A stretch of DNA of 64,000 nucleotides. Origin: Gimesia alba. GTDB taxonomy: Bacteria > Planctomycetota > Planctomycetia > Planctomycetales > Planctomycetaceae. Location: contig NZ_CP036269.1 of the NCBI RefSeq assembly GCF_007744675.1, forward strand, positions 6,889,917-6,953,916, given 5' to 3'. Below are positions 1 through 64,000 of the stretch, one piece after another. Position 1 is the stretch's first letter, and every line of letters starts with the position of its first letter. The notes below the pieces were generated by a model. It was not told the DNA's origin, did not search any database, and saw only the letters and a program-made list of their open reading frames with translations. The position numbers and the translations under genes are program-made.

Positions 1-42
1 TTTGGGACGCAGAGGTCGCACGTTCGAATCGTGTCGCCCCGA
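1..42 (+). tRNA. tRNA-Pro(TGG), 3' part only
   Basis: The window opens inside a tRNA gene. Bases 1-7 form an anticodon loop (TTTGGGA, anticodon TGG at 3-5, G following it as in proline tRNAs). Then come the 3' anticodon stem (8-12), a 5-nt variable loop (13-17), the T arm (stems 18-22 and 30-34 around the loop TTCGAAT), the 3' acceptor strand CGCCCCG (35-41) and discriminator A42. CCA is not encoded. The 5' half lies upstream of the window, so acceptor and D-arm pairing cannot be checked here. Confidence 0.9.
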
Positions 43-125
43 CTTCTAACCCTCTATGGGGTATGGGTTTACAGGAATACCGTACAAGCGGTTTCCTGAA
101 ACGAACCCGAACAATTCAGCACGAC

Positions 126-156
126 AAAAAATCGCGAAACCCTCGCGATTTTTTTT
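126..156 (+). terminator. Rho-independent terminator after tRNA-Pro
   Basis: A perfect 7-bp stem (131-137 with 143-149, ATCGCGA/TCGCGAT) and 5-nt loop are followed by a run of eight T. It lies about 85 bp after the tRNA on the same strand and is the likely end of that transcript. The A-run before the stem means it could also work in reverse. Confidence 0.75.
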
Positions 157-206
157 ACGCCCCAACCGCAATGCAGGTAGGTTAGATTTCTCTAGTTTTG
201 TACCAG

Positions 207-240
207 CACGGCCGGACAAGCCGGGCCGTGGCACACGGGG
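207..240. repeat. Dispersed palindrome, CGGCCGGACAAGCCGGGCCG type
   Basis: The core CACGGCC..GGGCCGTG forms a hairpin and is followed by GCACACGG. A near copy lies at 44224-44255. Diverged reverse-complement relatives lie at 48414-48450 (GTGTGACACTGCTCGGCTTG), 59424-59459, and a degraded one at 1788-1819. All are intergenic. Function unknown; it behaves like a short dispersed repeat. Confidence 0.6.
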
Positions 241-280
241 AACGTGATCTGATAAGAACCCTGATCTCTTCAGGATTTTC

Positions 281-311
281 TTTCTACCACGAAAGGCACG
301 AAAACACACGA
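281..311. repeat. Dispersed repeat CTACCACGAAA..CACGAAAACACACGAA
   Basis: One of at least five copies of a short A-rich sequence with the core CTACCACGAAA. Others are at 1715-1742 (reverse), 11780-11800, 11906-11924 (reverse) and 59031-59056, with a decayed one near 6024-6044. Several sit right next to the larger CTAG palindrome, so the two may form a compound element. No coding potential. Confidence 0.6.
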
Positions 312-556
312 ACTGAGATGAATTCCACGATGTTCTGCTGAACTCCAAAGTCTTTTCTTTTATGTATTTCGTTCCATTCATGGTTTAAAACTGAATCAGA
401 ACAGATTCATCAAGTTTTAACTTCCATGAAACTTTATTTCCGATTCTAATGAACGTGGTATTTTCGCGAAGCGGAATGTCCTGCATCATGTGAGATCAGC
501 AAGCAGATCGTTTCTATTGCATGCCTCACATTGGTCTCAATAGAAGTCGGATTTCC

Positions 557-1612
557 ATGAGTGTTAAACAGATCATTTATCAACGTCAACGTGGATGCTG
601 GACGTTCTATGTTCTGTTCTGCTGTTGTCAGATTCTGCTTACAGGTTGTTCAAAACAGGAAGGTGCTTCCGTGCAGGAATTTGATCCCCCCGCATCAACA
701 GAGTTCGATCCTCAAGAGTTGGAAGAAGCCCGCAAAACCTTAACGCCACTCCAGTTTTCCATCGAATATGGCACATTCGAAGAAGTACAACAAGCGCTGC
801 AAGAGAACCCCGACAGTATCCATGAACCAACCGAATTTGGTAATATGCCACTGCATCTGGCAGTCCATCAGGGAAAAATCAAAGAAGTCGAACTGTTACT
901 GAAGTCAGGGGCAGATATGAATGCACGGGGTGATTACGGGGAAACGCCTTTGCATGTTGCGCTGAAAGATGAGCGTTATGAATTGGTCCGCCTGTTATTA
1001 ACGAACGGGGCAGATCCGAATAAACCGAATGATAGAGAGGTTGCCCCTCTCAGTTATGCGAGAGATCCTGATTATTATAAACTACTGGTTGATCATGGCG
1101 CGAGAGTGGACTTGCCAATTGTGATGGGACTCGGCAACTGTGAACGGGCTCGGCACATGCTGGCTGAAGACCCACAGTTGGTCCGTTCTCTTAGTCCTAA
1201 AGTAAAAGAACGCATTCTTTCAGATGGAATTTCAATGATTCATTTTAAACATGAACGCGGCCTGCTGAACCAGTATGGCGACCAGATCAATCTACAATTT
1301 GCAACGGGAGGAAAGTTCGATCAGCATTTTCGAAAAGTGATTGCTGAAAACCGTGATATTTTGGAGACGCTGACTTCTCAAGGAGCTCCTCGATCATTTC
1401 GCATGCAGGAAATTGACTTGGCCATCATGCAGAATCAGACACCTTTGGTAGAATTGCTGCTAGAATACGGCGCTGAATTCCCTGCAGAAGATGATGCACG
1501 TCGCTGGTCTTTCATTATGTCAGGAAGAAGAATGGGCTTACCCAATCTGGACAAATCGCAAATCATTAAAAAGTACAAGCCGTTTATTGATAAACAGAGG
1601 CGTGAGAATTAG
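557..1612 (+). CDS. Ankyrin-repeat lipoprotein
   Basis: A 351-aa secreted lipoprotein with ankyrin repeats, probably anchored to a membrane and binding a protein partner; the partner is unknown. From the chosen start there is a basic N-terminus, a hydrophobic stretch and the lipobox LLTGC with Cys31. An upstream ATG at 521 would give an over-long signal peptide and has no better ribosome site. Ankyrin units are visible at about residues 96-127 (PLHLAVHQGKIKEVELLL), 130-161 (TPLHVALKDERYELVRLLL) and 163-190, with a decayed unit near 295-311 (TPLVELLLEYGA). The middle part matches no domain I know. It stands alone between repeat-rich gaps, so context gives no function. Confidence 0.8.
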   Translation: MSVKQIIYQRQRGCWTFYVLFCCCQILLTGCSKQEGASVQEFDPPASTEFDPQELEEARKTLTPLQFSIEYGTFEEVQQALQENPDSIHEPTEFGNMPLHLAVHQGKIKEVELLLKSGADMNARGDYGETPLHVALKDERYELVRLLLTNGADPNKPNDREVAPLSYARDPDYYKLLVDHGARVDLPIVMGLGNCERARHMLAEDPQLVRSLSPKVKERILSDGISMIHFKHERGLLNQYGDQINLQFATGGKFDQHFRKVIAENRDILETLTSQGAPRSFRMQEIDLAIMQNQTPLVELLLEYGAEFPAEDDARRWSFIMSGRRMGLPNLDKSQIIKKYKPFIDKQRREN

Positions 1613-2023
1613 CGATCAAATTTTAAAAGTTCGTTCTGCCACTTCCTGTTACCTGCGGCAATCCCGGATTGCCACCGAGACCATCCCTGATACGTTGTTC
1701 AAATTAATCTCATTTCGTGACTTTTCGTGTTTTTCGTGGTAGCAAAAAACGTACTTGTCAGGCTGTCGACAACAGAGAAGAATCTCCGTGTGCGACGGAC
1801 CTGCGTTGTCCGGCCGTGCAAAGCAATTCACGGTTACCAAATCGGGTACAACACAAATCTTCACGAAAACAGCCGTCAAACCGTCTCTCATCCCCCGTTC
1901 CCACTGGTATTCTGACAAAACCGGGCGGAAACCCTTCGCGCTGCCGAACTTTGGATTCATAATGCGGGTCCTGATGCGTACAATGATCTGTTTCCCTGAT
2001 TTTTTCATGTTAGCTGTTGTCTG
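1613..2023. other. Intergenic region with decayed repeats
   Basis: No credible gene. It contains a reverse copy of the CTACCACGAAA repeat (1715-1742) and a degraded GTGTGCGACGGACCTGCG..GTCCGGCCGTGC palindrome (1788-1819). The remaining ~200 bp before hrpA show nothing I recognise. Several overlapping open frames on both strands exist only because stops happen to be sparse. Confidence 0.5.
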
Positions 2024-5000
2024 ATGTCCCGTGGTGAATTGAATTCGGCTGCTGCTGATGCTGGTGCCGCCAGTGAGAGTTCGCCCGCTGCGCTGTCGGA
2101 ACTGCCGGCGCTGATCGCCAAAGCGATGGCCGGCGATCAGTTTCGGCTTTCGCAACGGCTGCGGTCGATCAAGCAAGCGAAGAAAAACAAAAAGCCGTTC
2201 GACAGGAATCTGAAGCGACTGCAGGACGAGTTGGAGAAATCCCTGGCCCGGCGGGAAGAACGGCTCAAGCTGCGGCCGGAAGTCACGTTTGACCAGAGCC
2301 TGCCGATTCATGAAGAACTGGAAACGATCCAGCGGACGATTGAAGAGAATCAGGTGGTCATCGTCTGTGGCGAAACCGGGTCGGGAAAATCGACGCAGCT
2401 GCCCAAGCTTTTGCTCTCAATGGGACGCGGCATCAGCGGCATCATTGGGCACACGCAGCCCCGCCGGATCGCCGCCCGCTCAGTAGCGGCGCGGATCTCG
2501 GAAGAGCTGGGCCGCGAACAGGGAACTGCCTGCGGCTTCAAAATTCGTTTCACCGATACGACCAACCCGAACACCTATATCAAACTGATGACCGACGGCA
2601 TCCTGCTGGCCGAGACGCAGACCGACCGGTTTCTGAATCTGTACGATACGATTATCATCGACGAAGCACACGAACGTTCGTTGAACATCGACTTTCTGCT
2701 GGGCTACCTCAAACGTCTGCTGCCCAAACGCCGGGATCTGCGGGTGATCATCACCTCCGCGACGATCGACGCGGAACGCTTCAGCGAACACTTTTCAACG
2801 CGGGATAAGCCGGCACCGATTCTGAATGTCTCGGGGCGGACGTATCCGGTCGAGATTCGTTATCGGCCCCTGGATGCAGAGCCGACGGAAAAAGCGCAAG
2901 GCAGGTCACAGAACAACGGGGCCGAGGAACAGTCACTCCTGGCGGATGCGGTCAACGAGCTGGCGGCCATTGACGAGGGGGACATTCTGATATTTGTACC
3001 CACTGAATGGGACATTCGCGAAACCGCCAAACTGCTGCGGGGACGCTCGATCATCGGTGATGACGGCGGACGGCAAACGGAGATCGTACCCCTCTACGGT
3101 CGCTTATCAACGGCCGAGCAGAATAAAGTCTTTCGGCCCTCTTCGTACCGGCGGATTGTAATCGCAACCAACGTGGCCGAGTCATCAATTACCGTGCCCG
3201 GCATTCGCTATGTGATTGATACGGGGCTGGCACGCATCAGCCGTTATTCGAGTCGGTCACAGGTGCAGCGTCTGCCGATTGAAGCGGTCTCGCAAGCCTC
3301 CGCCAATCAGCGGGCCGGTCGCTGCGGCCGTGTCGCACCGGGAATCTGTATTCGCCTTTACAGTGAAGCCGACTATAACAGTCGTGACGAATTCACGTCG
3401 CCCGAAATTCTGCGGACAAATCTGGCGTCGGTCATTCTGCAGACGTTGAATATGAAACTGGGGGCTATTGAGGAGTTCCCGTTCATTGATCCGCCCAAAA
3501 CGGCAGCGATACGCGACGGTTACAGCACACTGTTTGAGCTCGGCGCGATTGACGAACAAAACCGGCTGACAGACATCGGTCGCAAGATCAGTCGGCTGCC
3601 GGTCGACCCGCGCATTGCGCGCATGATTCTGGCGGCACACGATGAAAACTGTCTGCACGAAATTCTGATCATCGCGGCGGCCCTCGAATTGCAGGACCCG
3701 CGGGAACGACCGATTGACAAACAACAGGCAGCCGACGAAGCCCACGAACAGTTTCGCGACGAAGATTCCGACTTCCTCAGCTTCCTTAAACTGTGGGACT
3801 TCTATCACAAACTGAAAGAAGATCTCTCTCATAGCCGCCTGAGGAAGGCGTGCGTGCAGAATTTTCTGTCGTACAATCGACTGCGAGAGTGGGCCGACAT
3901 CTTTCGGCAACTCAGACAACTGGTGGAAGAGACGGGGCTGAAGCCGCACCCGCGGAAAGACGATTCAGCGGCCATCCACCGGGCGCTGCTGCCGGGCTTG
4001 CTCTCGAACATTGCCATGCGGTCGGACTCGAATGAATACACGGGGTCGGGGCAACAGAAGTATTTTATCTGGCCTGGTTCAGGAATTTTCGAGAAGAAGC
4101 CGAAGTGGGTCATCTCGGCAGAGTTGATTGAAACGAGCAAGCGCTACGCACGCACGGTCGCGAAGATTTCGCCGAACTGGATTGAGCCGGCGGCCCCGCA
4201 CCTGGTGAAAAAGAGCTGGAGCGATCCCCGCTGGAGTGGTGATGCGGGCTCGGCAATGGCGACGGAAAAAGTCACGCTGTTCGGCCTGACGATTGTCCCC
4301 CGCCGCCCCGTGCATTACGGAAAGATCGATCCCGAACAGTCACGAACGCTGATGCTACAGTACGGACTTGTCGAAGGGGACATCAATCTCAAGATCGATT
4401 TCCTGGCGCATAATCAGAAATTTCTCAACGATCTCGAACAGCAACAGGCCCGCTCGCGGCGCTACGATTTAATTCCGTCGCAGGAATTACAGTTTGCGTT
4501 TTATGATCAGCGAATTCCCGAAGACGTCTACGATGCGGTGAGTCTGAAGAAGTGGTGGAAAGTCGCCAGCCGCAAAACACCGACGCTGCTGAATATGCGA
4601 CTCGAAGATTTCTTCGAAACGCAGGCGGAAGAGATTGACGAGAGCGAATTCCCGAACGCGATCAACATGGGCAAGATGCAGTTCCCGCTTGAATATCATC
4701 TGGAACCGGGTGCAGAAGAAGATGGCGTCACGGTTTCGATACCGCAGGAGAGCTTGAATCAGCTTTCCCCCCACCGGCTGGGCTGGCTGGTGCCGGGACT
4801 GTTAGAAGAAAAAGTGGCAGCGATGATCAAGTCGCTGCCCAAATCAGTGCGGCGAATGCTGGTGCCGGCACCGGAGACGGCAAAGCAGGTCGTCAGCAAG
4901 CTGGAGTTCGGCAAGGGATCGTTTGAAGAAACCGTCGCCGAGATGCTGTCGCAGATTTCGGGCGAGCGGATCACCGCAGATCAGTTTGAGATTCAACGGC

Positions 5001-6013
5001 TGCCGCAACATTTGCAGATGAATATTCGCGTGCTTGATCAGGGAGGCGAAGCGATCGCCGTCAATCGGAATCTGACGCAATTACGTCAGGAGTACGGTTC
5101 CAAAGCCGCTGACAGTTTTTCGGCACTCTCCGATGATCACTGGAGTCAAACCGGATTGATCGACTGGACGTTCGGCGATTTTCCGACCGAGGTACAAATT
5201 CAACACGATCAGCTTTCGCTCACCGGTTTTCCGAGCTTACTGGATGAGGGCACGACGGTGGCCCTCTGTCTGCGCGACGCACCCGAACGGGCTGCCTATG
5301 AGACGCGGTTTGGTTTGAGGCGGCTGTTTATCCTGTCTGAACATCGCCGTTTGAAAGCGCAGATTGATAATTTGCCCGGTTTGAACCGGATGTCGTTGTA
5401 CGTGACGGCAATTGGCGGAATCAATTTGCGGGAGCAACTCATCGAACTGCTGGCGGAACGGACGCTGTTTGGCAGGAAGGAACAACTGCCTCGGAATGAA
5501 GCCCAGTATCGTCAGCTGGTGAAAGAATGGCGGAACCAGATTCCGGTCGCCGCCCAGGATTTGGCGAGTCTTCTGCCGGATCTGTTCGAGCAGTATCATA
5601 AGATCAAGGTAACGCTGGATAAAACCAAAGTGCCGGCCTGGAGTGAACCGCTGCATGATATGCGGACGCAGTTGAACGCGATGATCAACGCCCGGTTTCT
5701 GGTGAGCACGCCTTACCCCTGGTTGCAGCAGTTCCCACGATATCTGCAGGGGATCGAACTGCGGTTGAGCAAGCTCGGCGGCACCGGACTGCAGAAGGAC
5801 ATCAGCAATATCCGCAGCATCTCACGGTATTTCGAGATGTATTCCCAACGGGCCCGGCAGCATTATGAACGGGAAATTATTGATCCACAGTTGATCAAGT
5901 TTCGCTGGATGCTGGAAGAATTTCGCGTGTCGCTGTTTGCTCAGAAACTGGGAACAGCGCTGAAAGTCTCGCCGAAAATTCTAGATCAGCAGTGGGCAGC
6001 AGTGCGGGACTGA
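2024..6013 (+). CDS. hrpA: ATP-dependent RNA helicase HrpA
   Basis: A 1329-aa DEAH-box RNA helicase of the HrpA type, acting in the cytoplasm on RNA (mRNA processing and rescue of stalled ribosomes in studied bacteria). Motifs in order: GETGSGKST (Walker A, about residue 116), DEAH (about 212), SAT (about 244), NVAESSITVPG (about 385) and QRAGRCGR (about 430). The helicase-associated and OB-like parts follow, then a long C-terminal half matching the DUF3418 region of HrpA (roughly 740-1325). Length is typical of full HrpA (~1300 aa). The first ~85 residues are charged and Ala-rich. No strong ribosome site precedes the ATG, so a slightly later start is possible. Monocistronic by context. Confidence 0.95.
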   Translation: MSRGELNSAAADAGAASESSPAALSELPALIAKAMAGDQFRLSQRLRSIKQAKKNKKPFDRNLKRLQDELEKSLARREERLKLRPEVTFDQSLPIHEELETIQRTIEENQVVIVCGETGSGKSTQLPKLLLSMGRGISGIIGHTQPRRIAARSVAARISEELGREQGTACGFKIRFTDTTNPNTYIKLMTDGILLAETQTDRFLNLYDTIIIDEAHERSLNIDFLLGYLKRLLPKRRDLRVIITSATIDAERFSEHFSTRDKPAPILNVSGRTYPVEIRYRPLDAEPTEKAQGRSQNNGAEEQSLLADAVNELAAIDEGDILIFVPTEWDIRETAKLLRGRSIIGDDGGRQTEIVPLYGRLSTAEQNKVFRPSSYRRIVIATNVAESSITVPGIRYVIDTGLARISRYSSRSQVQRLPIEAVSQASANQRAGRCGRVAPGICIRLYSEADYNSRDEFTSPEILRTNLASVILQTLNMKLGAIEEFPFIDPPKTAAIRDGYSTLFELGAIDEQNRLTDIGRKISRLPVDPRIARMILAAHDENCLHEILIIAAALELQDPRERPIDKQQAADEAHEQFRDEDSDFLSFLKLWDFYHKLKEDLSHSRLRKACVQNFLSYNRLREWADIFRQLRQLVEETGLKPHPRKDDSAAIHRALLPGLLSNIAMRSDSNEYTGSGQQKYFIWPGSGIFEKKPKWVISAELIETSKRYARTVAKISPNWIEPAAPHLVKKSWSDPRWSGDAGSAMATEKVTLFGLTIVPRRPVHYGKIDPEQSRTLMLQYGLVEGDINLKIDFLAHNQKFLNDLEQQQARSRRYDLIPSQELQFAFYDQRIPEDVYDAVSLKKWWKVASRKTPTLLNMRLEDFFETQAEEIDESEFPNAINMGKMQFPLEYHLEPGAEEDGVTVSIPQESLNQLSPHRLGWLVPGLLEEKVAAMIKSLPKSVRRMLVPAPETAKQVVSKLEFGKGSFEETVAEMLSQISGERITADQFEIQRLPQHLQMNIRVLDQGGEAIAVNRNLTQLRQEYGSKAADSFSALSDDHWSQTGLIDWTFGDFPTEVQIQHDQLSLTGFPSLLDEGTTVALCLRDAPERAAYETRFGLRRLFILSEHRRLKAQIDNLPGLNRMSLYVTAIGGINLREQLIELLAERTLFGRKEQLPRNEAQYRQLVKEWRNQIPVAAQDLASLLPDLFEQYHKIKVTLDKTKVPAWSEPLHDMRTQLNAMINARFLVSTPYPWLQQFPRYLQGIELRLSKLGGTGLQKDISNIRSISRYFEMYSQRARQHYEREIIDPQLIKFRWMLEEFRVSLFAQKLGTALKVSPKILDQQWAAVRD

Positions 6014-6059
6014 TTCGTTCGTTTTTACTACCACTAAAAAGATAAGCGCTTACCTACCA

Positions 6060-6135
6060 TGAGCGGAATGGCGCTAGCCACCGGTTGTTCTATTCAGCGT
6101 GCTATAAAAAACGGCGGCTAGCGCCGTGCCGCTCA
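6060..6135. repeat. CTAG palindrome, copy 1 (intact)
   Basis: An imperfect 76-bp inverted repeat. The left arm starts TGAGCGGAATGGCGCTAGCC; the right arm is ACGGCGGCTAGCGCC.. ending CCGCTCA. The ~27-nt centre is unrelated. CTACCA just outside the left arm is shared with flanks of other copies, and a decayed CTACCACGAAA repeat lies at 6024-6044. Other copies: 11818-11895 (intact), 48913-50486 (split by an IS), 50739-51011 and 59086-59359 (split by a MITE-like element). Confidence 0.8.
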
Positions 6136-6152
6136 AGTCTTGGAACGTTACA

Positions 6153-6186
6153 AATAAAAAAGCTGGCTCATCAACGAGCCAGCTTT
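6153..6186 (-). terminator. Rho-independent terminator for the RraA-like gene
   Basis: On the minus strand, an 11-bp perfect stem (AAAGCTGGCTC/GAGCCAGCTTT; 6176-6186 with 6159-6169) and 6-nt loop are followed by a T-rich run. It lies 28 bp past the stop of the gene ending at 6214. Confidence 0.85.
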
Positions 6187-6213
6187 GGTGTGTTTCCTTG
6201 TTGCGGGTATCGT

Positions 6214-6945
6214 TTATTCGCCGCGGAGTCGTCTGCCGAGCTTGCCGATTTCGGCTGCCAGCTCTTTGCGGGCTTCTCCCAGACCTTCGGGAGTCAGGTT
6301 ACCACTCTTCAGGTAATCAAGCACGATGTCTTCGGCTTTCATCAGGTCTTTGCAGGCATCGGCGACTTCGGAGGCGATTTCCGTCGGAATCGTGGTCACG
6401 CCGTTCAAATCGCCGTGCAAGAGATCGCCGGGATAGATGGGAATGCCGCCGACCGTGACGGGTACATTCACCTGTAGTGTGTGACAGTAGCCGTGAGCAC
6501 AGTTGGTGCCGTTAGTGAAGGCGGGGAAGTCGAGGGCTTCGACCTGGTCCAGATCGCGGCCGGCGCCTGAGGTGACGATGCCTTTCGCGCCATAAGCTTT
6601 ATAAGTGGAGCACATGACTTCGCCGAAAGTGGCAGACGCCGTTGGTTCGTCGATGTCCTGATAGACGACAACCGGTGCACCGGGCAGAGATTCAAACGCA
6701 GCGACCTGGGCATCAAGGCCTGAGTAAACATCGCCGCTGCGCGGTGGTGCCATGCTGCGGAAGGTGGATGTCAGAGCGTAACCAACCATCGGTGGCATCT
6801 TGGGGAAACAGGCTTTGATGGAATCATTCATGTAGCCGGTGTTGCGGGGGCGGATGTTCCAGAGTTCGATGACGTTGCAGACAGTCGGTGTGTCGTACTT
6901 GGCGAGTTCTTCAAGGGCAGCGTTAGAGAGGCCTTCGGTGGACAT
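6214..6945 (-). CDS. RraA-like family protein (aldolase/decarboxylase fold)
   Basis: A 243-aa protein of the RraA/MenG-like superfamily, whose members include 4-hydroxy-4-methyl-2-oxoglutarate aldolases, oxaloacetate decarboxylases and the RNase E inhibitor RraA. Visible signature: GEVMCS (108-113), then [14 protein letters not shown] (121-134, the family GxxRD motif that helps bind the divalent metal and substrate), then [10 protein letters not shown] (178-187). Length is slightly above the usual 160-230. It follows the LarA-like gene by 26 bp on the same strand and ends at a clear terminator, so the two are probably co-transcribed. That argues for a small-molecule role in hydroxy or keto acid metabolism rather than RNase control. 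Exact substrate unknown. Confidence 0.85.
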
Positions 6946-6971
6946 GAATTTCTTCCTATTGAGGTTAAATT

Positions 6972-8252
6972 TTAATGATGCGGTTTTTCAAAAACGGAGG
7001 TCAAATTTCCCTGGGCATCGAATGGCAGCTCAAACGGCCCGGAGATGATTTCCAGATCGTCACGCGCATTGATCTCCTCCAGATACGGTTCGCTGACGAT
7101 GACTTCACTCAATTCGAGAGTATCATAAATCTGTACGATGCGGCTTGTTTCCGGCGGAACCAGTCCGATGGTCTGTAGTGCAGCCTCGATGGCTTCGCGG
7201 TCTGTTTCATAGGCCAGCGGCACCATCGCTGCGGTAGGATGACTACCAGTATTAGCGTTTATGCGGGTGATTTTCCAGTCCACGCTGTCGACTGTGCGCT
7301 GATTGGTGAATTCGGCCAGGCCAATTCCACAGGCGTTGCCGTGCGTTTCTTCAGTCAGACCGCGAATCATGATGCGTTTAGCGGAGACATTATCCCGCTC
7401 GGTGGCGGCGTGATCATTAAACTTGCGGCCGATGACACAGGCATCCATCCCGGAGCCGCTGATGTTTTTGCCGATACGGTCTACAATCAACAGATCGGTT
7501 TTCTCAAACGGAAGCCGGGGCAACGATTCGCGGGCGATATTCAGCAGCTCGGTTTCCCGTTCATAGAACTGTTCCGGCAGCACGGCTTCGATCAGCGCGG
7601 TTTCATCGTAGGCGTTCTCGACTATCGCCAGCCCGCCGACGACCGAGCATTTCTTTAAGATCGAGGAAGCGACGGCTTTGATGATTTCTTCAAAGCTGAG
7701 ATCTTCGATCGCCCGGTGATAGATTTTGGCGCCTTCGTGTTTGCCGAGGCCGATCAGCATCATCTTATGCAGGCCCGATTCGATATCGCCGACAAAACGG
7801 GTGTGCGGTTTAACGCGGCCGCAAATCAAGACGTGATCGGCTTCGTAGGCGTGCTTGTCAAAATGAACGGGGATGCCGTGCGACGTGGTATCGACGGTCA
7901 CGGTTTCCATCGACGAACGAATTTCGACGCCCATCGTTTCGGCGGTAATGCCGTACGCTGCGATGACTTGCGCCTGTCCTTCCGCGGTTCCGCCACCATG
8001 ACTGCCCATAGCGGGGACGATAAACGGGACAGCATCCAGTGATTTCAGATAGTCGACAGTGGTTTTGATGATCGCAGCAATATTGGCGATGCCACGACTG
8101 CCAACCGTGATGGCAACAGTTTCTCCCGGCTTGACTACTTTGTCTAAATTGATTTTAGGAAGTTCGGACAGAACCGCTTCGGGAACGTTCTCGATTCGAG
8201 AAGACTGGAAGTTTTGGCGAATTCGGTAAACCTTAGGAAGCGGGATGTTCAT
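6972..8252 (-). CDS. LarA-like (DUF2088) nickel-pincer-type isomerase
   Basis: A 426-aa protein of the lactate racemase (LarA)/DUF2088 family, in which a nickel-pincer nucleotide cofactor racemises or epimerises hydroxy acids. Features seen: [11 protein letters not shown] (83-93), then KPHTRF and [15 protein letters not shown], the region that in LarA carries the Lys bound to cofactor and the nickel-binding His residues. Assigning those roles here is by family knowledge. The ATG at 8252 was chosen; a TTG seven codons upstream is the alternative. It is the first gene of a likely two-gene unit with the RraA-like gene. No cofactor synthesis genes (larB, larC, larE) lie in this window, so they must be elsewhere if the enzyme is active. 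Substrate not predictable. Confidence 0.8.
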
Positions 8253-8559
8253 TGTGGGGCTTTGAATTATCAAGGAGTCATTTGGGCTGGTCTTCAGGAT
8301 TTCAAATCGCGTCTATTATGAAGAGTCTGTTATTGTAAGTAAATCGTGTGTGTTTACGCTACATCCGGGCGTGTTCCAGGTTAAGATTCTTAAGATAACG
8401 TGAGTTCAGGCTTCGCGAGGATGTTTGGAATTTTGCGGCGCTGACAGGAATCGTCTTGTTCTAAATTGGTGATTTCGATACCTTAACGATTCTGATTTTG
8501 ATAGACCAATCAGCAAGTCGAAACTGGATGTCGAGCCTTGTTGCTGCAAGGAAGCAGAT
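8253..8559. promoter_or_regulatory. Divergent promoter region
   Basis: About 300 bp between the minus-strand LarA-like gene and the plus-strand FlgG-like gene. Both transcripts must start here or just upstream of their ATGs. The sequence is moderately AT-rich with no dispersed repeat and no clear inverted repeat. I could not assign -35/-10 boxes with confidence. Confidence 0.4.
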
Positions 8560-10185
8560 ATGAGAAAAAACTTTGAGCGGATCATTTTTGCTGTTTCCGT
8601 TTGTGTTCTGTCTGGTGTGTTATTTATCCAGGGGGTTCTGTATTTAAGAGACCTGGGTTTTGCCGATGAAGCGTCGACATTGACGGCTGCCATCGATGGC
8701 AGTTCAGCAAAGGCTCCTAACGAGCTGGCTGTAGCCGAAACCAACGAATGCCCGTTTCCCATTGATCAGACTTTGATCCCGGTAGAACTGGCTTTGGCAG
8801 AAGAGAATAACGAACCGGCTGTTTCGGACGAATTCACTGCCGATGGTCCTGCGATCAATGGTCCTGCATTAGAGGCCCCTGGTCGAATTGAGGAGAACTC
8901 GATTCCTGAACTGGAAAAATCCGGTCCTTCTCTCCCATTGTTTACGAAACCATCGCAGGAATTTCCCCAGACTCCTGGCCCACTGATGCCACCACTCAAT
9001 GCAGAACCACTGTCGAATTCAAAGAAGCATTCGAATTCCAAAGAAGACCAGATCACGCGTTCGATCATTCGCGAACATCTGCCGCACGCTTCAGAAGAAG
9101 AATTACAAATCTGGTTTGAAGAATTGCAGGGTGTGCCTCACAAGGTGGCCTCGGATCTGCTTTCGATTCGCAAGTTGCTGCAGCCGAAAAGTGCAATGAA
9201 AATTCCCGAAGAGAAGTGGGAGCAGCCGCTCAGAGGTTTTGAAGGGACGGCTCCACAACAGCCGGTTTCATCATCAAACGGTGGGCACTCCGATGAAACG
9301 GGCTTTATCGGCTTTTCCTCGAAAGCGGATCGCGATGAACTGATGCAACGGCTCAAGCCGACCGTGGATGCACTGCGGCTGTCGCGTGATGTGATTGTGA
9401 ATAATATTGCGAATGCCGGAACGATTGGGTTCAAGCGTTCTTATGTGGAATTCGAAGCGCTGCCTTATGAATATCTTGAAACACCGGCCAGCGAGGAATC
9501 GGATTCGGCACCGCCGATCGCCGTCGGGATGGGAAGTCAGGTGCTGCAAACCCGGGTTTCTCAGACGAATGGCGAACTGATTAAGACAGAACGCGCACTG
9601 GATCTTGCTATCGAAGGATCTGGATTTCTGCAGGTCAAGCTGGGGGAACTAACGGCGTTTACTCGATCAGGGCGTTTGATGTTTGACGGTGAGCGACGGC
9701 TTTGTATTCGAGGTTCGCAGATTAATTATCTAATTCTGCCTGAGATCACGCTGCCCGCCGAAGCCCATTCAGTTCAGATTTCTGAGACTGGTGTTGTGAC
9801 GGCTGTAGTTTCGGAAGACAAAAAAGAACAGGAACAAACGGTGGGGAAGATCTCGCTTGTCTGTTTTACGGATGCGAGTGAACTATTTCCACGCGAGTCC
9901 TGTCTGTTTGTCGCGACGCCCCGTTCGGGTGAACCACGGGTCGTATCGCCGGGCGCGAAAGGGGCCGGCCTGGTGCGTGCCGGAGTTTTAGAAACTTCGA
10001 ATGTCTCGATTCCTGAAGAGCTGGAAGCACTTTCGCTCATCAAGCAGCGTCTGGACGCATTGAAGACGGTCTACTCAACGGAGCCACAAGAGCCGGTTCG
10101 AGCCGACCTGGGTTTACCCGCTGATCGCATCGCCCGTCCGGGAGATCAACGACTGCAGCGGGGAAGCCGCCCGATTTTGAAGTGA
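8560..10185 (+). CDS. Membrane-anchored FlgG/FlgE-like flagellar rod-hook domain protein
   Basis: A 541-aa protein whose C-terminal ~270 residues resemble flagellar rod/hook proteins. The N-terminal family motif occurs near 268-292 (ALRLSRDVIVNNIANAGT, then IGFKRS). ALDLAIEGSGFLQV, the conserved family block, is near 346-359. A helical tail ends LSLIKQRLDALKTVYST. Normal rod/hook proteins start directly with this helix. Here it is preceded by a membrane segment (about 8-27), a Pro/Glu/Ala-rich linker and a small helical block near 165-205 (EEELQIWFEELQGVP). The RNIANxxTxGFKR-type motif is the basis of the call. No other flagellar gene is in the window. Possible roles are a rod-like envelope protein or a repurposed flagellar subunit. 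Confidence 0.75.
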   Translation: MRKNFERIIFAVSVCVLSGVLFIQGVLYLRDLGFADEASTLTAAIDGSSAKAPNELAVAETNECPFPIDQTLIPVELALAEENNEPAVSDEFTADGPAINGPALEAPGRIEENSIPELEKSGPSLPLFTKPSQEFPQTPGPLMPPLNAEPLSNSKKHSNSKEDQITRSIIREHLPHASEEELQIWFEELQGVPHKVASDLLSIRKLLQPKSAMKIPEEKWEQPLRGFEGTAPQQPVSSSNGGHSDETGFIGFSSKADRDELMQRLKPTVDALRLSRDVIVNNIANAGTIGFKRSYVEFEALPYEYLETPASEESDSAPPIAVGMGSQVLQTRVSQTNGELIKTERALDLAIEGSGFLQVKLGELTAFTRSGRLMFDGERRLCIRGSQINYLILPEITLPAEAHSVQISETGVVTAVVSEDKKEQEQTVGKISLVCFTDASELFPRESCLFVATPRSGEPRVVSPGAKGAGLVRAGVLETSNVSIPEELEALSLIKQRLDALKTVYSTEPQEPVRADLGLPADRIARPGDQRLQRGSRPILK

Positions 10186-10193
10186 GCCGCATC

Positions 10194-10640
10194 TTACGGA
10201 AAGATCGCTTTTAATGCGTTATGACGGTGGAAAAAGCCTTCGTCAAACAGATCCAGCAGCTTCGATTCGGTGATTAGAAAGCCGAGCAGTCCGCCCGGCG
10301 GTTCGAACTCCAGTCGATCGATCAGGGTGATCTGATTGTCGCCGCTGGATATGATGCGATGTTCGTGCGTGTATGATTTGAGCGGCCCGGAGATCTGTTT
10401 CTCGGTGAAAAAGTCGGGCTTTTCGAAGGCGATGATTTCGTGAGTCCCTTCCTGCACTTTGCCGAAGCCCTGAATCTGAAATTCGAGAACCGCACCCAGA
10501 GATAATTTGTCTGGTTTTTTGGTGAAAGCCAGACCGGTGTCGGGGGGGCTGATTTTCAGAATGTTATCGGTATCAATCAGAAATTCAAAAATCTCTTCGG
10601 GAGTGGTAGTTAACTGAACGCTGGTTTCGAAGGTCGCCAT
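10194..10640 (-). CDS. SRPBCC (START/Bet v 1-like) family protein
   Basis: A 148-aa soluble protein with the SRPBCC helix-grip fold, a family that binds hydrophobic ligands in a deep cavity. The pattern MATFETSVQLTTTPEEIFEFL, a short gap, FEIQGFGKVQEG-like strands, then IDRLEFEPPGGLLGFL and a final long helix is typical of the polyketide-cyclase/CoxG-like branch. The start at 10640 is chosen because AGAGAGA lies just upstream; a 27-residue longer reading is open but has no signal of its own. It is tail to tail with the FlgG-like gene, 8 bp apart, with no obvious terminator between. Ligand and role unknown. Confidence 0.8.
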   Translation of the reverse strand: MATFETSVQLTTTPEEIFEFLIDTDNILKISPPDTGLAFTKKPDKLSLGAVLEFQIQGFGKVQEGTHEIIAFEKPDFFTEKQISGPLKSYTHEHRIISSGDNQITLIDRLEFEPPGGLLGFLITESKLLDLFDEGFFHRHNALKAIFP

Positions 10641-10827
10641 CGTCTCTCTCTTTCGACATGTGTCGCGAATTAATATACTACATAGCAGAATAACAGACCA
10701 GAACTTTGAGCGGCTCATCATTCCGAGCGTGTATCCTAGTCAAATGAATTGAAAATGACGAGTCCGAGCCGCAAGAGTCTTCCTCTTTCAGGCGTGTGCG
10801 GTTCGGTTGATATGAGATGAATTGATT

Positions 10828-11775
10828 ATGCAATTTCCAACGGAAGTCCTTCAACAGTGCTGGTTTCTGGCAGGTCCGACCGCGTGCGGCAAGACCGAGC
10901 TCAGTCTGTTGCTGGCCGAACATCTCAACGCGGAAATCCTGGCCATGGATTCGATGTCGCTGTATCGGGGCATGGATATCGGCACCGCGAAAGCCTCAGC
11001 CGCAGAACGGGAACGGGTGCCGCATCATCTGCTGGACCTGATCGATGTACATGAAAAATACAGTGTGGCCGATTATTTCGAAGCGGCGGAAACCTGCTGC
11101 CGCGAGATCATTGAGCGGGGCCGCACGCCGCTGTTCGTGGGGGGCACGGGGCTTTATTTACGGGCGATCTTGCGCGGCGTCTTCAACGGCCCTTCTGCCG
11201 ACTGGGATTATCGTCGCGAAATGGAAACGCTGGCAGAGACCGAAGGAAATGAAGTACTGCACCGCCGGCTGGCAGCCGTCGATCCGGTCTCGGCGAAGAA
11301 GTTGCATCCAAACGATGTCCGCCGCGTGGCGCGGGCACTGGAAGTGTATCACGTCTCCGGCGTTCCCCTTTCTGCTCAGCACGCGGAAGGAATTCTGACG
11401 CCAGAGGAATGTCCGGCGCATGTCTACTGGTTATTGCCGGATCGGGAGTGGCTGTACGAGCGGATTAATCTTCGTGTCGATCAAATGCTGGAAGAAGGGC
11501 TGCTCGACGAGGTGAAACAGATCCTCGCAGCCGATCCGCCGATGGACCGTACGGCTCGGCAGGCACTGGGATATAAGGAACTGATCGACTATCTGGAAGG
11601 CGCGTGTACCTACGAACGAGCCGTCGAACTGCTCAAACAGCAGACCCGCCGCTTCGCCAAACGGCAGCATACATTTTTCCGCAACATCAAAGAATGCCGC
11701 GAACTGCCAGTTCACCCGGAAGATAAACCGGCTGACCTGCTGAAGAAGATCCTGGGGTTTGAACGAAATAACTAA
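10828..11775 (+). CDS. miaA: tRNA dimethylallyltransferase MiaA
   Basis: A 315-aa enzyme that adds a dimethylallyl group to N6 of A37 in tRNAs reading UNN codons, the first step towards ms2i6A. Visible features: P-loop GPTACGKTE (from about residue 16), the conserved DSMSLYRGMDIGTAK (near 38-52), PHHLLD, GGTGLYLRA, and the C-terminal TRRFAKRQHTFFRN. Length is normal. The ATG at 10828 was preferred over an in-frame TTG at 10822. The gene stands alone, divergent from the SRPBCC gene and followed by a compound repeat. Confidence 0.95.
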   Translation: MQFPTEVLQQCWFLAGPTACGKTELSLLLAEHLNAEILAMDSMSLYRGMDIGTAKASAAERERVPHHLLDLIDVHEKYSVADYFEAAETCCREIIERGRTPLFVGGTGLYLRAILRGVFNGPSADWDYRREMETLAETEGNEVLHRRLAAVDPVSAKKLHPNDVRRVARALEVYHVSGVPLSAQHAEGILTPEECPAHVYWLLPDREWLYERINLRVDQMLEEGLLDEVKQILAADPPMDRTARQALGYKELIDYLEGACTYERAVELLKQQTRRFAKRQHTFFRNIKECRELPVHPEDKPADLLKKILGFERNN

Positions 11776-12167
11776 TTTTTTTACTACCACGAAAATACGC
11801 GTAACGGATACCAATTGTGAGCGGGTCGGCGCTAGCCGCCGTTTGTGAGTTCGGTTACCTGATTTAAAAAACGGTGGCTAGCGCCGACCCGCTCATGGTA
11901 GGTCACTTTTTCGTGGTAGTAAATAAAAAACAACACATATTCTAACATACACTGCTTTTTTCCTCATATCAAACGTTTCAAGAATGTTGATTTGTTCGTG
12001 GATCTGGCTGGAGAAGTTGTTTTTGCTGGAAGGTGGCTAAGTTGTGGGGAACTCTCTATAGTGTCTTGCAAAGAATTTTTTAACTGTATTCTGCAATTGA
12101 GACTGGTATTTGGGCCGGTGTTCAATCGTTTGGTTTTTCCCTCTTCAACTTAATTAGTGTGTGATCC
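11776..12167. other. Intergenic region: compound repeat, then promoter region of mqnD
   Basis: The first 150 bp are nested inverted repeats (CTACCACGAAA arms around the CTAG palindrome, described separately). From about 11930 to 12167 the DNA is AT-rich and probably holds the promoter for the mqnD-nadB run. I could not name specific boxes. No small gene was recognised. Confidence 0.45.
11780..11924. repeat. CTAG palindrome, copy 2, inside CTACCACGAAA arms
   Basis: The best-preserved copy. The inner palindrome spans 11818-11895: TGAGCGGGTCGGCGCTAGCC on the left, GGTGGCTAGCGCCGACCCGCTCA in two pieces on the right. It is enclosed by outer arms TTACTACCACGAAAA (from 11781) and TTTTTCGTGGTAGTAA (to 11923). 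The whole 145 bp can therefore fold as one long hairpin, or two nested ones. It lies 4 bp after the miaA stop and could also act as a transcription end, though no T-run is placed for a standard terminator. Confidence 0.75.
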
Positions 12168-13016
12168 ATGATGACCGATGAGAAAGTATTAATTCAGGTA
12201 GGCCACAGTCCCGATCCGGACGACGCCTTTATGTTCCATGCATTGGCGAATGACAAGATCGAAACAGGTAAGTATCGATTTACTCATGAGTTACAAGATA
12301 TTGAAACACTCAATCAGCGTGCCTTCAATGCGGAGCTGGAACTCACCGCGGTCAGCCTGCACGGTTATGCTTATCTGACGGATACCTACGCGATCTGTTC
12401 GTGTGGTGCTTCGATGGGAGATCAATACGGGCCGATGGTCGTGGCCCGCGAAGAGTGGTCGATCGACGATCTGCGCGGCAAAAAAATTGCGATTCCCGGC
12501 AAGCTGACCACCGCGTTTCTGACTTTGAAATTGTTGCTGGGCGATGATTTCGAATACGAAGAGCATCCCTTCGATGAGATTTTGAACCTGGTCGAACAAG
12601 GCAAGTTCGACGCCGGCCTGATCATTCACGAAGGCCAGTTGACTTATGCAAACCAGGGACTGAAGCTGGTCGTTGATCTGGGCAAGTGGTGGTACGAAGA
12701 AACCGGCCTGCCTTTGCCGCTGGGTGCGAATGCCATCCGTAAAGACATGGGCCAGGAAATGATGGAAGAGGTGACTGCGATTCTGAAGCGCAGCATTGAG
12801 TACGGTCTGGAGCATCGTGATGAAGCGCTCGATCATGCGTTGAAGTATGGTCGCGATTTGAACCGGGGCAGCGCTGATAAATTTGTCGGCATGTATGTGA
12901 ATGACTGGACTCTGGACTTCGGTGAAAAGGGCCGCGAAGCCGTCGCGCTCTTGCTGAATAAGGGCTACGAAGCCGGCATCATCCCCAACCCGGTCAAACT
13001 GGAATTTATTGGTTAA
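12168..13016 (+). CDS. mqnD: 1,4-dihydroxy-6-naphthoate synthase MqnD (futalosine pathway)
   Basis: A 282-aa enzyme of the futalosine route to menaquinone, converting cyclic dehypoxanthinylfutalosine to 1,4-dihydroxy-6-naphthoate. It has the periplasmic-binding-protein-like fold. Evidence: the N-terminal signature HSPDPDDAFMFHAL, then YGPMVVAR, the hinge region GKKIAIPGKLTTAF, DAGLIIHEGQLTY (MqnD carries a conserved His here), and LPLGANAIRKD. Length is standard. Other mqn genes are not in the window. It opens a tight plus-strand run (54 bp to an SDR, then nadB), so it may be co-transcribed with NAD synthesis. Confidence 0.9.
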   Translation: MMTDEKVLIQVGHSPDPDDAFMFHALANDKIETGKYRFTHELQDIETLNQRAFNAELELTAVSLHGYAYLTDTYAICSCGASMGDQYGPMVVAREEWSIDDLRGKKIAIPGKLTTAFLTLKLLLGDDFEYEEHPFDEILNLVEQGKFDAGLIIHEGQLTYANQGLKLVVDLGKWWYEETGLPLPLGANAIRKDMGQEMMEEVTAILKRSIEYGLEHRDEALDHALKYGRDLNRGSADKFVGMYVNDWTLDFGEKGREAVALLLNKGYEAGIIPNPVKLEFIG

Positions 13017-13070
13017 GCGCTCCCTCAACGACTGCGTGTTGATTCATCGAGATAGAGAAGGTGGTATGCG

Positions 13071-13868
13071 ATGAGTGAAAGTAACTCATCCGGATATTTG
13101 CAGGCCTTGTTCGGCCTGTCTGGTAAGACGGCGGTTGTGATCGGCGGCACCGGAGTTCTGGGTGGCGCCATTGCCGATGCACTGGCGCAAGCCGGCGCGC
13201 ATGTCGTCATCGTCGGTCGCAATGCGGAAAACGGCGACAGTCGTGTGAAACAGATCGAAGCACTAAAGGGGAGTGCCGAATTCTTCGCCGCTGATTCCAC
13301 CAGCCGCTCTGATCTCGAAGCAGTGGTCGCGCATCTGAAAGCCAAAGGCCAGGTAGTTGACATTCTGGTGAATGGTGCGGGGATCAACGCCGCCACACCA
13401 TTCCTGGAAATCAGTGACGAAGAATGGGAGCGGATTTTCCGCGTCAATCTCTTGAGTGTCAAAGTGGCCTGCCAGGTATTTGGTCAGGCGATGCTGGACG
13501 AGAACGTGGCCGGCTCGATCATCAACATTGCGTCGATGAGTGCGATCACGCCGCTTTCCCGCGTGTTTACCTATTCCGCGTCGAAGGCGGCAGTGTTGAA
13601 TCTGACGCAGAACCTGGCGCGAGAATGGGCCGAACAGGGAATTCGAGTGAATGCCCTGTCTCCCGGCTTTTTTCCTGCAGAGCAGAATCGAAAAGTGCTG
13701 ACACCAGAGCGTGTCGCCAGTATTATGAATCATACACCGACGAATCGTTTTGGTGATCCGGAAGAACTGGCGGGTGCTGTGTTACTGATGGCGGCCGGGA
13801 AAGCGGGTAGTTTCATCACTGGAACGAATATCGCCGTCGATGGTGGTTTTTCCTGTATGACAATTTGA
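13071..13868 (+). CDS. SDR family NAD(P)-dependent oxidoreductase
   Basis: A 265-aa classical short-chain dehydrogenase. The cofactor-binding glycine motif is IGGTGVLGG (near residues 24-32), followed by NGAGIN, the catalytic Ser in INIASMSA, the YSASK active-site Tyr/Lys, and SPGFFPAEQNR; it ends in the usual VDGGFS. The PAEQNR segment recalls the D-mannonate/fructuronate-type SDRs, so a sugar acid substrate is possible but unproven. It has a ribosome site (GAAGGTGG) and lies between mqnD and nadB with short gaps on both sides. Confidence 0.85.
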   Translation: MSESNSSGYLQALFGLSGKTAVVIGGTGVLGGAIADALAQAGAHVVIVGRNAENGDSRVKQIEALKGSAEFFAADSTSRSDLEAVVAHLKAKGQVVDILVNGAGINAATPFLEISDEEWERIFRVNLLSVKVACQVFGQAMLDENVAGSIINIASMSAITPLSRVFTYSASKAAVLNLTQNLAREWAEQGIRVNALSPGFFPAEQNRKVLTPERVASIMNHTPTNRFGDPEELAGAVLLMAAGKAGSFITGTNIAVDGGFSCMTI

Positions 13869-13913
13869 TTTCCGCGAAGCTGCCCTGTCTCGCAGCTGAA
13901 ACCGGACGAGGTT

Positions 13914-13919
13914 AAGGAG
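13914..13919 (+). promoter_or_regulatory. Ribosome binding site that fixes the TTG start of nadB
   Basis: AAGGAG lies nine bases before TTG at 13929. No ATG in the frame fits the NadB N-terminus, so this site supports a TTG start. Confidence 0.7.
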
Positions 13920-13928
13920 CACGCAGAC

Positions 13929-15548
13929 TTGGATCCGATTCTCATTGAACCTGGTCAACGCTATCTTGCTCGTATCAATCCGAAACGCATTCCGCACATC
14001 TTCACCGATGTTTTAATCATAGGTGGTGGTGTTGCCGGTTCACGAGCGGCACTGGAAATTGATCCCCGCCTGGAAACGATTATCGTCAATAAGGGGAAAG
14101 TGTCCCAGTCAAACAGTGCTTATGCGCAGGGTGGCATCGCCGGTGTGCTGGACCCGCTAGATAACATCACCAACCATATTCAAGACACATTGGCAGCCGG
14201 CAAGGATTTGTGTGATGAAGAACTGGTGGAATATGTCTGTCAGGAAGCACCGCGGCACATTCAGGAATTGATCGAGATCGGCACTGACTTTGATACCGAA
14301 GACGGCAAGATCGCACTCACGAAAGAAGGAGGGCACAGCCATCGTCGTGTGGCGCATGCCATGGGAGATGCGACGGGCCGGGAACTGATGCGATCGCTGG
14401 TCTCCGCCGTGCATGATCGACCTTCCATTCAAACCTGGACGAAAACGCCGACCCTGGATCTGGTCACAGAAGACGGCAAATGCCGCGGTGCGATTATCTG
14501 GAATCGCTATCACGGAAAAACACTGGTCTGGGCCAAACAGGTCATTCTGGCTACGGGTGGGGCGGGCTGTCTGTTTCGTGAATCAACAAACCCGCCGCTG
14601 GCAACGGGCGACGGGCATGCCATCGCGTTTCGGGCGGGGGCTCTGCTGCAGGATATGGAATTCATGCAGTTCCATCCGACTGTGCTCTATATTGCGGGTG
14701 GTGCGCGGTATCTGATTTCGGAAGCGGTACGTGGCGAAGGCGCTTATCTGCGTGACTGCAACGGTGTACGATTCATGTCCGAATATCATCCCGATCAGGA
14801 GTTGGCACATCGAGATATTGTCAGCCGGGCGATCACCGATCGAATGCTGAAAACGAATCATTCGTGTGTCTATCTGGATTTGACCCATCTGGATCCCGCG
14901 TTGATTAAAGAGCGGTTCCCCAACATTGGAAAAGTCTGTGCCGGCTTCGGACTGGATTTATCCAAAGATCAGATTCCCGTGCGTCCCGGCGCGCATTATA
15001 TGATCGGCGGTGTGAAGACCGACCTGCAGGCACGGACTTCGGTTCCCCATCTCTGGGCAGCGGGCGAAGTGACATCGACCGGCCTGCATGGAAGTAACCG
15101 ACTGGCTTCCAACAGTCTCTTGGAAGGCTTGATCTTCGGCGCTGCTGCGGGACGTGGAGCTTCGGCGGCGGCACTCAGTCAGCCGGATCAGTTCACTGCC
15201 TCGCTGCTGCCTGACTGGGACAAAGAGAAGCATTCGGACGAAAATTTAAACAGCAAGGACCTGCGCAACTCGTTAGCCAGCCTCATGTGGCGCGATGTCG
15301 GCATTACACGCAATGCAGAGTCGCTGCAAAACGCGAAAGACAAAGTCGACTTTTGGAGTCGTTATGTTGTCGATCGCGAATTCAAAACGTTGAGCGGCTG
15401 GGAGCTGCAGAACATGCTGCTCGTCGCACAGTTGATGATTACCTCTGCGATTGAACGCAAAGAGAGTCGCGGCGTGCATTATCGTAGTGATTTTCCAGAG
15501 ACGAATCCTGCGTATCAGAAACATATTTCCGTACATTCAACCTGTTGA
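13929..15548 (+). CDS. nadB: L-aspartate oxidase NadB
   Basis: A 539-aa FAD enzyme that oxidises L-aspartate to iminoaspartate, the first step of de novo NAD synthesis. It belongs to the succinate dehydrogenase/fumarate reductase flavoprotein family. Seen: FAD-binding IIGGGVAGSRAAL, SNSAYAQGGIAG, the active-site region EGGHSHRRVAHAMGDATG, EFMQFHPT, the R-G-EGAYLRD segment, HYMIGGVKTD, and GSNRLASNSLLEGL. Start is TTG with a good ribosome site. Genes for quinolinate synthase and NadC are not in the window. It sits between two SDR genes in a tight run that begins with mqnD. Confidence 0.93.
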   Translation: MDPILIEPGQRYLARINPKRIPHIFTDVLIIGGGVAGSRAALEIDPRLETIIVNKGKVSQSNSAYAQGGIAGVLDPLDNITNHIQDTLAAGKDLCDEELVEYVCQEAPRHIQELIEIGTDFDTEDGKIALTKEGGHSHRRVAHAMGDATGRELMRSLVSAVHDRPSIQTWTKTPTLDLVTEDGKCRGAIIWNRYHGKTLVWAKQVILATGGAGCLFRESTNPPLATGDGHAIAFRAGALLQDMEFMQFHPTVLYIAGGARYLISEAVRGEGAYLRDCNGVRFMSEYHPDQELAHRDIVSRAITDRMLKTNHSCVYLDLTHLDPALIKERFPNIGKVCAGFGLDLSKDQIPVRPGAHYMIGGVKTDLQARTSVPHLWAAGEVTSTGLHGSNRLASNSLLEGLIFGAAAGRGASAAALSQPDQFTASLLPDWDKEKHSDENLNSKDLRNSLASLMWRDVGITRNAESLQNAKDKVDFWSRYVVDREFKTLSGWELQNMLLVAQLMITSAIERKESRGVHYRSDFPETNPAYQKHISVHSTC

Positions 15549-15575
15549 GAAACCATCTAAGAGGAAGGAATTTCC

Positions 15576-16349
15576 ATGCTGCCTGGAATCAAACTGTTCG
15601 ATTTAACGAGTCGTGCTGCCATCATTACCGGGGGCTCTAAAGGTCTGGGTTCCGCCATGGCGGAAGGGCTGGCGTCTGCGGGCGCGGATGTATTGTTGAC
15701 GAGCCGGCATCAGGCTGAAGTGGAAGCGACGGCGGCACAGATTGCGAAAGATTATGGCGTAAAAGTGATCGGAGTCCAGGCGGATGTGACGGATGCGGAG
15801 CAGGTTGCCGCGATGACCGACCGGGCAATTTCAGAATTCGGAAAGATTGATATTCTGATCAACAACGCGGGGATTAATATTCGCGGGCCGATTGATGAGT
15901 TGACGCTCGAACAATTTCAGGAAGTTCAAAATGTCAATGTGACCGGCCCCTGGTTGTGTGCCAAGTCAGTCGTGCCGCATATGAAGCAGGCGAAATATGG
16001 TCGGATTATCAATTTAGCCAGTACGCTGGGACTGGTGGGGATGTCCAATCGCACGCCTTACACCGCCAGTAAAGGGGCCATGGTCCAGATGACGCGGGCG
16101 CTGGGTCTGGAGCTGTGCGAATACGGCATCACCTGTAATGCGATTTGCCCGGGGCCGTTTCTCACGCCAATGAATGAACCGTTTGCCGAAACCGAAGAGA
16201 TCAAGAAATTCATCGTGGGCGCAGTGGCGATGAACCGCTGGGCCAAAATGGAAGAAATTCAGGGTGCCGCGATTTTCTTAGCCAGCGATGCATCAAGTTA
16301 TATGACGGGCAGTATGGTGACTGTCGACGGTGGCTGGACGGCGCGTTGA
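15576..16349 (+). CDS. SDR family oxidoreductase, gluconate 5-dehydrogenase-like
   Basis: A 257-aa classical SDR with all catalytic features: ITGGSKGLGSAMA (cofactor binding), NNAGIN, the catalytic Ser region NLASTLGLVG, YTASK (Tyr/Lys), ICPGPFLTPMN and the C-terminal VDGGWTAR. The N-terminal KLFDLTSRAAIITGG resembles the gluconate 5-dehydrogenase/KduD group that reduces keto sugar acids; substrate is inferred only. Ribosome site GAGGAAGG is upstream. It follows nadB by 27 bp and precedes the LRR gene by 16 bp. It is only distantly like the SDR at 13071, so not a recent duplicate. Confidence 0.85.
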   Translation: MLPGIKLFDLTSRAAIITGGSKGLGSAMAEGLASAGADVLLTSRHQAEVEATAAQIAKDYGVKVIGVQADVTDAEQVAAMTDRAISEFGKIDILINNAGINIRGPIDELTLEQFQEVQNVNVTGPWLCAKSVVPHMKQAKYGRIINLASTLGLVGMSNRTPYTASKGAMVQMTRALGLELCEYGITCNAICPGPFLTPMNEPFAETEEIKKFIVGAVAMNRWAKMEEIQGAAIFLASDASSYMTGSMVTVDGGWTAR

Positions 16350-16365
16350 TGGGACAGGAGTCTTA

Positions 16366-17274
16366 ATGAGTTCTGATGGGGAATCCACTGTTGTTCGTAT
16401 GAGTCAAAACAACAGACGAATTCTCGTTCGCCGCACTTTGATTGCCGCTTTGATTCTTGTGTGTTCAGCTAGTGCGTATTCAATCTTTCTGGTTGTCCGA
16501 TTTCATACTAATGTTGCTGTGTTTCAAAGATACGGTGCATATCTGGAATCTGCTAGTCTTAGTAAACAGGGAGAAATTGTCCGTGTAGAATATGATAAGA
16601 CCTCAGGTCCCGCTTTTATTCCCGCACCCTTTATTCGGTATCATCGATCTCTGTTCGCAATCTACTTGCGACATGTCCCCCAAAGTAATCCAGATGAAAT
16701 TAATGAGCTGTTCGATTTATTGCAATCATTTCCCAAGCTGGAACAATTATATCTAGAAAGTTTTGCGATTGATCAGAATCGAGCGATTGCGATTGCTCAG
16801 CTCCCTAAATTGAAAGTTCTTAGACTCACCGATTGTCAAATTGAAAAATCAGCCTTGGCCTCTGCGTTACATTCTACAGGGTTAACACACCTCAATCTGG
16901 CAGATTCGAAATTTCACGAAGCCGAGTTGGAAGCACTGAACAACGGGCCTACAAAAGAGACCCTGGTCGGTCTTGGTTTATCGAATTGCAAGATTACAGA
17001 TCAAAGTGCGTCCATTATTTCCCGGCTGCGAAATCTGGAAACGCTTGTGTTGGATGGGACACAGATCACCGATCAAAGTTTGAAAATTTTGGCGCGGCTG
17101 CCGAAGCTCAAAGTTTTGATTCTGGACCACACCAAAGTGACCGATGCCGGGGTGGCGTATCTTTCTTCTGCGCCGCATCTGGTGGAGCTTAGCCTCAGCA
17201 ATACGAGTGTTTCGGATGCAATGCTGGAGACGCTGAAGCAGGAAATCCCTGCACTGCGTGTGTCCGACGACTGA
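16366..17274 (+). CDS. Membrane-anchored leucine-rich repeat protein
   Basis: A 302-aa protein with one N-terminal membrane segment (about residues 26-48) after a basic stretch, then leucine-rich repeats of the ~23-residue type common in planctomycetes. Examples are LKVLRLTDCQIEKSAL, LETLVLDGTQITDQSLKIL, LKVLILDHTKVTDAGVAYL and LVELSLSNTSVSDAML. Repeats run from about 115 to the end. The ATG at 16366 is preferred because CAGGAG lies 5 bp upstream; an earlier start at 16330 would overlap the SDR gene. It probably offers a binding surface outside the cytoplasm. Partner unknown. Last gene of the mqnD-nadB run. Confidence 0.8.
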   Translation: MSSDGESTVVRMSQNNRRILVRRTLIAALILVCSASAYSIFLVVRFHTNVAVFQRYGAYLESASLSKQGEIVRVEYDKTSGPAFIPAPFIRYHRSLFAIYLRHVPQSNPDEINELFDLLQSFPKLEQLYLESFAIDQNRAIAIAQLPKLKVLRLTDCQIEKSALASALHSTGLTHLNLADSKFHEAELEALNNGPTKETLVGLGLSNCKITDQSASIISRLRNLETLVLDGTQITDQSLKILARLPKLKVLILDHTKVTDAGVAYLSSAPHLVELSLSNTSVSDAMLETLKQEIPALRVSDD

Positions 17275-17514
17275 ACGATTTTACCGCACCGCTGGAAAGA
17301 CCTATCAGTTTGTGTGGTCGTTATCCCTCAGTGTAAATCGTGGAAGAATATGCTCAAACGGTCTAACCGGACCTCGGTCTTTTGCTTCAGCTTAAAAAAA
17401 CGTTGATTTTTTGATTCACTACGCACTGGGGAATTTCTTTGATCTAGTTTTACAACGTGTACTCCTCGTTTTACGACTGCAGTAAATCTGTGTCCCAAGC
17501 TAGAAAACAAGAAA

Positions 17515-19143
17515 ATGAATAATCCAGTATCAAAGATCCTGATTGTCGATGATTCGGATGTGGTGCGACGCATCCTTTGCAAAGCACTGACTCAGGACGA
17601 CTATGAATTGCATACTGCCGTTGATGGAGAAGACGGGCGTCAAAAAGTTCATGAGCTGAAGCCGGATATCGTTTTACTCGACGTGGAAATGCCAGTTCTG
17701 GATGGCTTTGCCGTTTTAAAGGAAGTTCGCGAAAATTATAAGGTCGAAGAAGTTGCCGTGATCATGGTCACCTCGCACAACGACGGCAAAGGGATTACCC
17801 GCGCGTTTGAGGAAGGCGCCTTCGATTATATTCCGAAGCCGGCGACCGATTCGGAAATTCAAGCCCGCGTCAGGAATGCGATTCGTGCATTGCAGTTGGT
17901 GCGAGAACAGAAAACATTACGCAAGGCGGCAGAAACCGCCAATCAGTCCAAGAGCGCGTTTCTGGCGAACATGAGTCATGAAATCCGTACTCCCATGACG
18001 GCGATCCTGGGATACACGGAACTTCTGGAGCTGGAAGCCAAAACACATCAGATGCCCGAATTATTTCTGGATTCGCTGGACACCATCAAACGCAACGGCG
18101 GGCACCTGATGGAATTGATCAACGATATTCTGGACCTCTCAAAAATTGAAGCAGGCAAACTGGACATTGAATCGATTTCCTGTTCGCCTCAAACAATTGT
18201 GGAAGAGGTGCTGGAACTGGTTCAAGTCCGTGCGGAAGCCAAAGGGTTGAAGCTGGAAGCCAGTTATGAGTTCCCTTTGCCTGCTGAAATTCAATCTGAC
18301 CCCACGCGGATTCGACAGATTCTGATCAACCTGATTGGAAACGCGATCAAGTTTACGGAAGTGGGAACGATTCGACTGGAAACACAACTGGTTGAATCTC
18401 CGGGCGCTGAGCCACAAATTCAATTTTCGGTGATTGACCAGGGAATTGGGATGACCGAGTCGCAGTTATCGAATCTGTTCCGTCCGTTTACGCAAGCCGA
18501 CTCCTCAACCACACGTAAATATGGTGGAACCGGCTTGGGACTCACAATTTGCAAACGTCTGGCAAACATGTTAGGTGGAGACATTTCAGTGACCAGTGAA
18601 CGTAACAAAGGTTCGCGATTCACTGCCGCAGTAGATACCGGAAATCTGGATGGTGTCGAACGCCTTCAGGAATTACAGCAGCGCATTGCTCCAGAAACAG
18701 AGGCCAGCGAATCAAGCCAGCCGCAAGTCTGTGCCATTCCGGAATTTCCTCTGAAAGGGAGAAAAATTCTGTTGGCCGAAGATGGTCCTGACAATCAAAA
18801 ACTGATTGCCTTCATTCTGAAGAAGGCCGGCGCTGAAGTGACGATCGCTGAAAACGGAGAAGTGGCCCGCCAGGCAGCCGTGAAAGCAATGGAAACGGGT
18901 TTGCTTTATGACGTGATTCTGATGGACATGCAGATGCCGATTCTGGACGGTTATGGCGCAACGCGAAAAATCCGCGAGCACGGTTATTCCGGGCCAATTA
19001 TTTCTTTGACGGCCAATGCGATGGAAGGGGACCGTGAAAAGTGCATCAACGCCGGCTGCAACGATCACATCACCAAGCCTGTGAATCGTAAGAAAATGAT
19101 CGAGATGATTTCTTCCATCTGCAACGAGGAAGCAGTCGTTTAA
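17515..19143 (+). CDS. Hybrid histidine kinase, REC-HisKA-HATPase-REC
   Basis: A 542-aa signalling protein with no membrane segment, so cytoplasmic. Domains in order: receiver 1 (about 7-122, phospho-acceptor Asp56 in LLDVEMP); a linker helix; HisKA with phospho-acceptor His155 in NMSHEIRTPM; HATPase_c with its N box NLIGNAIKFTE (near 275) and G boxes DQGIGM and GTGLGL; and receiver 2 (about 420-540) with Asp471 in LMDMQMP. It likely takes input by phosphorylation of receiver 1 from another kinase. No output domain is present and no response regulator lies next to it. A 240-bp AT-rich gap upstream suggests its own promoter. Confidence 0.92.
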   Translation: MNNPVSKILIVDDSDVVRRILCKALTQDDYELHTAVDGEDGRQKVHELKPDIVLLDVEMPVLDGFAVLKEVRENYKVEEVAVIMVTSHNDGKGITRAFEEGAFDYIPKPATDSEIQARVRNAIRALQLVREQKTLRKAAETANQSKSAFLANMSHEIRTPMTAILGYTELLELEAKTHQMPELFLDSLDTIKRNGGHLMELINDILDLSKIEAGKLDIESISCSPQTIVEEVLELVQVRAEAKGLKLEASYEFPLPAEIQSDPTRIRQILINLIGNAIKFTEVGTIRLETQLVESPGAEPQIQFSVIDQGIGMTESQLSNLFRPFTQADSSTTRKYGGTGLGLTICKRLANMLGGDISVTSERNKGSRFTAAVDTGNLDGVERLQELQQRIAPETEASESSQPQVCAIPEFPLKGRKILLAEDGPDNQKLIAFILKKAGAEVTIAENGEVARQAAVKAMETGLLYDVILMDMQMPILDGYGATRKIREHGYSGPIISLTANAMEGDREKCINAGCNDHITKPVNRKKMIEMISSICNEEAVV

Positions 19144-19286
19144 CGACAACTTGATTTACTGAGCGACATCGTACCTCTGCGCTTATCCGACGGTACTGTT
19201 GCAATTTCAAAGCAACTGCTCCCACGCGTGTTGCAAATGGGTTGCCGCTACAAATTTACTGGTGATGTCGACCTGATTCATACAAG

Positions 19287-20258
19287 TTAGTGTTGCACAC
19301 TCTGTTGCTGCTTGGCGAAGTTGGGCTGCTTGACGGAATTCTCTTTGTCGTTAGGGGGAATGGTTTTGACGACTTTCCAGGCCAGGCCCAGTTTTTCGAG
19401 GACGAGAATCGCACCGTAGGTCATGTCGAGTTCCCACCATTTGTGGCCGTTCTTAGCCATGCGTTGATACTTGTGATGGTTGTTGTGCCAGCCTTCGCCG
19501 TAGGTTAACAACGCAACCCACCACAGGTTGCGGCTGTCGTCGGTCGTTTCATAATTGCGGTAGCCCCAGATGTGTGTGGCGGAGTTCACAAACCAGGTCG
19601 CATGCAACACATAAAACAGTCGCACGAACATGCCATACACGACCATGCTGATCGCAATTTCCGATCCACCCAGCCAGTAGCCGATGCCATAGAGAACGGC
19701 GCCCATGCCGATATGCCAGAGCAGAAACGTGCGTTGCAGGAACCGCATGAACGGGTCTTTGAGTAGGTCAGGAGCGAAGCGCTCGTGCGTGGCCTGGATT
19801 TCTTCCGTACTGTGATAGGGGATCAGCCACATGATGTGACTCCACCAGCGTCCGTCGCGCGGCGAATGCGGATCGCCGGGCTGGTCACTGTGCAGATGAT
19901 GTTTGCGATGATTGGCCACCCATTGAATCGGGGGCCCCTGTCCGGCCAGTAAGCCGATCAGGCCAATCAAACGAAACATGAATGGATACGTCTGAAAGCT
20001 GCCATGCGTGAGCAGGCGATGATAGCCCATGCAGATCCCGATGCCGCCGGTCAGCCACCCCAGAAACAGACAGGTGAATAGGCCCGTCCAGGTAAAGTAA
20101 AAGGGGGCGGCCAGCAGTCCCAGATGAATGACGGCGATCCAGCCGATCACGGGCCAGTCGACGCGGGCATCCGGTTGGGCGGGCACTGTCTCAACAGATT
20201 CCTCAGAGGTTAAATTGTCAGTTTCAACACGCGGCGCGACGGTCTGCTGAGAGTTCAT
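19287..20258 (-). CDS. Acyl-CoA desaturase (membrane fatty acid desaturase)
   Basis: A 323-aa integral membrane di-iron desaturase that puts a double bond (probably delta-9) into acyl chains. The three histidine boxes are HRLLTH (80-85), HRKHH (117-121) and HNNHH (258-262), the arrangement of stearoyl-CoA desaturases. Hydrophobic segments lie around 38-75, 92-108, 175-197 and 202-220. The first ~30 residues are a polar, Glu/Thr-rich tail. It is alone on the minus strand, and no regulator is adjacent. Confidence 0.9.
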   Translation of the reverse strand: MNSQQTVAPRVETDNLTSEESVETVPAQPDARVDWPVIGWIAVIHLGLLAAPFYFTWTGLFTCLFLGWLTGGIGICMGYHRLLTHGSFQTYPFMFRLIGLIGLLAGQGPPIQWVANHRKHHLHSDQPGDPHSPRDGRWWSHIMWLIPYHSTEEIQATHERFAPDLLKDPFMRFLQRTFLLWHIGMGAVLYGIGYWLGGSEIAISMVVYGMFVRLFYVLHATWFVNSATHIWGYRNYETTDDSRNLWWVALLTYGEGWHNNHHKYQRMAKNGHKWWELDMTYGAILVLEKLGLAWKVVKTIPPNDKENSVKQPNFAKQQQSVQH

Positions 20259-20467
20259 TCAATAGGACCAATACTATCAATGTGTAGGGGCAAATAAAAA
20301 CCGGCCGATTTTAGGGGGAATGGCTATTTGTGTCTATAGAAGTGAGGTTGGTTGGGAGGGATGTGCTTTTCACAAGACAGGTGTATAGAGAATATCAATC
20401 AATCACCCGCATAATCTATCAACCAAAGAGTTTGATGCCTAATTCGTCGCGCAATCTCATCCGTCGA

Positions 20468-21010
20468 TTAATTATCCGTCAACGCGTCTTGCCATACTGC
20501 CGGTAAGTCGTCCCTGGATAGATTAACGTGAGGTTTGTCTACAAACTCGATCGCAAACCCGTTTTCGTCTTTCGAAATGGATTCAACCTGATCCCAGTTG
20601 AGAGTGAGCTGTGTCTCTGCGGTCTGCAGTCCGATTGCCTCGGCGGTTAAACGGACCTTCACTTTGCTCTCCGGATTTTCTCCTGAGCGGTTGATGATCC
20701 GCAGAAACATTGAAACCAGTCGTGCTCGCCCCTTCTTAAATGTGATGTTCACGCCAATTCGATATACGATGTAGAGTATGATTACCGGAATAATATTATT
20801 GATAATCAGGCCGGAGTCCTCTGCAAAGAGAAAGAAGACCAGAAAAAAAATGGCAAGAAGTAAGAACGCGCCCATCCAGCAGAGGAGATACAAGCTGTCG
20901 ACCAGGAACGAGGCCAGTGACAGTGACTGAGTGATCGATAAATTTGCTTGCGGAGTATCTGGGAGCGTTAATTCACAAGGTGGCAGATCGGGGGAGAGTG
21001 ACTGGTACAT
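20468..21010 (-). CDS. YcxB-like membrane protein
   Basis: A 180-aa protein not recognised with certainty. Two adjacent hydrophobic segments (about 36-65 and 70-90) are followed by a basic cytoplasmic stretch and a C-terminal beta-rich domain (KVKVRLTAEAIGLQT, LNWDQVESISKDENGFAIEF). That order, two membrane helices followed by a 'which way it acts' beta domain with W-x-x-V-x-x-I, matches YcxB-like proteins of unknown function. A ribosome site (AAAGGA) precedes the ATG. The next gene upstream on the same strand starts at 21534 and ends 35 bp away, so the two may be co-transcribed. Confidence 0.65.
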   Translation of the reverse strand: MYQSLSPDLPPCELTLPDTPQANLSITQSLSLASFLVDSLYLLCWMGAFLLLAIFFLVFFLFAEDSGLIINNIIPVIILYIVYRIGVNITFKKGRARLVSMFLRIINRSGENPESKVKVRLTAEAIGLQTAETQLTLNWDQVESISKDENGFAIEFVDKPHVNLSRDDLPAVWQDALTDN

Positions 21011-21045
21011 ACAGATTCATCCTTTGAGAAGGGATCGCTTTGTGC

Positions 21046-21534
21046 TCAACCTCTAGCCTTCAATGTTGGCTCTGCCAGCATTTGCTCGATTTCGGAAACG
21101 ACTATTTCTCCGGTGATCTTATCTGCAAGAAGTCGCCGTAGAACAATTTCGTCGCGTGAATTTTTTGTCAGCAGTAATAATCCCAGCCCCGAAACATCCT
21201 GAAAATAATTTCTCCAAGTGTCAATTTGCTCGCCTGGAATCTTAGCTAAATCTACCTGATAACAGGTAATCGGGTATGTCTGAATCAGCTTTAGAACCAA
21301 TGGATCTTCTGAATAGCGTGCTTCATGCATTATCGTTCCATGACTCCAGGAAGCCATAACACTGACCAAAATCAGCTTTCCGTGGGCTAGATCGTTTTGA
21401 ATCTGCGTTACCGAATATTTTCGCCATTGAATCCTGTCAGGTTTTTGAAATGTCTGAAACAAGATCAGGCCAATAAAACCACACAGAATTACAACTCCGG
21501 TTACTCTTAACTGTTTTTTCTTGCTGAATTTCAT
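21046..21534 (-). CDS. Membrane-anchored thioredoxin-fold protein lacking the CXXC cysteines
   Basis: A 162-aa protein with an N-terminal membrane helix (about 8-28) and a domain resembling the C-terminal thioredoxin domain of DsbD. KLILVSVMASWSHGTIMHE aligns in style with the DsbD block in which W-C-x-x-C-K is the redox centre. Both cysteines are replaced, so ordinary disulphide exchange is not expected. A later VDLAKIPGEQID and GLGLLLLTKNSRDE fit the remaining strands. The ATG at 21534 has GGGAG 8 bp upstream; a TTG at 21549 is the alternative. Possibly a chaperone or structural use of the fold. Assignment is by pattern only. Confidence 0.55.
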   Translation of the reverse strand: MKFSKKKQLRVTGVVILCGFIGLILFQTFQKPDRIQWRKYSVTQIQNDLAHGKLILVSVMASWSHGTIMHEARYSEDPLVLKLIQTYPITCYQVDLAKIPGEQIDTWRNYFQDVSGLGLLLLTKNSRDEIVLRRLLADKITGEIVVSEIEQMLAEPTLKARG

Positions 21535-21759
21535 CTCACATGCTCCCAACTGACAATATTTGGTTGTGAGCAGTATAACAAAAGCATGAGAACGAACGTA
21601 TCTGTTCTTTCAAAACTTCACGCTCAGTCCTTTGGTTCCATCGGGGATCTTCTGTTTTAAATAGGGTCAGTCATCCCAGAAATCTATGTTTCTGGAACAA
21701 AAATATTGTAGAATAGAAGCCGTTTCTGAAATTATTACCGTCAAACATAAGGTGCTCTG

Positions 21760-22737
21760 ATGTTGCGGAATTGTGTTGTTGTTTTATTGTCAATGCTGAT
21801 CTTCAGCGGAACGGTCACGTACGCAGACGAATCGTTTCCCAACGCACGCAAGCCGGCGAGTGAGGCGGAGCTGAAGTATTGGCTCGAAAATATGTTTGTG
21901 TTTCATCACTATACGGTGGGTGAAATTCAGCAGGCGACTGGTTTGGAACAACCCGACATCAAAGCAGCGCTCAAACGGTTTGATTTGAAACGCGCGTCTG
22001 CATCAGAACGCAAACCGGCGGCACCTTTACTCGTCAAACCATATCCCGGCGGTCGGCATCCGCGGATTGGTTTTCTGGAAGGTGCCATCGAACCACAGCG
22101 GGAAACCAAGATTTCGGTCTTTGCGCCGTGGGATTCGGTGAGCTATGTTGTGCTGGATATTCCCGAAGCAATCTGGTCGAATCTGGGACTGACCTATCTG
22201 GCTCACACGCATGTACCGACGATCTGGTCGAAACAGAACATCGAGTTACCACCGCTGGAATGGACGCGGCATCAAAGTGGCACGTTGTCGCTCTCGCGCA
22301 AACTGCCCAACGGCATTGAATTCGGAACGGCCGTCGAGCCACGAGCCGATGCGGTGCTGATGGAAATGTGGCTCAAGAATGGGACCAAAGAGCCTCTAAC
22401 GAAGATGCGCGTGCAGAATTGCGCGATGCTGAAAATGATGGATGGTTTTACGCAACAGAACAATGAAAACAAACTGTTCCGTGAACCGTATGCGGCGTGC
22501 CGCTCGGCGTCGGGCGATCACTGGATCATCATGGCGTGGACTCCCTGTTTTAAAGCGTGGGGAAATCAGAAGTGCCCCTGCCTGCATTCGGATCCGATCT
22601 TTCCTGATTGCCCGCCCGGCGAAACGGTTCGCGTGAAAGGCTGGTTCTCATTCTATACAGGGACCGACATCGAAGGGGAATTCAAGCGGATCGACGCACT
22701 GGGTTGGCAGAAGTTTCCGGTGAAGAACTCTGAATAG
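21760..22737 (+). CDS. Secreted protein of unknown function
   Basis: A 325-aa protein with a clear signal peptide (cleavage likely after residue 22, ..TVTYA-DE). I do not recognise a named domain. Residues 31-75 form a short helical segment with a helix-turn-helix flavour (FHHYTVGEIQQATGL). From 85 on it is beta-rich with many Trp and His, ending in GWFSFYTGTDIEGEF. Cysteines cluster late (CFKAWGNQKCPCLHSDPIFPDC), suggesting metal binding or disulphides. The pattern HPRIGFLEGAIEPQRETKIS is consistent with a carbohydrate-active or sugar-binding beta fold, but this is a guess. It stands alone between minus-strand genes. Confidence 0.6.
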   Translation: MLRNCVVVLLSMLIFSGTVTYADESFPNARKPASEAELKYWLENMFVFHHYTVGEIQQATGLEQPDIKAALKRFDLKRASASERKPAAPLLVKPYPGGRHPRIGFLEGAIEPQRETKISVFAPWDSVSYVVLDIPEAIWSNLGLTYLAHTHVPTIWSKQNIELPPLEWTRHQSGTLSLSRKLPNGIEFGTAVEPRADAVLMEMWLKNGTKEPLTKMRVQNCAMLKMMDGFTQQNNENKLFREPYAACRSASGDHWIIMAWTPCFKAWGNQKCPCLHSDPIFPDCPPGETVRVKGWFSFYTGTDIEGEFKRIDALGWQKFPVKNSE

Positions 22738-22773
22738 AATAAAAACGATCACTCGTTGTCTGTTTCGATTCTG

Positions 22774-24342
22774 TTATTTCCCGCAGACGTCAAATTCAAT
22801 TTTTGGAAAACGGGCGCGGGCGGCGTCGGTCAAGGGGATGGGATCCTTGATGGCAATATCACACCATTTGAGTGTGGAAAGCCGCGGCAGTGTCGCCAGC
22901 AGTTCTAATCGCTCGTCGGTGAGTGTCGTCGGGTCTTTGATTTCGATTTGTTCCACGTTCGTTAACCAGGGGAGCAGATGGGCCGCACTTTGATCGAATT
23001 GCAGCTTGTTGACTTCCAACCGCTTCAGCGCCGGCATTTGTGCAAGCAACAATAAGGTGTCCTGATCCAGATTCAAATTTTTGCAGTAGAAATATTCCAG
23101 ATTGGGTAGTTGCGTTAAAGGCTGAAGAGCCGCAGGTTCGGGTAGTTCTACCGGGATATGGCAACGTTCCAGTTGAGGGAAGCTGGTTAGCAAAGTCAGG
23201 GCGGTGCGTGCTTGATCTCCACTCAGATGATTCCCTGTGTCCCAGCCAATGACCAGTTGTTTCATATGGGGCTGATGTGCTGCGACTTGTTCAAGCAGAT
23301 AACTGATATCCTCGTCTTTTCCGGACGGGACTTTCAGAACTTCCAGATTAGGTGCTAAGGCAAGTGCGTCTGCCACACGTTTTTGGGGAAAGATTTCTCG
23401 GATGATCCACTTCTGCAGATTCTGTCTGTCTCCATTCTTCAAAAAGCTAAGCATGGCTTTCTGTTTTACAGAGCCCAGGTCGACTTCAACTGAAGTCAGC
23501 TGCGAACATCCCGCCATTTTCTCCCAAAACGGGATAACATCTTCTGGTGCCATTTCCAGATTGAGTTTCAGGTCTTCCAGTACCGGCAGGTCCAGCACTT
23601 TCTCTGCCACTTGCAGAGAAATCGGATGACTTCCAAAATCAAGATGTAGTCTGCGAAGTCGCTTGATTTGTACAATTTGTTCCAGAGCGGCCTCATCGAG
23701 ATGAGAATGGAGAATCTCGAGATTGGTCAGGTTGGGCAGATTTCGCAGGGCGGTATAACCACGCTCATTAATCCGACACAGGGAAAACTTGACCCCTGCC
23801 AGTTGTTTTACTTTGGAGAGTGTCTCAATACATTTCCCCAACTCGGGATTCGTTTGATCGCGTGTTCCATAAAACCAGATCCTGACAGGAAACGGCAATT
23901 GATTAATCGAAGGAATCGCATTTTTGAGAACTTCACAATGCTGATATACTTTTTTGCCATCGACCGTCTTCGAAGGATTTCCGACCCAAATGGAGAAAGG
24001 TTCCTTATTTCGTGGGAACCAAAGCCCCACGCGTTTCCGTTTGATTTCCTGATAGAGATTATCTAATGCGGGATCGCGCCAGGGAGGGAATACTTCCGGA
24101 GTTGATGGGGGAGGGTTTCCTGAGAACTGAGGTGCGCGTTTGGCTAACACCAGATTGATCTCGTTCAGGCGTTGCTCGCGTTTCTGAAAACCAGTATCGA
24201 TTTGAACGACGTCCGTTGGTTCAGTTGAAACTTGTTTTTCAGCAATTGCAGTTTGGGAATGATCAGAGCTCACCAGAAAACCACCAATGCCAGCCAGTGC
24301 AAGTAACACTGCCGCCATGGGACAAATAAATTGACGCAACAT
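22774..24342 (-). CDS. Secreted leucine-rich repeat protein
   Basis: A 522-aa exported protein. The N-terminus MLRQFICPMAAVLLALAGIG is a signal peptide or membrane anchor. A polar linker and a region with PPWRDPALDNLYQEIKRKRVG follow. The rest is degenerate leucine-rich repeats (LAGVKFSLCRINERGYTAL, LPNLTNLEILHSHLDEAAL, LPNLEYFYCKNLNLDQDTL, MPALKRLEVNKLQFDQSA). The ribosome site GGGAGAG precedes the ATG. It shares the repeat type with the LRR protein at 16366 but not its layout. Likely acts by protein binding in the envelope; partner unknown. Confidence 0.75.
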   Translation of the reverse strand: MLRQFICPMAAVLLALAGIGGFLVSSDHSQTAIAEKQVSTEPTDVVQIDTGFQKREQRLNEINLVLAKRAPQFSGNPPPSTPEVFPPWRDPALDNLYQEIKRKRVGLWFPRNKEPFSIWVGNPSKTVDGKKVYQHCEVLKNAIPSINQLPFPVRIWFYGTRDQTNPELGKCIETLSKVKQLAGVKFSLCRINERGYTALRNLPNLTNLEILHSHLDEAALEQIVQIKRLRRLHLDFGSHPISLQVAEKVLDLPVLEDLKLNLEMAPEDVIPFWEKMAGCSQLTSVEVDLGSVKQKAMLSFLKNGDRQNLQKWIIREIFPQKRVADALALAPNLEVLKVPSGKDEDISYLLEQVAAHQPHMKQLVIGWDTGNHLSGDQARTALTLLTSFPQLERCHIPVELPEPAALQPLTQLPNLEYFYCKNLNLDQDTLLLLAQMPALKRLEVNKLQFDQSAAHLLPWLTNVEQIEIKDPTTLTDERLELLATLPRLSTLKWCDIAIKDPIPLTDAARARFPKIEFDVCGK

Positions 24343-24717
24343 CTGACACTCTCCCTATGATCTACCTGATTTTTAATTTCAGGCAACGCCCAACGATCAG
24401 CAAGCAGTCTTACTAAACAGCCAATGATAAGACCGAAGCCGGAAGCTTTTCCACTATCCTATTGTACAGAACAAAACAGGTGTTGTCCTCTTCTCCACTC
24501 GAAAATTGTTGAGGTCTTTCCAGCTACCTGGTAGAGATTTTTACGTATCTCACTTTCAAGTAAGCTGTTAGAACAGAACAGGAGTGCTACAAGGGACTCA
24601 AAGTAATCTCCCTCCCCTCACATTTTATTTAAAAAAAATGGTAACAGATGAATCGTTTCCTCGCTTGGTGAAGCAGTGAGAGGGGAAATCTGGTTTTGTA
24701 TGAAAGGGGCTTTCACA
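24343..24717. promoter_or_regulatory. Divergent promoter region
   Basis: About 375 bp between the minus-strand LRR gene and the plus-strand methyltransferase gene, both of which must be transcribed from here. It is AT-rich near 24540-24660. No repeat family of this window and no strong dyad was seen, and no boxes were assigned. Confidence 0.4.
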
Positions 24718-25815
24718 ATGATGACTGACTGTTATTTGACGCTGGACTTAGACCGCACCGAACGATTTGAACAAAAACTTCAGCAAATGATCAATCAGGG
24801 AGGCTTATGCTTGATGGTCTCAATTGGTCATCGAACTGGTCTGTTTGATGTGATGAGCAATATGGACAGTGCCAGTAGTCGTGAGATATCAGATCGTGCC
24901 GGCTTGCGGGAACGTTATGTCCGCGACTGGTTAGCCGCGATGGTGACTGGCAGTATTGTCGAGTATGATGAAATGTTCAAAACTTATCGACTGCCAAGCG
25001 AATATGATTCATTGTTGACACGCCACGCTGGCTGTAAGAACTATGCCACCAACGTGCAATGGTTTTCTATTTTCGGAAAGCTTGAAGAAGACATTATCAA
25101 ATGTTTTCGCGAAGGAGGGAGCGTTCCCGAATCGGTCTTTACTGACCTGCAGTCGAAACTGGCGGCGGAAAAATCGGAATCTGATCTGAATGGACTGTTC
25201 AAGTACATGTTGCCGCTGGTGCCGACTTTGATTATGCAGCTTTGTGAAGGCCTCGATGTACTGGACCTGGGTTGTGGAACTGGTGAGACGCTGCTGGAGC
25301 TGGCGCAGGCATTTCCGAAGAGCCGGTTTGTCGGCTACGATCAATCTCTGGAATCGATTGAGAAAGCCAGGTGTTCTGCAGAGGAAAGAGGGATTGAAAA
25401 TGTGGCGTTCTTCAATCGAGATCTCGCTCAAATTCATGCCATTGATGCCTTCGATCTGGTCACCGCGTTTGATGTGATGCACGATCAGCCTTATCCATTC
25501 CAGGTGTTAGATGAGGTCTACGCTGCGTTACGACCGGAGGGAATCTTCCTGATGCAGGATCTCGTGAATTCAAACAAAGCTGCCTTGAATCTGCAAAATC
25601 CTCTCGCACCGCTGTTGTATTCAATTTCGTGTTTGCGAGGCATGGCTGCCAGTCTGCAGCAGAATGATCAGACGGATGAGGTAGTATGGGGCCAGGAGCC
25701 GACTTGTCAGACATTGGAAGCGGTTGGTTTCGAAAAGATCGAAATCCATGACTTGCCACATGACATCTTGAGCGAATTTTATGTGGCAACAAAGCCGAAC
25801 TCATCAGAACAGTGA
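24718..25815 (+). CDS. Two-domain SAM-dependent methyltransferase (winged helix + Rossmann)
   Basis: A 365-aa cytoplasmic protein. The N-terminal ~90 residues form a winged-helix-like dimerisation domain (GHRTGLFDVMS..SREISDRAGLRERYVRDWLAAM), as in O-methyltransferases and Rv2258c-like proteins. The C-terminal part is a class I methyltransferase with SAM motif VLDLGCGTGETLLELA (near 179-194), acidic YDQSLESIEKA (motif II), AFDVMHDQ (motif IV region) and LRPEGIFLMQD. The start at 24718 has AAGGGG 8 bp upstream; in-frame GTG (24676) and ATG (24700) are less likely. Substrate unknown. The gene is single and faces the small membrane protein gene tail to tail, 12 bp apart. Confidence 0.82.
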   Translation: MMTDCYLTLDLDRTERFEQKLQQMINQGGLCLMVSIGHRTGLFDVMSNMDSASSREISDRAGLRERYVRDWLAAMVTGSIVEYDEMFKTYRLPSEYDSLLTRHAGCKNYATNVQWFSIFGKLEEDIIKCFREGGSVPESVFTDLQSKLAAEKSESDLNGLFKYMLPLVPTLIMQLCEGLDVLDLGCGTGETLLELAQAFPKSRFVGYDQSLESIEKARCSAEERGIENVAFFNRDLAQIHAIDAFDLVTAFDVMHDQPYPFQVLDEVYAALRPEGIFLMQDLVNSNKAALNLQNPLAPLLYSISCLRGMAASLQQNDQTDEVVWGQEPTCQTLEAVGFEKIEIHDLPHDILSEFYVATKPNSSEQ

Positions 25816-25827
25816 GTTACCAAAGCC

Positions 25828-26220
25828 TTAGTGTTTAAATAATTTATCCGCGAGTAGCTCATAGTACTTGGCATCGCTACTCACCTCTTTGATATAGGCA
25901 TTGAGAATACCGGGATCAACAAATACCATCGCTGGTTGGTCCCGGTAATGCGCCTGAGCTGCTTTGAGCAGATAAGTGATGTCCGTACGGCTTAAACGAT
26001 GGGTTTTACATAAATCATAAAAGAGACCCTGGGGAGTATCTGCGTTGGCTTTGCGTCGTAACTGGAAATTTTCCCACAAATAGAGGGTTAACCAGATCGA
26101 TCCGATTAACAGGGTTGCCGTAACCAGCAGCCAGTTCTCCTGCAGCATGCCGCGATTGCGGAATGCTCGAGACACGTCATTAGTATGTCCTGCCAGAATC
26201 AAATAGAAATCCACGTTCAT
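25828..26220 (-). CDS. Small membrane protein next to HEAT-repeat protein
   Basis: A 130-aa protein I do not recognise. It has one membrane segment (about 30-50, LLVTATLLIGSIWLTLYLW), a basic stretch, then an ~80-residue soluble helical part (GLFYDLCKTHRLSRTDITYLLKAAQA, FVDPGILNAYIKEV) that looks like a compact helical domain. It lies 20 bp after the HEAT-repeat gene on the same strand and is almost surely co-transcribed with it, which suggests the two products work together at the membrane. Confidence 0.7.
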   Translation of the reverse strand: MNVDFYLILAGHTNDVSRAFRNRGMLQENWLLVTATLLIGSIWLTLYLWENFQLRRKANADTPQGLFYDLCKTHRLSRTDITYLLKAAQAHYRDQPAMVFVDPGILNAYIKEVSSDAKYYELLADKLFKH

Positions 26221-26240
26221 CTTCTCACCATTTCATCACG

Positions 26241-27854
26241 TTATGAATTGCCCGAGCTCTCTGAGTTTCGGTGTACTCGGAGTGCCTTGACGGCGATGTC
26301 GCGAATGCGTGCGTTGTCATCGGTGATCAAAGCTACCAGAGCCTGCTTTGCTTCAGGAACCGTCATCGACGCCAGAATTTCGGCACTGGTTCTCCGGACC
26401 AGATCATCAGGATCCTCCAGAAGTGAAGCCAGGGCGGGAATCAGCTGGTCATGTAATTTCAGGATATGGGCACACCGGGCTGCCTGAATCCGCCGTTTTC
26501 TTAAGGGATGTGCCATGGCACGGCTGAATTCCAGGATACAGCGAGGATTCAGCTTTTGCAGTAATTTGCCGACCGAGGGACAGACCTGGGGATTGAACTC
26601 CTCAAAGTGTTCGAGCACGTAATCGACATCGAAACTGGAAAGTTCTTTACGAGCCGCTTCTCTGACTTCTTCCAGCGGACTGTCGATTTTATCAACGAGC
26701 AGGTTGATCGCGTCGGGGACATGCTGTGCGCGGAGCTGGCAGGTGGCCCAGGCCTGCTGAACCGGGTCTTCCGAATCGAGGCTTTGCAGGACCATTTCCG
26801 TGACTTCAGTCGTATCCAGGTTCCGTAAGATCCCGATGGCTGCTTCTTTTGCCTCCGGTGTTCCATTTTGCAGCATCCATTTTTGCGCCTGCTTTTTACT
26901 GACAAGATCCAGTTCGAGCAGGCTGATTAAACGGATGACGGCGGTCTGCAGGACCTTGGGGATTTTCTCAAAATTCTGCCTGTCGGAGCGCAGCCAGACG
27001 ATCTTGCCGATCTGCTTGAAGTTGGTATGTTGCAGTTCAGAAATACGTTCCGGCAACCAACGCAGGAGATGTGCGATAAACTCGGGATCTTCCCGCTCGG
27101 CAATGGCTTCGAGGGCTTTCGGGTTGGGGTAATTGACTTCGGTAAAATCGCAGATCAACTGCATGACCCCGATGTGTTTACTTTCTTTCAAAACCTGCTC
27201 GACAAGTTGCCTGGTTTCATCGCTGGAATGCCACAATATTTTTCGAATCGCGGGATCTCCTACGTTCCCCAGAATCAGGAGGCTTTCCACGATTTCTTCA
27301 GGCCGATCCAAATCGCTGAGGTGCTCGGCAGCCGACGCGAGTGCATTCAAATTATCACGTCGAATTTTTTGCGAATTTCTGAGGAATGTTCGGGAGTAGA
27401 CTGAATCGGTCGAAGTATCCAGAAAATACTCGTACAGTCTGCCTACCAGATACCGCAGAGTCTGTGAGACCAGGTCTGGCTGGTGGTTGACCAGACGTTT
27501 GTTCTCGAACAGCGCGACCAGTGAAGGGATCTGTCTGAAATCGCTGGTGATCCTCACAAATTCCAGGCCGCAATACTGTAATTCGCGGTTTCCATGCAGC
27601 AGACATTGCTTGATGGCAGAATCTAACGCGTTGGATTGCGTTTCCAGCAGCTTGAAGATGCTTGACGAATGTGTGGCATACCGTCGAATGACTTCGACGA
27701 GTCCCCGCGTACTTTGTTGTTCAAGCAAGGCGGCAACGGCCTGCTCTCTGATTTCCGGATCTTCAGCGTCCAAAGCCAGAATCAGCACATTGACGGCGTG
27801 TGAATTTCTGCTGAGTGCCAACAATTCGAATGTTTTAGTGATCGAAGAAGTCAT
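26241..27854 (-). CDS. HEAT-repeat protein
   Basis: A 537-aa, all-helical protein made of HEAT-like repeats. Clear units include DPEIREQAVAALLEQQ, DPVQQAWATCQL, PLEEVREAARKEL, DPDDLVRRTSAEILAS and DNARIRDIAVKAL. There is no signal peptide or membrane segment, so it is cytoplasmic and probably a scaffold. Repeats are densest at both ends; the middle (about 130-330) is more diverged. It heads a two-gene unit with the small membrane protein downstream, which could hold it at the membrane. Function unknown. Confidence 0.8.
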   Translation of the reverse strand: MTSSITKTFELLALSRNSHAVNVLILALDAEDPEIREQAVAALLEQQSTRGLVEVIRRYATHSSSIFKLLETQSNALDSAIKQCLLHGNRELQYCGLEFVRITSDFRQIPSLVALFENKRLVNHQPDLVSQTLRYLVGRLYEYFLDTSTDSVYSRTFLRNSQKIRRDNLNALASAAEHLSDLDRPEEIVESLLILGNVGDPAIRKILWHSSDETRQLVEQVLKESKHIGVMQLICDFTEVNYPNPKALEAIAEREDPEFIAHLLRWLPERISELQHTNFKQIGKIVWLRSDRQNFEKIPKVLQTAVIRLISLLELDLVSKKQAQKWMLQNGTPEAKEAAIGILRNLDTTEVTEMVLQSLDSEDPVQQAWATCQLRAQHVPDAINLLVDKIDSPLEEVREAARKELSSFDVDYVLEHFEEFNPQVCPSVGKLLQKLNPRCILEFSRAMAHPLRKRRIQAARCAHILKLHDQLIPALASLLEDPDDLVRRTSAEILASMTVPEAKQALVALITDDNARIRDIAVKALRVHRNSESSGNS

Positions 27855-28107
27855 GCCGGCTTGGGATCGAAAAAAGAACGAGAAGCATCACGGTAGTCAG
27901 TGCGGAATCTGATTGCGGTCGATGTCGATTTTACTGTCAGCGCAAATTCAGAGTCCTCAGCGACTCAACAACGGGCCCTATTCTCTCTTTATCGTAATCC
28001 GGAGATGGCGAACTGGAACTGGATTAACCTAATCAATCTAACCCACACAATCAGTACTACCGAGAAAACAGACAAAGCCAGCGGAGACTGAATTGCGGCC
28101 TGGCGGT

Positions 28108-28947
28108 TCAAGCTGTTGTTTCCAAGTACGGCTGCAAGAACTCGAAAGACTCTTTGAGTACATCCGGGGCGATATGGCTATGACGACTCAATTCCACGTG
28201 AATCCCCCCCGTGTAATTGATCTTCCGCAGGCCTGACATCACATCGGCAAAATCAATATCCCCTTCACCAAACCTCAGATGATCGTGCGCACCATAAACC
28301 ATGTCTTCGATATGAATATTGAAAATACGGTCTCCCCAGGGTTCGATGAACTGGCTGATGGGCGTCTCTCCCATACACTGCAAGTGCCCGACATCGACGG
28401 TCAGACCAAAACAGGGATGATCCACCAGCATCGTCAGGTCTTCAAAATCGCGGAGGGTTTCAATCAGCATGCCTGGTTCAGGTTCGAAAGCCAGCCGGAC
28501 CTGTTTCTCTGCTGCGTACATAATCACTTCCCGGCAGCCCTCTGCCAGTTGTGCCAGGGCTTGTTCCCGGGAGAGATCCTGATTGAGTTGTCCGGCCCAG
28601 AACGAAACGGCGTCCGATTTCAGAAACGCTGCCAGATCGATACAGCGTTTCAAAAAATCGATACGTGTGGCGCGTTCGGCGGGTGTGGCATTGACCAGAG
28701 TCGGTTCATGTTTGGCGCGGGGATTCAATAAGAACCGGGCACCAGTCTCAATGACAGAGGACAACTGGTACTGATCGAGTAAGGTCTGCATCTCCTCCAG
28801 CTGTCGCGGGAGGTCAGCCGAAAAGGGATTGAGACAATAGTGGTCCACGGTGATCGCGACAGACTGATAACCGGTTTCGGCGATCAACCGGATCGCGTCA
28901 TCCCAGCGGTGAAAGGCCAGGCCATTGGTATTGTATCCCAGTTTCAC
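28108..28947 (-). CDS. Sugar phosphate isomerase/epimerase-like TIM-barrel protein
   Basis: A 279-aa protein of the AP endonuclease 2/xylose-isomerase-like TIM-barrel family. Metal-site residues typical of the family are visible: E in AFEPEPGMLIE, D/H in LTVDVGHLQCMGE, H in NIHIEDMVYGAHDHL, and E in GIHVELSRHSH. The GTG at 28947 is chosen because the open frame further upstream crosses the transcription terminator of the preceding gene at 28982-29013. That makes the longer version (to 29025) unlikely. The reaction is probably isomerisation or epimerisation of a sugar or cyclitol; substrate unknown. Confidence 0.8.
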   Translation of the reverse strand: MKLGYNTNGLAFHRWDDAIRLIAETGYQSVAITVDHYCLNPFSADLPRQLEEMQTLLDQYQLSSVIETGARFLLNPRAKHEPTLVNATPAERATRIDFLKRCIDLAAFLKSDAVSFWAGQLNQDLSREQALAQLAEGCREVIMYAAEKQVRLAFEPEPGMLIETLRDFEDLTMLVDHPCFGLTVDVGHLQCMGETPISQFIEPWGDRIFNIHIEDMVYGAHDHLRFGEGDIDFADVMSGLRKINYTGGIHVELSRHSHIAPDVLKESFEFLQPYLETTA

Positions 28948-28981
28948 TTGTTGACTCTTTGTGCTGACAGAAAGTGAGAAG

Positions 28982-29013
28982 AAAAAAAGCCCTCGATCAA
29001 GACGATGAGGGCT
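28982..29013 (-). terminator. Rho-independent terminator of the DUF1080 gene
   Basis: On the minus strand, a 7-bp stem AGCCCTC/GAGGGCT (29007-29013 with 28988-28994) and 12-nt loop are followed by a run of seven T. It is 32 bp past the stop of the gene ending at 29045 and shows that the next gene starts downstream of it. Confidence 0.85.
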
Positions 29014-29044
29014 CATCACAAACATTCAAGTAATGCAGCCGCTG

Positions 29045-29701
29045 TTAGTCAGCCAGAGGTTTGACACGAATGTTTTTATAGTAAACGACGCTCTTGGGGT
29101 CGTGTGCCTGCAGTGCAAAACTCCCTTTTTCTCCCAGAGATGGATACCCTTTTGCGCCTTCAGGTTCCGTGTAATCGATTACGGTTTCGCCGTTAATTTT
29201 AATCACGACATTTCGGCCTTTGACGATGATGTGTTGCGTCCACCATTCATTATCTTTGGCAGGCGTCTTAAACAACTTCACGCGATTATAAATGCTGCCT
29301 GTTTTGACTTTGTCTTTGTGAGTCACATTCACCTGTGATTCATAACCCTGAGTCGGCCAGCCTTCTTCCTGAAATTTGGTGTGGAAGAAAATTCCGGAGT
29401 TGCTGCCCGGTGTGGTTTTGACGTCTGCTTTGAATTCAAAGTTCTTGAACTCTTTTTCGGTGAAGAGATGGGAGCGTTTGCCTGTGACGACGATCATGCC
29501 GTCCTTGACTTCCCACGGGCCATCTTCTGCAATCCGCCAGCCAGTCAGGTCTTTGCCGTTAAACAGGCTGATAAAACCTTCTTCAGTTTCGGCATTTTTT
29601 TCGCCGGAATAGACGGTGCTTCCCAGGAAGGATGAGACCAAAAGAGCGGCCATGATTCCAGTGAAGGCATTGAAACAGTTCGTCGCGCGGTGCATCTTCA
29701 T
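29045..29701 (-). CDS. DUF1080 protein (3-keto-disaccharide hydrolase-like), secreted
   Basis: A 218-aa exported protein with an N-terminal signal peptide (hydrophobic to about residue 32) and one DUF1080 domain, a concanavalin-like beta-sandwich. Typical family patterns: FISLFNGKDLTGWR at the start, GPWEVKDGMIVV, FEFKADVKTTPGSNSGIFF, GYESQVN, W-x-H-x-I-V-K-G-R, GEKGSFALQAHDP and IRVKPL at the end. Some family members hydrolyse 3-keto-glycosides; others may only bind sugars. It is flanked by terminators on both sides, so it is a single-gene unit. Confidence 0.88.
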   Translation of the reverse strand: MKMHRATNCFNAFTGIMAALLVSSFLGSTVYSGEKNAETEEGFISLFNGKDLTGWRIAEDGPWEVKDGMIVVTGKRSHLFTEKEFKNFEFKADVKTTPGSNSGIFFHTKFQEEGWPTQGYESQVNVTHKDKVKTGSIYNRVKLFKTPAKDNEWWTQHIIVKGRNVVIKINGETVIDYTEPEGAKGYPSLGEKGSFALQAHDPKSVVYYKNIRVKPLAD

Positions 29702-29791
29702 CGTGTTGAAAACTCCTGAAAGTGAGTATTGAGATTAGGAAGGTGTTCTTTTTCTATATGCTACGCAGTCAACCCATCCGGTAAAAGTAAA

Positions 29792-29829
29792 CAGGGCACT
29801 TCCCCGAACTTTTTCAGGAAAGTGCCCTG
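29792..29829 (-). terminator. Rho-independent terminator of the VWA gene
   Basis: On the minus strand, a 10-bp stem CAGGGCACTT/AAGTGCCCTG (29820-29829 with 29792-29801) and 18-nt loop are followed by TTTACTTTT. It lies 35 bp past the stop of the gene ending at 29865. Confidence 0.75.
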
Positions 29830-29864
29830 GTTTGGCTTAAGGATCTTAAGTAATTCGCCTCTTT

Positions 29865-31739
29865 TTAGAGCTTGGGAACTTTGATCTCTTTTCGTTTCTG
29901 ATCGTAGAGCGGGCTCCGAAAACCTTCCGCAAAATACATCCCAAAGCCCTGTCCCAATTCAAATTGGGCGCGTTGTGCCCAGGGAGTTCCCGCATGCTCT
30001 TTCATCACAAATTTGTACTGTGCTTCGGCTTTCTTCAGCTGTTCATCGAGCTGCTCCACACTGACTTTGGTCAATTTGACCTGTTCCGGATCGGGGGGCA
30101 GCATTTTCTTGCCGCGTCTGACATTCCAGACGTTGCTCTTTTTCTCTTTCGGAACGGGCATGTTTTTGGCATGCTGATCCATGGCCAGGCAGAATTGGAA
30201 TAACCGCACACGATACGCGAGGCATTGCGCGAGTGTTAAATCATAAGCGGCTCTCCAGCGAGAGGACTTTTCCTGTGCTCGCAAAGGCTTGATCGATTCC
30301 AGAATATCGACTGATTTCTGTAACAGCCCCATGGCGCGAATCGCCTTAGGAACTTCCTTACTGCCAATGGCGTAAAATTCCTGCTTCTTGAGCGGATAGT
30401 AGAGTTCCCTGACATTCAGCTGCTTATCGAGGTGTGGATTCATCGTGACGATTACTTTCCAGATCGCCGTGCGAAATTTGCTGGCGCTGCGAGAGGCATC
30501 GTAATCACGACGTGATAAGAGCAAAGGTTGATACTCTTTCATATCCTGAAAACGGTATTGTCGTTGCTGGTCACTGCCTGCACCGGCAAGTCGCTGTTCT
30601 TTCCCAGGCAGCACAAAGAAGATGCCCCCGGTTTCACGGGCAATGCGTACCTGTTCGTAAGGGCCGAAGCCAGCAGAAAAGGCATCCCAACGGCCATGCA
30701 GTCCATCATATTGTAATGATTCGGGAAATGCCGTTTCCGGTCCTCGATTAATCTGAATCCAGAACGGTAGATTATATTTGGGATCAGTCCACTTCTGTCG
30801 GGCATAAGGATAACCGAATACCGATTCGCGTCCCAAAATATAGATTGGCGTTTTGAGACGTTTGGCACGTGTGATGACTTCTTCGACGGCGGCACCGTCG
30901 TCGCCTGATTCATCCGTGACGAGCACTAGACACAGTCGGCGGTCGGTTCTGCGGGCCATAACCGTGTATTTATCAATGGTGGCTGAGACGGTCTGGCACA
31001 TGTTTTCCAGACCCGATTCATCAATGGGAATTTTTGTGATGGCATCCTGAACTTCTTTCAGATCGGTTGTCGGTTTGGCGGTATGCACGTGGACGCCGGC
31101 ACCGTAACTGAGAATGGCGGTTTGTAATGTCTGATCGCGTGAGCGGGTCTTGGATTCCTGCTTGGCGGCAATTCCCAGTTCGCCGTAAATTTTATTGAAG
31201 TTATCACGGATTTCTTTCTGGTCGTCTTTCATACTGCCCGATTCATCGAACAGCCAGACCACCAGAATTTTTTCTTCACGCATGATGCGAATGAGTTCTT
31301 TGGAGATGCGGCTCATAGCGGTGCCATAACCTTCGACGACGGCTCCCACTTCGCCGGTGACTTCACCAACCCCCAGGTCTTCACCCAGAATATCATCACC
31401 AGGAGCAGTAATTTCTCCCGCTGTGATTTTGATTTCAGGTTCTTTCAGGCTTTCTGACTTTTCAATTTTCTGTGAGGAAATCGCAGGAGCCGATGTGGCA
31501 CCGACATTGGTAGAAACTGTACCACCGGATGTGACACTCAGATTTTCAGAGACGGAGAGATCTGTTTCCAGGACCTGTTCGAACTCGGCCTGATCGCGTA
31601 CATCATCAAAGATGGTTTCGATCGCGACTTCTGGTTGATTTTCAGTCAGATGATGATGAATCATCCCCATCGCAAATAAAATGACTGCGTGTACAATCAA
31701 AGATGTAAAAAACGCTGAATAATCGCGCGCTCGAGCCAT
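29865..31739 (-). CDS. Membrane-anchored von Willebrand factor A protein (VWA-1)
   Basis: A 624-aa protein: a membrane helix near the N-terminus (about 10-30), an acidic linker, a VWA domain with an intact metal site LFDESGSMKDD (D-x-S-x-S, Asp165), and VLVTDESGDDGAAVE. After that come ~300 residues of helical C-terminus with GTPWAQRAQFELG near the end. The start at 31739 has GGGGGA 8-10 bp upstream; an ATG at 31760 is the alternative. It is paralogous to the next gene upstream (shared VVWLFD, ETxGIxF, R-W-R-A-x-Y-D-L and GTPWA patterns). The pair is probably transcribed together. Function unknown; VWA domains usually bind a protein partner via a metal ion. Confidence 0.82.
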   Translation of the reverse strand: MARARDYSAFFTSLIVHAVILFAMGMIHHHLTENQPEVAIETIFDDVRDQAEFEQVLETDLSVSENLSVTSGGTVSTNVGATSAPAISSQKIEKSESLKEPEIKITAGEITAPGDDILGEDLGVGEVTGEVGAVVEGYGTAMSRISKELIRIMREEKILVVWLFDESGSMKDDQKEIRDNFNKIYGELGIAAKQESKTRSRDQTLQTAILSYGAGVHVHTAKPTTDLKEVQDAITKIPIDESGLENMCQTVSATIDKYTVMARRTDRRLCLVLVTDESGDDGAAVEEVITRAKRLKTPIYILGRESVFGYPYARQKWTDPKYNLPFWIQINRGPETAFPESLQYDGLHGRWDAFSAGFGPYEQVRIARETGGIFFVLPGKEQRLAGAGSDQQRQYRFQDMKEYQPLLLSRRDYDASRSASKFRTAIWKVIVTMNPHLDKQLNVRELYYPLKKQEFYAIGSKEVPKAIRAMGLLQKSVDILESIKPLRAQEKSSRWRAAYDLTLAQCLAYRVRLFQFCLAMDQHAKNMPVPKEKKSNVWNVRRGKKMLPPDPEQVKLTKVSVEQLDEQLKKAEAQYKFVMKEHAGTPWAQRAQFELGQGFGMYFAEGFRSPLYDQKRKEIKVPKL

Positions 31740-31932
31740 CAGTAAAATCCCCCTTGTCATTTTTCCTCGCGAGAGCGAATCAAAATGAGTGCCTGTTTTG
31801 TCTCAGCATCCTCAGGATGCTAATCCGATGATAGATAATCGAAATGAGTCAGGAACCAGGAACCACTGCAGATAATCTGAGTGTTCCGATTCTTAAAATG
31901 TTGCGATGTCTGTGTTTACAATATGTATTCAC

Positions 31933-33852
31933 TCAGATTTTGAGTGGTTTGCTGGTATCGATGCCCCGTTTTTTAAGAGCCTCATTTCTCTTACGTTGTT
32001 CTTCTTCGAAACGCGGGTTCGGTTTTGTAACGCGATTTCCCTTCGCGTCCAGGTTCATCTTCATTTCCTTCCACTCCCACCCCAGTGGCTGATTCATTTC
32101 TTTGGCAGCCAGATAAGCCCAGGGCGTACCGGGATGGTCATCAATAATGCCGTTCAGCAATTCGGTAGCCTGTTTACTCAGTTTCCGTACAAACGGGCTG
32201 GAGCGTACTTCTTTGGAAGGCACCAGTCTCCAGGCATTATTAGCTTTATTTTCGAACGATTTCGGGTTACTTTTCATCTCCGCCAAAACGGTATTGTAAC
32301 CAAAGGCTCGTACACGGGTCGCCAACACGCGGCCCAAAGCCAGATCGTAATTGGCGCGCCAACGTGGTTCGGAAATTTTCTTCCGATCATTCAAACCCTG
32401 CTCCAGCATAACTTGCAGTTCGTTCAAACCGTAGTCAACTTCTGAAACAGGTTTTTGTGCCTCTGTGATTGCCTGTCGGAGTACATTGTCCGAACTTGCG
32501 GGAAACTGCAGTGTCGGAGTAGGAAATCTGCGTTTTGAAAGCTGTGTTGCCGCCGCGGTTTTGACGAGTACTGCTTTGGCCGCATTCTTTTGGAGCTTCC
32601 CTTCGTAGTCACGAATCGGAATATAGTCAGGGTGATAGGCCCGCATATCAGCTGCTTCGAACTTGGCCCCTTTGGAATCATCTTGTGTAATAAAATAAAT
32701 CCCGTTGGTTTCTGCACACAAACGGGTCAGGGCATAAGGCCCATAGCCCGAAGATAACTGACGGGCGTCGTAGTCGTTCTGCCCCCAGAAGGGGAGCTTG
32801 ATCCGTTCGGGCATCACGGTTTCCGGCCCGGTTTCTGCAATCGCCGGAATATCGTAACCATCCACTTCGAACGTCGTCATGACCTCACGTCGGCCGAAGG
32901 GGGATGCGTTTCCGACCACATAACATTTAATGCCGTTTCGCTTGGCATCGCGAATTGTCGTTTCCAGATTCTGCATATCGGATCCCGCTTCATCGGTGAC
33001 GACAATGATCATCATGTTGCGGCGGCCCACTTTTTTGTAGCGGAGCCAGCGTTTGGTTACCGTATTCACAGCAGCGAAAACATTTTCATCTCCTGAGGTA
33101 TCTTCTTTAATCGAACGGATCTGTGAGACGACCTCTTTGACATCGCTCACAGGATCTTTGGTGACGATCTGAGTTGTAGCTCCAAAGGCGGCAACCGCCG
33201 TTTTCAGTGAGTTTTCATTCTCGGTTGCATTCAGAATACCCAGCTGTTTATACACGTTTTCAAACCGGTCGGCGATTTCATTTCGACGTTTGCTGACTGA
33301 AGGAGAAACATCAAACAGCCAGACCACCAGCAATTGCTTTTCTTTGGCAGCGGCCGCGATTTCCAAAGTTAAACGGTCGATGGCTCCGGCTACGCCCCCT
33401 TCAGGACGGTCGGTTTCGCCGGTAACTTCGACAGACGCCATCAGTTCTTCTTTGGCGGGTTGAGTCAGTTCGTCATTAAAGATGGGCTCGGGTGTTTCAA
33501 TTTCACTTTCCAGCTGATTCTGCAGCGCTTCCTGCTGTTCGCGCGACGTTTGCGGTGCGGCTGACATCGAAGGGGACAGCATCTGCGTGTCTCCAGAACT
33601 GCCGACCACGTCCTGAATCGTGGGATCGATATCGTAAACACTCTGATCCAGTTCTTCGATCGAAGAGATAATCGCATGCTCGGAATCGAGCAGCGTAATG
33701 CGCGTGATACTAGCCAGAACAAGCAGGAGTAACAGATGCACGCCCAGACTGATAAACCAGGCGGGTACTTCCTTCATGTTCAACCAGCTTTGGGGTTCAA
33801 CGTCTACAATTTCGTCAACATGAACGTCCCTGGCGGAATTGACAACACTCAC
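31933..33852 (-). CDS. Membrane-anchored von Willebrand factor A protein (VWA-2)
   Basis: A 639-aa paralog of the downstream VWA protein. It has a ~30-residue cytoplasmic N-terminus, a membrane helix (about 30-50) and a long acidic linker. The VWA domain has metal site FDVSPSVSKR (Asp181; D-x-S-x-S is kept although Pro replaces the usual Gly), with IIVVTDEAGSD later. The helical C-terminal region contains RWRANYDLALG and HPGTPWAYLA. The GTG start is supported by AAGGAG 6 bp upstream. The two genes are 193 bp apart on the same strand. Keeping the two diverged copies side by side suggests the products form a hetero-oligomer. Confidence 0.82.
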   Translation of the reverse strand: MSVVNSARDVHVDEIVDVEPQSWLNMKEVPAWFISLGVHLLLLLVLASITRITLLDSEHAIISSIEELDQSVYDIDPTIQDVVGSSGDTQMLSPSMSAAPQTSREQQEALQNQLESEIETPEPIFNDELTQPAKEELMASVEVTGETDRPEGGVAGAIDRLTLEIAAAAKEKQLLVVWLFDVSPSVSKRRNEIADRFENVYKQLGILNATENENSLKTAVAAFGATTQIVTKDPVSDVKEVVSQIRSIKEDTSGDENVFAAVNTVTKRWLRYKKVGRRNMMIIVVTDEAGSDMQNLETTIRDAKRNGIKCYVVGNASPFGRREVMTTFEVDGYDIPAIAETGPETVMPERIKLPFWGQNDYDARQLSSGYGPYALTRLCAETNGIYFITQDDSKGAKFEAADMRAYHPDYIPIRDYEGKLQKNAAKAVLVKTAAATQLSKRRFPTPTLQFPASSDNVLRQAITEAQKPVSEVDYGLNELQVMLEQGLNDRKKISEPRWRANYDLALGRVLATRVRAFGYNTVLAEMKSNPKSFENKANNAWRLVPSKEVRSSPFVRKLSKQATELLNGIIDDHPGTPWAYLAAKEMNQPLGWEWKEMKMNLDAKGNRVTKPNPRFEEEQRKRNEALKKRGIDTSKPLKI

Positions 33853-34279
33853 GGCCTGCTCCTTGGATTAGACTGAAATAGGCACCTGCTCAGCATTTGA
33901 CTTCAATCTGCTGAGTCTGATCAGTAGTGAACCGGGGGCAAAACACCCCTGTTTGATATTAAACGTCATTGATGATTATAAGAATTTTCGTCCATCAATG
34001 GCGTATCAAACTTGGAATTTTACCCCTGAATCCAGACAAATACAATCATTGCCCATCCGATTGGCTCGAAAATCTGTCCAAAAGTACATTTTGCGTTATA
34101 TTTTGGAAGAATTTGACCCTATTTAATAACCTCAAAACGCCGTTCAACGTTCGTCTTTTTTTTGCATTCCGTAATAATTGATAACCGTTTACGAAGAACA
34201 ATTACGTTCAACGCCGCAAAACAATAAACTGGCTGCTTTCCCTTATCGGATGCAAAATACTTACGACAGGCGATTCTCA
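33853..34279. promoter_or_regulatory. Divergent AT-rich promoter region
   Basis: About 425 bp between the VWA-2 gene (minus) and the DUF456 gene (plus). It is very AT-rich between 33950 and 34200. Promoters for both directions are expected here, but no box pair was firm enough to list, and no repeat or RNA gene was recognised. Confidence 0.4.
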
Positions 34280-34852
34280 ATGTCTTTTGAGTGGCTCTAT
34301 GACTGGCTTCCCATCACCTTTTATTACCTGATGGCAACGCTATTGCTGCTGGCAAATCTGACGGCCTGGGTCTCGATTCTGTTTCTCGTGCCCGGCAACT
34401 GGATCATGGTGCTGTTGTCGGCGCTGTTTTATGCTTTCATGCCCGGTGAGGATAATGGCATCTCACTGACGGTATTGCTGATCGCGGTGGCGCTTGCCGG
34501 TCTGGGCGAACTGGTCGAAATGCTGGGCGGGTCCGCGGGAGCAGCCAAGAAAGGGGCCAGCCGACGGGCCATGATTCTCTCCCTGTTGGGCACATTCATT
34601 CTGAGTGTGATCGGCGCCATGGTCGGCACTCCGTTTCTGCCTCCGTTTGGAACAGTCCTTGGTGCCGTCTTAGGGGGAAGTGTGGGGGCTTATATCGGCG
34701 CTTATCTGGGCGAAGTCTGGAAAGGAAATGAGCTGGTCGATCGTTATGAAATCGGACGGGCGGCGTTTGTCGGCCGCATTCTGGGGGTCGTCGGAAAGAT
34801 GGCAATCGGCGTCATCATTCTGGTGATGATCACCATCGATTCGTTTATCTGA
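34280..34852 (+). CDS. DUF456 family membrane protein
   Basis: A 190-aa integral membrane protein of the DUF456 family. Hydrophobic segments lie near 10-42 (two helices with VPGNWIMVLLSALFYAF, the conserved family block), 52-68, 88-105, 110-135 (glycine-rich: GTVLGAVLGGSVGAYIGAYLGE) and 160-188. The ATG at 34280 was taken because the family motif starts soon after it; two earlier in-frame ATGs (34178, 34250) would add a polar tail. Function of the family is unknown. Single gene. Confidence 0.82.
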   Translation: MSFEWLYDWLPITFYYLMATLLLLANLTAWVSILFLVPGNWIMVLLSALFYAFMPGEDNGISLTVLLIAVALAGLGELVEMLGGSAGAAKKGASRRAMILSLLGTFILSVIGAMVGTPFLPPFGTVLGAVLGGSVGAYIGAYLGEVWKGNELVDRYEIGRAAFVGRILGVVGKMAIGVIILVMITIDSFI

Positions 34853-34876
34853 CAACGAACGATGCGCTCGTAGCGC

Positions 34877-34915
34877 AAAAAAACGGTGACTGCATTCGAA
34901 AACACAATCACCGTT
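34877..34915 (-). terminator. Rho-independent terminator of the lipoprotein/DUF1559 unit
   Basis: On the minus strand, an 8-bp stem AACGGTGA/TCACCGTT (34908-34915 with 34882-34889) is followed by seven T. It lies 32 bp past the stop of the gene ending at 34947. The A-run means it may also stop transcripts from the DUF456 side less efficiently. Confidence 0.75.
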
Positions 34916-34946
34916 CGAACAGGAAACACTGCTCACTGATTCGTTG

Positions 34947-35390
34947 TTATTCCAGATTAAAATTGATTTCGTTATCACCTTCTTTGACCTCGGCTGTCAG
35001 TCCGGATGTCTTGGGACTCATCCCGTATTTTTCCGGAATCAGCGAGAGGTCTGTATTGGCCTCTGCCGATTCTGCGGGAAGTTCAGACGTATCCTTTTCC
35101 GAAATAATCATCACCTTGTGGCTGCCAATCGTCGCGCCATCACCTTGGGAATAGGTGGTCAGCGTGTAAGTGCCATCCGCCTGAATCTCGCCGGCTGCCG
35201 CTTTGCCCGGGCCATCGGGAATGAAGGTCACCGAACCGGTCGGCAGGGGTTTACCGTTGTAAGAAACTGTTCCATGCACTTCGCCCGTGGGCAGTTGATC
35301 CGAATTACCGGAACAGCCCACCAGCGTCGGCACTGTTAACAGAGTGACTAAAAGCAACAATCGATTTGAGAATGTCAAAGTCTGGTACAT
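34947..35390 (-). CDS. TTR-like (carboxypeptidase-regulatory-like) lipoprotein
   Basis: A 147-aa lipoprotein with signal peptide and lipobox LVGC (Cys26). The mature part is a single transthyretin-like beta-sandwich: GEVHGTVSYNGKPLPTGSVTFIP at the start, ADGTYTLTT in the middle, IGSHKVMI, then IPEKYGMSPKTSGLTAEVKEGDNEINFNLE at the end. The pattern is shared with the lipoprotein at 38567. It follows a DUF1559 gene by 66 bp on the same strand and ends at a terminator, a pairing common in planctomycetes. Probably a cell-surface structural or binding protein. Confidence 0.85.
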   Translation of the reverse strand: MYQTLTFSNRLLLLVTLLTVPTLVGCSGNSDQLPTGEVHGTVSYNGKPLPTGSVTFIPDGPGKAAAGEIQADGTYTLTTYSQGDGATIGSHKVMIISEKDTSELPAESAEANTDLSLIPEKYGMSPKTSGLTAEVKEGDNEINFNLE

Positions 35391-35456
35391 AAAGCATCCG
35401 CTTGAAAAAAGTTTGATTCCCTTGTTTAAAAGATCACACGCAACAAATTGACTTGG

Positions 35457-36404
35457 TTAAAACTCACCCACGACTTCACCCGAGCCACGGGTTGCCAGTG
35501 ATTTCAAAAGGTCCAGACTCAAACTTTCAGAAAGGAACCGGACGCTACCATCACAAAGCAGCATATGCGTGCCGCCAACATGCTGGCTGCGCCAGCCAAC
35601 GCCATATTGCGAATGGTTGCCGGAACCAATTGGATATTGAACCACCTTAGTATCAATCATCAGATAACCGTCGGCTCCGGGAGGGCTGCCATAAGCATAC
35701 GTGGCCCAGGTCCAGGGGGCGATATCATCCCAGCCCCCTTTGGAACCGCTCCAGCCAATGTAGCTGGATAATTCTCCCAGTAGAAACGTATTCGTGGTGC
35801 CATCGGTAATGTCACGAAACCGTGTTTTGTGTCGAGGGTAAAGCACGCCCGAAGTCGCATAGTGGCGGCTCGAATTGGAGCCATTCACAAACCCCACATC
35901 GACCGAGCCTCCATTACCCCGGTAATGCAATGAAGCATCATTGCCCGGGTTACCTCCCCAGCTTGTTGTATAATCGGTCGCTCGCTCGCCAATTTCTGAA
36001 GAAGGACAGATGAAGACGGTAATCGGATCGGTAAAGATGCTGTCGTCTCCATTATGCGGCGAGGTCGTGAACCGATAAGGCATCAGGTTCGTCATCTCAC
36101 CCATCGAACCGATGGCGTTGTAACGGGGCGCCTGATCAATATAAGGCAGAATTCGTGCGGACCAGCCGGTAATGTAACCTGCGTTGCTGAAATAGCCTGT
36201 CGGCAGCATGTTAAAATTGTCATGATAATTGTGAAACGCGAGCCCTAACTGCTTCAAATTATTTTTACACTGCGATCGCCGCGCCGCTTCCCGTGCCTGT
36301 TGCACGGCGGGTAACAGCAACGCAATCAGAATCGCAATAATCGCAATCACGACGAGAAGTTCAATCAGCGTAAAACCACGTTTCCTTCGAGTTGGATCAG
36401 TCAT
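35457..36404 (-). CDS. DUF1559 protein with pilin-like N-terminus
   Basis: A 315-aa protein with a type IV prepilin-like N-terminus: basic leader ending RRKRG, then [20 protein letters not shown], the site for prepilin peptidase cleavage and methylation. [21 protein letters not shown] follows, then the DUF1559 beta-rich domain with [28 protein letters not shown] and the C-terminal block [16 protein letters not shown], ending GEVVGEF. Likely exported and assembled by a type II secretion/pilus-like system into surface structures. It is the first gene of a unit with the TTR-like lipoprotein. The ATG at 36404 is preferred to a TTG one codon earlier. Confidence 0.93.
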
Positions 36405-36846
36405 CAAATTATCTCGCTATTAAAGATCAATTAGAAAAGTGAGCATAAAGACGTACAAAATAAATACGAAATGCCTGTATACATGCCAGTAACTCATTCA
36501 TTAGAACGATTACTTGGATACAGATTTCATTGAGCGAGACGCGACTCGGTAGAAATGTTAAGAAAACAAACACCACCTTAATAATGTTTGTTAAGTAAGG
36601 CAACTTAATTATGAAGTTTAATAATCTATTTCGCAAACAAATCTTTCAGAGCGGAATTGCTATAACTTCTTTTATATCAATACTTGTTTATCACTTTGCC
36701 ATTCAGAACCGGGTCTGGAAAACGAATGATTTGAGTTGCCACAGAAAGTGGAGAAACAAAAGAGGGGCATCTGTGTTCAATCAGTTAACATGCTGAAATT
36801 CCAGCATGGTCATCAATTCTAAAATGAAAACTCCCGGGAGAACTAC
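36405..36846. promoter_or_regulatory. Divergent AT-rich promoter region
   Basis: About 440 bp between the DUF1559 gene (minus) and the esterase gene (plus). It is AT-rich. A 61-codon open frame at 36611-36796 has no ribosome site or family resemblance and was left out. The direct repeat starting at 36850 lies inside the next gene. No repeat family of this window is present. Confidence 0.4.
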
Positions 36847-37812
36847 ATGAAAGCCCTTATCTGTTCGACATTGATTAAAGCCCTTATCTGTTCGACATTG
36901 ATTATTGTCTTCACAGGAACCGCTCTGACTGAAAAGACAGTCCTGGCGCAACAGCCACGTAGAGAAGGTTCCCGTCTGCGAGACACCGTGGTCGAACACC
37001 GTGATTTGGAATATGCCAGAATCAATGGGAAACCATTACTACTCGATCTGTATCTCCCCAAAGGAATCAAGAATCCGCCACTGCTGGTCTGGATTCATGG
37101 CGGTGGCTGGCGAAACGGAGACAAAGGACGGGGCGGCAAGTTAATGCCTCTAGGAATCAAGGCCGGCTATGCCTGTGCCAGCATCAACTATCGTTTAAGT
37201 GGCGAGGCAACTTTTCCTGCACAGATTCATGACTGCAAAGCCGCCATCCGCTGGCTGCGCGCTCACGCCGACAAGTATGGTTATGATGCCCGTCGCATCG
37301 GCGTAGGAGGCTCCTCCGCCGGCGGTCATCTGGTCGCGCTATTGGGAACCAGTGGAGGCGACAAAGATCTGGAAGGCAAAGTGGGCACACACCTGGATCA
37401 GCCCAGCAGCGTACAGGCGGTCTGTGACATGTGGGGGCCGACTGACTTTCTGCAGATGGACGCGCACGCGCTTCCCAATGCCCGCTTTAAACACAACGAT
37501 CCCCGCTCACCTGAATCACTGATGATTGGCGGCCCGATACTGGAAAACAAAGACAAAGTCGCTAAAGCCAATCCGATGACGTATATCGACAAACAGGATC
37601 CCCCTTTCCTAATCCTGCATGGCTCCAAAGATCCGCTGGTTCCCGTGCATCAGAGTCATCTCCTACATCAGGCGTTGAAAAAACAAAAAGTTCCCGTCAC
37701 ACTGCAGGTCGTCGAAGGAGCCGGGCATGGCGGGCGTGAATTCAATGCGCCTGACATCAACGCACAAATCGTGAAGTTCTTTGACCAGCATCTGAAGCAG
37801 CCGAATAAATAG
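36847..37812 (+). CDS. Secreted alpha/beta hydrolase (esterase)
   Basis: A 321-aa exported esterase of the BD-FAE/carboxylesterase type. Oxyanion motif HGGGWRNGD, nucleophile motif GGSSAGGH (Ser about 157), acid in GSKDPLVP and the catalytic His in EGAGHGG complete the triad. The signal peptide is unusual. A perfect 27-bp tandem duplication (36850-36876 and 36877-36903) gives KALICSTLI twice in a row, lengthening the hydrophobic region; cleavage is probably near VLA-QQ (about residue 37). The natural substrate could be acetylated sugars. Single gene with the ribosome site GGGAGAA before the ATG. Confidence 0.88.
   Translation: MKALICSTLIKALICSTLIIVFTGTALTEKTVLAQQPRREGSRLRDTVVEHRDLEYARINGKPLLLDLYLPKGIKNPPLLVWIHGGGWRNGDKGRGGKLMPLGIKAGYACASINYRLSGEATFPAQIHDCKAAIRWLRAHADKYGYDARRIGVGGSSAGGHLVALLGTSGGDKDLEGKVGTHLDQPSSVQAVCDMWGPTDFLQMDAHALPNARFKHNDPRSPESLMIGGPILENKDKVAKANPMTYIDKQDPPFLILHGSKDPLVPVHQSHLLHQALKKQKVPVTLQVVEGAGHGGREFNAPDINAQIVKFFDQHLKQPNK
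36850..36903 (+). repeat. Perfect 27-bp tandem duplication in a signal peptide
   Basis: Two identical, adjacent 27-bp copies (36850-36876 and 36877-36903) encode the nine residues KALICSTLI twice. Being in frame and in the hydrophobic core of the signal peptide, it keeps the gene open. Identity of the copies suggests a recent event. Confidence 0.95.
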
Positions 37813-37930
37813 AATGAGAGTCACCGGCGGTGTCCGTTTCACAAAAACTTTGTCTTGCTGTCGGTAGCTGCGTACAATGGTCTTAATTGAGTCCTCTCGG
37901 CAGGTAAGTATTTTGTACAAGGTCAGCGGC

Positions 37931-38467
37931 ATGCAACGTACAATTCAATTCGATCTCTTATGGCATCATGTCAAGCAGCGGTCTCCCTGTAAAACACATT
38001 ATTTCCATGGCTTCGACCACTGGATGCGTGTGTTACGCAATGGTCGAGTGCTTGCCCTCCACACAGGAGCTGACCCTGTGATCGTGGAACTGTTTGCATT
38101 ATTTCATGATTCCTGTCGCTGGTCGGATGGTTATGATACAGGCCATGGTGCCCGCGGTGCTGCTCTGGCCAAAGAACTGCACGGCGATCTGTTTGAACTG
38201 GACGACGATAATTTTGAACGGCTGCACTATGCCTGCACCTGGCATCAGGAGCAGGACTTCTGTGATGATCCCACGATCGGTACCTGCTGGGATGCAGACC
38301 GTCTGGATCTGGTACGCGTCGGCATTCTTCCTGATCCCCGGTTGCTCAATACCGAATTTGCTAAACAGCTGGCGGGTGAATTGAATCTGGAAGAAGAATT
38401 GTCCAGACACTACGAGAATCTTTTTCGGGATAACAAAACCTCTTTAAAATCAGCATCACATCATTGA
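37931..38467 (+). CDS. HD-domain protein
   Basis: A 178-aa cytoplasmic protein with the HD metal-dependent phosphohydrolase pattern: H in FHGFDHWMRV, the HD pair in LFALFHDSCRW (near 54-64), the following YDTGHGARGAALA and a late Asp in WDADRLDLVRVGI. Some HD proteins act on nucleotides or cyclic nucleotides; the substrate here is not predictable. The start at 37931 begins cleanly with MQRTIQFDLLWHHV; an ATG at 37877 would add 18 residues. A ~60-bp gap on the same strand after the esterase suggests possible co-transcription. Confidence 0.75.
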   Translation: MQRTIQFDLLWHHVKQRSPCKTHYFHGFDHWMRVLRNGRVLALHTGADPVIVELFALFHDSCRWSDGYDTGHGARGAALAKELHGDLFELDDDNFERLHYACTWHQEQDFCDDPTIGTCWDADRLDLVRVGILPDPRLLNTEFAKQLAGELNLEEELSRHYENLFRDNKTSLKSASHH

Positions 38468-38566
38468 AATCTCGTTTCTGGAGGGTTTACACTCAGCTCT
38501 GTTTCCCTGAAAATAGCGGCACACTCTAAGAATGTCGCGTTTCCATTTTTCAGGCACAGGATTATC

Positions 38567-39004
38567 ATGTTTTCGCTATCGACTTCGATTTTAAGACACA
38601 CAAGACTCCCTCTCAGCTGCTTTGCACTTCTCGTTTTTCTGTCGGGTTGCTCTCCCACTCCCGAAGACCAGCCGGACGTAGGTCTCGTGAAAGGCATGGT
38701 GACACTGGACGGCGAAGCAATTCCGGGAGCCGTGGTTGATTTTGCTCCCGAAAGCGGGCGGCCCTCTTCCGGTATCACAGACAGTGAAGGACGCTACGAG
38801 TTGGCCTACAACCCAACCACCAAGGGAGCGAAAATCGGAAAACATACGGTTCGAATCTCGACCCATCGTTACATTGAAAACGACGATGGTACGACGACAG
38901 AGCAAAAGGAAATCATCCCCGAGAAATACAATGTGAACTCCACACTCACTGTGGAAGTCAAACCCGGAGAAAATGATTTTCCGTTTTCACTCGATAAAGA
39001 ATAA
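38567..39004 (+). CDS. TTR-like (carboxypeptidase-regulatory-like) lipoprotein
   Basis: A 145-aa lipoprotein with signal peptide and lipobox FLSGC (Cys28), then one transthyretin-like beta-sandwich: VKGMVTLDGEAIPGAVVDFAP, SEGRYELAYNPTTKGAKIGKHTVRIS, and the C-terminal IPEKYNVNSTLTVEVKPGEN. It is a clear relative of the lipoprotein at 34947. It faces a DUF1559 gene tail to tail with a shared terminator between them, unlike the other two lipoproteins, which follow a DUF1559 gene on the same strand. Confidence 0.85.
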   Translation: MFSLSTSILRHTRLPLSCFALLVFLSGCSPTPEDQPDVGLVKGMVTLDGEAIPGAVVDFAPESGRPSSGITDSEGRYELAYNPTTKGAKIGKHTVRISTHRYIENDDGTTTEQKEIIPEKYNVNSTLTVEVKPGENDFPFSLDKE

Positions 39005-39043
39005 TGCCGCGCCTTTTAGCGATTTCAAACGTTTCGCGCATAA

Positions 39044-39077
39044 AAACATCCCTGCAGATCACTCTGCAGGGATGTTT
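39044..39077. terminator. Bidirectional terminator between convergent genes
   Basis: A perfect 14-bp stem (39044-39057 with 39064-39077, AAACATCCCTGCAG) and 6-nt loop sit between the stop of the lipoprotein gene (39004) and that of the DUF1559 gene (39111). The minus strand has a T-run after it, the plus strand a T-rich stretch, so it can serve both genes. Confidence 0.85.
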
Positions 39078-39110
39078 GAGTTTCTATTTGAGAACGAAGT
39101 CTGTTCCAGC

Positions 39111-40019
39111 TTAGAATTCTCCAATGACCTGACCATCATTAATGACCGACAGTTTGAAATAGATTCCTGTGGTGGCGGTCGGTGGCGTTGAGTTGCTGGA
39201 GGCGTCGATGTTTTCGCTGACGAATCGAACCTGGCCATCTGCCAACAGGTAATGCACTCCACCCACGTGTAGACTGGAGGGGCCGAACTGGTAACCGGTT
39301 CCATTGATCATGGACCAGCCCACCCGGTGCTGAATGGTAAAGTTGCGAATGTTGTCAAAACCGTTTGCCGGACAGGGATGAGTCACACCCGCCCAGACGC
39401 CACCACGATGGTTCGTGCCTGCACTGTCATTAACCGTAGTCCGTTCGGTGAAGGCAACGGTATTTGAAGTCCCATCAGTAATATCACGAATTCTGGTTCG
39501 ACTGTTTTGAAAGAACATCCCATTGCCCTTCGTCCCACAACGCATATCAATGTTTCCGTTAATGCCCAGATAGTTTGAAAGGCCAATCGGCTGACCATTC
39601 ACCGGAATATCGGAATTTTTGGAGGCGTCCGGATCGGCACTAGAGGGACAAAGATAAATCGGCAGGATGGTACGGATATCAGTCAGAGTTGTGGTATTCG
39701 TTACATCCATGGGACCGTTCGGACTCAGTTTGTTATACAGGGGTGCCTGGTCCATGAAGGGCAGAATAAACGTTGTCGAGAGCCAGCCGTGATCCATAAT
39801 GAATCCGGGAGGAAAGACGCGATGCGTTTCATGATAGTTGTGAATGGCCAGACCAATCTGTTTTAGATTGTTCTTACAAGTACTGCGACGCGCCGCTTCC
39901 CGTGCCTGCTGTACCGCCGGCAGTAACAGGGCGATCAGAATCGCGATGATTGCGATCACAACCAGTAATTCGATGAGGGTAAATCCTCGCTTTACGTAAG
40001 TGCCTTTAGATAAACTCAT
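39111..40019 (-). CDS. DUF1559 protein with pilin-like N-terminus
   Basis: A 302-aa member of the same family as the genes at 35457 and 51369. Short leader ending YVKRG, then [20 protein letters not shown] for prepilin peptidase processing, [51 protein letters not shown] and the C-terminal [21 protein letters not shown], ending GQVIGEF. The ATG at 40019 is chosen so that the leader is of normal length; in-frame ATGs at 40031 and 40061 are less likely. Exported, probably part of a surface fibre or pseudopilus. Confidence 0.92.
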
Positions 40020-40393
40020 TGTGGATTCCATTTTAAATCGGAAGAAACGGGGGCGAGACAAAACAATGAAGCTGAAGTAAGGTGAGTCAACTGTGGGAGG
40101 TATATCACTTAAGTGAAATTCTATGTGTTATTCGTAGCAAATTCAAGCCTTCAATTCACCGTAACTGTCCATTATGACACTGTTTAACGTGATTTTCACA
40201 ATTGGGGGCTACCAGGCTCAAATGCAGAGAATCGCCTGTAAAGAAGCCGAAATGTCCCAGAAAACGGCCCCTCGACGAGACTGTGCTAAAGGCCATAGAC
40301 CAGAGTTTCCTGATCGAATACACTCCCGCAAAGCCGGTAAGACTCTGAATTCCGGTCAATGAACGAGGAAGTTCTCAGAGAAAGGACGAAGGA
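40020..40393. promoter_or_regulatory. Divergent promoter region
   Basis: About 370 bp between a DUF1559 gene (minus) and the HAD gene (plus). No repeat of this window and no convincing small gene; a 62-codon frame at 40174-40362 has no ribosome site or family match. Promoter boxes were not assigned. Confidence 0.4.
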
Positions 40394-41224
40394 ATGTCGC
40401 CTGCTCACCAATCAAATTCCACGCCGATCACTGCAAACAGTCGCCGCCATTTTCTGGCGACCGGAGCTGGAGTCGCAGCAGGGATGCTGCCGACGTATGT
40501 TTCCGCGCAGGAACAACAGGAGCCCACGATGAACTCACGACCGAAGTGTCTATTCTTTGATGTCAATGAAACCCTGCTCGATCTGGAAGCGATGAAAGCC
40601 AGTGTCGCGAATGCGCTCGGCGGTCGCCCCGATCTGCTGCCGCTCTGGTTCACCACAATGCTGCAGCATTCACTGGTCGCGACGGTCGGCGATCATTATG
40701 ACGATTTCGGCGTGATTGGCGCCGCTACGTTGCAGATGGTGGCCCGCAATGAAGGGATCGAACTGACGGACGAAGCCGCGAAACAGGCGATCGCGCCGAT
40801 TCGCTCACTCCCTCCACACCCCGATGTAAAACCGGCCCTCGAACAGTTAAAGCAGGCCGGCTTTCGGATCGTGACGCTGACCAACTCATCACAGGCGGGC
40901 GTGGATACCCAGATGAAAAACGCGGGCCTGTATGATCTATTCGAAACGCGATTGAGTATCGAAGAACTGCAGATGTTCAAACCGCACTCGCACGTTTACA
41001 AATGGGCGGCCCGCAAAATGAAAGTGAAGCCGGAGGACTGCATGCTGATCGCCGCCCACGGCTGGGATATCGCCGGTGCTCTCTGGGCCGGCTGGCGCGG
41101 CGCGTTCGTCTCACGCCCCGGCGCGCAACTTTACCCCCTGGCGAAACAACCCGAAATCATCGAACCCAACCTGCAACACGTAGCCGCACAGTTGCTGCAA
41201 CTGGGAACGGATTGCTGCCCGTAA
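40394..41224 (+). CDS. Tat-exported haloacid dehalogenase-type hydrolase
   Basis: A 276-aa HAD-superfamily protein resembling type II L-2-haloacid dehalogenases: motif I FFDVNETLLDLEAM (nucleophile Asp about 56), motif II LTNSSQAG, a Lys in MFKPHSHVY, and motif IV MLIAAHGWDIAGALWAGW. The variable cap lies between motifs I and II. Unusually it begins with a twin-arginine signal (SRRHFLATGAGVAAG, about 16-30, then AQEQQ), so it should be folded inside and exported. A start at the internal MNSRPK (residue 46) would give a normal cytoplasmic enzyme, but the Tat motif argues for the long form. Substrate unknown. Confidence 0.85.
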   Translation: MSPAHQSNSTPITANSRRHFLATGAGVAAGMLPTYVSAQEQQEPTMNSRPKCLFFDVNETLLDLEAMKASVANALGGRPDLLPLWFTTMLQHSLVATVGDHYDDFGVIGAATLQMVARNEGIELTDEAAKQAIAPIRSLPPHPDVKPALEQLKQAGFRIVTLTNSSQAGVDTQMKNAGLYDLFETRLSIEELQMFKPHSHVYKWAARKMKVKPEDCMLIAAHGWDIAGALWAGWRGAFVSRPGAQLYPLAKQPEIIEPNLQHVAAQLLQLGTDCCP

Positions 41225-41370
41225 CGAGATCTTTCGAATCAAAAAAATGTGAGAATTGATCCGAAATAGTGATTGACCAACGATTATGATCGAAATCGGG
41301 TGCTACTGTCGGCTGGCTATTTAGTCCAGACAGTGCTACTCGAAACAGTTCCTGATTCCCATTCAGCGCA

Positions 41371-41405
41371 TAAAAAAACGCATCCCATAATGATGAGATG
41401 CGTTT
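41371..41405 (-). terminator. Rho-independent terminator of rpsU
   Basis: On the minus strand, an 8-bp core stem AACGCATC/GATGCGTT (41397-41404 with 41378-41385) is followed by seven T. It is 25 bp past the rpsU stop. Confidence 0.85.
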
Positions 41406-41429
41406 TGTATATCTGATTGCAATCAGTGA

Positions 41430-41627
41430 CTACTGGTTACTCTGCAGGCGAGAGAGGCGGGCGCGACGTTCTGCACGACGTCGGTTTCTTCGGTTCTCAT
41501 CGCTGGGCTTTTCATAATATTCGCGACGACGCATTTCTTTTTTAATGCCAGCGTGCTCAACAATCTTACGGAACCGTTTTACTGCCTCCTGAATTGATTC
41601 GTTTTCTCGTAACCGAAGCTTAACCAC
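41430..41627 (-). CDS. rpsU: 30S ribosomal protein bS21
   Basis: A 65-aa basic protein of the small ribosomal subunit: [20 protein letters not shown] at the start, [18 protein letters not shown] in the middle, and an Arg-rich tail ([16 protein letters not shown]). In bacteria S21 helps mRNA binding during initiation. The start is GTG at 41627 with AAGGTGA upstream. It is a single-gene unit with its own terminator. Confidence 0.95.
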
Positions 41628-41860
41628 TCAAATCACCTTTTCTTTTCCTGATTGCAATAAAAGTTTGTAAACATACCAATTAGATATACATCGTCTCATC
41701 CATTGATGAGAATTCAGACGTTTTTCTACTGAAGCGGGTCCGATAGACAGACCTCTCACTCCAAGGTGGGAACGACAAAGATAACAAAACAGGCCGGTTC
41801 TGCAAAGTCAACCAGAAAAATACTCTGTGAAAACCATAAGAAGTGTTCATTCACACACTT

Positions 41861-42769
41861 CTACTCGCCCTTCAAAATCCCCAAACGTTGCAGTTTCGAC
41901 TGACATTCATCCCGTTCGCGGCTCCGTTTCAGTGATTTCCAGGTCTCATCCTGTACTTCCAGAAATGCATCTTCTGAAAACGGAGGCACCAGTGATTTCT
42001 CAGCTGCACTCGCCATTAACCGGGCCAGAACCTCTTTATCCAGGCGGGTCAGGAACATGGCCCCCTGCCGATAGTCTTCAAAGGCTTCCCAGACCACGGG
42101 AAACAGCAGTTTGACGATTTGCTCGCCAATCGCCCGGGAATACTCCTGAATCTCCCACTGAGCATGCGAGTCCATACGTAAGCTCAAGAAGTGAATCAAG
42201 TTATGTAAATCAATTTTCCAGTAAGCTTCGGTGTAGGTCGCCAGTGGTAAATCTTTGCGGGCCTGTTCGCGGGCCACGCCGGCTTCCAGACGGGCCTCGT
42301 AAACGTCGCGGGCTTTCTGCTGAAATTCGGTCTCTTCCTCAGTCAGTTTTTGTCCCAGATCTTCTGGCAGCGGGGCGTCACTGCCCTGCCGGTTGGAAGT
42401 TGCCTGGGTTCGCCATTCGCCGGGAAGTGTGGTCTGAGCGGAATCGATGGCAACCGAATAACGGGTGCTGTATTCGTTCACATTGGCCGTCCGGTGGCGA
42501 ATCCACTGCCGCCAGCAGTCCATCGGTACCCGTACCAGGAACTTGAGTTCGGCCATTTCGAAGGGGGTACTGTGCCGATGACGCATTAGATAGCGGATCA
42601 AAGTCCGGTCGTCGGAAACGCGTTTGGTTCCCTCTCCATAGCTGACTCGGGCTGCCTGAACAATCGAACTGTCATCGCCCATGACATCTACCAGACAAAC
42701 AAAACCGTCATTGAGAACCGGAATTTTTTTCCAGCGCAATTCGTCAATGAGTTCAGACCGCTCCGTCAT
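41861..42769 (-). CDS. thyX: FAD-dependent thymidylate synthase ThyX
   Basis: A 302-aa flavin enzyme making dTMP from dUMP with methylene-tetrahydrofolate. The ThyX signature R-H-R-x7-S-x-R-Y is present as RHRTANVNEYSTRY. Upstream, RHRHSTPFEMAELKF matches the conserved region before it, and downstream comes HFLSLRMDSHAQWEIQEY. Length is slightly above the usual ~230-260 because of a C-terminal extension (roughly 250-302). The ATG at 42769 has CGGGAG 8 bp upstream; a GTG three codons earlier is less likely. Confidence 0.95.
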   Translation of the reverse strand: MTERSELIDELRWKKIPVLNDGFVCLVDVMGDDSSIVQAARVSYGEGTKRVSDDRTLIRYLMRHRHSTPFEMAELKFLVRVPMDCWRQWIRHRTANVNEYSTRYSVAIDSAQTTLPGEWRTQATSNRQGSDAPLPEDLGQKLTEEETEFQQKARDVYEARLEAGVAREQARKDLPLATYTEAYWKIDLHNLIHFLSLRMDSHAQWEIQEYSRAIGEQIVKLLFPVVWEAFEDYRQGAMFLTRLDKEVLARLMASAAEKSLVPPFSEDAFLEVQDETWKSLKRSRERDECQSKLQRLGILKGE

Positions 42770-42949
42770 GGGGAACACTCCCGGAATGCGTTAAAAGATA
42801 AGTAGAATGGAAAACCAGAGGCAGACGAATCTCAGAAATCTGCCAGAAGACATTTATAGTCAACCGCACCCACAAACGACACCGTACCGGACTGTGAGTC
42901 TGTCAAAATCAATAAATTCACCGCCGCTTACAGTAAATTATCAGGCCGA

Positions 42950-44014
42950 TCAGTAAATAGTCAGCCGGGATTGAATGTCCACTGTCCGATTCTCTCGCGA
43001 CGATTTCAAAGCCGCCAGCAGAATCTCGGTAACATGTCGCGCCGTTGATGCATTTGACAGCGGCGGTTGAATACCTTTGCGAATACAGTCCGCCCAGTGC
43101 TGATGCGAATTCTGCACGGGATAATGCGATAGATCGACGGTTTCTTCGATCAGCGGGGCATCTTCATCGACTTTCGAACTGGGATAATAATAGCGCAATG
43201 ATTCCGCCTGCCGACTGCTGACCAGTTTCCCGGCTGTCCCATGCACAGAAAATTCGTATGTCCGGGCGGCGTCGCACCAGCCGGTTTGTGCCGTGCCCAG
43301 AGCCCCGTTTTCGAATTCGAGAATCATCGACGCCGTATCTTCGAGACGCGTCGGTTTCGACACCGTGGTCAGTTTCGCGGTCACTGATTTGACGGCTCCC
43401 ACCACGCCAACCAGATTGGCGATCGCATACACGCCCATATCAAACAGCGCTCCGACATCGGCTTTGTCGGCGTCGAAAAACCAGAGATCATCGGTCGGCT
43501 TCTCTTCCAGAATTTCCTGAATGCCCGCGTAATAGACTTCCGGGCCGCCATGACTCGCACGGGCATCGGCCGAAGCGATCGTCCCCAGCTTTTCGTTTTG
43601 AATGTAATCGCGGGTCGCCAGCACATGCGGGTTCGACATGTAAGGCAGCGCCAGCACTGTCACATCGTGATTGTCTGTCTCTTCCACAAACGCGTCGGCT
43701 TCGTCCATCGAAGTACTCAACGGCTTCTGCATGTAAACATGCTTACCCGCTTCGATGGCTTTGATGCCCCACTCCACATGCAGCGGGTGAGGCAGCGCAA
43801 TAGCGACCGCGTTGATACTTTCATCGTCGATCACGTCCTGGTAATTCTGCGTCGAACGTGGGACATTGAATTTACGACAGAGCACATCCAGTCGCGACTC
43901 TTTCCGCCCGGACAGCATCACTACTTCACAGTCTTTGACGGTCTGCAGTTCCGGCAGATGCATCTTGGCCGCAATTCCGCCGGCACCAATAATCCCGACT
44001 TTCAAATCCTTCAT
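42950..44014 (-). CDS. Gfo/Idh/MocA family oxidoreductase
   Basis: A 354-aa NAD(P)-dependent sugar or inositol dehydrogenase-like protein. The N-terminal Rossmann fold starts KVGIIGAGGIAAKMHLPEL, followed by the family motifs ALPHPLHVEWGIKAIEAGKHVYMQKPLS (the Lys of the QKP motif is catalytic in the family). The C-terminal alpha/beta domain contains GALFDMGVYAIANLVG and LEDTASMILEFENGALG. It has a good ribosome site (GGAG, 6 bp before ATG 44014). Stand-alone; substrate unknown. Confidence 0.88.
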   Translation of the reverse strand: MKDLKVGIIGAGGIAAKMHLPELQTVKDCEVVMLSGRKESRLDVLCRKFNVPRSTQNYQDVIDDESINAVAIALPHPLHVEWGIKAIEAGKHVYMQKPLSTSMDEADAFVEETDNHDVTVLALPYMSNPHVLATRDYIQNEKLGTIASADARASHGGPEVYYAGIQEILEEKPTDDLWFFDADKADVGALFDMGVYAIANLVGVVGAVKSVTAKLTTVSKPTRLEDTASMILEFENGALGTAQTGWCDAARTYEFSVHGTAGKLVSSRQAESLRYYYPSSKVDEDAPLIEETVDLSHYPVQNSHQHWADCIRKGIQPPLSNASTARHVTEILLAALKSSRENRTVDIQSRLTIY

Positions 44015-44157
44015 CACTGTCTCCACAAAGTTTGCTCTCAGATTCAGGCTGACATACAAGGCGTATATGGATTCAGTGTCTTCATTTTTGAAGTGGATGT
44101 AAAGGCTGCGATTTCCCTTTTAGAAGTAACACTCCTCTGAGGGGCGATGCGAGGTGA

Positions 44158-44255
44158 CTATCTAAAAGTAGGGTCACGCCCTACCGCTATACGAGCAGGA
44201 ACTATACTCTGAAATCGAACGAACACAGCCGGTCAAGCCGGGCCGTGGCACACGG
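44158..44255. repeat. Palindromic intergenic repeats
   Basis: Two short elements. GTAGGGTCACGCCCTAC (44170-44186) is a small hairpin. ACAGCCGGTCAAGCCGGGCCGTGGCACACGG (44224-44255) is a copy of the repeat at 207-240. They lie between the oxidoreductase and thioesterase genes; no gene is present there. Confidence 0.55.
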
Positions 44256-44285
44256 AAGTCTGATCCGGGAAGGAAATGTACTGAC

Positions 44286-44681
44286 TTACTCCGTCCCCAA
44301 ATGCTCCATTGCGGCCGGCATGCGTTGGATGTTGCCTTCGCGATCGACGCAGGCAATCACACTGTGAGCTTTGGCGATCGAGGCACCATCTCGAAACAGT
44401 TCGTAATCATGTTCCAGCTTAGCGCCGGTGACGCGGGAGAGTGTAGTCCGCAGCGTTAAGACATCATCGTAGCGGGCCGGGAGACGGTATTTGCATTCGA
44501 TCTTCGCCACCACCAGCAGGTAGCCTTTTTCTTCCATCTCACGGTAGTTGCCTCCCTGAGAACGAAAGAGTTCGGTGCGGCCCATTTCAAAGTACGTAAA
44601 ATAATTTCCATGATGCAGAAATCCCATGGAGTCCGTTTCGTTATAACGGACGCGGATCTCCATCTCATGCGAGGCAGACAT
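44286..44681 (-). CDS. YbgC-type acyl-CoA thioesterase (hotdog fold)
   Basis: A 131-aa hotdog-fold protein of the 4-hydroxybenzoyl-CoA thioesterase/YbgC family, which hydrolyses short acyl-CoAs. The family active-site segment is visible as YNETDSMGFLHHGNYFTYFEMGRTEL (13-38), with the catalytic Asp17, followed by KIECKYRLPARYDDVLTLRT. Length is typical. It is 23 bp after purF on the same strand and may share its transcript, though no link in function is evident. Confidence 0.88.
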   Translation of the reverse strand: MSASHEMEIRVRYNETDSMGFLHHGNYFTYFEMGRTELFRSQGGNYREMEEKGYLLVVAKIECKYRLPARYDDVLTLRTTLSRVTGAKLEHDYELFRDGASIAKAHSVIACVDREGNIQRMPAAMEHLGTE

Positions 44682-44704
44682 AAGGCTGGCATTCCTTTTT
44701 CGAA

Positions 44705-46300
44705 TTAGGTTCGGGCAGGAGTGGTGAGCGAAACGTCGTAAGTGCGTTGGGAGTCTTCATCGCCATTATCATTTTGAGAATTCTCAACGGCGATCTGATA
44801 CAACTTCCGACCCGCTTCCGTGGGGTACGTCGTATCGATGCAGGCCTGGCACAGAGACGTATCAGGCAGCCCGACGGCACGCGAAATCGATTCTTTCGGC
44901 AGATATTTCAAACTGTCCGCACCAATCGCATCGGCCATGGCCTGTTCGACTTCCGGGCTCATCTCTCCCCCATGCAGGAATCGGGGGGCAAAGAGTTCAT
45001 TAATCGTTGACATATCAATGCCATAAAAACAGGGGCCAATGATCGGCGGGCAGGCCACACGCACATGCACTTCTTTGGCACGGCCACGGTCTTTCAACTG
45101 GCTGATTAATGCTTTCATGGTGGTGGAACGCACAATCGTATCTTCCACCAGCAGCACCCGTTTGCCCTCCAGAACTTCCGGGAGCGGCGTGTATTTCGCA
45201 CGGACCTTGTCACCGCGGTTGGCACCTTCGATAAACGTTCGGCCGATATAGCGGTTGCGGATCAGTCCTTCCAGACAGGGCACGCTCAAATGATAGGCCA
45301 TACTGTCGGCGGCTGCTTTCGCGGTATCCGGAACGGGCACCACAATCGTATCATCGTCAATCGGAACGGTTTCCTGCTCGGCCAGTTCTTCCCCCAGACG
45401 TTTGCGGGTGATGTAGACGCTCTGGTCATCCAGCGTACTGCAGACGTTGGCAAAGTAAATCCATTCAAAGAAGCAATGCGCTTTTTGTTTGGGCTTGGCA
45501 TATTCGCGAATCGTAAGCTCGCCATCCTGAATGACCACGGCAGAACCAGGAGGCAGGCTGTAAATCTCGTCTGCTTCAAAGCCCATGTTCGCCAGTGCCA
45601 CACTTTCGCTGGCAGCGGCAAACAGCGAACCATCAAATGCATAACAGAGCGGACGAATGCCAACCGGATCGCGAGAAACAAACATGTTCCCGAGCGCATC
45701 CAGAAAGACAATATTATAGGCGCCATCTAACCGCTGGCTAAGCGTGCCCAGAATGTCGAACAGTTCACCGGGATTTTCTTTCGAAAGTTCCTGAGAAATC
45801 AGATGCATCAGGATCTCGGTATCGGTTTCCCGTGCCAGATGGAAGTCGGATTCGGTCAGAACCTCTTTACAAAGCTCCTGGTAATTCGCCAATTGACCGT
45901 TGAAGCCGAAACTGAACCATTTGGATTTCTGAATATGATGCCGCTCGAACGGCTGGGCGTAGCTCCGATCATCTTTCCCGCAGGTCGCATACCGCACATG
46001 GCCGATGGCGGCGGGGCCCTCGTACTTCTTCATCAGGTTATTAAACGTCTGCTGATGATTGAGCTGAAAGACTTCCGTGACGGTGCCTACATCTTTATGT
46101 GTATCGATCAACTGATTGCGTTTGGGGTTGAACGTCGTCATCCCGGCCGCCAGTTGACCGCGATTTTGGATATCCAGCAGTAACCGGGAGATGAGTTGGG
46201 ATGTCTTATCAGGGTCACCCAGAGGTGCCAGCGGGCTGGTCTCTTTATTGGGAAGGTGATAGACGGCTGCAACTCCACATTCGTGGTATAGTTCCGACAT
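44705..46300 (-). CDS. purF: Amidophosphoribosyltransferase PurF
   Basis: A 531-aa enzyme that converts PRPP and glutamine to phosphoribosylamine, the first step of purine synthesis. It starts [16 protein letters not shown]: Cys8 would be the N-terminal nucleophile after removal of a 7-residue propeptide. The glutaminase part has GHVRYATCG and the fingerprint [13 protein letters not shown]. The PRPP loop is [14 protein letters not shown]. Four cysteines at places matching the [4Fe-4S] ligands of the B. subtilis type are visible ([23 protein letters not shown]). The usual YFARPDS block reads [11 protein letters not shown] here. The ATG at 46300 has AAGG upstream; an upstream in-frame extension to 46393 is unlikely because it delays the nucleophile. 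Confidence 0.94.
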
Positions 46301-46578
46301 AAAATGCCTTAGTTCGTGTTTAAGGGTTTCAAAATCAGTGTGAACCGGGTGAACTATGCGGTAAATTGTTTCAGGGCTATCGTGAAGAGACAATTAAAAT
46401 CAGGGAGTGAGAGAGAGAAAGTGACGATTTTTCGGGAAAATCAACACGATTTACAGTCAAACTCATCTCTGATGAATGTCTATGCTGCAGCCACCGACTA
46501 CTATATTATATAAATATTAAGAAATAGGGACCCGGTGGGGAGTGCCTGTTTGGAATTTTTTTGTGATTCGTTGAAAAA

Positions 46579-47733
46579 GTGCAGACCGTGAGTCTTACAA
46601 GACGTGAAGTAATCGAAACGGCAGAAACGCTGGTCATCAAAATTGGAACAAACGTTCTCTCTTGCGCGGACGATACACTCGACCCCACGCGGATTGAATC
46701 ATTGGCCGAGCAAATTCACCGCGTGAAGGAGACCGGGCGGAAAGTCGTCGTCGTTTCCAGTGGCGCTATCGGTGCCGGCATGGGACTTTTGGGATTGAAA
46801 GAACGCCCCAAAGATCTCGGTCACTTGCAGGCTTCTGCGGCCGTAGGGCAGGCGCACCTCATCCGCCGCTATGATCGTTGCTTGCAGAAACACGGTTATC
46901 ACGCAGCGCAACTCCTTGTGACGGCCAACGATTTTAAAAATCGCACCCGCTATCTCAATGTGCGAAATACGATCCATACCCTGTTCGAATACGGGGCTGT
47001 CCCCATTGTCAACGAAAACGACACGGTCAGTATTCAGGAAATTAAATTCGGCGATAACGACCATCTGGCCGCGATGGTCACCAGTCTGGTCAAGAAACCA
47101 CTGCTGGTCATTCTGTCGGTCGTGGATGGCCTGTATGATGGCGATCCCAAATCACCGGAGAGTCATCGGATTTCCCAGGTTCAGGATTGGACACCCGAAT
47201 TACTGGCGCTGGCAACCGACGACAGCAGTTCGCTGGGCACGGGGGGCATGAAATCCAAACTGCAGGCCGTCCGCTCTGCGACCGCGGTCGGCGAAAATGT
47301 GATTATTGCGAATGGCCAGCAGGAAGGGATTCTGGATCAGATTCTCAAAGCCGAAGACGTAGGCACACTGTTTCTGGCACAGGGGGCCTCGGTCTCAGCC
47401 TGGAAACGCTGGATTGGCTATACCATTCGGCCGAAAGGGAAATTCCACCTGGACGCGGGAGCCACGAAAGCCATTCGTGATGGGGGAAAATCTCTACTGG
47501 CGATTGGAATCCAATCGATTGATGGTACATTTGAAAGTGGTGAGGCAGTGACTCTGGTCAGTCCGAGCGGCGAAGAATTCGCACGCGGACTGAGTAATTA
47601 TAATTCCAGCGATCTGGCGAAGATTGTGATGCGACGTTCGGATCAAATTGCCACCATCCTCGGGGCTGTGCCTTATTCCGAAGTCATTCATCGGGATAAT
47701 CTGGCAGTTCTCGAAAATCATCCTGCTGTGTAG
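46579..47733 (+). CDS. proB: Glutamate 5-kinase ProB
   Basis: A 384-aa enzyme phosphorylating glutamate in proline synthesis. The kinase domain shows [56 protein letters not shown] and [13 protein letters not shown]-terminal PUA domain follows (about 285-375, with ALGAxxA-like [18 protein letters not shown]). Length is normal for ProB with PUA. The start is GTG (46579), with a second GTG three codons on. It is divergent from purF across a 278-bp gap and is followed by a small membrane protein gene 12 bp away. Confidence 0.94.
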
Positions 47734-47745
47734 GAGCAAGCGCCC

Positions 47746-48288
47746 ATGTGGATCACCGAAACCGCCATTCCGCCCATCATCGTCTGCAGCATCGTCGCAG
47801 TCATCTTATTTGTCCAATGGTACTTAAGACGTCAGACCAAATATCTCGCGGGTGCTGTTGTGATGGTCGTGTTGATGTTTGGCTTTTATATACTCGAATT
47901 GAATATTATCACCACACGCGAACGGGTGGAGGCCGACCTGTATGGCTTAGCGAACGCGTTCCAGAACAAGGAAAAGGACACCACTCTGAATTACATCAGC
48001 CCGCGGGCTGATCGATTACGTCAAATGGTTCAGATCGCATTAAATCTGATCACGATCGACGGAGAGCTCAGAATTACCGATGTCCAGACTGAGTTGAGAT
48101 CAGAAAATTCCGTCGCCACCACCCATTTTCGGGCAAACGGGGCGGCCACGTTCGGCAGCTATTCCGGCCGTCATCCCACTCGCTGGGAATTAACGTGGCA
48201 AAAAATGGGGGGCGAGTGGAAAGTCACCAAAGCCAGGCGTTTGAACCCAATCACAGGTGAAGAGCTCCGCCCGATGGCACTGCAATAA
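47746..48288 (+). CDS. Membrane protein with soluble C-terminal domain, co-transcribed with proB
   Basis: A 180-aa protein with two membrane helices (about 7-26 and 33-54) followed by a ~120-residue soluble domain that looks NTF2/SnoaL-like. The pattern is a helix (RVEADLYGLANAFQNKEKDTTLNYI), then strands LRITDVQTEL, ATTHFRANGAATF, RWELTWQKMGGEWKVTKARRL. This fold call is by pattern only. Ribosome site TAGGAG overlaps the proB stop, so it is translated from the same message. Function unknown. Confidence 0.75.
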   Translation: MWITETAIPPIIVCSIVAVILFVQWYLRRQTKYLAGAVVMVVLMFGFYILELNIITTRERVEADLYGLANAFQNKEKDTTLNYISPRADRLRQMVQIALNLITIDGELRITDVQTELRSENSVATTHFRANGAATFGSYSGRHPTRWELTWQKMGGEWKVTKARRLNPITGEELRPMALQ

Positions 48289-48930
48289 TCGAAATCGGCT
48301 GCAATTTCGAGCAACTCTGCTGGTTTAATGTAGGAGCGAGTCGATGTACTCGCTCGCCTGGCAACATCCAATTCACAACGGAACCAGATAAAAACTGCCC
48401 CCATCATGAATCGCGTGTGACACTGCTCGGCTTGCCCGACAGTGCCGTGATTTCACGCTCTTCACCTCTGAACCTGACCAACCTCCTCCTGAAGAAATTG
48501 CCCTTGATCGCATCGCGTCCCTCGGCATGATCATGCGGAGATAACGTCGCGCGCGTGAGCGAACACTACAGATTCAGTCGATATGAAGAACCACTGAGAA
48601 CACCAGCACCACAAAACCCGCTTGTTTCAGCGACATTTTCCAAACCTCTGCTCCCATGCACCCCCGTTTTCATGCGACATCGCAGGCCATTTTTCCGCAA
48701 TCCCAGAACTTCATAGAACGATCCCAGCCAATCACATGACGTTCCCGGAGAAAACAAGCAATGCTCCCTTGACTCATTCCCGCCCTTGTTGAAAATCCAT
48801 TTCACAAACATGATTTCATCCCTATTTAAGAGCTGCCCCATGCCCCACCGCGCGAAGCACAAACAAGATGCCAGTTCAAATAGTAACAAAAAAAAACATC
48901 GGCTTAAGTATCATGAGCGGCACGGCGCTA
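48289..48930. other. Repeat-rich intergenic region
   Basis: About 640 bp with no convincing gene. It holds a small hairpin GCGAGTCGATGTACTCGC (48336-48353), a diverged palindrome (48414-48450) and, from 48913, the left arm of the CTAG palindrome cut by the IS element. A possible 20-codon frame on the minus strand (48574-48636) is listed apart. A 107-codon minus-strand frame (48566-48889) overlaps it and looks non-coding. Confidence 0.5.
48574..48636 (-). CDS. Possible 20-residue hydrophobic peptide
   Basis: A minimal open frame (MSLKQAGFVVLVFSVVLHID, 20 aa) starts 8 bp after AGAGG. The peptide would be a short hydrophobic helix with a Lys near the N-terminus, as in known small membrane peptides. 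Nothing else supports it, and such frames occur by chance. Very low confidence. Confidence 0.2.
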   Translation of the reverse strand: MSLKQAGFVVLVFSVVLHID

Positions 48931-50424
48931 GTAACTCCGCTTACAAATAGTTTCCCACCACGGCGAATTGTTGCCATTGTTTCCTGGTTTTCCGGAGTTC
49001 TCTCCAGGTGCGTGGGCGTTCGATCTGCTGCTGCTTTGTGCGGTGTCCGGTGTAGGTCCAACGCATAGGACGGGCCATGTGCTGGTTGAAGTATTCAATG
49101 AAGTTCTGCAGTTTTTCGATCAGGTCCTGTTTGGAGGTGAAGCTGCCTCGACGCAGTGCCCGACGTTTAATGATGCCGAATACGATTTCGATCTGGTTCA
49201 ACCAGGAACTGTGCTTGGGCAGATAAATAAAGCGGATGCGATGCGCTGGATTGGTCAGGAACGCACGCCGACTGGTCATTGTTTTCAACACACCCTGCCG
49301 TTTTACTTTTCCCAGATGGGCCGGATTGATTCCCAGTTGCTGCGCTACCAATTCGACGAGTGGCGCGCCGCAGTGCGTGTTTAAATTGTCGACAACGAAC
49401 ACCCAGCCTGCCTGTGGATCAGTGGCGATCGTCTGCGCGATGTGACGGGCGAAATCGTGGTTGTCGCGCGTTTCGGTAATCGTCGTGGCCAAGAGTTGTC
49501 CTTGTACCACATGCCAGTTGGCTGTCACGCACACAGCGCCATGACGGGTATACTGAAACTCTTCCCTGGCCGATTGTCCGGGACGTGGCGGTTTTGTCTC
49601 AGCCCGCCGTTCGTTGGCCTGCAGGCTGGTCATTTCATCAATGCAGACCGTGTGAGTTCTTCGCTGGTCATACAACTGTGGCGCCTCATGGTAAGTTCGG
49701 CAGACCGTTTCTACCTGCCGCTGAAACAGCTCAGGATCTTTCTCGGTGGTATTGCACCAGTAGCGGCTGCGATGAGGCTTCAGATTCACTTCACGCAAGA
49801 TCCGATTCACATGGCTGGCGGAAATCGAATCGACCAGTTGACGCCGTTGTGCTTCGTCGGCCAGTTCGGCTCCCGTCCAGGAGGTCACTGGTCGCCCGCT
49901 GTTCTGGGGCTTCTCACAGGCCAGTGAAATCAGTCCCGTAATCTGTTCGTCAGTAAAACGTCCTGGCGATCCGCTACGGGGCGCGTCGCTGAGGGTATCA
50001 ATGATCGCCCGTTGGAAGGCACTCTGGTTGAGATTGAACTGCATCTGCAGGAGTGCCTGATAGGAGTCCCGCCAGCGACGCCGCCAAAGTCCGACCGTTT
50101 TAGGGCAGCGTTCGACAGTGTCTGAGATGGTCTGATTATCAAGCTTGTTGAATGCGAGTAAAATAATCCGGGCTCGCACAATAATTGCCCGGCTGGCATT
50201 CCGACTCGCAGCCAGTTGCGATAAAATCTGATGCATACTCGACGTCAATTCAATATGGGCAGCCTTGCCTGACATTGCTCTTCCCTGGTTCTGATGGGCG
50301 AGGTGAGATTCCTCATCAAACCTCGGAAGAGCATTTTTGTCACCAGCAATCTGGTGGTCTACAAAAAACAGGGAAACAACGTAAAAAAACTTTCTGGTAG
50401 GAACGAACTTAAGAGCGGAGTTAC
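48931..50424 (-). mobile_element. Complete IS630-type insertion sequence, 1494 bp
   Basis: Ends defined from the sequence: left GTAACTCCGCTTACAAATAG, right end the inverse of GTAACTCCGCTCTTAAGTTC. The first 11 bases of both ends are identical and about 20 of the first 29 agree. It is flanked by a TA on each side (48929-48930 and 50425-50426), the target duplication expected of IS630/Tc1 elements. It carries one transposase gene whose stop codon lies inside the left inverted repeat. Both ends and the gene look intact, so it may be active. Confidence 0.93.
48941..50275 (-). CDS. IS630 family transposase (DDE)
   Basis: A 444-aa transposase. An N-terminal helix-turn-helix region (about 25-75, ISDTVERCPKTVGLWRRRW) for binding the ends is followed by a second DNA-binding part with GSPGRFTDEQI, and a DDE catalytic domain with the three acids in TVCIDEMTS, FVVDNLNTH and SWLNQIEIVFGIIKRR, the usual IS630/Tc1 spacing. 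Length is on the long side for IS630. The gene appears intact. It lies in the left-to-right inverse of the element, with its stop in the left terminal repeat. Confidence 0.93.
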   Translation of the reverse strand: MSGKAAHIELTSSMHQILSQLAASRNASRAIIVRARIILLAFNKLDNQTISDTVERCPKTVGLWRRRWRDSYQALLQMQFNLNQSAFQRAIIDTLSDAPRSGSPGRFTDEQITGLISLACEKPQNSGRPVTSWTGAELADEAQRRQLVDSISASHVNRILREVNLKPHRSRYWCNTTEKDPELFQRQVETVCRTYHEAPQLYDQRRTHTVCIDEMTSLQANERRAETKPPRPGQSAREEFQYTRHGAVCVTANWHVVQGQLLATTITETRDNHDFARHIAQTIATDPQAGWVFVVDNLNTHCGAPLVELVAQQLGINPAHLGKVKRQGVLKTMTSRRAFLTNPAHRIRFIYLPKHSSWLNQIEIVFGIIKRRALRRGSFTSKQDLIEKLQNFIEYFNQHMARPMRWTYTGHRTKQQQIERPRTWRELRKTRKQWQQFAVVGNYL

Positions 50425-50738
50425 TAGCCGCCGTTTGTGAGGTAGGGTTCCAAAATCAAAAACGGTGGCTAGCGCCATTCCGCTCACAGTAGGTCACCTT
50501 CATTTTTCAAGCGTAAAAAAAGGAATCCAACCCACACAAGCAAAATCCTACCAGATCTCACCGGCAACACCGCAGATGAACACACCCCACCAGGCGTGAA
50601 TCTATCTCCCCTGTATCCTCCGAGCGGGTTCAAAAAGTAGGGGCTGCCCCATGTGTCAGCCCGCCGGGCGGAGACCGATCAAGATTCACGTTCAATTGGG
50701 AGCAGGAATAAACATTCAATCGTCTGCCCACAAATTCA

Positions 50739-51011
50739 TGAGCGGAATGGCGCTAGCCACCGTTTTTGAATACAGGGCCCCAACACAAAAACGGCGGCTA
50801 GGTAGCGTTTCTTAATTCGAACGTTGGCTACCCAAGACATCCAACCGGGGCTAACGCCCTGCGGCTAGTGGCTTTTTTTGCGGTCATAGTCCAAGAAACA
50901 AAGGCAATATCACACCATCGGCTACGGTTTGATCTTATATAACTCACTCTGTCGACCGCAAAATCACGCTCAATACTATTAAATAAACACTACCTAGCGC
51001 CGTGCCGCTCA
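50739..51011. repeat. CTAG palindrome, copy 4, split by a MITE-like element
   Basis: Left part 50739-50801 (TGAGCGGAATGGCGCTAGCC ... ACGGCGGCTAG) and right part 50994-51011 (CTAGCGCCGTGCCGCTCA). Removing the insertion and one CTAG restores the right arm seen in copy 1 (GGCGGCTAGCGCCGTGCC). Confidence 0.88.
50802..50993. mobile_element. MITE-like element, copy 1 (192 bp)
   Basis: A non-coding element with imperfect terminal inverted repeats: GTAGCGTTTCTTAATT at the left and the inverse of GTAGTGTTTATTTAAT at the right. CTAG is duplicated on both sides (50798-50801, 50994-50997). The middle shares long blocks with the copy at 59149, such as CCGGGGCTAACGCCCTGCGG and TGCGGTCATAGTCC. It has no transposase and needs one in trans. 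A 4-bp CTAG duplication recalls IS5-type targets, but the parent element is not in the window. Confidence 0.82.
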
Positions 51012-51061
51012 CAGTAGGTGACCACTCATTTTCAATCCAGTGAAATGAAACCTCTCTCTCA

Positions 51062-51367
51062 TCACTGCCCGGCCTGATCTTCCATCATCTGGCGGCTCTC
51101 CTGCATCGCCGCTTCCCAGTCTCCTTCGCGGGCCTGCGTGATCATTTCGTTCAACCACTGTGCCTCACTCTCGTTGATCTCGTTCTGTTCCAGCGAACTC
51201 TGAATCAGTTTCTCAACCACGAGTAACCGTTCTTCACTTTTCTGATTACAAACCGAATACAGGGCCTTCGAAATCTCATACGTCTTGGGTGACACTTCCG
51301 GATACCCACAACCGGAGAGCAGCAACAAGACGAGAACAACGTGCCATTTCAACCATTGCTGTCTCAT
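51062..51367 (-). CDS. Small lipoprotein after DUF1559 gene
   Basis: A 101-aa lipoprotein. The signal peptide ends in lipobox LLSGC (about Cys20). The mature part is helical and acidic (VVEKLIQSSLEQNEINESEAQWLNEMI, AREGDWEAAMQESRQMM). It does not resemble the TTR-like lipoproteins elsewhere in the window and matches no family I can name. It begins 1 bp after the DUF1559 stop, and its ribosome site GGGGAG lies inside the end of that gene, so translation is coupled. Confidence 0.8.
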   Translation of the reverse strand: MRQQWLKWHVVLVLLLLSGCGYPEVSPKTYEISKALYSVCNQKSEERLLVVEKLIQSSLEQNEINESEAQWLNEMITQAREGDWEAAMQESRQMMEDQAGQ

Positions 51368-51368
51368 C

Positions 51369-52442
51369 TTAAAACTCCCCAATCACTTCGCCTTCGCTGA
51401 TACTTGACAGCTCGGCCCATAAAATGAGATCGATATTCTCAGAAACAAATCGGACTGAACCATCTCCCAGACAGACATGCCCACCACCAATATGCTCGGA
51501 ATACATCTGCCCCACATGGAACGTGGGAAAGTTGACCGGGTGAATGATCGGAAAACCGGTAATGTCCAGCTCACCCCCCGACGGTCCTGCATGAATTAGC
51601 GCCAGTGTCGCCGCCGCATCGGGACCATTTTCCGGCGTGGAAAACCGGGGATGAGTATATGCTCCCGGCACCACGCCGACCCATGTTTTATCGCTCAGTT
51701 TCGAAGAGTGTTCGCCCAGAAAGATTGTATTCGATAAGCCATCGGTCACATCCCGCATCTTCGTCCGTGAGTTCCGAAAGAAGGGCCCGTCTGCGACCTT
51801 CGAAGCATCGCCGTTAATCGTCACCGTCTTGGTGGTTTTAGTGTAAATGTCCGTAAAGATCACGCCCGTGGTACTCGCCCCACAGTCCCCCCAGCACGAT
51901 TCCTGACCATGACTAGCTACGTAATGCGAACGACCAAACAGCAATTGAGCGCCCCCCATCAACAGCGGACTCCCGCCGGAATCCTGCACCACAAACGGCT
52001 CATCCCCGCCCGATGATGTCGGGCATAAAAAAACTGTCAGCTTCGTCTGGGCCGCACTCGCATTCACCAGATCCCAACAGGGCCGATTCACATCAAACGC
52101 GTTATACAGGGGGGCCTGATCCAGATAAGGCAGCAGCATCGCCGCCCATGTCCAGCCTGGTGCCGCATCCCAGGTCTGCGGATCAATGTTGGCCCAGGCC
52201 GGCCCCGAACCATCGCTGGTGCCATACGAAAAGTACCCCGCGGGGAACGCGGAATGGGTCTCGTGATAATTGTGCAACGCAATCCCGATCTGCTTCAGAT
52301 TGTTCTTACACTGACTCCGCCGCGCCGCCTCCCGCGCCTGCTGCACCGCCGGCAGTAATAGCGCAATCAAAGTCGCAATAATCGCAATCACCACCAGCAA
52401 CTCAATCAGCGTAAACCCGTTGCGGGCTCGAATCTGTTTCAT
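51369..52442 (-). CDS. DUF1559 protein with pilin-like N-terminus
   Basis: A 357-aa member of the same family as those at 35457 and 39111. A leader ending RARNG is followed by [20 protein letters not shown], the prepilin peptidase-type segment. [54 protein letters not shown] and the C-terminal [21 protein letters not shown], ending GEVIGEF, follow. It has a longer middle part than the other two (insert near 175-215). The ATG at 52442 gives a short leader; a start at 52451 is the alternative. It heads a two-gene unit with the small lipoprotein. Confidence 0.92.
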   Translation of the reverse strand: MKQIRARNGFTLIELLVVIAIIATLIALLLPAVQQAREAARRSQCKNNLKQIGIALHNYHETHSAFPAGYFSYGTSDGSGPAWANIDPQTWDAAPGWTWAAMLLPYLDQAPLYNAFDVNRPCWDLVNASAAQTKLTVFLCPTSSGGDEPFVVQDSGGSPLLMGGAQLLFGRSHYVASHGQESCWGDCGASTTGVIFTDIYTKTTKTVTINGDASKVADGPFFRNSRTKMRDVTDGLSNTIFLGEHSSKLSDKTWVGVVPGAYTHPRFSTPENGPDAAATLALIHAGPSGGELDITGFPIIHPVNFPTFHVGQMYSEHIGGGHVCLGDGSVRFVSENIDLILWAELSSISEGEVIGEF

Positions 52443-52495
52443 AATCAACAACCTGATCCATTTTCAAAACGGGGATAAGGGGCGGGTAAATAAAA

Positions 52496-52538
52496 TGTAG
52501 CCAGCGCTACATTCACGCATATTGTAGCCAGTGCTACA
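52496..52538. repeat. Two tandem palindromes TGTAGCCAGYGCTACA
   Basis: TGTAGCCAGCGCTACA (52496-52511) and TGTAGCCAGTGCTACA (52523-52538) lie 11 bp apart, each with arms TGTAGC/GCTACA. They precede the DUF1559 gene on the minus strand. They could be paired binding sites or a pair of short dispersed repeats. Confidence 0.55.
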
Positions 52539-52719
52539 TTCGTGTCAATCACAAAACAGAAAAAACTTCAACTACGGAACCGTAGGGGCGGCGCCTGTGT
52601 GCCCGCCCGCCTTGCGATATACGATCCGGATTTAATCTGAGAATGGAACCAGTAAAAGTATTCTTCATTTAAATACGGTCCCGCCCCAACGCTTTTCCTG
52701 ACAAAAAAGAAAAATTATC

Positions 52720-52771
52720 TTGACAAACAGACACTGTGTTACTCTAATAACACATGTTAATAGAGTAACAC
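52720..52771 (+). promoter_or_regulatory. Promoter with two tandem BlaI-type operators
   Basis: -35 TTGACA (52720-52725), 17-bp spacer, -10 TCTAAT (52743-52748). Two adjacent 18-bp dyads cover the -10 and the start site: GTGTTACTCTAATAACAC (52736-52753) and ATGTTAATAGAGTAACAC (52754-52771), each TGTTA/TAACA-like with a 6-bp centre. The outer arms GTGTTACTCT/AGAGTAACAC also form a perfect 10-bp dyad across both. This is the expected position for the repressor encoded right behind it. Confidence 0.8.
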
Positions 52772-52821
52772 GTCAAAATGAATTTCTCTTTTGTAATGGT
52801 TCCAGAATTTCAGCAGGATGA

Positions 52822-53220
52822 ATGATGGCGAAACCAGCGTATTTGAATCTGGGGGCCCGGGAGCGGCAGATTATGGATGCCGTTCATGAATTGGGCGAAG
52901 CTTCCGTTGCCGAGGTCCATGAAAAATTGACCGACGCGCCCAGTTACACCACCGTCCGCACCATGATGCGGGTGCTGCAGGAGAAGGGGCATCTCAAATT
53001 TCGCCGCGAGGGGGTGAAATACATTTACCGCCCGACCGAGGCACCGGCGAAGGCCCGTAAATCGGCGCTGCAGCATTTACTGAAAACGTTTTTTAGCAGT
53101 TCGACCGGCGACGCTGTCGCTGCGCTACTCGATATGTCGGGGGACAAGATGTCTCCGGAGGAATACGAACGTCTGGCGAATCTGATCGAAGATGCCCGCC
53201 GCGAAAACAAAAAGAAATAA
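52822..53220 (+). CDS. BlaI/MecI/CopY family transcriptional repressor
   Basis: A 132-aa winged-helix repressor. The N-terminal half has the BlaI/MecI pattern: LGARERQIMDAVHELGEASVAEV, then YTTVRTMMRVLQEKGHLKFRREG, and YIYRPT at the wing. The C-terminal helices (LQHLLKTFFSSSTGDAVAALL, SPEEYERLANLIEDA) are for dimerisation and match the family. It starts with ATGATG after AGGA. A perfect tandem operator lies upstream, so autoregulation is likely. It is 10 bp before the M56 gene; in studied pairs the M56 sensor cleaves the repressor. Confidence 0.93.
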   Translation: MMAKPAYLNLGARERQIMDAVHELGEASVAEVHEKLTDAPSYTTVRTMMRVLQEKGHLKFRREGVKYIYRPTEAPAKARKSALQHLLKTFFSSSTGDAVAALLDMSGDKMSPEEYERLANLIEDARRENKKK

Positions 53221-53230
53221 CAGGTGAATC

Positions 53231-56200
53231 ATGTTCAACGATCTGCTGTCACTGCCCGGCCTGGAAAACTGGTTTGCCATCGATCTCGCCGTTAAATCCA
53301 CGCTGTTAGTGGCGTTGGCCGCCGGACTCCGGCATCGTGTCTGGACCCTGTTATTCCTGGCCCTGCTGATCCTGCCGCCGGTGACACTGTTTGCTCCCGG
53401 CTGGAACTGGCAGGTCATCCCCCGTTCCTGGCAAGCGGAAAAAAGCGAAGACGCGATTCCCGACGCAATCCCTGTTACTACTTCGGTTCCTTCAGGCATT
53501 GAGCCCGAGCCGTCAGCGCTGCCGATGACTCCAAAGATCACACGCGCCGTGGATCAAACCGAACCCACACTTCAGTCTCAACTGGTTCCCGCCGTTTTCG
53601 AACAGGAAACGCATCATGCGGTTGCTTCAACCCCCGCTCCCATTCCGAAAATCATTCAACCAGCGACATTCGACTGGTCAAAGCACACGTTGGCACTCAT
53701 CTGGCTGGGTGGTTTCCTGCTGATGTTGCTCCCGCTTATAACGGGACTCTGGGGAAACGGGCGACTGCGAAAACAGGGGCAGCTTCTGGATAGCCCTGAT
53801 TGGCAACGAATGATGACGGAATTGAGCCACCGGCTCGGCTTACAGCGTACCATCACGCTTTTATCTGGCGGACCTCAGCAGATGCCAATCACGTTCGGCC
53901 TGAGGCACCCATGTGTCGTGCTACCCGATGATGCCGCCAACTGGGACGAAGAGCGACGGCAGGTGGTTCTGCTGCACGAACTCGCGCATATCAAACGTTT
54001 CGATGTGCCCCTGCAGATGATTGCCCGCCTCGGCTGTGCGCTGTTCTGGTTTCATCCACTCGTCTGGTGGTCGGCTCGTCAGATGCGTCTCGAACGCGAA
54101 CACGCGTGCGACGACTGTGTCTTACTCGCCGGCCAGGAACCCTCCGTCTATGCCTCGCACTTGCTGGAGATTGCCCATCAGCTTTCAAATCAAACGCGTT
54201 TCACGACGGCGGCGCTGTGCATGGCTCGGAAATCCCAACTCGAAGGCAGACTGCTGGCAGTTCTCGATACTCGCCGCAGTCGCGCCCAGGTCGGAGTCGT
54301 CCGCACACTGGGCTGCCTTTCTCTGGCACTTCTGTTGGTGATCACATTGGGAATCGTGCATCCCACACTGCAGGTGGAGTCCTTATTGACGGCAGCAGAA
54401 AAGGAACCAGCATCGGCGACTCCAAAAACCGGATCGGAAGAGTATCAACTGATGCGAATCACCGGCACGGTTCTTTCGCCGGACGGAGAACCGCTGTCGG
54501 GGGCACACATTGATCTCTTCACTGACAATCGTGGCACCAACTGGCATCGCAGAATTCCGGGAGTTGATGATTTCGAATCCCATCAGACAACAACCAATGA
54601 GACTGGCTGGTTTCAGATCGTGCTGCCACACGATATTTCCCGTCCGCGCAAAGATATGCAGATCATCGCCAGCGTCGCAGGCGGTCTGCTGGCGAAAGAA
54701 ACCATTGATCCCCATCTGCCGCGCCATCATGTCGAACTCAAACTTTCCGCTGCCAAAAAAGTACGCGTACAATTGATTGATACGGTTGGAAATCCGATTG
54801 TCGGCATCGAACCCTACCTGAGCGGCATAAGCCTGGGCAAAAATTCTTATATCAATATTCGCCACCCCAAGCCGGACTCGCTGGTCGCCGCGTGGCCTCG
54901 CTTTACCAAAAGCGACGACGAAGGCTACGTCGAAGCGATGCTCCCTACTTCGACAACCACGCTCAGACTCTTAATTGACGACAAACAGGTAGGGGCGCAC
55001 GCATTAGATGTAGAAATTTCTGATAAGCCAATCAGCGTCGCGCTCAAGCCGGCACAATTTCTGGACGGAAAAGTCATTGATGAAACTACGGGCCAGCCGA
55101 TCGCCGGGGCTGAAGTGATGATCCTCGAACGACCTTATCGAACAACGCGTACCAAGGCCGACGGCAGTTTTCGCGTAGCACGTGGGGAAACACTCGGAGG
55201 ACTATTTCCATCGGGACAAAATATCCTGCACGTGTATCCTCCCTCGGAATCGGCTTATCTGTTCCATGCACATGAATGGAAATGGCCCAATAATAGACTC
55301 AGTGATGCGAACTTAACGATCAAAATGCGGACCGGTATTGTAATATCAGGGAGAGTCACTGAAAAAGGGACGGGAAAACCGGTCCCGAAAGTGGCTCTCG
55401 CATTTGAATCACAGGAATACAATAATCCTCTGTTTGATGAGACGTCGCAGTGCCGTTTTTTTGGCGCCGATATGAAGTATGCCACCGATGCAGACGGGCG
55501 ATTTCAGATGCCGGTCTGGCCTGGTCCCGGATACCTGATCGTCACAGCGCCGACGCTCGATTACGTGCATCAGGAGATCAGCCTGGGAGACAAATACTAC
55601 GGCAAACCAGGGCTGCAGCGTGAATATTACGACGCGGCAGTCCGGCTCAACCTCAAACCAGCGGCTCAGCCTGAGCCAATGGAGATTATCTTAGAACGTG
55701 GTGAATTACTCAAACAGAAAATCATTTGCCCCGATGGCCAGCCGGCGAACGGAAAAGCGTATGCCCGTTCCTACATTCCGTTCAAAAAAGAAATCGATGC
55801 CAGCTTGCCTGTAATACTGTTTGAAAACGGGCAATTTGAACTCCCCGGTTTTCATTCGAAGAAATCACTGCCGCTCCTGTTCGTCGATTTAAAACATCAC
55901 TGTGGAAAAATTGTCACCGAGTTCCCTCCGGACGACGCCCCCATTCAGTTAGAACAATGCGGCGCGGCCACGTTTCAATTTGAAGATAATAACGGAAAGC
56001 CACTGGCAGATCATGAACCATTATTGATGATCATCGTAACGCCGGGAGCAACGAATACTGCCTTCATCCAGCCTGACCAACCACTCTGGTTTGAGCATCT
56101 GTTCTGGCAGAACATTCTGTGGCCTAAACGAATTTCCAAAACAAACGCGGAGGGACGCGTGACGGTCAATGACCTGATCCCCGGTGCCACGTACCAGTTA

Positions 56201-56299
56201 CAGTTTATCAAAAAAGGGCGTTGGGCCAGCGGCTACGAATTCACCGTTCGCCCCGGCGAAACCACCGATGTGGGTAAGGTCGTGCTGGAGCTGCAATAA
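53231..56299 (+). CDS. M56 (BlaR1/MecR1-like) membrane protease with long TTR-like C-terminus
   Basis: A 1022-aa protein. The N-terminal ~380 residues are an M56 peptidase with membrane segments near 15-50, 149-175 and 355-378. Zinc site HELAH is at 249-253 in LLHELAHIKRFD, with the third ligand region LEREHACDDC. The rest (about 390-1022) is a row of carboxypeptidase-regulatory-like/TTR beta domains, starting near 413 (TGTVLSPDGEPLSG), 612 (GKVIDETTGQPIAGAEV) and 705 (SGRVTEKGTGKPVPKVAL). BlaR1 has a penicillin-binding domain at this place; here none is seen, so the ligand sensed outside must differ. It lies 10 bp after the repressor gene and 54 bp before the DUF1800 gene. Confidence 0.9.
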   Translation: MFNDLLSLPGLENWFAIDLAVKSTLLVALAAGLRHRVWTLLFLALLILPPVTLFAPGWNWQVIPRSWQAEKSEDAIPDAIPVTTSVPSGIEPEPSALPMTPKITRAVDQTEPTLQSQLVPAVFEQETHHAVASTPAPIPKIIQPATFDWSKHTLALIWLGGFLLMLLPLITGLWGNGRLRKQGQLLDSPDWQRMMTELSHRLGLQRTITLLSGGPQQMPITFGLRHPCVVLPDDAANWDEERRQVVLLHELAHIKRFDVPLQMIARLGCALFWFHPLVWWSARQMRLEREHACDDCVLLAGQEPSVYASHLLEIAHQLSNQTRFTTAALCMARKSQLEGRLLAVLDTRRSRAQVGVVRTLGCLSLALLLVITLGIVHPTLQVESLLTAAEKEPASATPKTGSEEYQLMRITGTVLSPDGEPLSGAHIDLFTDNRGTNWHRRIPGVDDFESHQTTTNETGWFQIVLPHDISRPRKDMQIIASVAGGLLAKETIDPHLPRHHVELKLSAAKKVRVQLIDTVGNPIVGIEPYLSGISLGKNSYINIRHPKPDSLVAAWPRFTKSDDEGYVEAMLPTSTTTLRLLIDDKQVGAHALDVEISDKPISVALKPAQFLDGKVIDETTGQPIAGAEVMILERPYRTTRTKADGSFRVARGETLGGLFPSGQNILHVYPPSESAYLFHAHEWKWPNNRLSDANLTIKMRTGIVISGRVTEKGTGKPVPKVALAFESQEYNNPLFDETSQCRFFGADMKYATDADGRFQMPVWPGPGYLIVTAPTLDYVHQEISLGDKYYGKPGLQREYYDAAVRLNLKPAAQPEPMEIILERGELLKQKIICPDGQPANGKAYARSYIPFKKEIDASLPVILFENGQFELPGFHSKKSLPLLFVDLKHHCGKIVTEFPPDDAPIQLEQCGAATFQFEDNNGKPLADHEPLLMIIVTPGATNTAFIQPDQPLWFEHLFWQNILWPKRISKTNAEGRVTVNDLIPGATYQLQFIKKGRWASGYEFTVRPGETTDVGKVVLELQ

Positions 56300-56353
56300 A
56301 CAACAGAGTTCAAAAATGAAACTTGTGACGTTCCCGATTCAAGAGGTAGATTG

Positions 56354-57745
56354 ATGAAGTCAGACTCCGATCCCTGGGCACCCTATGTGCCGACATCTGC
56401 CGATCCGTGGAATCTGGAAAAGGTGGCCCACCTCCATCGCCGCGCCGGTTTTGCCGCGAACTGGCAAGAACTGCACCGCGATCTCAAAGCGGGACCCGCG
56501 GCGAGCATTGATCGTTTACTGCATCCGCCGCCCGCGTCCCAGAAATTCCAACGGGTGGCCGACGCACTCAAAAACATTATTGAATCTTCCGGTTCCGGTT
56601 TTATGTCGGCGGAAAGTTTATCTCCCCTGCAGTCCTGGTGGATGTTTCGGATGACTTTCGGTAGTGACCCGCTGGGAGAAAAACTGACCTTGTTCTGGCA
56701 TAACCACTTCGCGACCGCGATGTCGGGCGTCTATAACCTGAAGCTGATGCTGGATCAAAATGAGCTCTTTCGCCAGCATGCCCGCGGGAAATTTGGAGAT
56801 CTGCTGCAAGCCATCGAAGCCGACCCAGCGATGTTGAAGTGGCTCGATGGAGGTGCCAATCACAAAGAGCACCCCAATGAAAACTTCGCGCGGGAACTGC
56901 TCGAACTTTTCACGCTCGGAGAAGGGCACTACAGTGAGACCGACATTCGCGAAGCAGCCCGCGGACTCACCGGCTGGAAACCGGGGCGCGATACCCTGCT
57001 CAATGAGACCAACGAATTTTTCTACGACGAAACGTTGGTCGACACCAGTCCGAAAACATTTATGGGACAGACGGGGCCCTGGCGACGCGAAGAGATCTTT
57101 CGCATCATTCTTCAACAGCCTGAGGCGGCCAGATACCTCTGCCGCCGTCTTTATCGCTGGTTTGTCAGCGAAAGCACCGTTCCCAATGAGACCTTGATCG
57201 AACCGCTGGCCATTCAGATGCGGGCCAGCAATTATTCCATCGAACATGTGGTCGGCATCATTCTGCGTTCACAACACTTCTTCTCACCCGCCGCCTATTG
57301 GCAGCGCATCAAGTCGCCGGTCGAATTCTGTGTCGGCACGATTCGCCAACTGGAACCCAAGCGGACTCCCAACCTGTTACCGCTGGCGGCGCTGAACTGT
57401 GACAAGCAGGGACAGGCTCTGTTTAACCCACCCAGTGTCAAAGGTTGGGATGGTGGCACGGCCTGGCTCACGACGAACTGCACCCTGACCAGAATCAACT
57501 GGACCGCCGATCTATTAAACGGTAGTCAGACTTCGGGTTTAAAGGCTTACGATCCCGCACACTGGCTCAAAGAACATTCGCTGAAACCGACGCAGGCAGT
57601 GGAATCATTTTCCAAGTTGCTCCTGCAAAACAATCTGAACCCCGAATCGGCGGCACTCGCCCAACGCCTGGCAGATGGAGATCAGCGGCAACTTACCGCC
57701 GCTTTGCAGGTGTTGTTACAAACACCGGAATTTCAGTTAGCATAG
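56354..57745 (+). CDS. DUF1800 family protein
   Basis: A 463-aa protein of the DUF1800 family, usually found together with DUF1501 proteins in planctomycetes. Conserved blocks: HLHRRAGFAANWQELHRDL near the start, FWHNHFATAMSG, HPNENFARELLELFTLGEGHYSETDIREAARGLTGW, FYRRY-like RRLYRWFVS, and VKGWDGGTAWLTTN near the end. No signal peptide is evident. The ATG at 56354 has AGAGGT upstream; a TTG one codon earlier is the alternative. It ends 9 bp before the DUF1501 gene, whose ribosome site overlaps its stop. Function unknown. Confidence 0.92.
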   Translation: MKSDSDPWAPYVPTSADPWNLEKVAHLHRRAGFAANWQELHRDLKAGPAASIDRLLHPPPASQKFQRVADALKNIIESSGSGFMSAESLSPLQSWWMFRMTFGSDPLGEKLTLFWHNHFATAMSGVYNLKLMLDQNELFRQHARGKFGDLLQAIEADPAMLKWLDGGANHKEHPNENFARELLELFTLGEGHYSETDIREAARGLTGWKPGRDTLLNETNEFFYDETLVDTSPKTFMGQTGPWRREEIFRIILQQPEAARYLCRRLYRWFVSESTVPNETLIEPLAIQMRASNYSIEHVVGIILRSQHFFSPAAYWQRIKSPVEFCVGTIRQLEPKRTPNLLPLAALNCDKQGQALFNPPSVKGWDGGTAWLTTNCTLTRINWTADLLNGSQTSGLKAYDPAHWLKEHSLKPTQAVESFSKLLLQNNLNPESAALAQRLADGDQRQLTAALQVLLQTPEFQLA

Positions 57746-57754
57746 GAGACCATC

Positions 57755-59017
57755 ATGAATTTGAACCGTCGCGAATTTCTGGGACTGGGTTCCACACTGC
57801 TCGCTACCAGCGCCTCCGTTCCGACCTTCCTGAAGCAAACCGCCTTCGCCGCCGCGGGGCAGGAACCGACGTCTGACCGCGTGCTGGTCGTCCTGCAACT
57901 GACGGGCGGCAATGACGGCTTGAATACCGTCGTCCCGTTTACCAACGAAACCTACCGCAAGCTGCGACCCAAGCTGCAACTGGCCGACGCCAAACTGCAT
58001 CGACTGAATGACCGTCTTGGCTTACATCCCTCTTTGAAGGGCCTGAAACATCTCATCGACAAAGAGCAGGCCGCCATTATTCAGAGTGTCGGTTATCCCA
58101 ACCCCAACCGTTCGCATTTTGAATCGATGGCGATCTGGCATGCGGCTCCCGTCGACAAGAAATTGAATTACAAAAAAAGTGCCTACACCCGAGGCGGCTG
58201 GCTGGCCCGCGCCATCGATCAACGTTCTACAACCGCGCAACAAACAGAATCGGCGCAGGCATTAAACATTGGTGCTGGAGAAATGCCCAAGGCATTGCTC
58301 GGCAGCCGCGTGCAGGTGCCCTCGATTCAAAGTCTTGCGCAGCTCAAACAGAGCAACGGCCTGTTCGATCAAAAAACACAGCAGGCCCAGATCGCTGCCT
58401 GGAAAAATGGGGCGGGCTCCACGTCGAACCCGCTCCTGCAAGCCGCCCTGCAAAGTTCTCTCGCCGTACATACGACGGCCGAGCAGATCCGCAAAATCAA
58501 GCCCGATCAGTCCACCACGGTCAAGTATCCCGAAAACGCGCTGGCAGAACGACTCCGGATGATGGCCCAACTGATCCGCGCCGGTTTTTCCACGCCCGTG
58601 TATTACACCGAGCACACAGGCTTCGATACGCATTCGCAACAGCTCCCTTATCATCGTAATGTATTAGGGGAATTGGCACGCGCGCTCCGCGCCTTCATCA
58701 CCGATGTCAACAAACACGTTCCGAATCGGCCCGTGCTGGTTCTGGTCTTCTCAGAATTCGGCCGACGCGTGGAAGAAAACGGCAGCGCAGGTACCGATCA
58801 CGGCACCGCCGGCCCGGTCTTCCTGGCCGGCAGCCATCTCAAACCGGGAGTTCACGGCCCCGACCCCGATCTGGAAAATCTGGTCGACGACGACCCCGTC
58901 TTCGGCGTCGACTTCCGCAGTGTCTATGCCACCATCCTCGAAGACTGGCTGAACATCCCCAGCCAACCCGTTTTGGGTCAGCAGTTCGACAAACTGGATT
59001 TATTGAAGACAACGTGA
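57755..59017 (+). CDS. DUF1501 family protein with Tat signal
   Basis: A 420-aa protein of the DUF1501 family (an alkaline-phosphatase/sulfatase-like fold by distant similarity, unproven). It begins with a twin-arginine signal NRREFLGLGSTLLAT (4-18) and is exported folded. Conserved blocks: VLVVLQLTGGNDGLNTVVPF, IQSVGYPNPNRSHFESMAIWHA, GFDTHSQQ, and FSEFGRRVEENGSAGTDHGTAGPVFL (the FGR..DHG block typical of the family). It is coupled to the DUF1800 gene by overlap of stop and ribosome site. Last gene of the unit beginning with the BlaI-type repressor. Confidence 0.93.
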   Translation: MNLNRREFLGLGSTLLATSASVPTFLKQTAFAAAGQEPTSDRVLVVLQLTGGNDGLNTVVPFTNETYRKLRPKLQLADAKLHRLNDRLGLHPSLKGLKHLIDKEQAAIIQSVGYPNPNRSHFESMAIWHAAPVDKKLNYKKSAYTRGGWLARAIDQRSTTAQQTESAQALNIGAGEMPKALLGSRVQVPSIQSLAQLKQSNGLFDQKTQQAQIAAWKNGAGSTSNPLLQAALQSSLAVHTTAEQIRKIKPDQSTTVKYPENALAERLRMMAQLIRAGFSTPVYYTEHTGFDTHSQQLPYHRNVLGELARALRAFITDVNKHVPNRPVLVLVFSEFGRRVEENGSAGTDHGTAGPVFLAGSHLKPGVHGPDPDLENLVDDDPVFGVDFRSVYATILEDWLNIPSQPVLGQQFDKLDLLKTT

Positions 59018-59055
59018 GCGAGCTGTTTTTCGACTACCACGAAACACACGAAAAC

Positions 59056-59077
59056 GGGGCGACACATGGGTCGCCCC
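59056..59077. repeat. Hairpin GGGGCGAC/GTCGCCCC
   Basis: A perfect 8-bp stem with 6-nt loop, 39 bp past the DUF1501 stop. It is related to the dispersed GGGGC..ATGTGTC..GCCC-type sequences at 50638 and 52582. Only CTT follows it, so it is a weak terminator at best. Confidence 0.5.
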
Positions 59078-59085
59078 CTTGTATC

Positions 59086-59359
59086 TGAGCGGGTCGGCGT
59101 TATCCGCCGGTTTTGTGTCAGGTACGCTGGTTCAAAAACGGTGGCTAGGTAGCGTTTATTAATTCAAACTAGCCTTACCAAAGACGGCTAACCGGGGCTA
59201 ACGCCCTGCGGCTAATGGGTCTTTTCTGCGGTCATAGTCCTCAAAACAAGAGCAACAGCATACTGTCGGCCACGGTAAATTTTTACATTGATAACTCTAT
59301 AGACCACAAAATCACGCTCAGAACTAATAAATAAACGCTACCTAGCGCCATTCCGCTCA
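59086..59359. repeat. CTAG palindrome, copy 5, split by a MITE-like element
   Basis: Left part 59086-59148 (TGAGCGGGTCGGCGTTATCC ... ACGGTGGCTAG) and right part 59342-59359 (CTAGCGCCATTCCGCTCA). The left arm has lost its CTAG (GTTATCC instead of GCTAGCC). The insertion is in the right arm, at the same base as in copy 4. Confidence 0.87.
59149..59341. mobile_element. MITE-like element, copy 2 (193 bp)
   Basis: Terminal inverted repeats GTAGCGTTTATTAATT (left) and the inverse of GTAGCGTTTATTTATTAG (right), better kept than in the copy at 50802. CTAG is duplicated on each side (59145-59148, 59342-59345). It shares the internal blocks CCGGGGCTAACGCCCTGCGG and TGCGGTCATAGTCC with the other copy, in the same orientation. 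No coding sequence. Confidence 0.85.
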
Positions 59360-59594
59360 GGATATGGTTTCGAACGCGATAGAACTTGTTGGAAAGAGTT
59401 ATTCGTCCCCTCTTCTTCACACTAGCGTGTGCCACTGATCGGCTTGTCAGACAGTGCCGAATACACCTTGAAACAAAGTATTTTCTCTAACCCCAATAAC
59501 TCATAATTCCTCCCCCCAATAGACGCAACTGATTCTCCCAGTTAGAATCGAAGTTTGATTTTCAATCTTTGAACGACATCAAAAGGAGAGAAAC

Positions 59595-60710
59595 ATGAAG
59601 GTGGCTCAGGTTTTAGCGTTAATCTGGATCGTGATTCCCACATTCGCAGAGGCACAATCGGATTCTAAACAACCGGAGTACTTCAATCAGAAGGTGGCCG
59701 ATTCGAATCCGCTGCGCAATGAACAGGCGCGGGAACTGGATGAATACATCAAACTGATGGCCGCCGATCGCAGCCGGTTTCAGAAGTTGTTTCAACCCGA
59801 TTACTCTTCCCCCGCAGCCTTCGCGAAATCGGCAGAGCCTTTGCGAGCCGCGTTCTGTGCAAGCATCGGCTATCCGCCGCCTGGAAAGCGACCGGACAAA
59901 CCGGCAACTTACACAAAGATAGGTGAAGACTCAATCGGCGTGTATTACCGGGCGATGTTCCCGATTCTACCCGGCGTGCATTCCGAAGGAATTTTCATCG
60001 TGCCCAAATCGGCCAAAGGCAAAACGCCGTTGATCATTTCCATGCATGGGGGCGGCGGTTCGCCGGAAGTCGCCTTGTTCAACGGCGGGGCCAACTATCA
60101 CGACATGGTCCGCGGCGCGGTGAAACGAGGCTTTCTGGTTTATGCACCGCAGCATCTGTTTCGGGCCGATGAATTTCCGAAAGATATCCGCCGGCAGATT
60201 GACGACCGAATGCGACTCATCGGCACCAGCATCACAGCCGTCGAAATCGCCAAGATTACGTATGCCATCGATGAACTGATCAAACGCCCCGACGTTGATG
60301 CCAGCCGGATCGGGATGGTGGGTCTCTCTTACGGCGGATACTACGCGCAGGTCACACCCGCCGTCGATCCTCGGATCAAAGTTTCTGTTTCCAGTTGTTA
60401 TTTTGGCGTGCAGGAAGGCCGCTACGCGAAAGACGAACTCTCCGTCCCCAGCGACTTCCGATTTCAAGATCGGATCACACTGTTCAACGACGCTGACCTC
60501 GTCGCCTTGATCTGCCCGCGGGCGCATCAGATTCAGGCCGGCTCACGTGATAACGCTTCGCACCGGGAAACCGGCAAACAACTGGCGCCCCGTGCTGCCA
60601 AGTTTTATGAAAAACTCAATCTCAACAATCGCTTCGAGCACGTTGTCTTCGAAGGGGGACACGAATTCAACGACGCGGCCGCCTGGGCGTTTGTAGAAAA
60701 ACATCTGTGA
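59595..60710 (+). CDS. Secreted alpha/beta hydrolase (esterase/dienelactone hydrolase-like)
   Basis: A 371-aa exported hydrolase. Signal peptide to about residue 20 (..FAEA-QS). A ~95-residue helical N-terminal part precedes the alpha/beta hydrolase core: ISMHGGGGSPE (oxyanion region), GMVGLSYGGYYA (nucleophile Ser about 243), CPRAHQIQAGSRDN (acid region) and VVFEGGHEF (catalytic His). The layout recalls acetyl xylan esterase/abhydrolase family proteins. Strong ribosome site AAAGGAG. Single gene; substrate unknown but probably carbohydrate esters. Confidence 0.85.
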   Translation: MKVAQVLALIWIVIPTFAEAQSDSKQPEYFNQKVADSNPLRNEQARELDEYIKLMAADRSRFQKLFQPDYSSPAAFAKSAEPLRAAFCASIGYPPPGKRPDKPATYTKIGEDSIGVYYRAMFPILPGVHSEGIFIVPKSAKGKTPLIISMHGGGGSPEVALFNGGANYHDMVRGAVKRGFLVYAPQHLFRADEFPKDIRRQIDDRMRLIGTSITAVEIAKITYAIDELIKRPDVDASRIGMVGLSYGGYYAQVTPAVDPRIKVSVSSCYFGVQEGRYAKDELSVPSDFRFQDRITLFNDADLVALICPRAHQIQAGSRDNASHRETGKQLAPRAAKFYEKLNLNNRFEHVVFEGGHEFNDAAAWAFVEKHL

Positions 60711-60725
60711 GAGTGCGTTCCCGAA

Positions 60726-61511
60726 TCACTGTTCTGCAATTCGAAACACATACAGTTCGGCCTTGGTATCGCTGACCACAAAGAGCCGTTGCGCCTCCAC
60801 GTCGACAGCGATTCCTTCCGCATCATGAATGGCGTCGCCCGTCTGTGTATTCTTCAATGCGAGGCTCTGAATCACCGTGCCGCGGCGGCGATCAAAGGTG
60901 AAAATGCACTCTGCTTTGTCGCTCACGATCCAGAACAGATCGCGGGCCGCATCATAGCACATGCCTGAAAAATGGAGCTTTTTTGATTTCACGTTGTCGG
61001 CGGTAAATCCACTTTGTTCGTCCAGGCGATCAATGGCGGTGATCCGGTCCATCTGGGATGTGATTGCAATCAGTAAACCCGGACTCGCCTGCTTCAATAG
61101 CAATATTTCAGAGCGTAGCGGGTCAAAGGTCATTCCCTCGAGGCCTTTGTTTTTGTGCCCTTTAAAATCGGCGGCGACGGCGCAATATCCTACCAGTTTT
61201 TTCAGTTTACGGGCGGCAATTTCCTCTCCGGTCTGCGGATCATAAATAATGATCCGGGTAGCATCTTCATCGACCACCCAGACGCGTCCTTCCGCATCGA
61301 AGGTGATACCTTCCAGTCCTGCATTGTCGATGTCCAGTGTCGATACAACCTGCCCCCGTCTGTCGATGCAAAAGAGTTTGCGGCTCTCATCGCAAACCGT
61401 CCAGAGGCGACCATCGGGCGCCAGCGCCAACCCCGACGGCTCGGAAAGCCCCTCGGCTTCCTGCCTGAGGGAATACGCAGATTCAAATTCCAGCTCCAGC
61501 GTATTTGTCAT
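60726..61511 (-). CDS. SdiA-regulated-like beta-propeller protein
   Basis: A 261-aa protein with six or so blades of a beta-propeller, similar to the SdiA-regulated/phytase-like family. Repeats include LSEPSGLALAPDGRLWTVCDE, NAGLEGITFDAEGRVWVVDED, NKGLEGMTFDPLRSEILLLKQ, FSGMCYDAARDLFWIVSDK and HDAEGIAVDVEAQRLFVVSDT. The ATG at 61511 has AAAGG 7-8 bp upstream; a longer frame to 61745 has no such site and its extra 78 residues look non-coding. No signal peptide. It is tail to tail with the esterase gene. Likely binds a ligand; function unknown. Confidence 0.8.
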   Translation of the reverse strand: MTNTLELEFESAYSLRQEAEGLSEPSGLALAPDGRLWTVCDESRKLFCIDRRGQVVSTLDIDNAGLEGITFDAEGRVWVVDEDATRIIIYDPQTGEEIAARKLKKLVGYCAVAADFKGHKNKGLEGMTFDPLRSEILLLKQASPGLLIAITSQMDRITAIDRLDEQSGFTADNVKSKKLHFSGMCYDAARDLFWIVSDKAECIFTFDRRRGTVIQSLALKNTQTGDAIHDAEGIAVDVEAQRLFVVSDTKAELYVFRIAEQ

Positions 61512-61792
61512 CCAGAAAACCTTTCTGTGATTGCGAAGTGTTAAACAGGCACTCGCATTGCTGTCAGACGAAATAAAAACAGCTCGCTCTGGTAGGAACA
61601 GAAAAATGACTCCCTGTTCAACACATTGTACCGTCATTCTGTGCATTTTGGGAGTGCCGCTCTTCGGGGCATTTAGGTGGCAATACGTCTCTTTTTCTGT
61701 CATTGTAACAGTCTTACCGCATATTTTCGTAGTCGGTGGTGTCATCTATTAAGAGAGGTTAAATACAGACGCACTACCCGAGGAAACACGAA

Positions 61793-62242
61793 ATGACTAC
61801 AGACGAAATTTTGCTTCATCGATACTGTCAAGACGGCGATCCAGCCGCATTCCGGGAACTGATAGACCGGTATGCGGGAATGGTCTACCGTATCGGTCTG
61901 CGCGTGACGGGCGACAAGCACACGGCGGAAGATCTGTGTCAGGAGTGTTTTCTGGAACTCACCCGCAAAGCGTACATGGTGCGAGAGAACATTGCCGGAT
62001 GGCTGCACGCATCGGCGACAAGTCGATCGTTAAACATTGTTCGGTCGCGCAAGCGGAGAACACACCGGGAACAAGTCGCAGCAAATTCTTCGATCGTTAT
62101 GACGGAATCGTCCGAGTGGAGCGAAATTCAGCCACTCATAGACCGGGCCCTGAATGGGTTAGCCGATGACCTGCGATTGCCCATTGTCCTGCACTATCTG
62201 CAAGGCAAGACACAGCAACAGGTGGCAGAGCAACTGGGGTGA
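61793..62242 (+). CDS. ECF sigma factor, N-terminal part (ends at a frameshift)
   Basis: A 149-aa product with region 2 (ALFRELIDRYAGMVYRIGLRVTGDKHTAEDLCQECFLEL-type, about 18-55) and the first half of region 4 (LADDLRLPIVLHYLQGKTQQQVAEQLG). It stops in the middle of the region 4 helix-turn-helix at TGA (62240-62242). The next base frame (-1) continues the helix at once as VTQATMSRRLQRGIEQVRNRLR. So the true gene is interrupted by a one-base shift in a GGGG run (62236-62239). It may be a real mutation, a sequence error, or a site where ribosomes slip. See the next entry for the rest. Confidence 0.85.
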   Translation: MTTDEILLHRYCQDGDPAAFRELIDRYAGMVYRIGLRVTGDKHTAEDLCQECFLELTRKAYMVRENIAGWLHASATSRSLNIVRSRKRRTHREQVAANSSIVMTESSEWSEIQPLIDRALNGLADDLRLPIVLHYLQGKTQQQVAEQLG

Positions 62243-64000
62243 CTCAGGCGACAATGTCGCGTCGGCTGCAACGCGGTATAGAACAGGTTCGTAACCGACT
62301 CCGGAGCTTTGGTGTGATGACAACCATCGCGGCTGTGACGTCGTTCTTCGGAGAAAGTTCTGCACAGGCCGCGTCGAATTCACTCACCGCATCGTTGGCG
62401 AAGATCGGAATTGGCGGGGTGGGCGTGACTGTTGCCAAATCCACGCCGGGAGGACTGCTCCCATTTGCTGTCACGCTCGGGGCGATTGCCGGTAACGTAT
62501 GGTTGTTTCTGTTTCTGAAAGGCTGGGTTCTGCTATTGTTTGTGGTTATCGGGATCGCCCTGTTAATGCGACCGCCGGCCTGGATCCGTGAACTCTTTCG
62601 AGCGCAGGCTTTCGGACGCGATTACGCCGCTCATCCAATGTATCCCTTCCGACGCTGGACCTGGACGATTCCTCCAGCCAACTGGAAACAGCGACTGTTT
62701 GTGTTGACTTATGTCGGTATTACGTTCGGCCTTGTGGCTTTAAAGGATCCCGCGAAATTCACAGCAAGACCCGGTTTTGTTGTGGCATTTGGATTGATGG
62801 CCACATTGTTTCTGACGCTTGCGGTGCGGCTTGCCTGGCGCATCTGGACGCTGCGCAACCAACCGCTAACTGCCGCGGATCAGTTGACCGAACAGCGACC
62901 TCAGTGGGCCTTATGGGAGATTCTGGTCGGGGCCTCTTGTTTCATCGTCATTGCCGTAAGCTGGCTGTCGAGTGTGCCGCGCGAAGAACTCTTCAGTTTC
63001 TCAATCGGAACGGTTTTGTTCTGGTCCTGGTTTGTCGCGTGCTCCGGTCTTGCTGTCTGGGAACTGATTGAACGCTGGCAAAAACAGAACAAGGGTGATG
63101 TTATATTCAGCAACGCAGTCTCCAGCGAGGACAGTGTCGACATCAAGCCGGTCGCACGGCGCTATCACGTCATCTTGATTGGCGGTCTTTTGTCATGGGT
63201 TGTCGCATTTTTGTCATTGGCCATGCTGCAGTCAGTGATTTTACCCGAGCGACCGGTACAGAGTGAGCCAGTTGTTTATCGTTACACGCAGGACGGTACG
63301 CGTGTCAGAGTCGAGGTGCCGTCTGCCTTCAAACCACCAGTGCCCTCGAAAGGCCTGCCCTCGCAACTTGTGATGACAGCCGGCATGGGATTCCTCTTCA
63401 GTCTCCTGTTGCTGCGACGAGTTATCAAAATACGGCTCGTACTACCACGACTCGTCTGGCTGCCGCTCCTGGCGGTCAGTAGTCTGGCAGTCGCACTGGG
63501 GGCAGGTCTGACGGCAAACGCAATCTGGGCAACGGAAACCAAACAGAAAGCCCACACAAAAATCGACATACCGGAAATCCTTCCCCATCAGAAGCCGGTG
63601 TTCAAACCGAGTCCTTCGGAACTGGCGCGAATCCGAAAATACGCAGCCGAGTCAGCCATCATCACGCTGCCCGAGGAACGAATTCCTGACGGCTGGTACC
63701 TCATGCGGTATGACAACGGCTTCCCGATGCCCATGCCTAAGGAAATATTGCCTGCGAAAATTTTGATCCAGCTTGGATTAACTGATGTTCCAGAACTAAA
63801 ATTTGTCGACGCGACTCTCATGCGAATCTATATGAATCCATTCGTCCTGGGTGACCTCGACAGCTTCTGCGCTGTTTATGCATTCTGCTGCAGCAATGCG
63901 GAAGAAGCACGCCGACTCAACAGTGCATGGGAAAATCGAGGCATCTGTAAGGGCCGTTTAGTGATTTTCGTCTACGGACGCAAAGGACTGCGGGCCCCCA
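62239..64000 (+). CDS. C-terminal part of the same sigma factor, membrane protein; runs off the window
   Basis: In the -1 frame the sequence stays open from 62239 to the window end (587 codons, no stop). It first completes the sigma region 4 helix-turn-helix (VTQATMSRRLQRGIEQVRNRLR). A small linker and about eight hydrophobic segments follow (coding approx. 62458-62570, 62695-62740, 62774-62840, 62915-62970, 63001-63060, 63160-63240, 63365-63420, 63455-63530), then a soluble part from about 63540. Planctomycete ECF sigma factors with long membrane tails are known, where the tail may act as a built-in anti-sigma or sensor. Only the frameshift separates it from the upstream part. The 3' end is outside the window. 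Confidence 0.8.
   Translation, partial: MTQATMSRRLQRGIEQVRNRLRSFGVMTTIAAVTSFFGESSAQAASNSLTASLAKIGIGGVGVTVAKSTPGGLLPFAVTLGAIAGNVWLFLFLKGWVLLLFVVIGIALLMRPPAWIRELFRAQAFGRDYAAHPMYPFRRWTWTIPPANWKQRLFVLTYVGITFGLVALKDPAKFTARPGFVVAFGLMATLFLTLAVRLAWRIWTLRNQPLTAADQLTEQRPQWALWEILVGASCFIVIAVSWLSSVPREELFSFSIGTVLFWSWFVACSGLAVWELIERWQKQNKGDVIFSNAVSSEDSVDIKPVARRYHVILIGGLLSWVVAFLSLAMLQSVILPERPVQSEPVVYRYTQDGTRVRVEVPSAFKPPVPSKGLPSQLVMTAGMGFLFSLLLLRRVIKIRLVLPRLVWLPLLAVSSLAVALGAGLTANAIWATETKQKAHTKIDIPEILPHQKPVFKPSPSELARIRKYAAESAIITLPEERIPDGWYLMRYDNGFPMPMPKEILPAKILIQLGLTDVPELKFVDATLMRIYMNPFVLGDLDSFCAVYAFCCSNAEEARRLNSAWENRGICKGRLVIFVYGRKGLRAP

Follow-up and report, generated by a model that had tools for sequence, protein, structure and literature searches.

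The window, by which we mean the whole stretch of 64,000 nucleotides (64 kb) of Gimesia alba DNA that was analysed, carries two copies of a MITE on the forward strand: copy 1 at 50801..50994 (194 bp; ends GGTAGCG..CACTACC) and copy 2 at 59148..59342 (195 bp; ends GGTAGCG..CGCTACC). The original prediction had placed them at 50802–50993 and 59149–59341, within one base of these limits, and its claim that they share ends, interior and orientation is borne out by their GGTAGCG ends and by a same-orientation alignment in which 150 of 195 columns are identical, with 1 gap. The terminal inverted repeats match at 12 of their first 16 bases in copy 1 and at 15 of 16 in copy 2. Each copy is bordered on both sides by the TA of a CTAG sequence (50799..50800 and 50995..50996 for copy 1; 59146..59147 and 59343..59344 for copy 2), and neither is overlapped by any listed open reading frame of at least 80 aa. 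Their closest relatives in the genome, both at 99% identity, are the copies at 1321100 and 6302554, respectively. The end strings of the MITE are GGTAGCG, GGTAGCGTTT and GGTAGCGTTTMTTAATT.

Both copies interrupt the right arm of a dispersed palindrome of about 75 bp (TGAGCGG..CCGCTCA), as had been predicted. The palindrome is a REP-like inverted pair with CTAG in each arm and therefore serves as a repeated landing site. The split palindromes span 50739..51011 and 59086..59359; their arms differ, again as foreseen, the left-arm CTAG of the second having decayed to TTAT. A third palindrome (48914..50486), overlooked in the original prediction, is split in its left arm by an IS630-family insertion sequence 377 bp upstream of MITE copy 1, and two others are empty (6060..6135 and 11818..11895). 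Chance is ruled out for these repeats, because the arm pattern, allowing at most 3 mismatches, is matched 7 times in the window (the match at 59336 being half MITE) compared with 0.00 expected from shuffles, and because DNA folding of the two empty palindromes gives z-scores of −6.2 and −11.5. Some arms also have further upstream sequence in common, as judged by eye.

The insertion sequence (48931..50424, reverse strand; 1,494 bp; ends GTAACTCCGC..GCGGAGTTAC) displays three marks of the IS630 family: terminal inverted repeats, a TA duplication, with the flanking TA lying in CTAG, and an IS630 transposase (48941..50275, reverse strand; 444 aa; Pfam DDE_3 and HTH_32) that scores 153.6 bits against the NCBIfam IS630 model (cut-off of 100). 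A second genome copy is identical to it at 1,494 of 1,494 positions. Both full copies of the genome (n = 2) lie in palindrome arms, as do 15 of the 18 readable copies in the genus (by eye); near-confinement to the hairpin is thus a property of the IS630, not of the MITE. This palindrome-arm habit is in part common to the MITE (15/67).

A search of the genome with the element, which the original prediction had suggested, found 67 two-ended MITE copies, with left flanks of CTAG in 21 and CCAG in 23, and right flanks of CTAG in 24 and CTGG in 20. By a two-sided test, 15 copies lie in palindrome arms; of the 52 that fail it, 5 match on one side. The proposal that target choice is very strict, limited to CTAG within this hairpin, overstates the case for the MITE, which takes CTAG sites generally. 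Palindrome arms are over-represented relative to CTAG sites at large (8/67 by the strict criterion versus about 1.5%; P = 9 × 10−6), although not relative to the window's own CTAG sites (15/67 versus 6/32; P = 0.27). The accompanying palindrome search, likewise suggested beforehand, found 16 intact palindromes without an insert under the strict criterion. Among 17 genomes of the genus, 9 have near-full-length MITE matches and 13 have matches of any kind. Many two-ended copies thus occupy CTAG-like sites, some of these sites are empty in sister genomes (below), and an IS630 uses the same target.

Candidate transposases

We consider it probable that this is a TA-duplicating MITE with a preference for C-TA-G, moved in trans by a DDE transposase of the IS630/Tc1-mariner type. 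A non-autonomous element of 194–195 bp with GGTAGCG ends would insert at TA, preferentially within C-TA-G, and the TA would be duplicated upon insertion; the transposase, most likely of the IS630/Tc1-mariner type, would excise the MITE and paste it elsewhere. The REP-like inverted pair would receive such insertions, as suggested by the position of both window MITEs and the window IS630 in its arms. We infer the helper enzyme because the analysis turned up no autonomous element bearing these ends: none with GGTAGCG ends was found in 80 own-genome loci, and no cognate IS630 with these ends in the own-genome loci read (the genus search used one transposase). The insertion sequence that the original prediction suggested looking for, with matching ends and a CTAG duplication, was thus not recovered with those ends.

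Pairs of end-like sequences 0.6–2.6 kb apart occur at 6 of the 80 loci, and one is convincing (L046; 1,121 bp). With a transposase inside, it was considered as an autonomous partner and rejected: it is a MITE split by an IS5-family insertion sequence, the two halves matching MITE positions 1–109 and about 115–193 on either side of a 941-bp stretch. That stretch recurs, 100% identical, at two loci without a MITE (L060 and L067). It has DUF4096 and DDE_Tnp_1 domains, with an NCBIfam IS5 match below the cut-off, and we take it to be IS427-like. Because it too is flanked by TA at the three places read, TA in CTAG fails to single out IS630. A MITE of the same kind moved by an IS5-family transposase is therefore a possibility that we rate as rather unlikely: the insertion sequence is present at three places, at TA, within CTAG at L067 and inside the MITE itself at L046, but its ends (GAGGGCATCTC and GAGGTTGTCTC) are unlike GGTAGCGTTT by eye and both of its free copies lie outside palindrome arms.

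That the window's own IS630 moves the MITE is improbable, even though the two have target, palindrome and genome in common. The similarity of their ends is not significant (P = 0.24–0.74, by shuffling), and the MITE is often matched in genomes that give no match to this insertion sequence, three of which (G004, G007 and G009) have many MITE matches yet zero matches to its transposase. A different IS630, at L161, is accompanied by a mini-element whose ends visibly resemble its own, and a true partner of the MITE might be expected to match likewise.

Duplicated bases and empty sites

The original prediction held that CTAG is duplicated; a duplication of TA, with the element ending in GG and CC, is the better reading. 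The copy at 1321100 has flanks TTAG and CTAG, and the empty site in the related genome G007 is TTAG. In the 11 copies with a base other than C at left −4, that base never recurs at right +1, where C stands in 10; overall, off-consensus outer bases are common to both sides of the insert in 0 of 11 cases on the left and 0 of 9 on the right, a pattern that later mutation alone could yield in part. Both the 1321100 site and these flanks point to a TA target duplication, a feature that is not exclusive to IS630. They also make a true 4-bp CTAG duplication, with the element ending in GTAGCG, quite improbable. Such a duplication would account for the 12 of 67 copies with CTAG on both sides, which fit the TA and 4-bp readings alike, and for CAAG on both sides at 4918498, which is expected from a 4-bp duplication or from an AA duplication.

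Alignment to sister genomes was possible at 33 MITE loci, and in 10 of these the MITE is absent with at least one junction side readable. At 6302554, G007 and G016 have an empty palindrome; so does G016 at 1115784, where G007 is without most of that palindrome; and the IS630 copy at 2065060 (L163) corresponds to an empty palindrome in G007. Because sister genomes keep these three loci empty, the insertions there entered existing palindromes. Separate insertion, as originally proposed, thus stands at three other loci, and by extension from them we infer it for the two window copies. At the 50801 locus G007 has neither palindrome nor MITE, and at the 59148 locus, among the matches listed, only the palindrome itself was matched in G007. 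The contrary outcome, with all copies inside one larger repeat and no empty sites, is contradicted by the copies that fail the arm test and by the empty palindromes.

It is accordingly very doubtful that palindrome and MITE spread jointly as a compound unit. The joint absence from G007 at 50801 and at 6312495 (where it is without palindrome arms and MITE, and 4 nt lie between the matching flanks) would fit such a unit, as would the upstream sequence common to some arms by eye; against it stand the 52 of 67 copies outside the two-sided arm test and the 16 intact palindromes without an insert, and at the three loci with empty palindromes it is refuted.

Junction decay and a conserved core

When the MITE inserts at CTAG, its junctions become CTAGG, and this pentamer decays to CCAGG in a context-dependent manner, with outer-side conversions following a G context. 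Once MITEs and 45 bp around them are masked, CTAGG is depleted (25 versus 48 expected in the own genome; 8 versus 23 in relatives); a first k-mer count showed no depletion because the MITE junctions had been counted in. CCAGG is not enriched (observed/expected ratios of 0.79 and 0.88), which misfits a simple gain of CCAGG. Vsr was considered as the cause and rejected, as its gene (PF03852) has zero matches in the own genome in a search that was positive in 5 of 14 control genomes.

Left and right junction states are associated (CTAG/CTAG, 12; CCAG/CTGG, 11; mixed, 4 and 3; P = 0.009). This association and the CCGG empty site of G007 at 5659016, a CCAG/CTGG copy, would also fit a blunt, duplication-free insertion at the CY^RG step (CT^AG or CC^GG) by an element carrying AG..CT ends, but that reading is extremely improbable, given zero CCGG palindrome arms in 17 genomes (at most 1 mismatch) and CCAG..CTGG nonetheless in 4 of 15 own arm copies and 5 in relatives, a CCAG left flank at 6128358 where G007 has CTAA, and the G context of the outer-side conversions.

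Within the MITE, a 26-nt REP-like core, AACCGGGGCTAACGCCCTKCGGCTAA (50843..50868 in copy 1 and 59190..59215 in copy 2, both forward strand), is 97% conserved across 87 copies, as against 72% in the remaining interior; the terminal inverted repeat columns are 90% conserved in the same copies. A conserved RNA fold was considered and rejected: the consensus, from 66 selected of 84 copies with odd ones omitted, has 7 pairs, zero of them with a compensatory change. Single-copy RNA folds give z-scores of −3.4 and −2.1, and the DNA fold (150 nt) −0.55. The one Rfam match is below the gathering score (E = 0.86) and outside the MITEs. We tentatively raise the possibility that selection acts on this hairpin core, related to the palindrome arms, and that the MITE is its vehicle, with TA-targeted transposition building composite REP arrays, and that a Vsr-independent CTAGG-to-CCAGG process makes the junctions a natural clock. 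A literature search whose coverage mostly leaves out subscription journals found no paper containing the core string and none on Gimesia MITEs.

Known systems and biological meaning

The IS630 of Shigella sonnei reportedly prefers CTAG in inverted repeats. That element is autonomous, whereas in this planctomycete the target is common to an IS630 and a non-autonomous family. Insertions of the Shigella element fall at TA within 5'-CTAG-3' (Tenzen 1990, 1991, as cited in PMC2170065). ISY100 of Synechocystis, in the IS630/Tc1/mariner group, resembles the present case in that it targets TA and duplicates it (34 of 39 products, with 2 of 39 at AA/TT; the transposase is sufficient), but the accessible part of that article mentions no palindrome preference or MITE partner (PMC2170065). 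Bacterial extragenic palindromes (REP) are hot spots for particular insertion sequences (PMC1525189); the targeting of palindromes is alike, although the elements named in the accessible part of that source differ and IS630 is not among them. Work on GTAG-tagged REPs reports REPs in Planctomycetes, and the MITE end contains GTAG too, but the portion of the source available describes a tagged hairpin of 20–40 bp (PMC3733652), whereas the MITE has terminal inverted repeats and a TA duplication and so differs from the short GTAG-tagged hairpins of REP/REPIN elements moved by RAYT. In IS1272-type transposition, as the available part of its description has it, insertion replaces the inverted repeat (PMC5678879); here the palindrome persists to either side of the insert and empty palindromes align through.

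The style of transposition is already known, with a few unusual details (CTAGG decay with no Vsr gene found and the 97% conserved core). The finding offers a comparative case of target choice, with an IS630 mostly in one palindrome versus a MITE on CTAG broadly, accompanied by orthologous empty sites. As each insertion makes CTAGG junctions, the junctions of differently aged copies reveal the course of decay of this pentamer, which could help in the search for mutation or repair bias in bacteria without a detected Vsr.

Insertions into palindrome arms

Two copies of a gene-less mini-transposon (MITE), at 50801-50994 and 59148-59342 of the window (genome 6889917-6953916, on a single 7.77-Mb contig), each have TA on both sides, inside a CTAG of a dispersed REP-like palindrome, confirming the twin insertions that were originally noticed. 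The two copies align with 150/195 identity and BLAST finds for each a 99% partner elsewhere in the genome (copy 1, 1321100; copy 2, 6302554); because of this, they are, as judged from sequence comparison, members of two subfamilies and not recent sisters. A third palindrome (48914-50486), absent from the original two-copy account, has its left arm split by a complete 1494-bp IS630 (transposase gene, 48941-50275), and together with empty palindromes at 6060-6135 and 11818-11895 this makes 2 empty, 1 IS-filled and 2 MITE-filled palindromes in the window. Elsewhere in the genome (5396800-5397369), three palindrome arms spaced at about 273 bp suggest a tandem repeat unit.

The MITE was counted using BLAST with each window copy against its own genome (42 matches; 40 candidates scored) and an end pattern (the best 100 of 111 matches). 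A profile over 80 fetched own-genome loci gave at least 88 non-overlapping hits and at least 67 two-ended copies, the latter being a lower bound. Of these 67, 13 occupy a right arm and 2 a left one; the two-sided arm test was failed by 52, of which 5 match on one side. Across the 17 genus genomes compared, own included, relatives' loci supplied 20 two-ended copies, of which 9 occupy a right arm and 2 a left one; no fewer than 4 of the 20 (loci L082, L098, L100 and L157), none an arm copy, are orthologues of own copies. The pooled right-to-left bias is 22:4 (P = 5 × 10−4). A genome-collection scan for the MITE end, from which near-own records were possibly left out, returned one record, an uncultured Gimesia MAG, on which ground the host is described as Gimesia-like. 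With strict arms (68, of which 60 contain CTAG), 8 of 67 copies compared with 60 of about 3885 genomic CTAG sites, an estimate scaled up from the window's 32, is an excess (P = 9 × 10−6); there is no arm excess against the window's own CTAG sites (6/32 in arms; P = 0.27). At L038 (MITE 1309075), the left-arm CTAG of the same palindrome also has a MITE-like end, which suggests hits in both arms.

The window IS630 has the ends C-TA-GTAACTCCGC..GCGGAGTTAC-TA-G. A PF13358 search of its own genome gave four matches, one under the cut-off; two are copies of this IS, identical over 1494/1494 and both in palindrome arms. Including 16 copies with a readable end in relatives, several at draft-assembly contig ends, 15 of 18 readable copies lie in arms (by eye; arm motif allowed a single mismatch at most), and the position of L166, L171 and L181 is not clear. 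A copy in relative G006 (L165) has outer palindrome arms on both sides and lacks the palindrome's inner part, which may reflect recombination between two insertions.

Empty sites and target duplication

For 45 MITE loci and 2 IS loci, the joined flanks served as queries against relatives; alignments were made for 33 of the MITE loci and for one of the IS loci and were read by eye. The tabulation of filled and empty sites envisaged in the original prediction was run on these 33 MITE loci: at 10 the MITE is absent with at least one junction side readable (278121, 5659016, 1321100, 6128358, 2806952, 6302554, 1115784, 4151342, 5640756 and 4934535), 6 insertions are shared wholly or partly (7269965, 6278875 in G016, 2620939, 3075512, 3965074 and 2550305) and at 16 more the MITE is absent or the locus rearranged, with no junction that could be read. 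Separate insertion into standing palindromes, as proposed, is supported by empty palindromes at 6302554 (relatives G007 and G016, CTAG in both), at 1115784 (G016, right arm with CTGG; most of the palindrome is missing in G007) and at IS locus L163 (G007), but at 6312495 and window copy 50801 both palindrome and MITE are missing in G007. For the 59148 locus, the matches listed in relatives were of the palindrome itself only. MITE 4151342 (L015) has entered another inverted repeat, CTGTCGGGCTAGCCGACAG, at its central CTAG; G007 has this repeat without the MITE and with CGAG.

The duplicated target is better taken as TA than as CTAG, the original claim. Copy 1321100 is flanked by TTAG and CTAG, and the site reads TTAG in G007 and TCAG in G016, which fits a TA duplication and an element with ends GG/CC. 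Off-consensus outer bases are never matched across the insert: the left −4 base is not C in 11/67 copies (right +1 base equal in 0/11, C in 10/11), and the right +4 base is not G in 9/67 (left −1 base equal in 0/9, G in 7/9). Later mutation could be a partial source of these unmatched bases. Copy 4918498, with CAAG on both sides, would fit an AA or a 4-bp duplication; an account of ISY100 gives AA/TT duplication in 2/39 products (PMC2170065).

Junction decay and a conserved core

Insertion at CTAG makes CTAGG on one strand at each junction. Among 134 junctions, 43 are converted to CCAGG, 45 are original and 46 are in other states. The outer side of the tetramer is converted only where the neighbouring base makes CTAGG, in 4/16 eligible cases compared with 0/76 (P = 7 × 10−4), except in L106, a copy from a relative. 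The youngest copies (nearest neighbour <5%; n = 9) have 0/18 conversions compared with 43/116 in the others (P = 7 × 10−4), although subfamilies of like divergence differ. With MITEs masked, in stretches picked around repeats and thus no random sample, CTAGG is depleted (own genome, 289 kb: 25 versus 48 expected; relatives, 177 kb: 8 versus 23), CTAGA, CTAGC and CTAGT are not, and CCAGG is not enriched. The decay, seen at MITE junctions genome-wide (for example, L038, L047 and L058), resembles very short patch repair, to which PMC5337935 attributes the elimination of CTAG from E. coli and its near relatives; a search of the own genome for a Vsr gene found none.

Inside the window MITEs, 26 columns, AACCGGGGCTAACGCCCTGCGGCTAA (50843-50868 and 59190-59215), form a REP-like core with 96.9% consensus identity over 87 copies (67 own, 20 relative), whereas the TIRs reach 89.7% and the remaining interior 72.2% (97.3%, 91.3% and 73.3% over 66 aligned copies). 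This conservation spans subfamilies and species; BLAST detection may favour core-bearing copies, but the end pattern was the source of many. Sequence similar to the core is also present away from MITE hits, as in G001 and G008 (L090 and L091, where the best match to the MITE query is 40 bp long). By eye, the core resembles the palindrome arm ACCGGCGGCTAGCGCCGTGCCGCTCA, from which we infer that both may belong to one REP family.

Candidate movers

The original prediction envisaged an IS with matching ends; no autonomous copy with MITE ends was found in the own loci read. End-like pairs 0.6-2.6 kb apart occur at 6 of 80 own-genome loci, and only L046 (1391-2511, 1121 bp) convinced by eye; it was rejected as a partner, being a MITE interrupted by 941 bp of IS5-family sequence that recurs, 100% identical and without MITE, in L060 (2588-3528) and L067 (272-1212). 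This IS has two overlapping ORFs and is flanked by TA, at L067 within CTAG. TA in CTAG is thus common to IS630- and IS5-family elements here, so the MITE is not assignable by target alone, and its ends match those of neither the window IS630 nor the IS5-family element. We lean towards an IS630-type mover on the strength of the palindrome-arm habit that the MITE and the IS630 have in common.

A second IS630-like element (L161, about 867-2090; 1224 bp between TAs; ends GTGCTCCGTCA and GTGCTGTGTCA) also lies at CTAG, as does a dispersed mini-element of roughly 100 bp, bounded by GTGGAGTGTCA..TGACAAAGCAC, which matches the right end of L161 at 22/28 positions by eye. At 1047764, 1144580 and L081 this mini-element directly adjoins a MITE end; besides L161, the loci recorded for the pair are L023 (1697), L150 and L037 (2269). 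The mini-element is also the different element present in G007 at 3815225, apparently at the same CTAG as the own MITE (the flanks agree on the right and, over about 18 nt, disagree on the left). CTAG is therefore common to several TA-inserting elements, and after every insertion there is a CTAG at either end.

In this picture, a transposase belonging to the MITE itself is missing. The association of MITE and palindrome is real and is explained in kind by known behaviour, with TA duplication by IS630/Tc1-mariner elements (PMC2170065), the use of REPs by ISs (PMC1525189) and a reported preference for CTAG.
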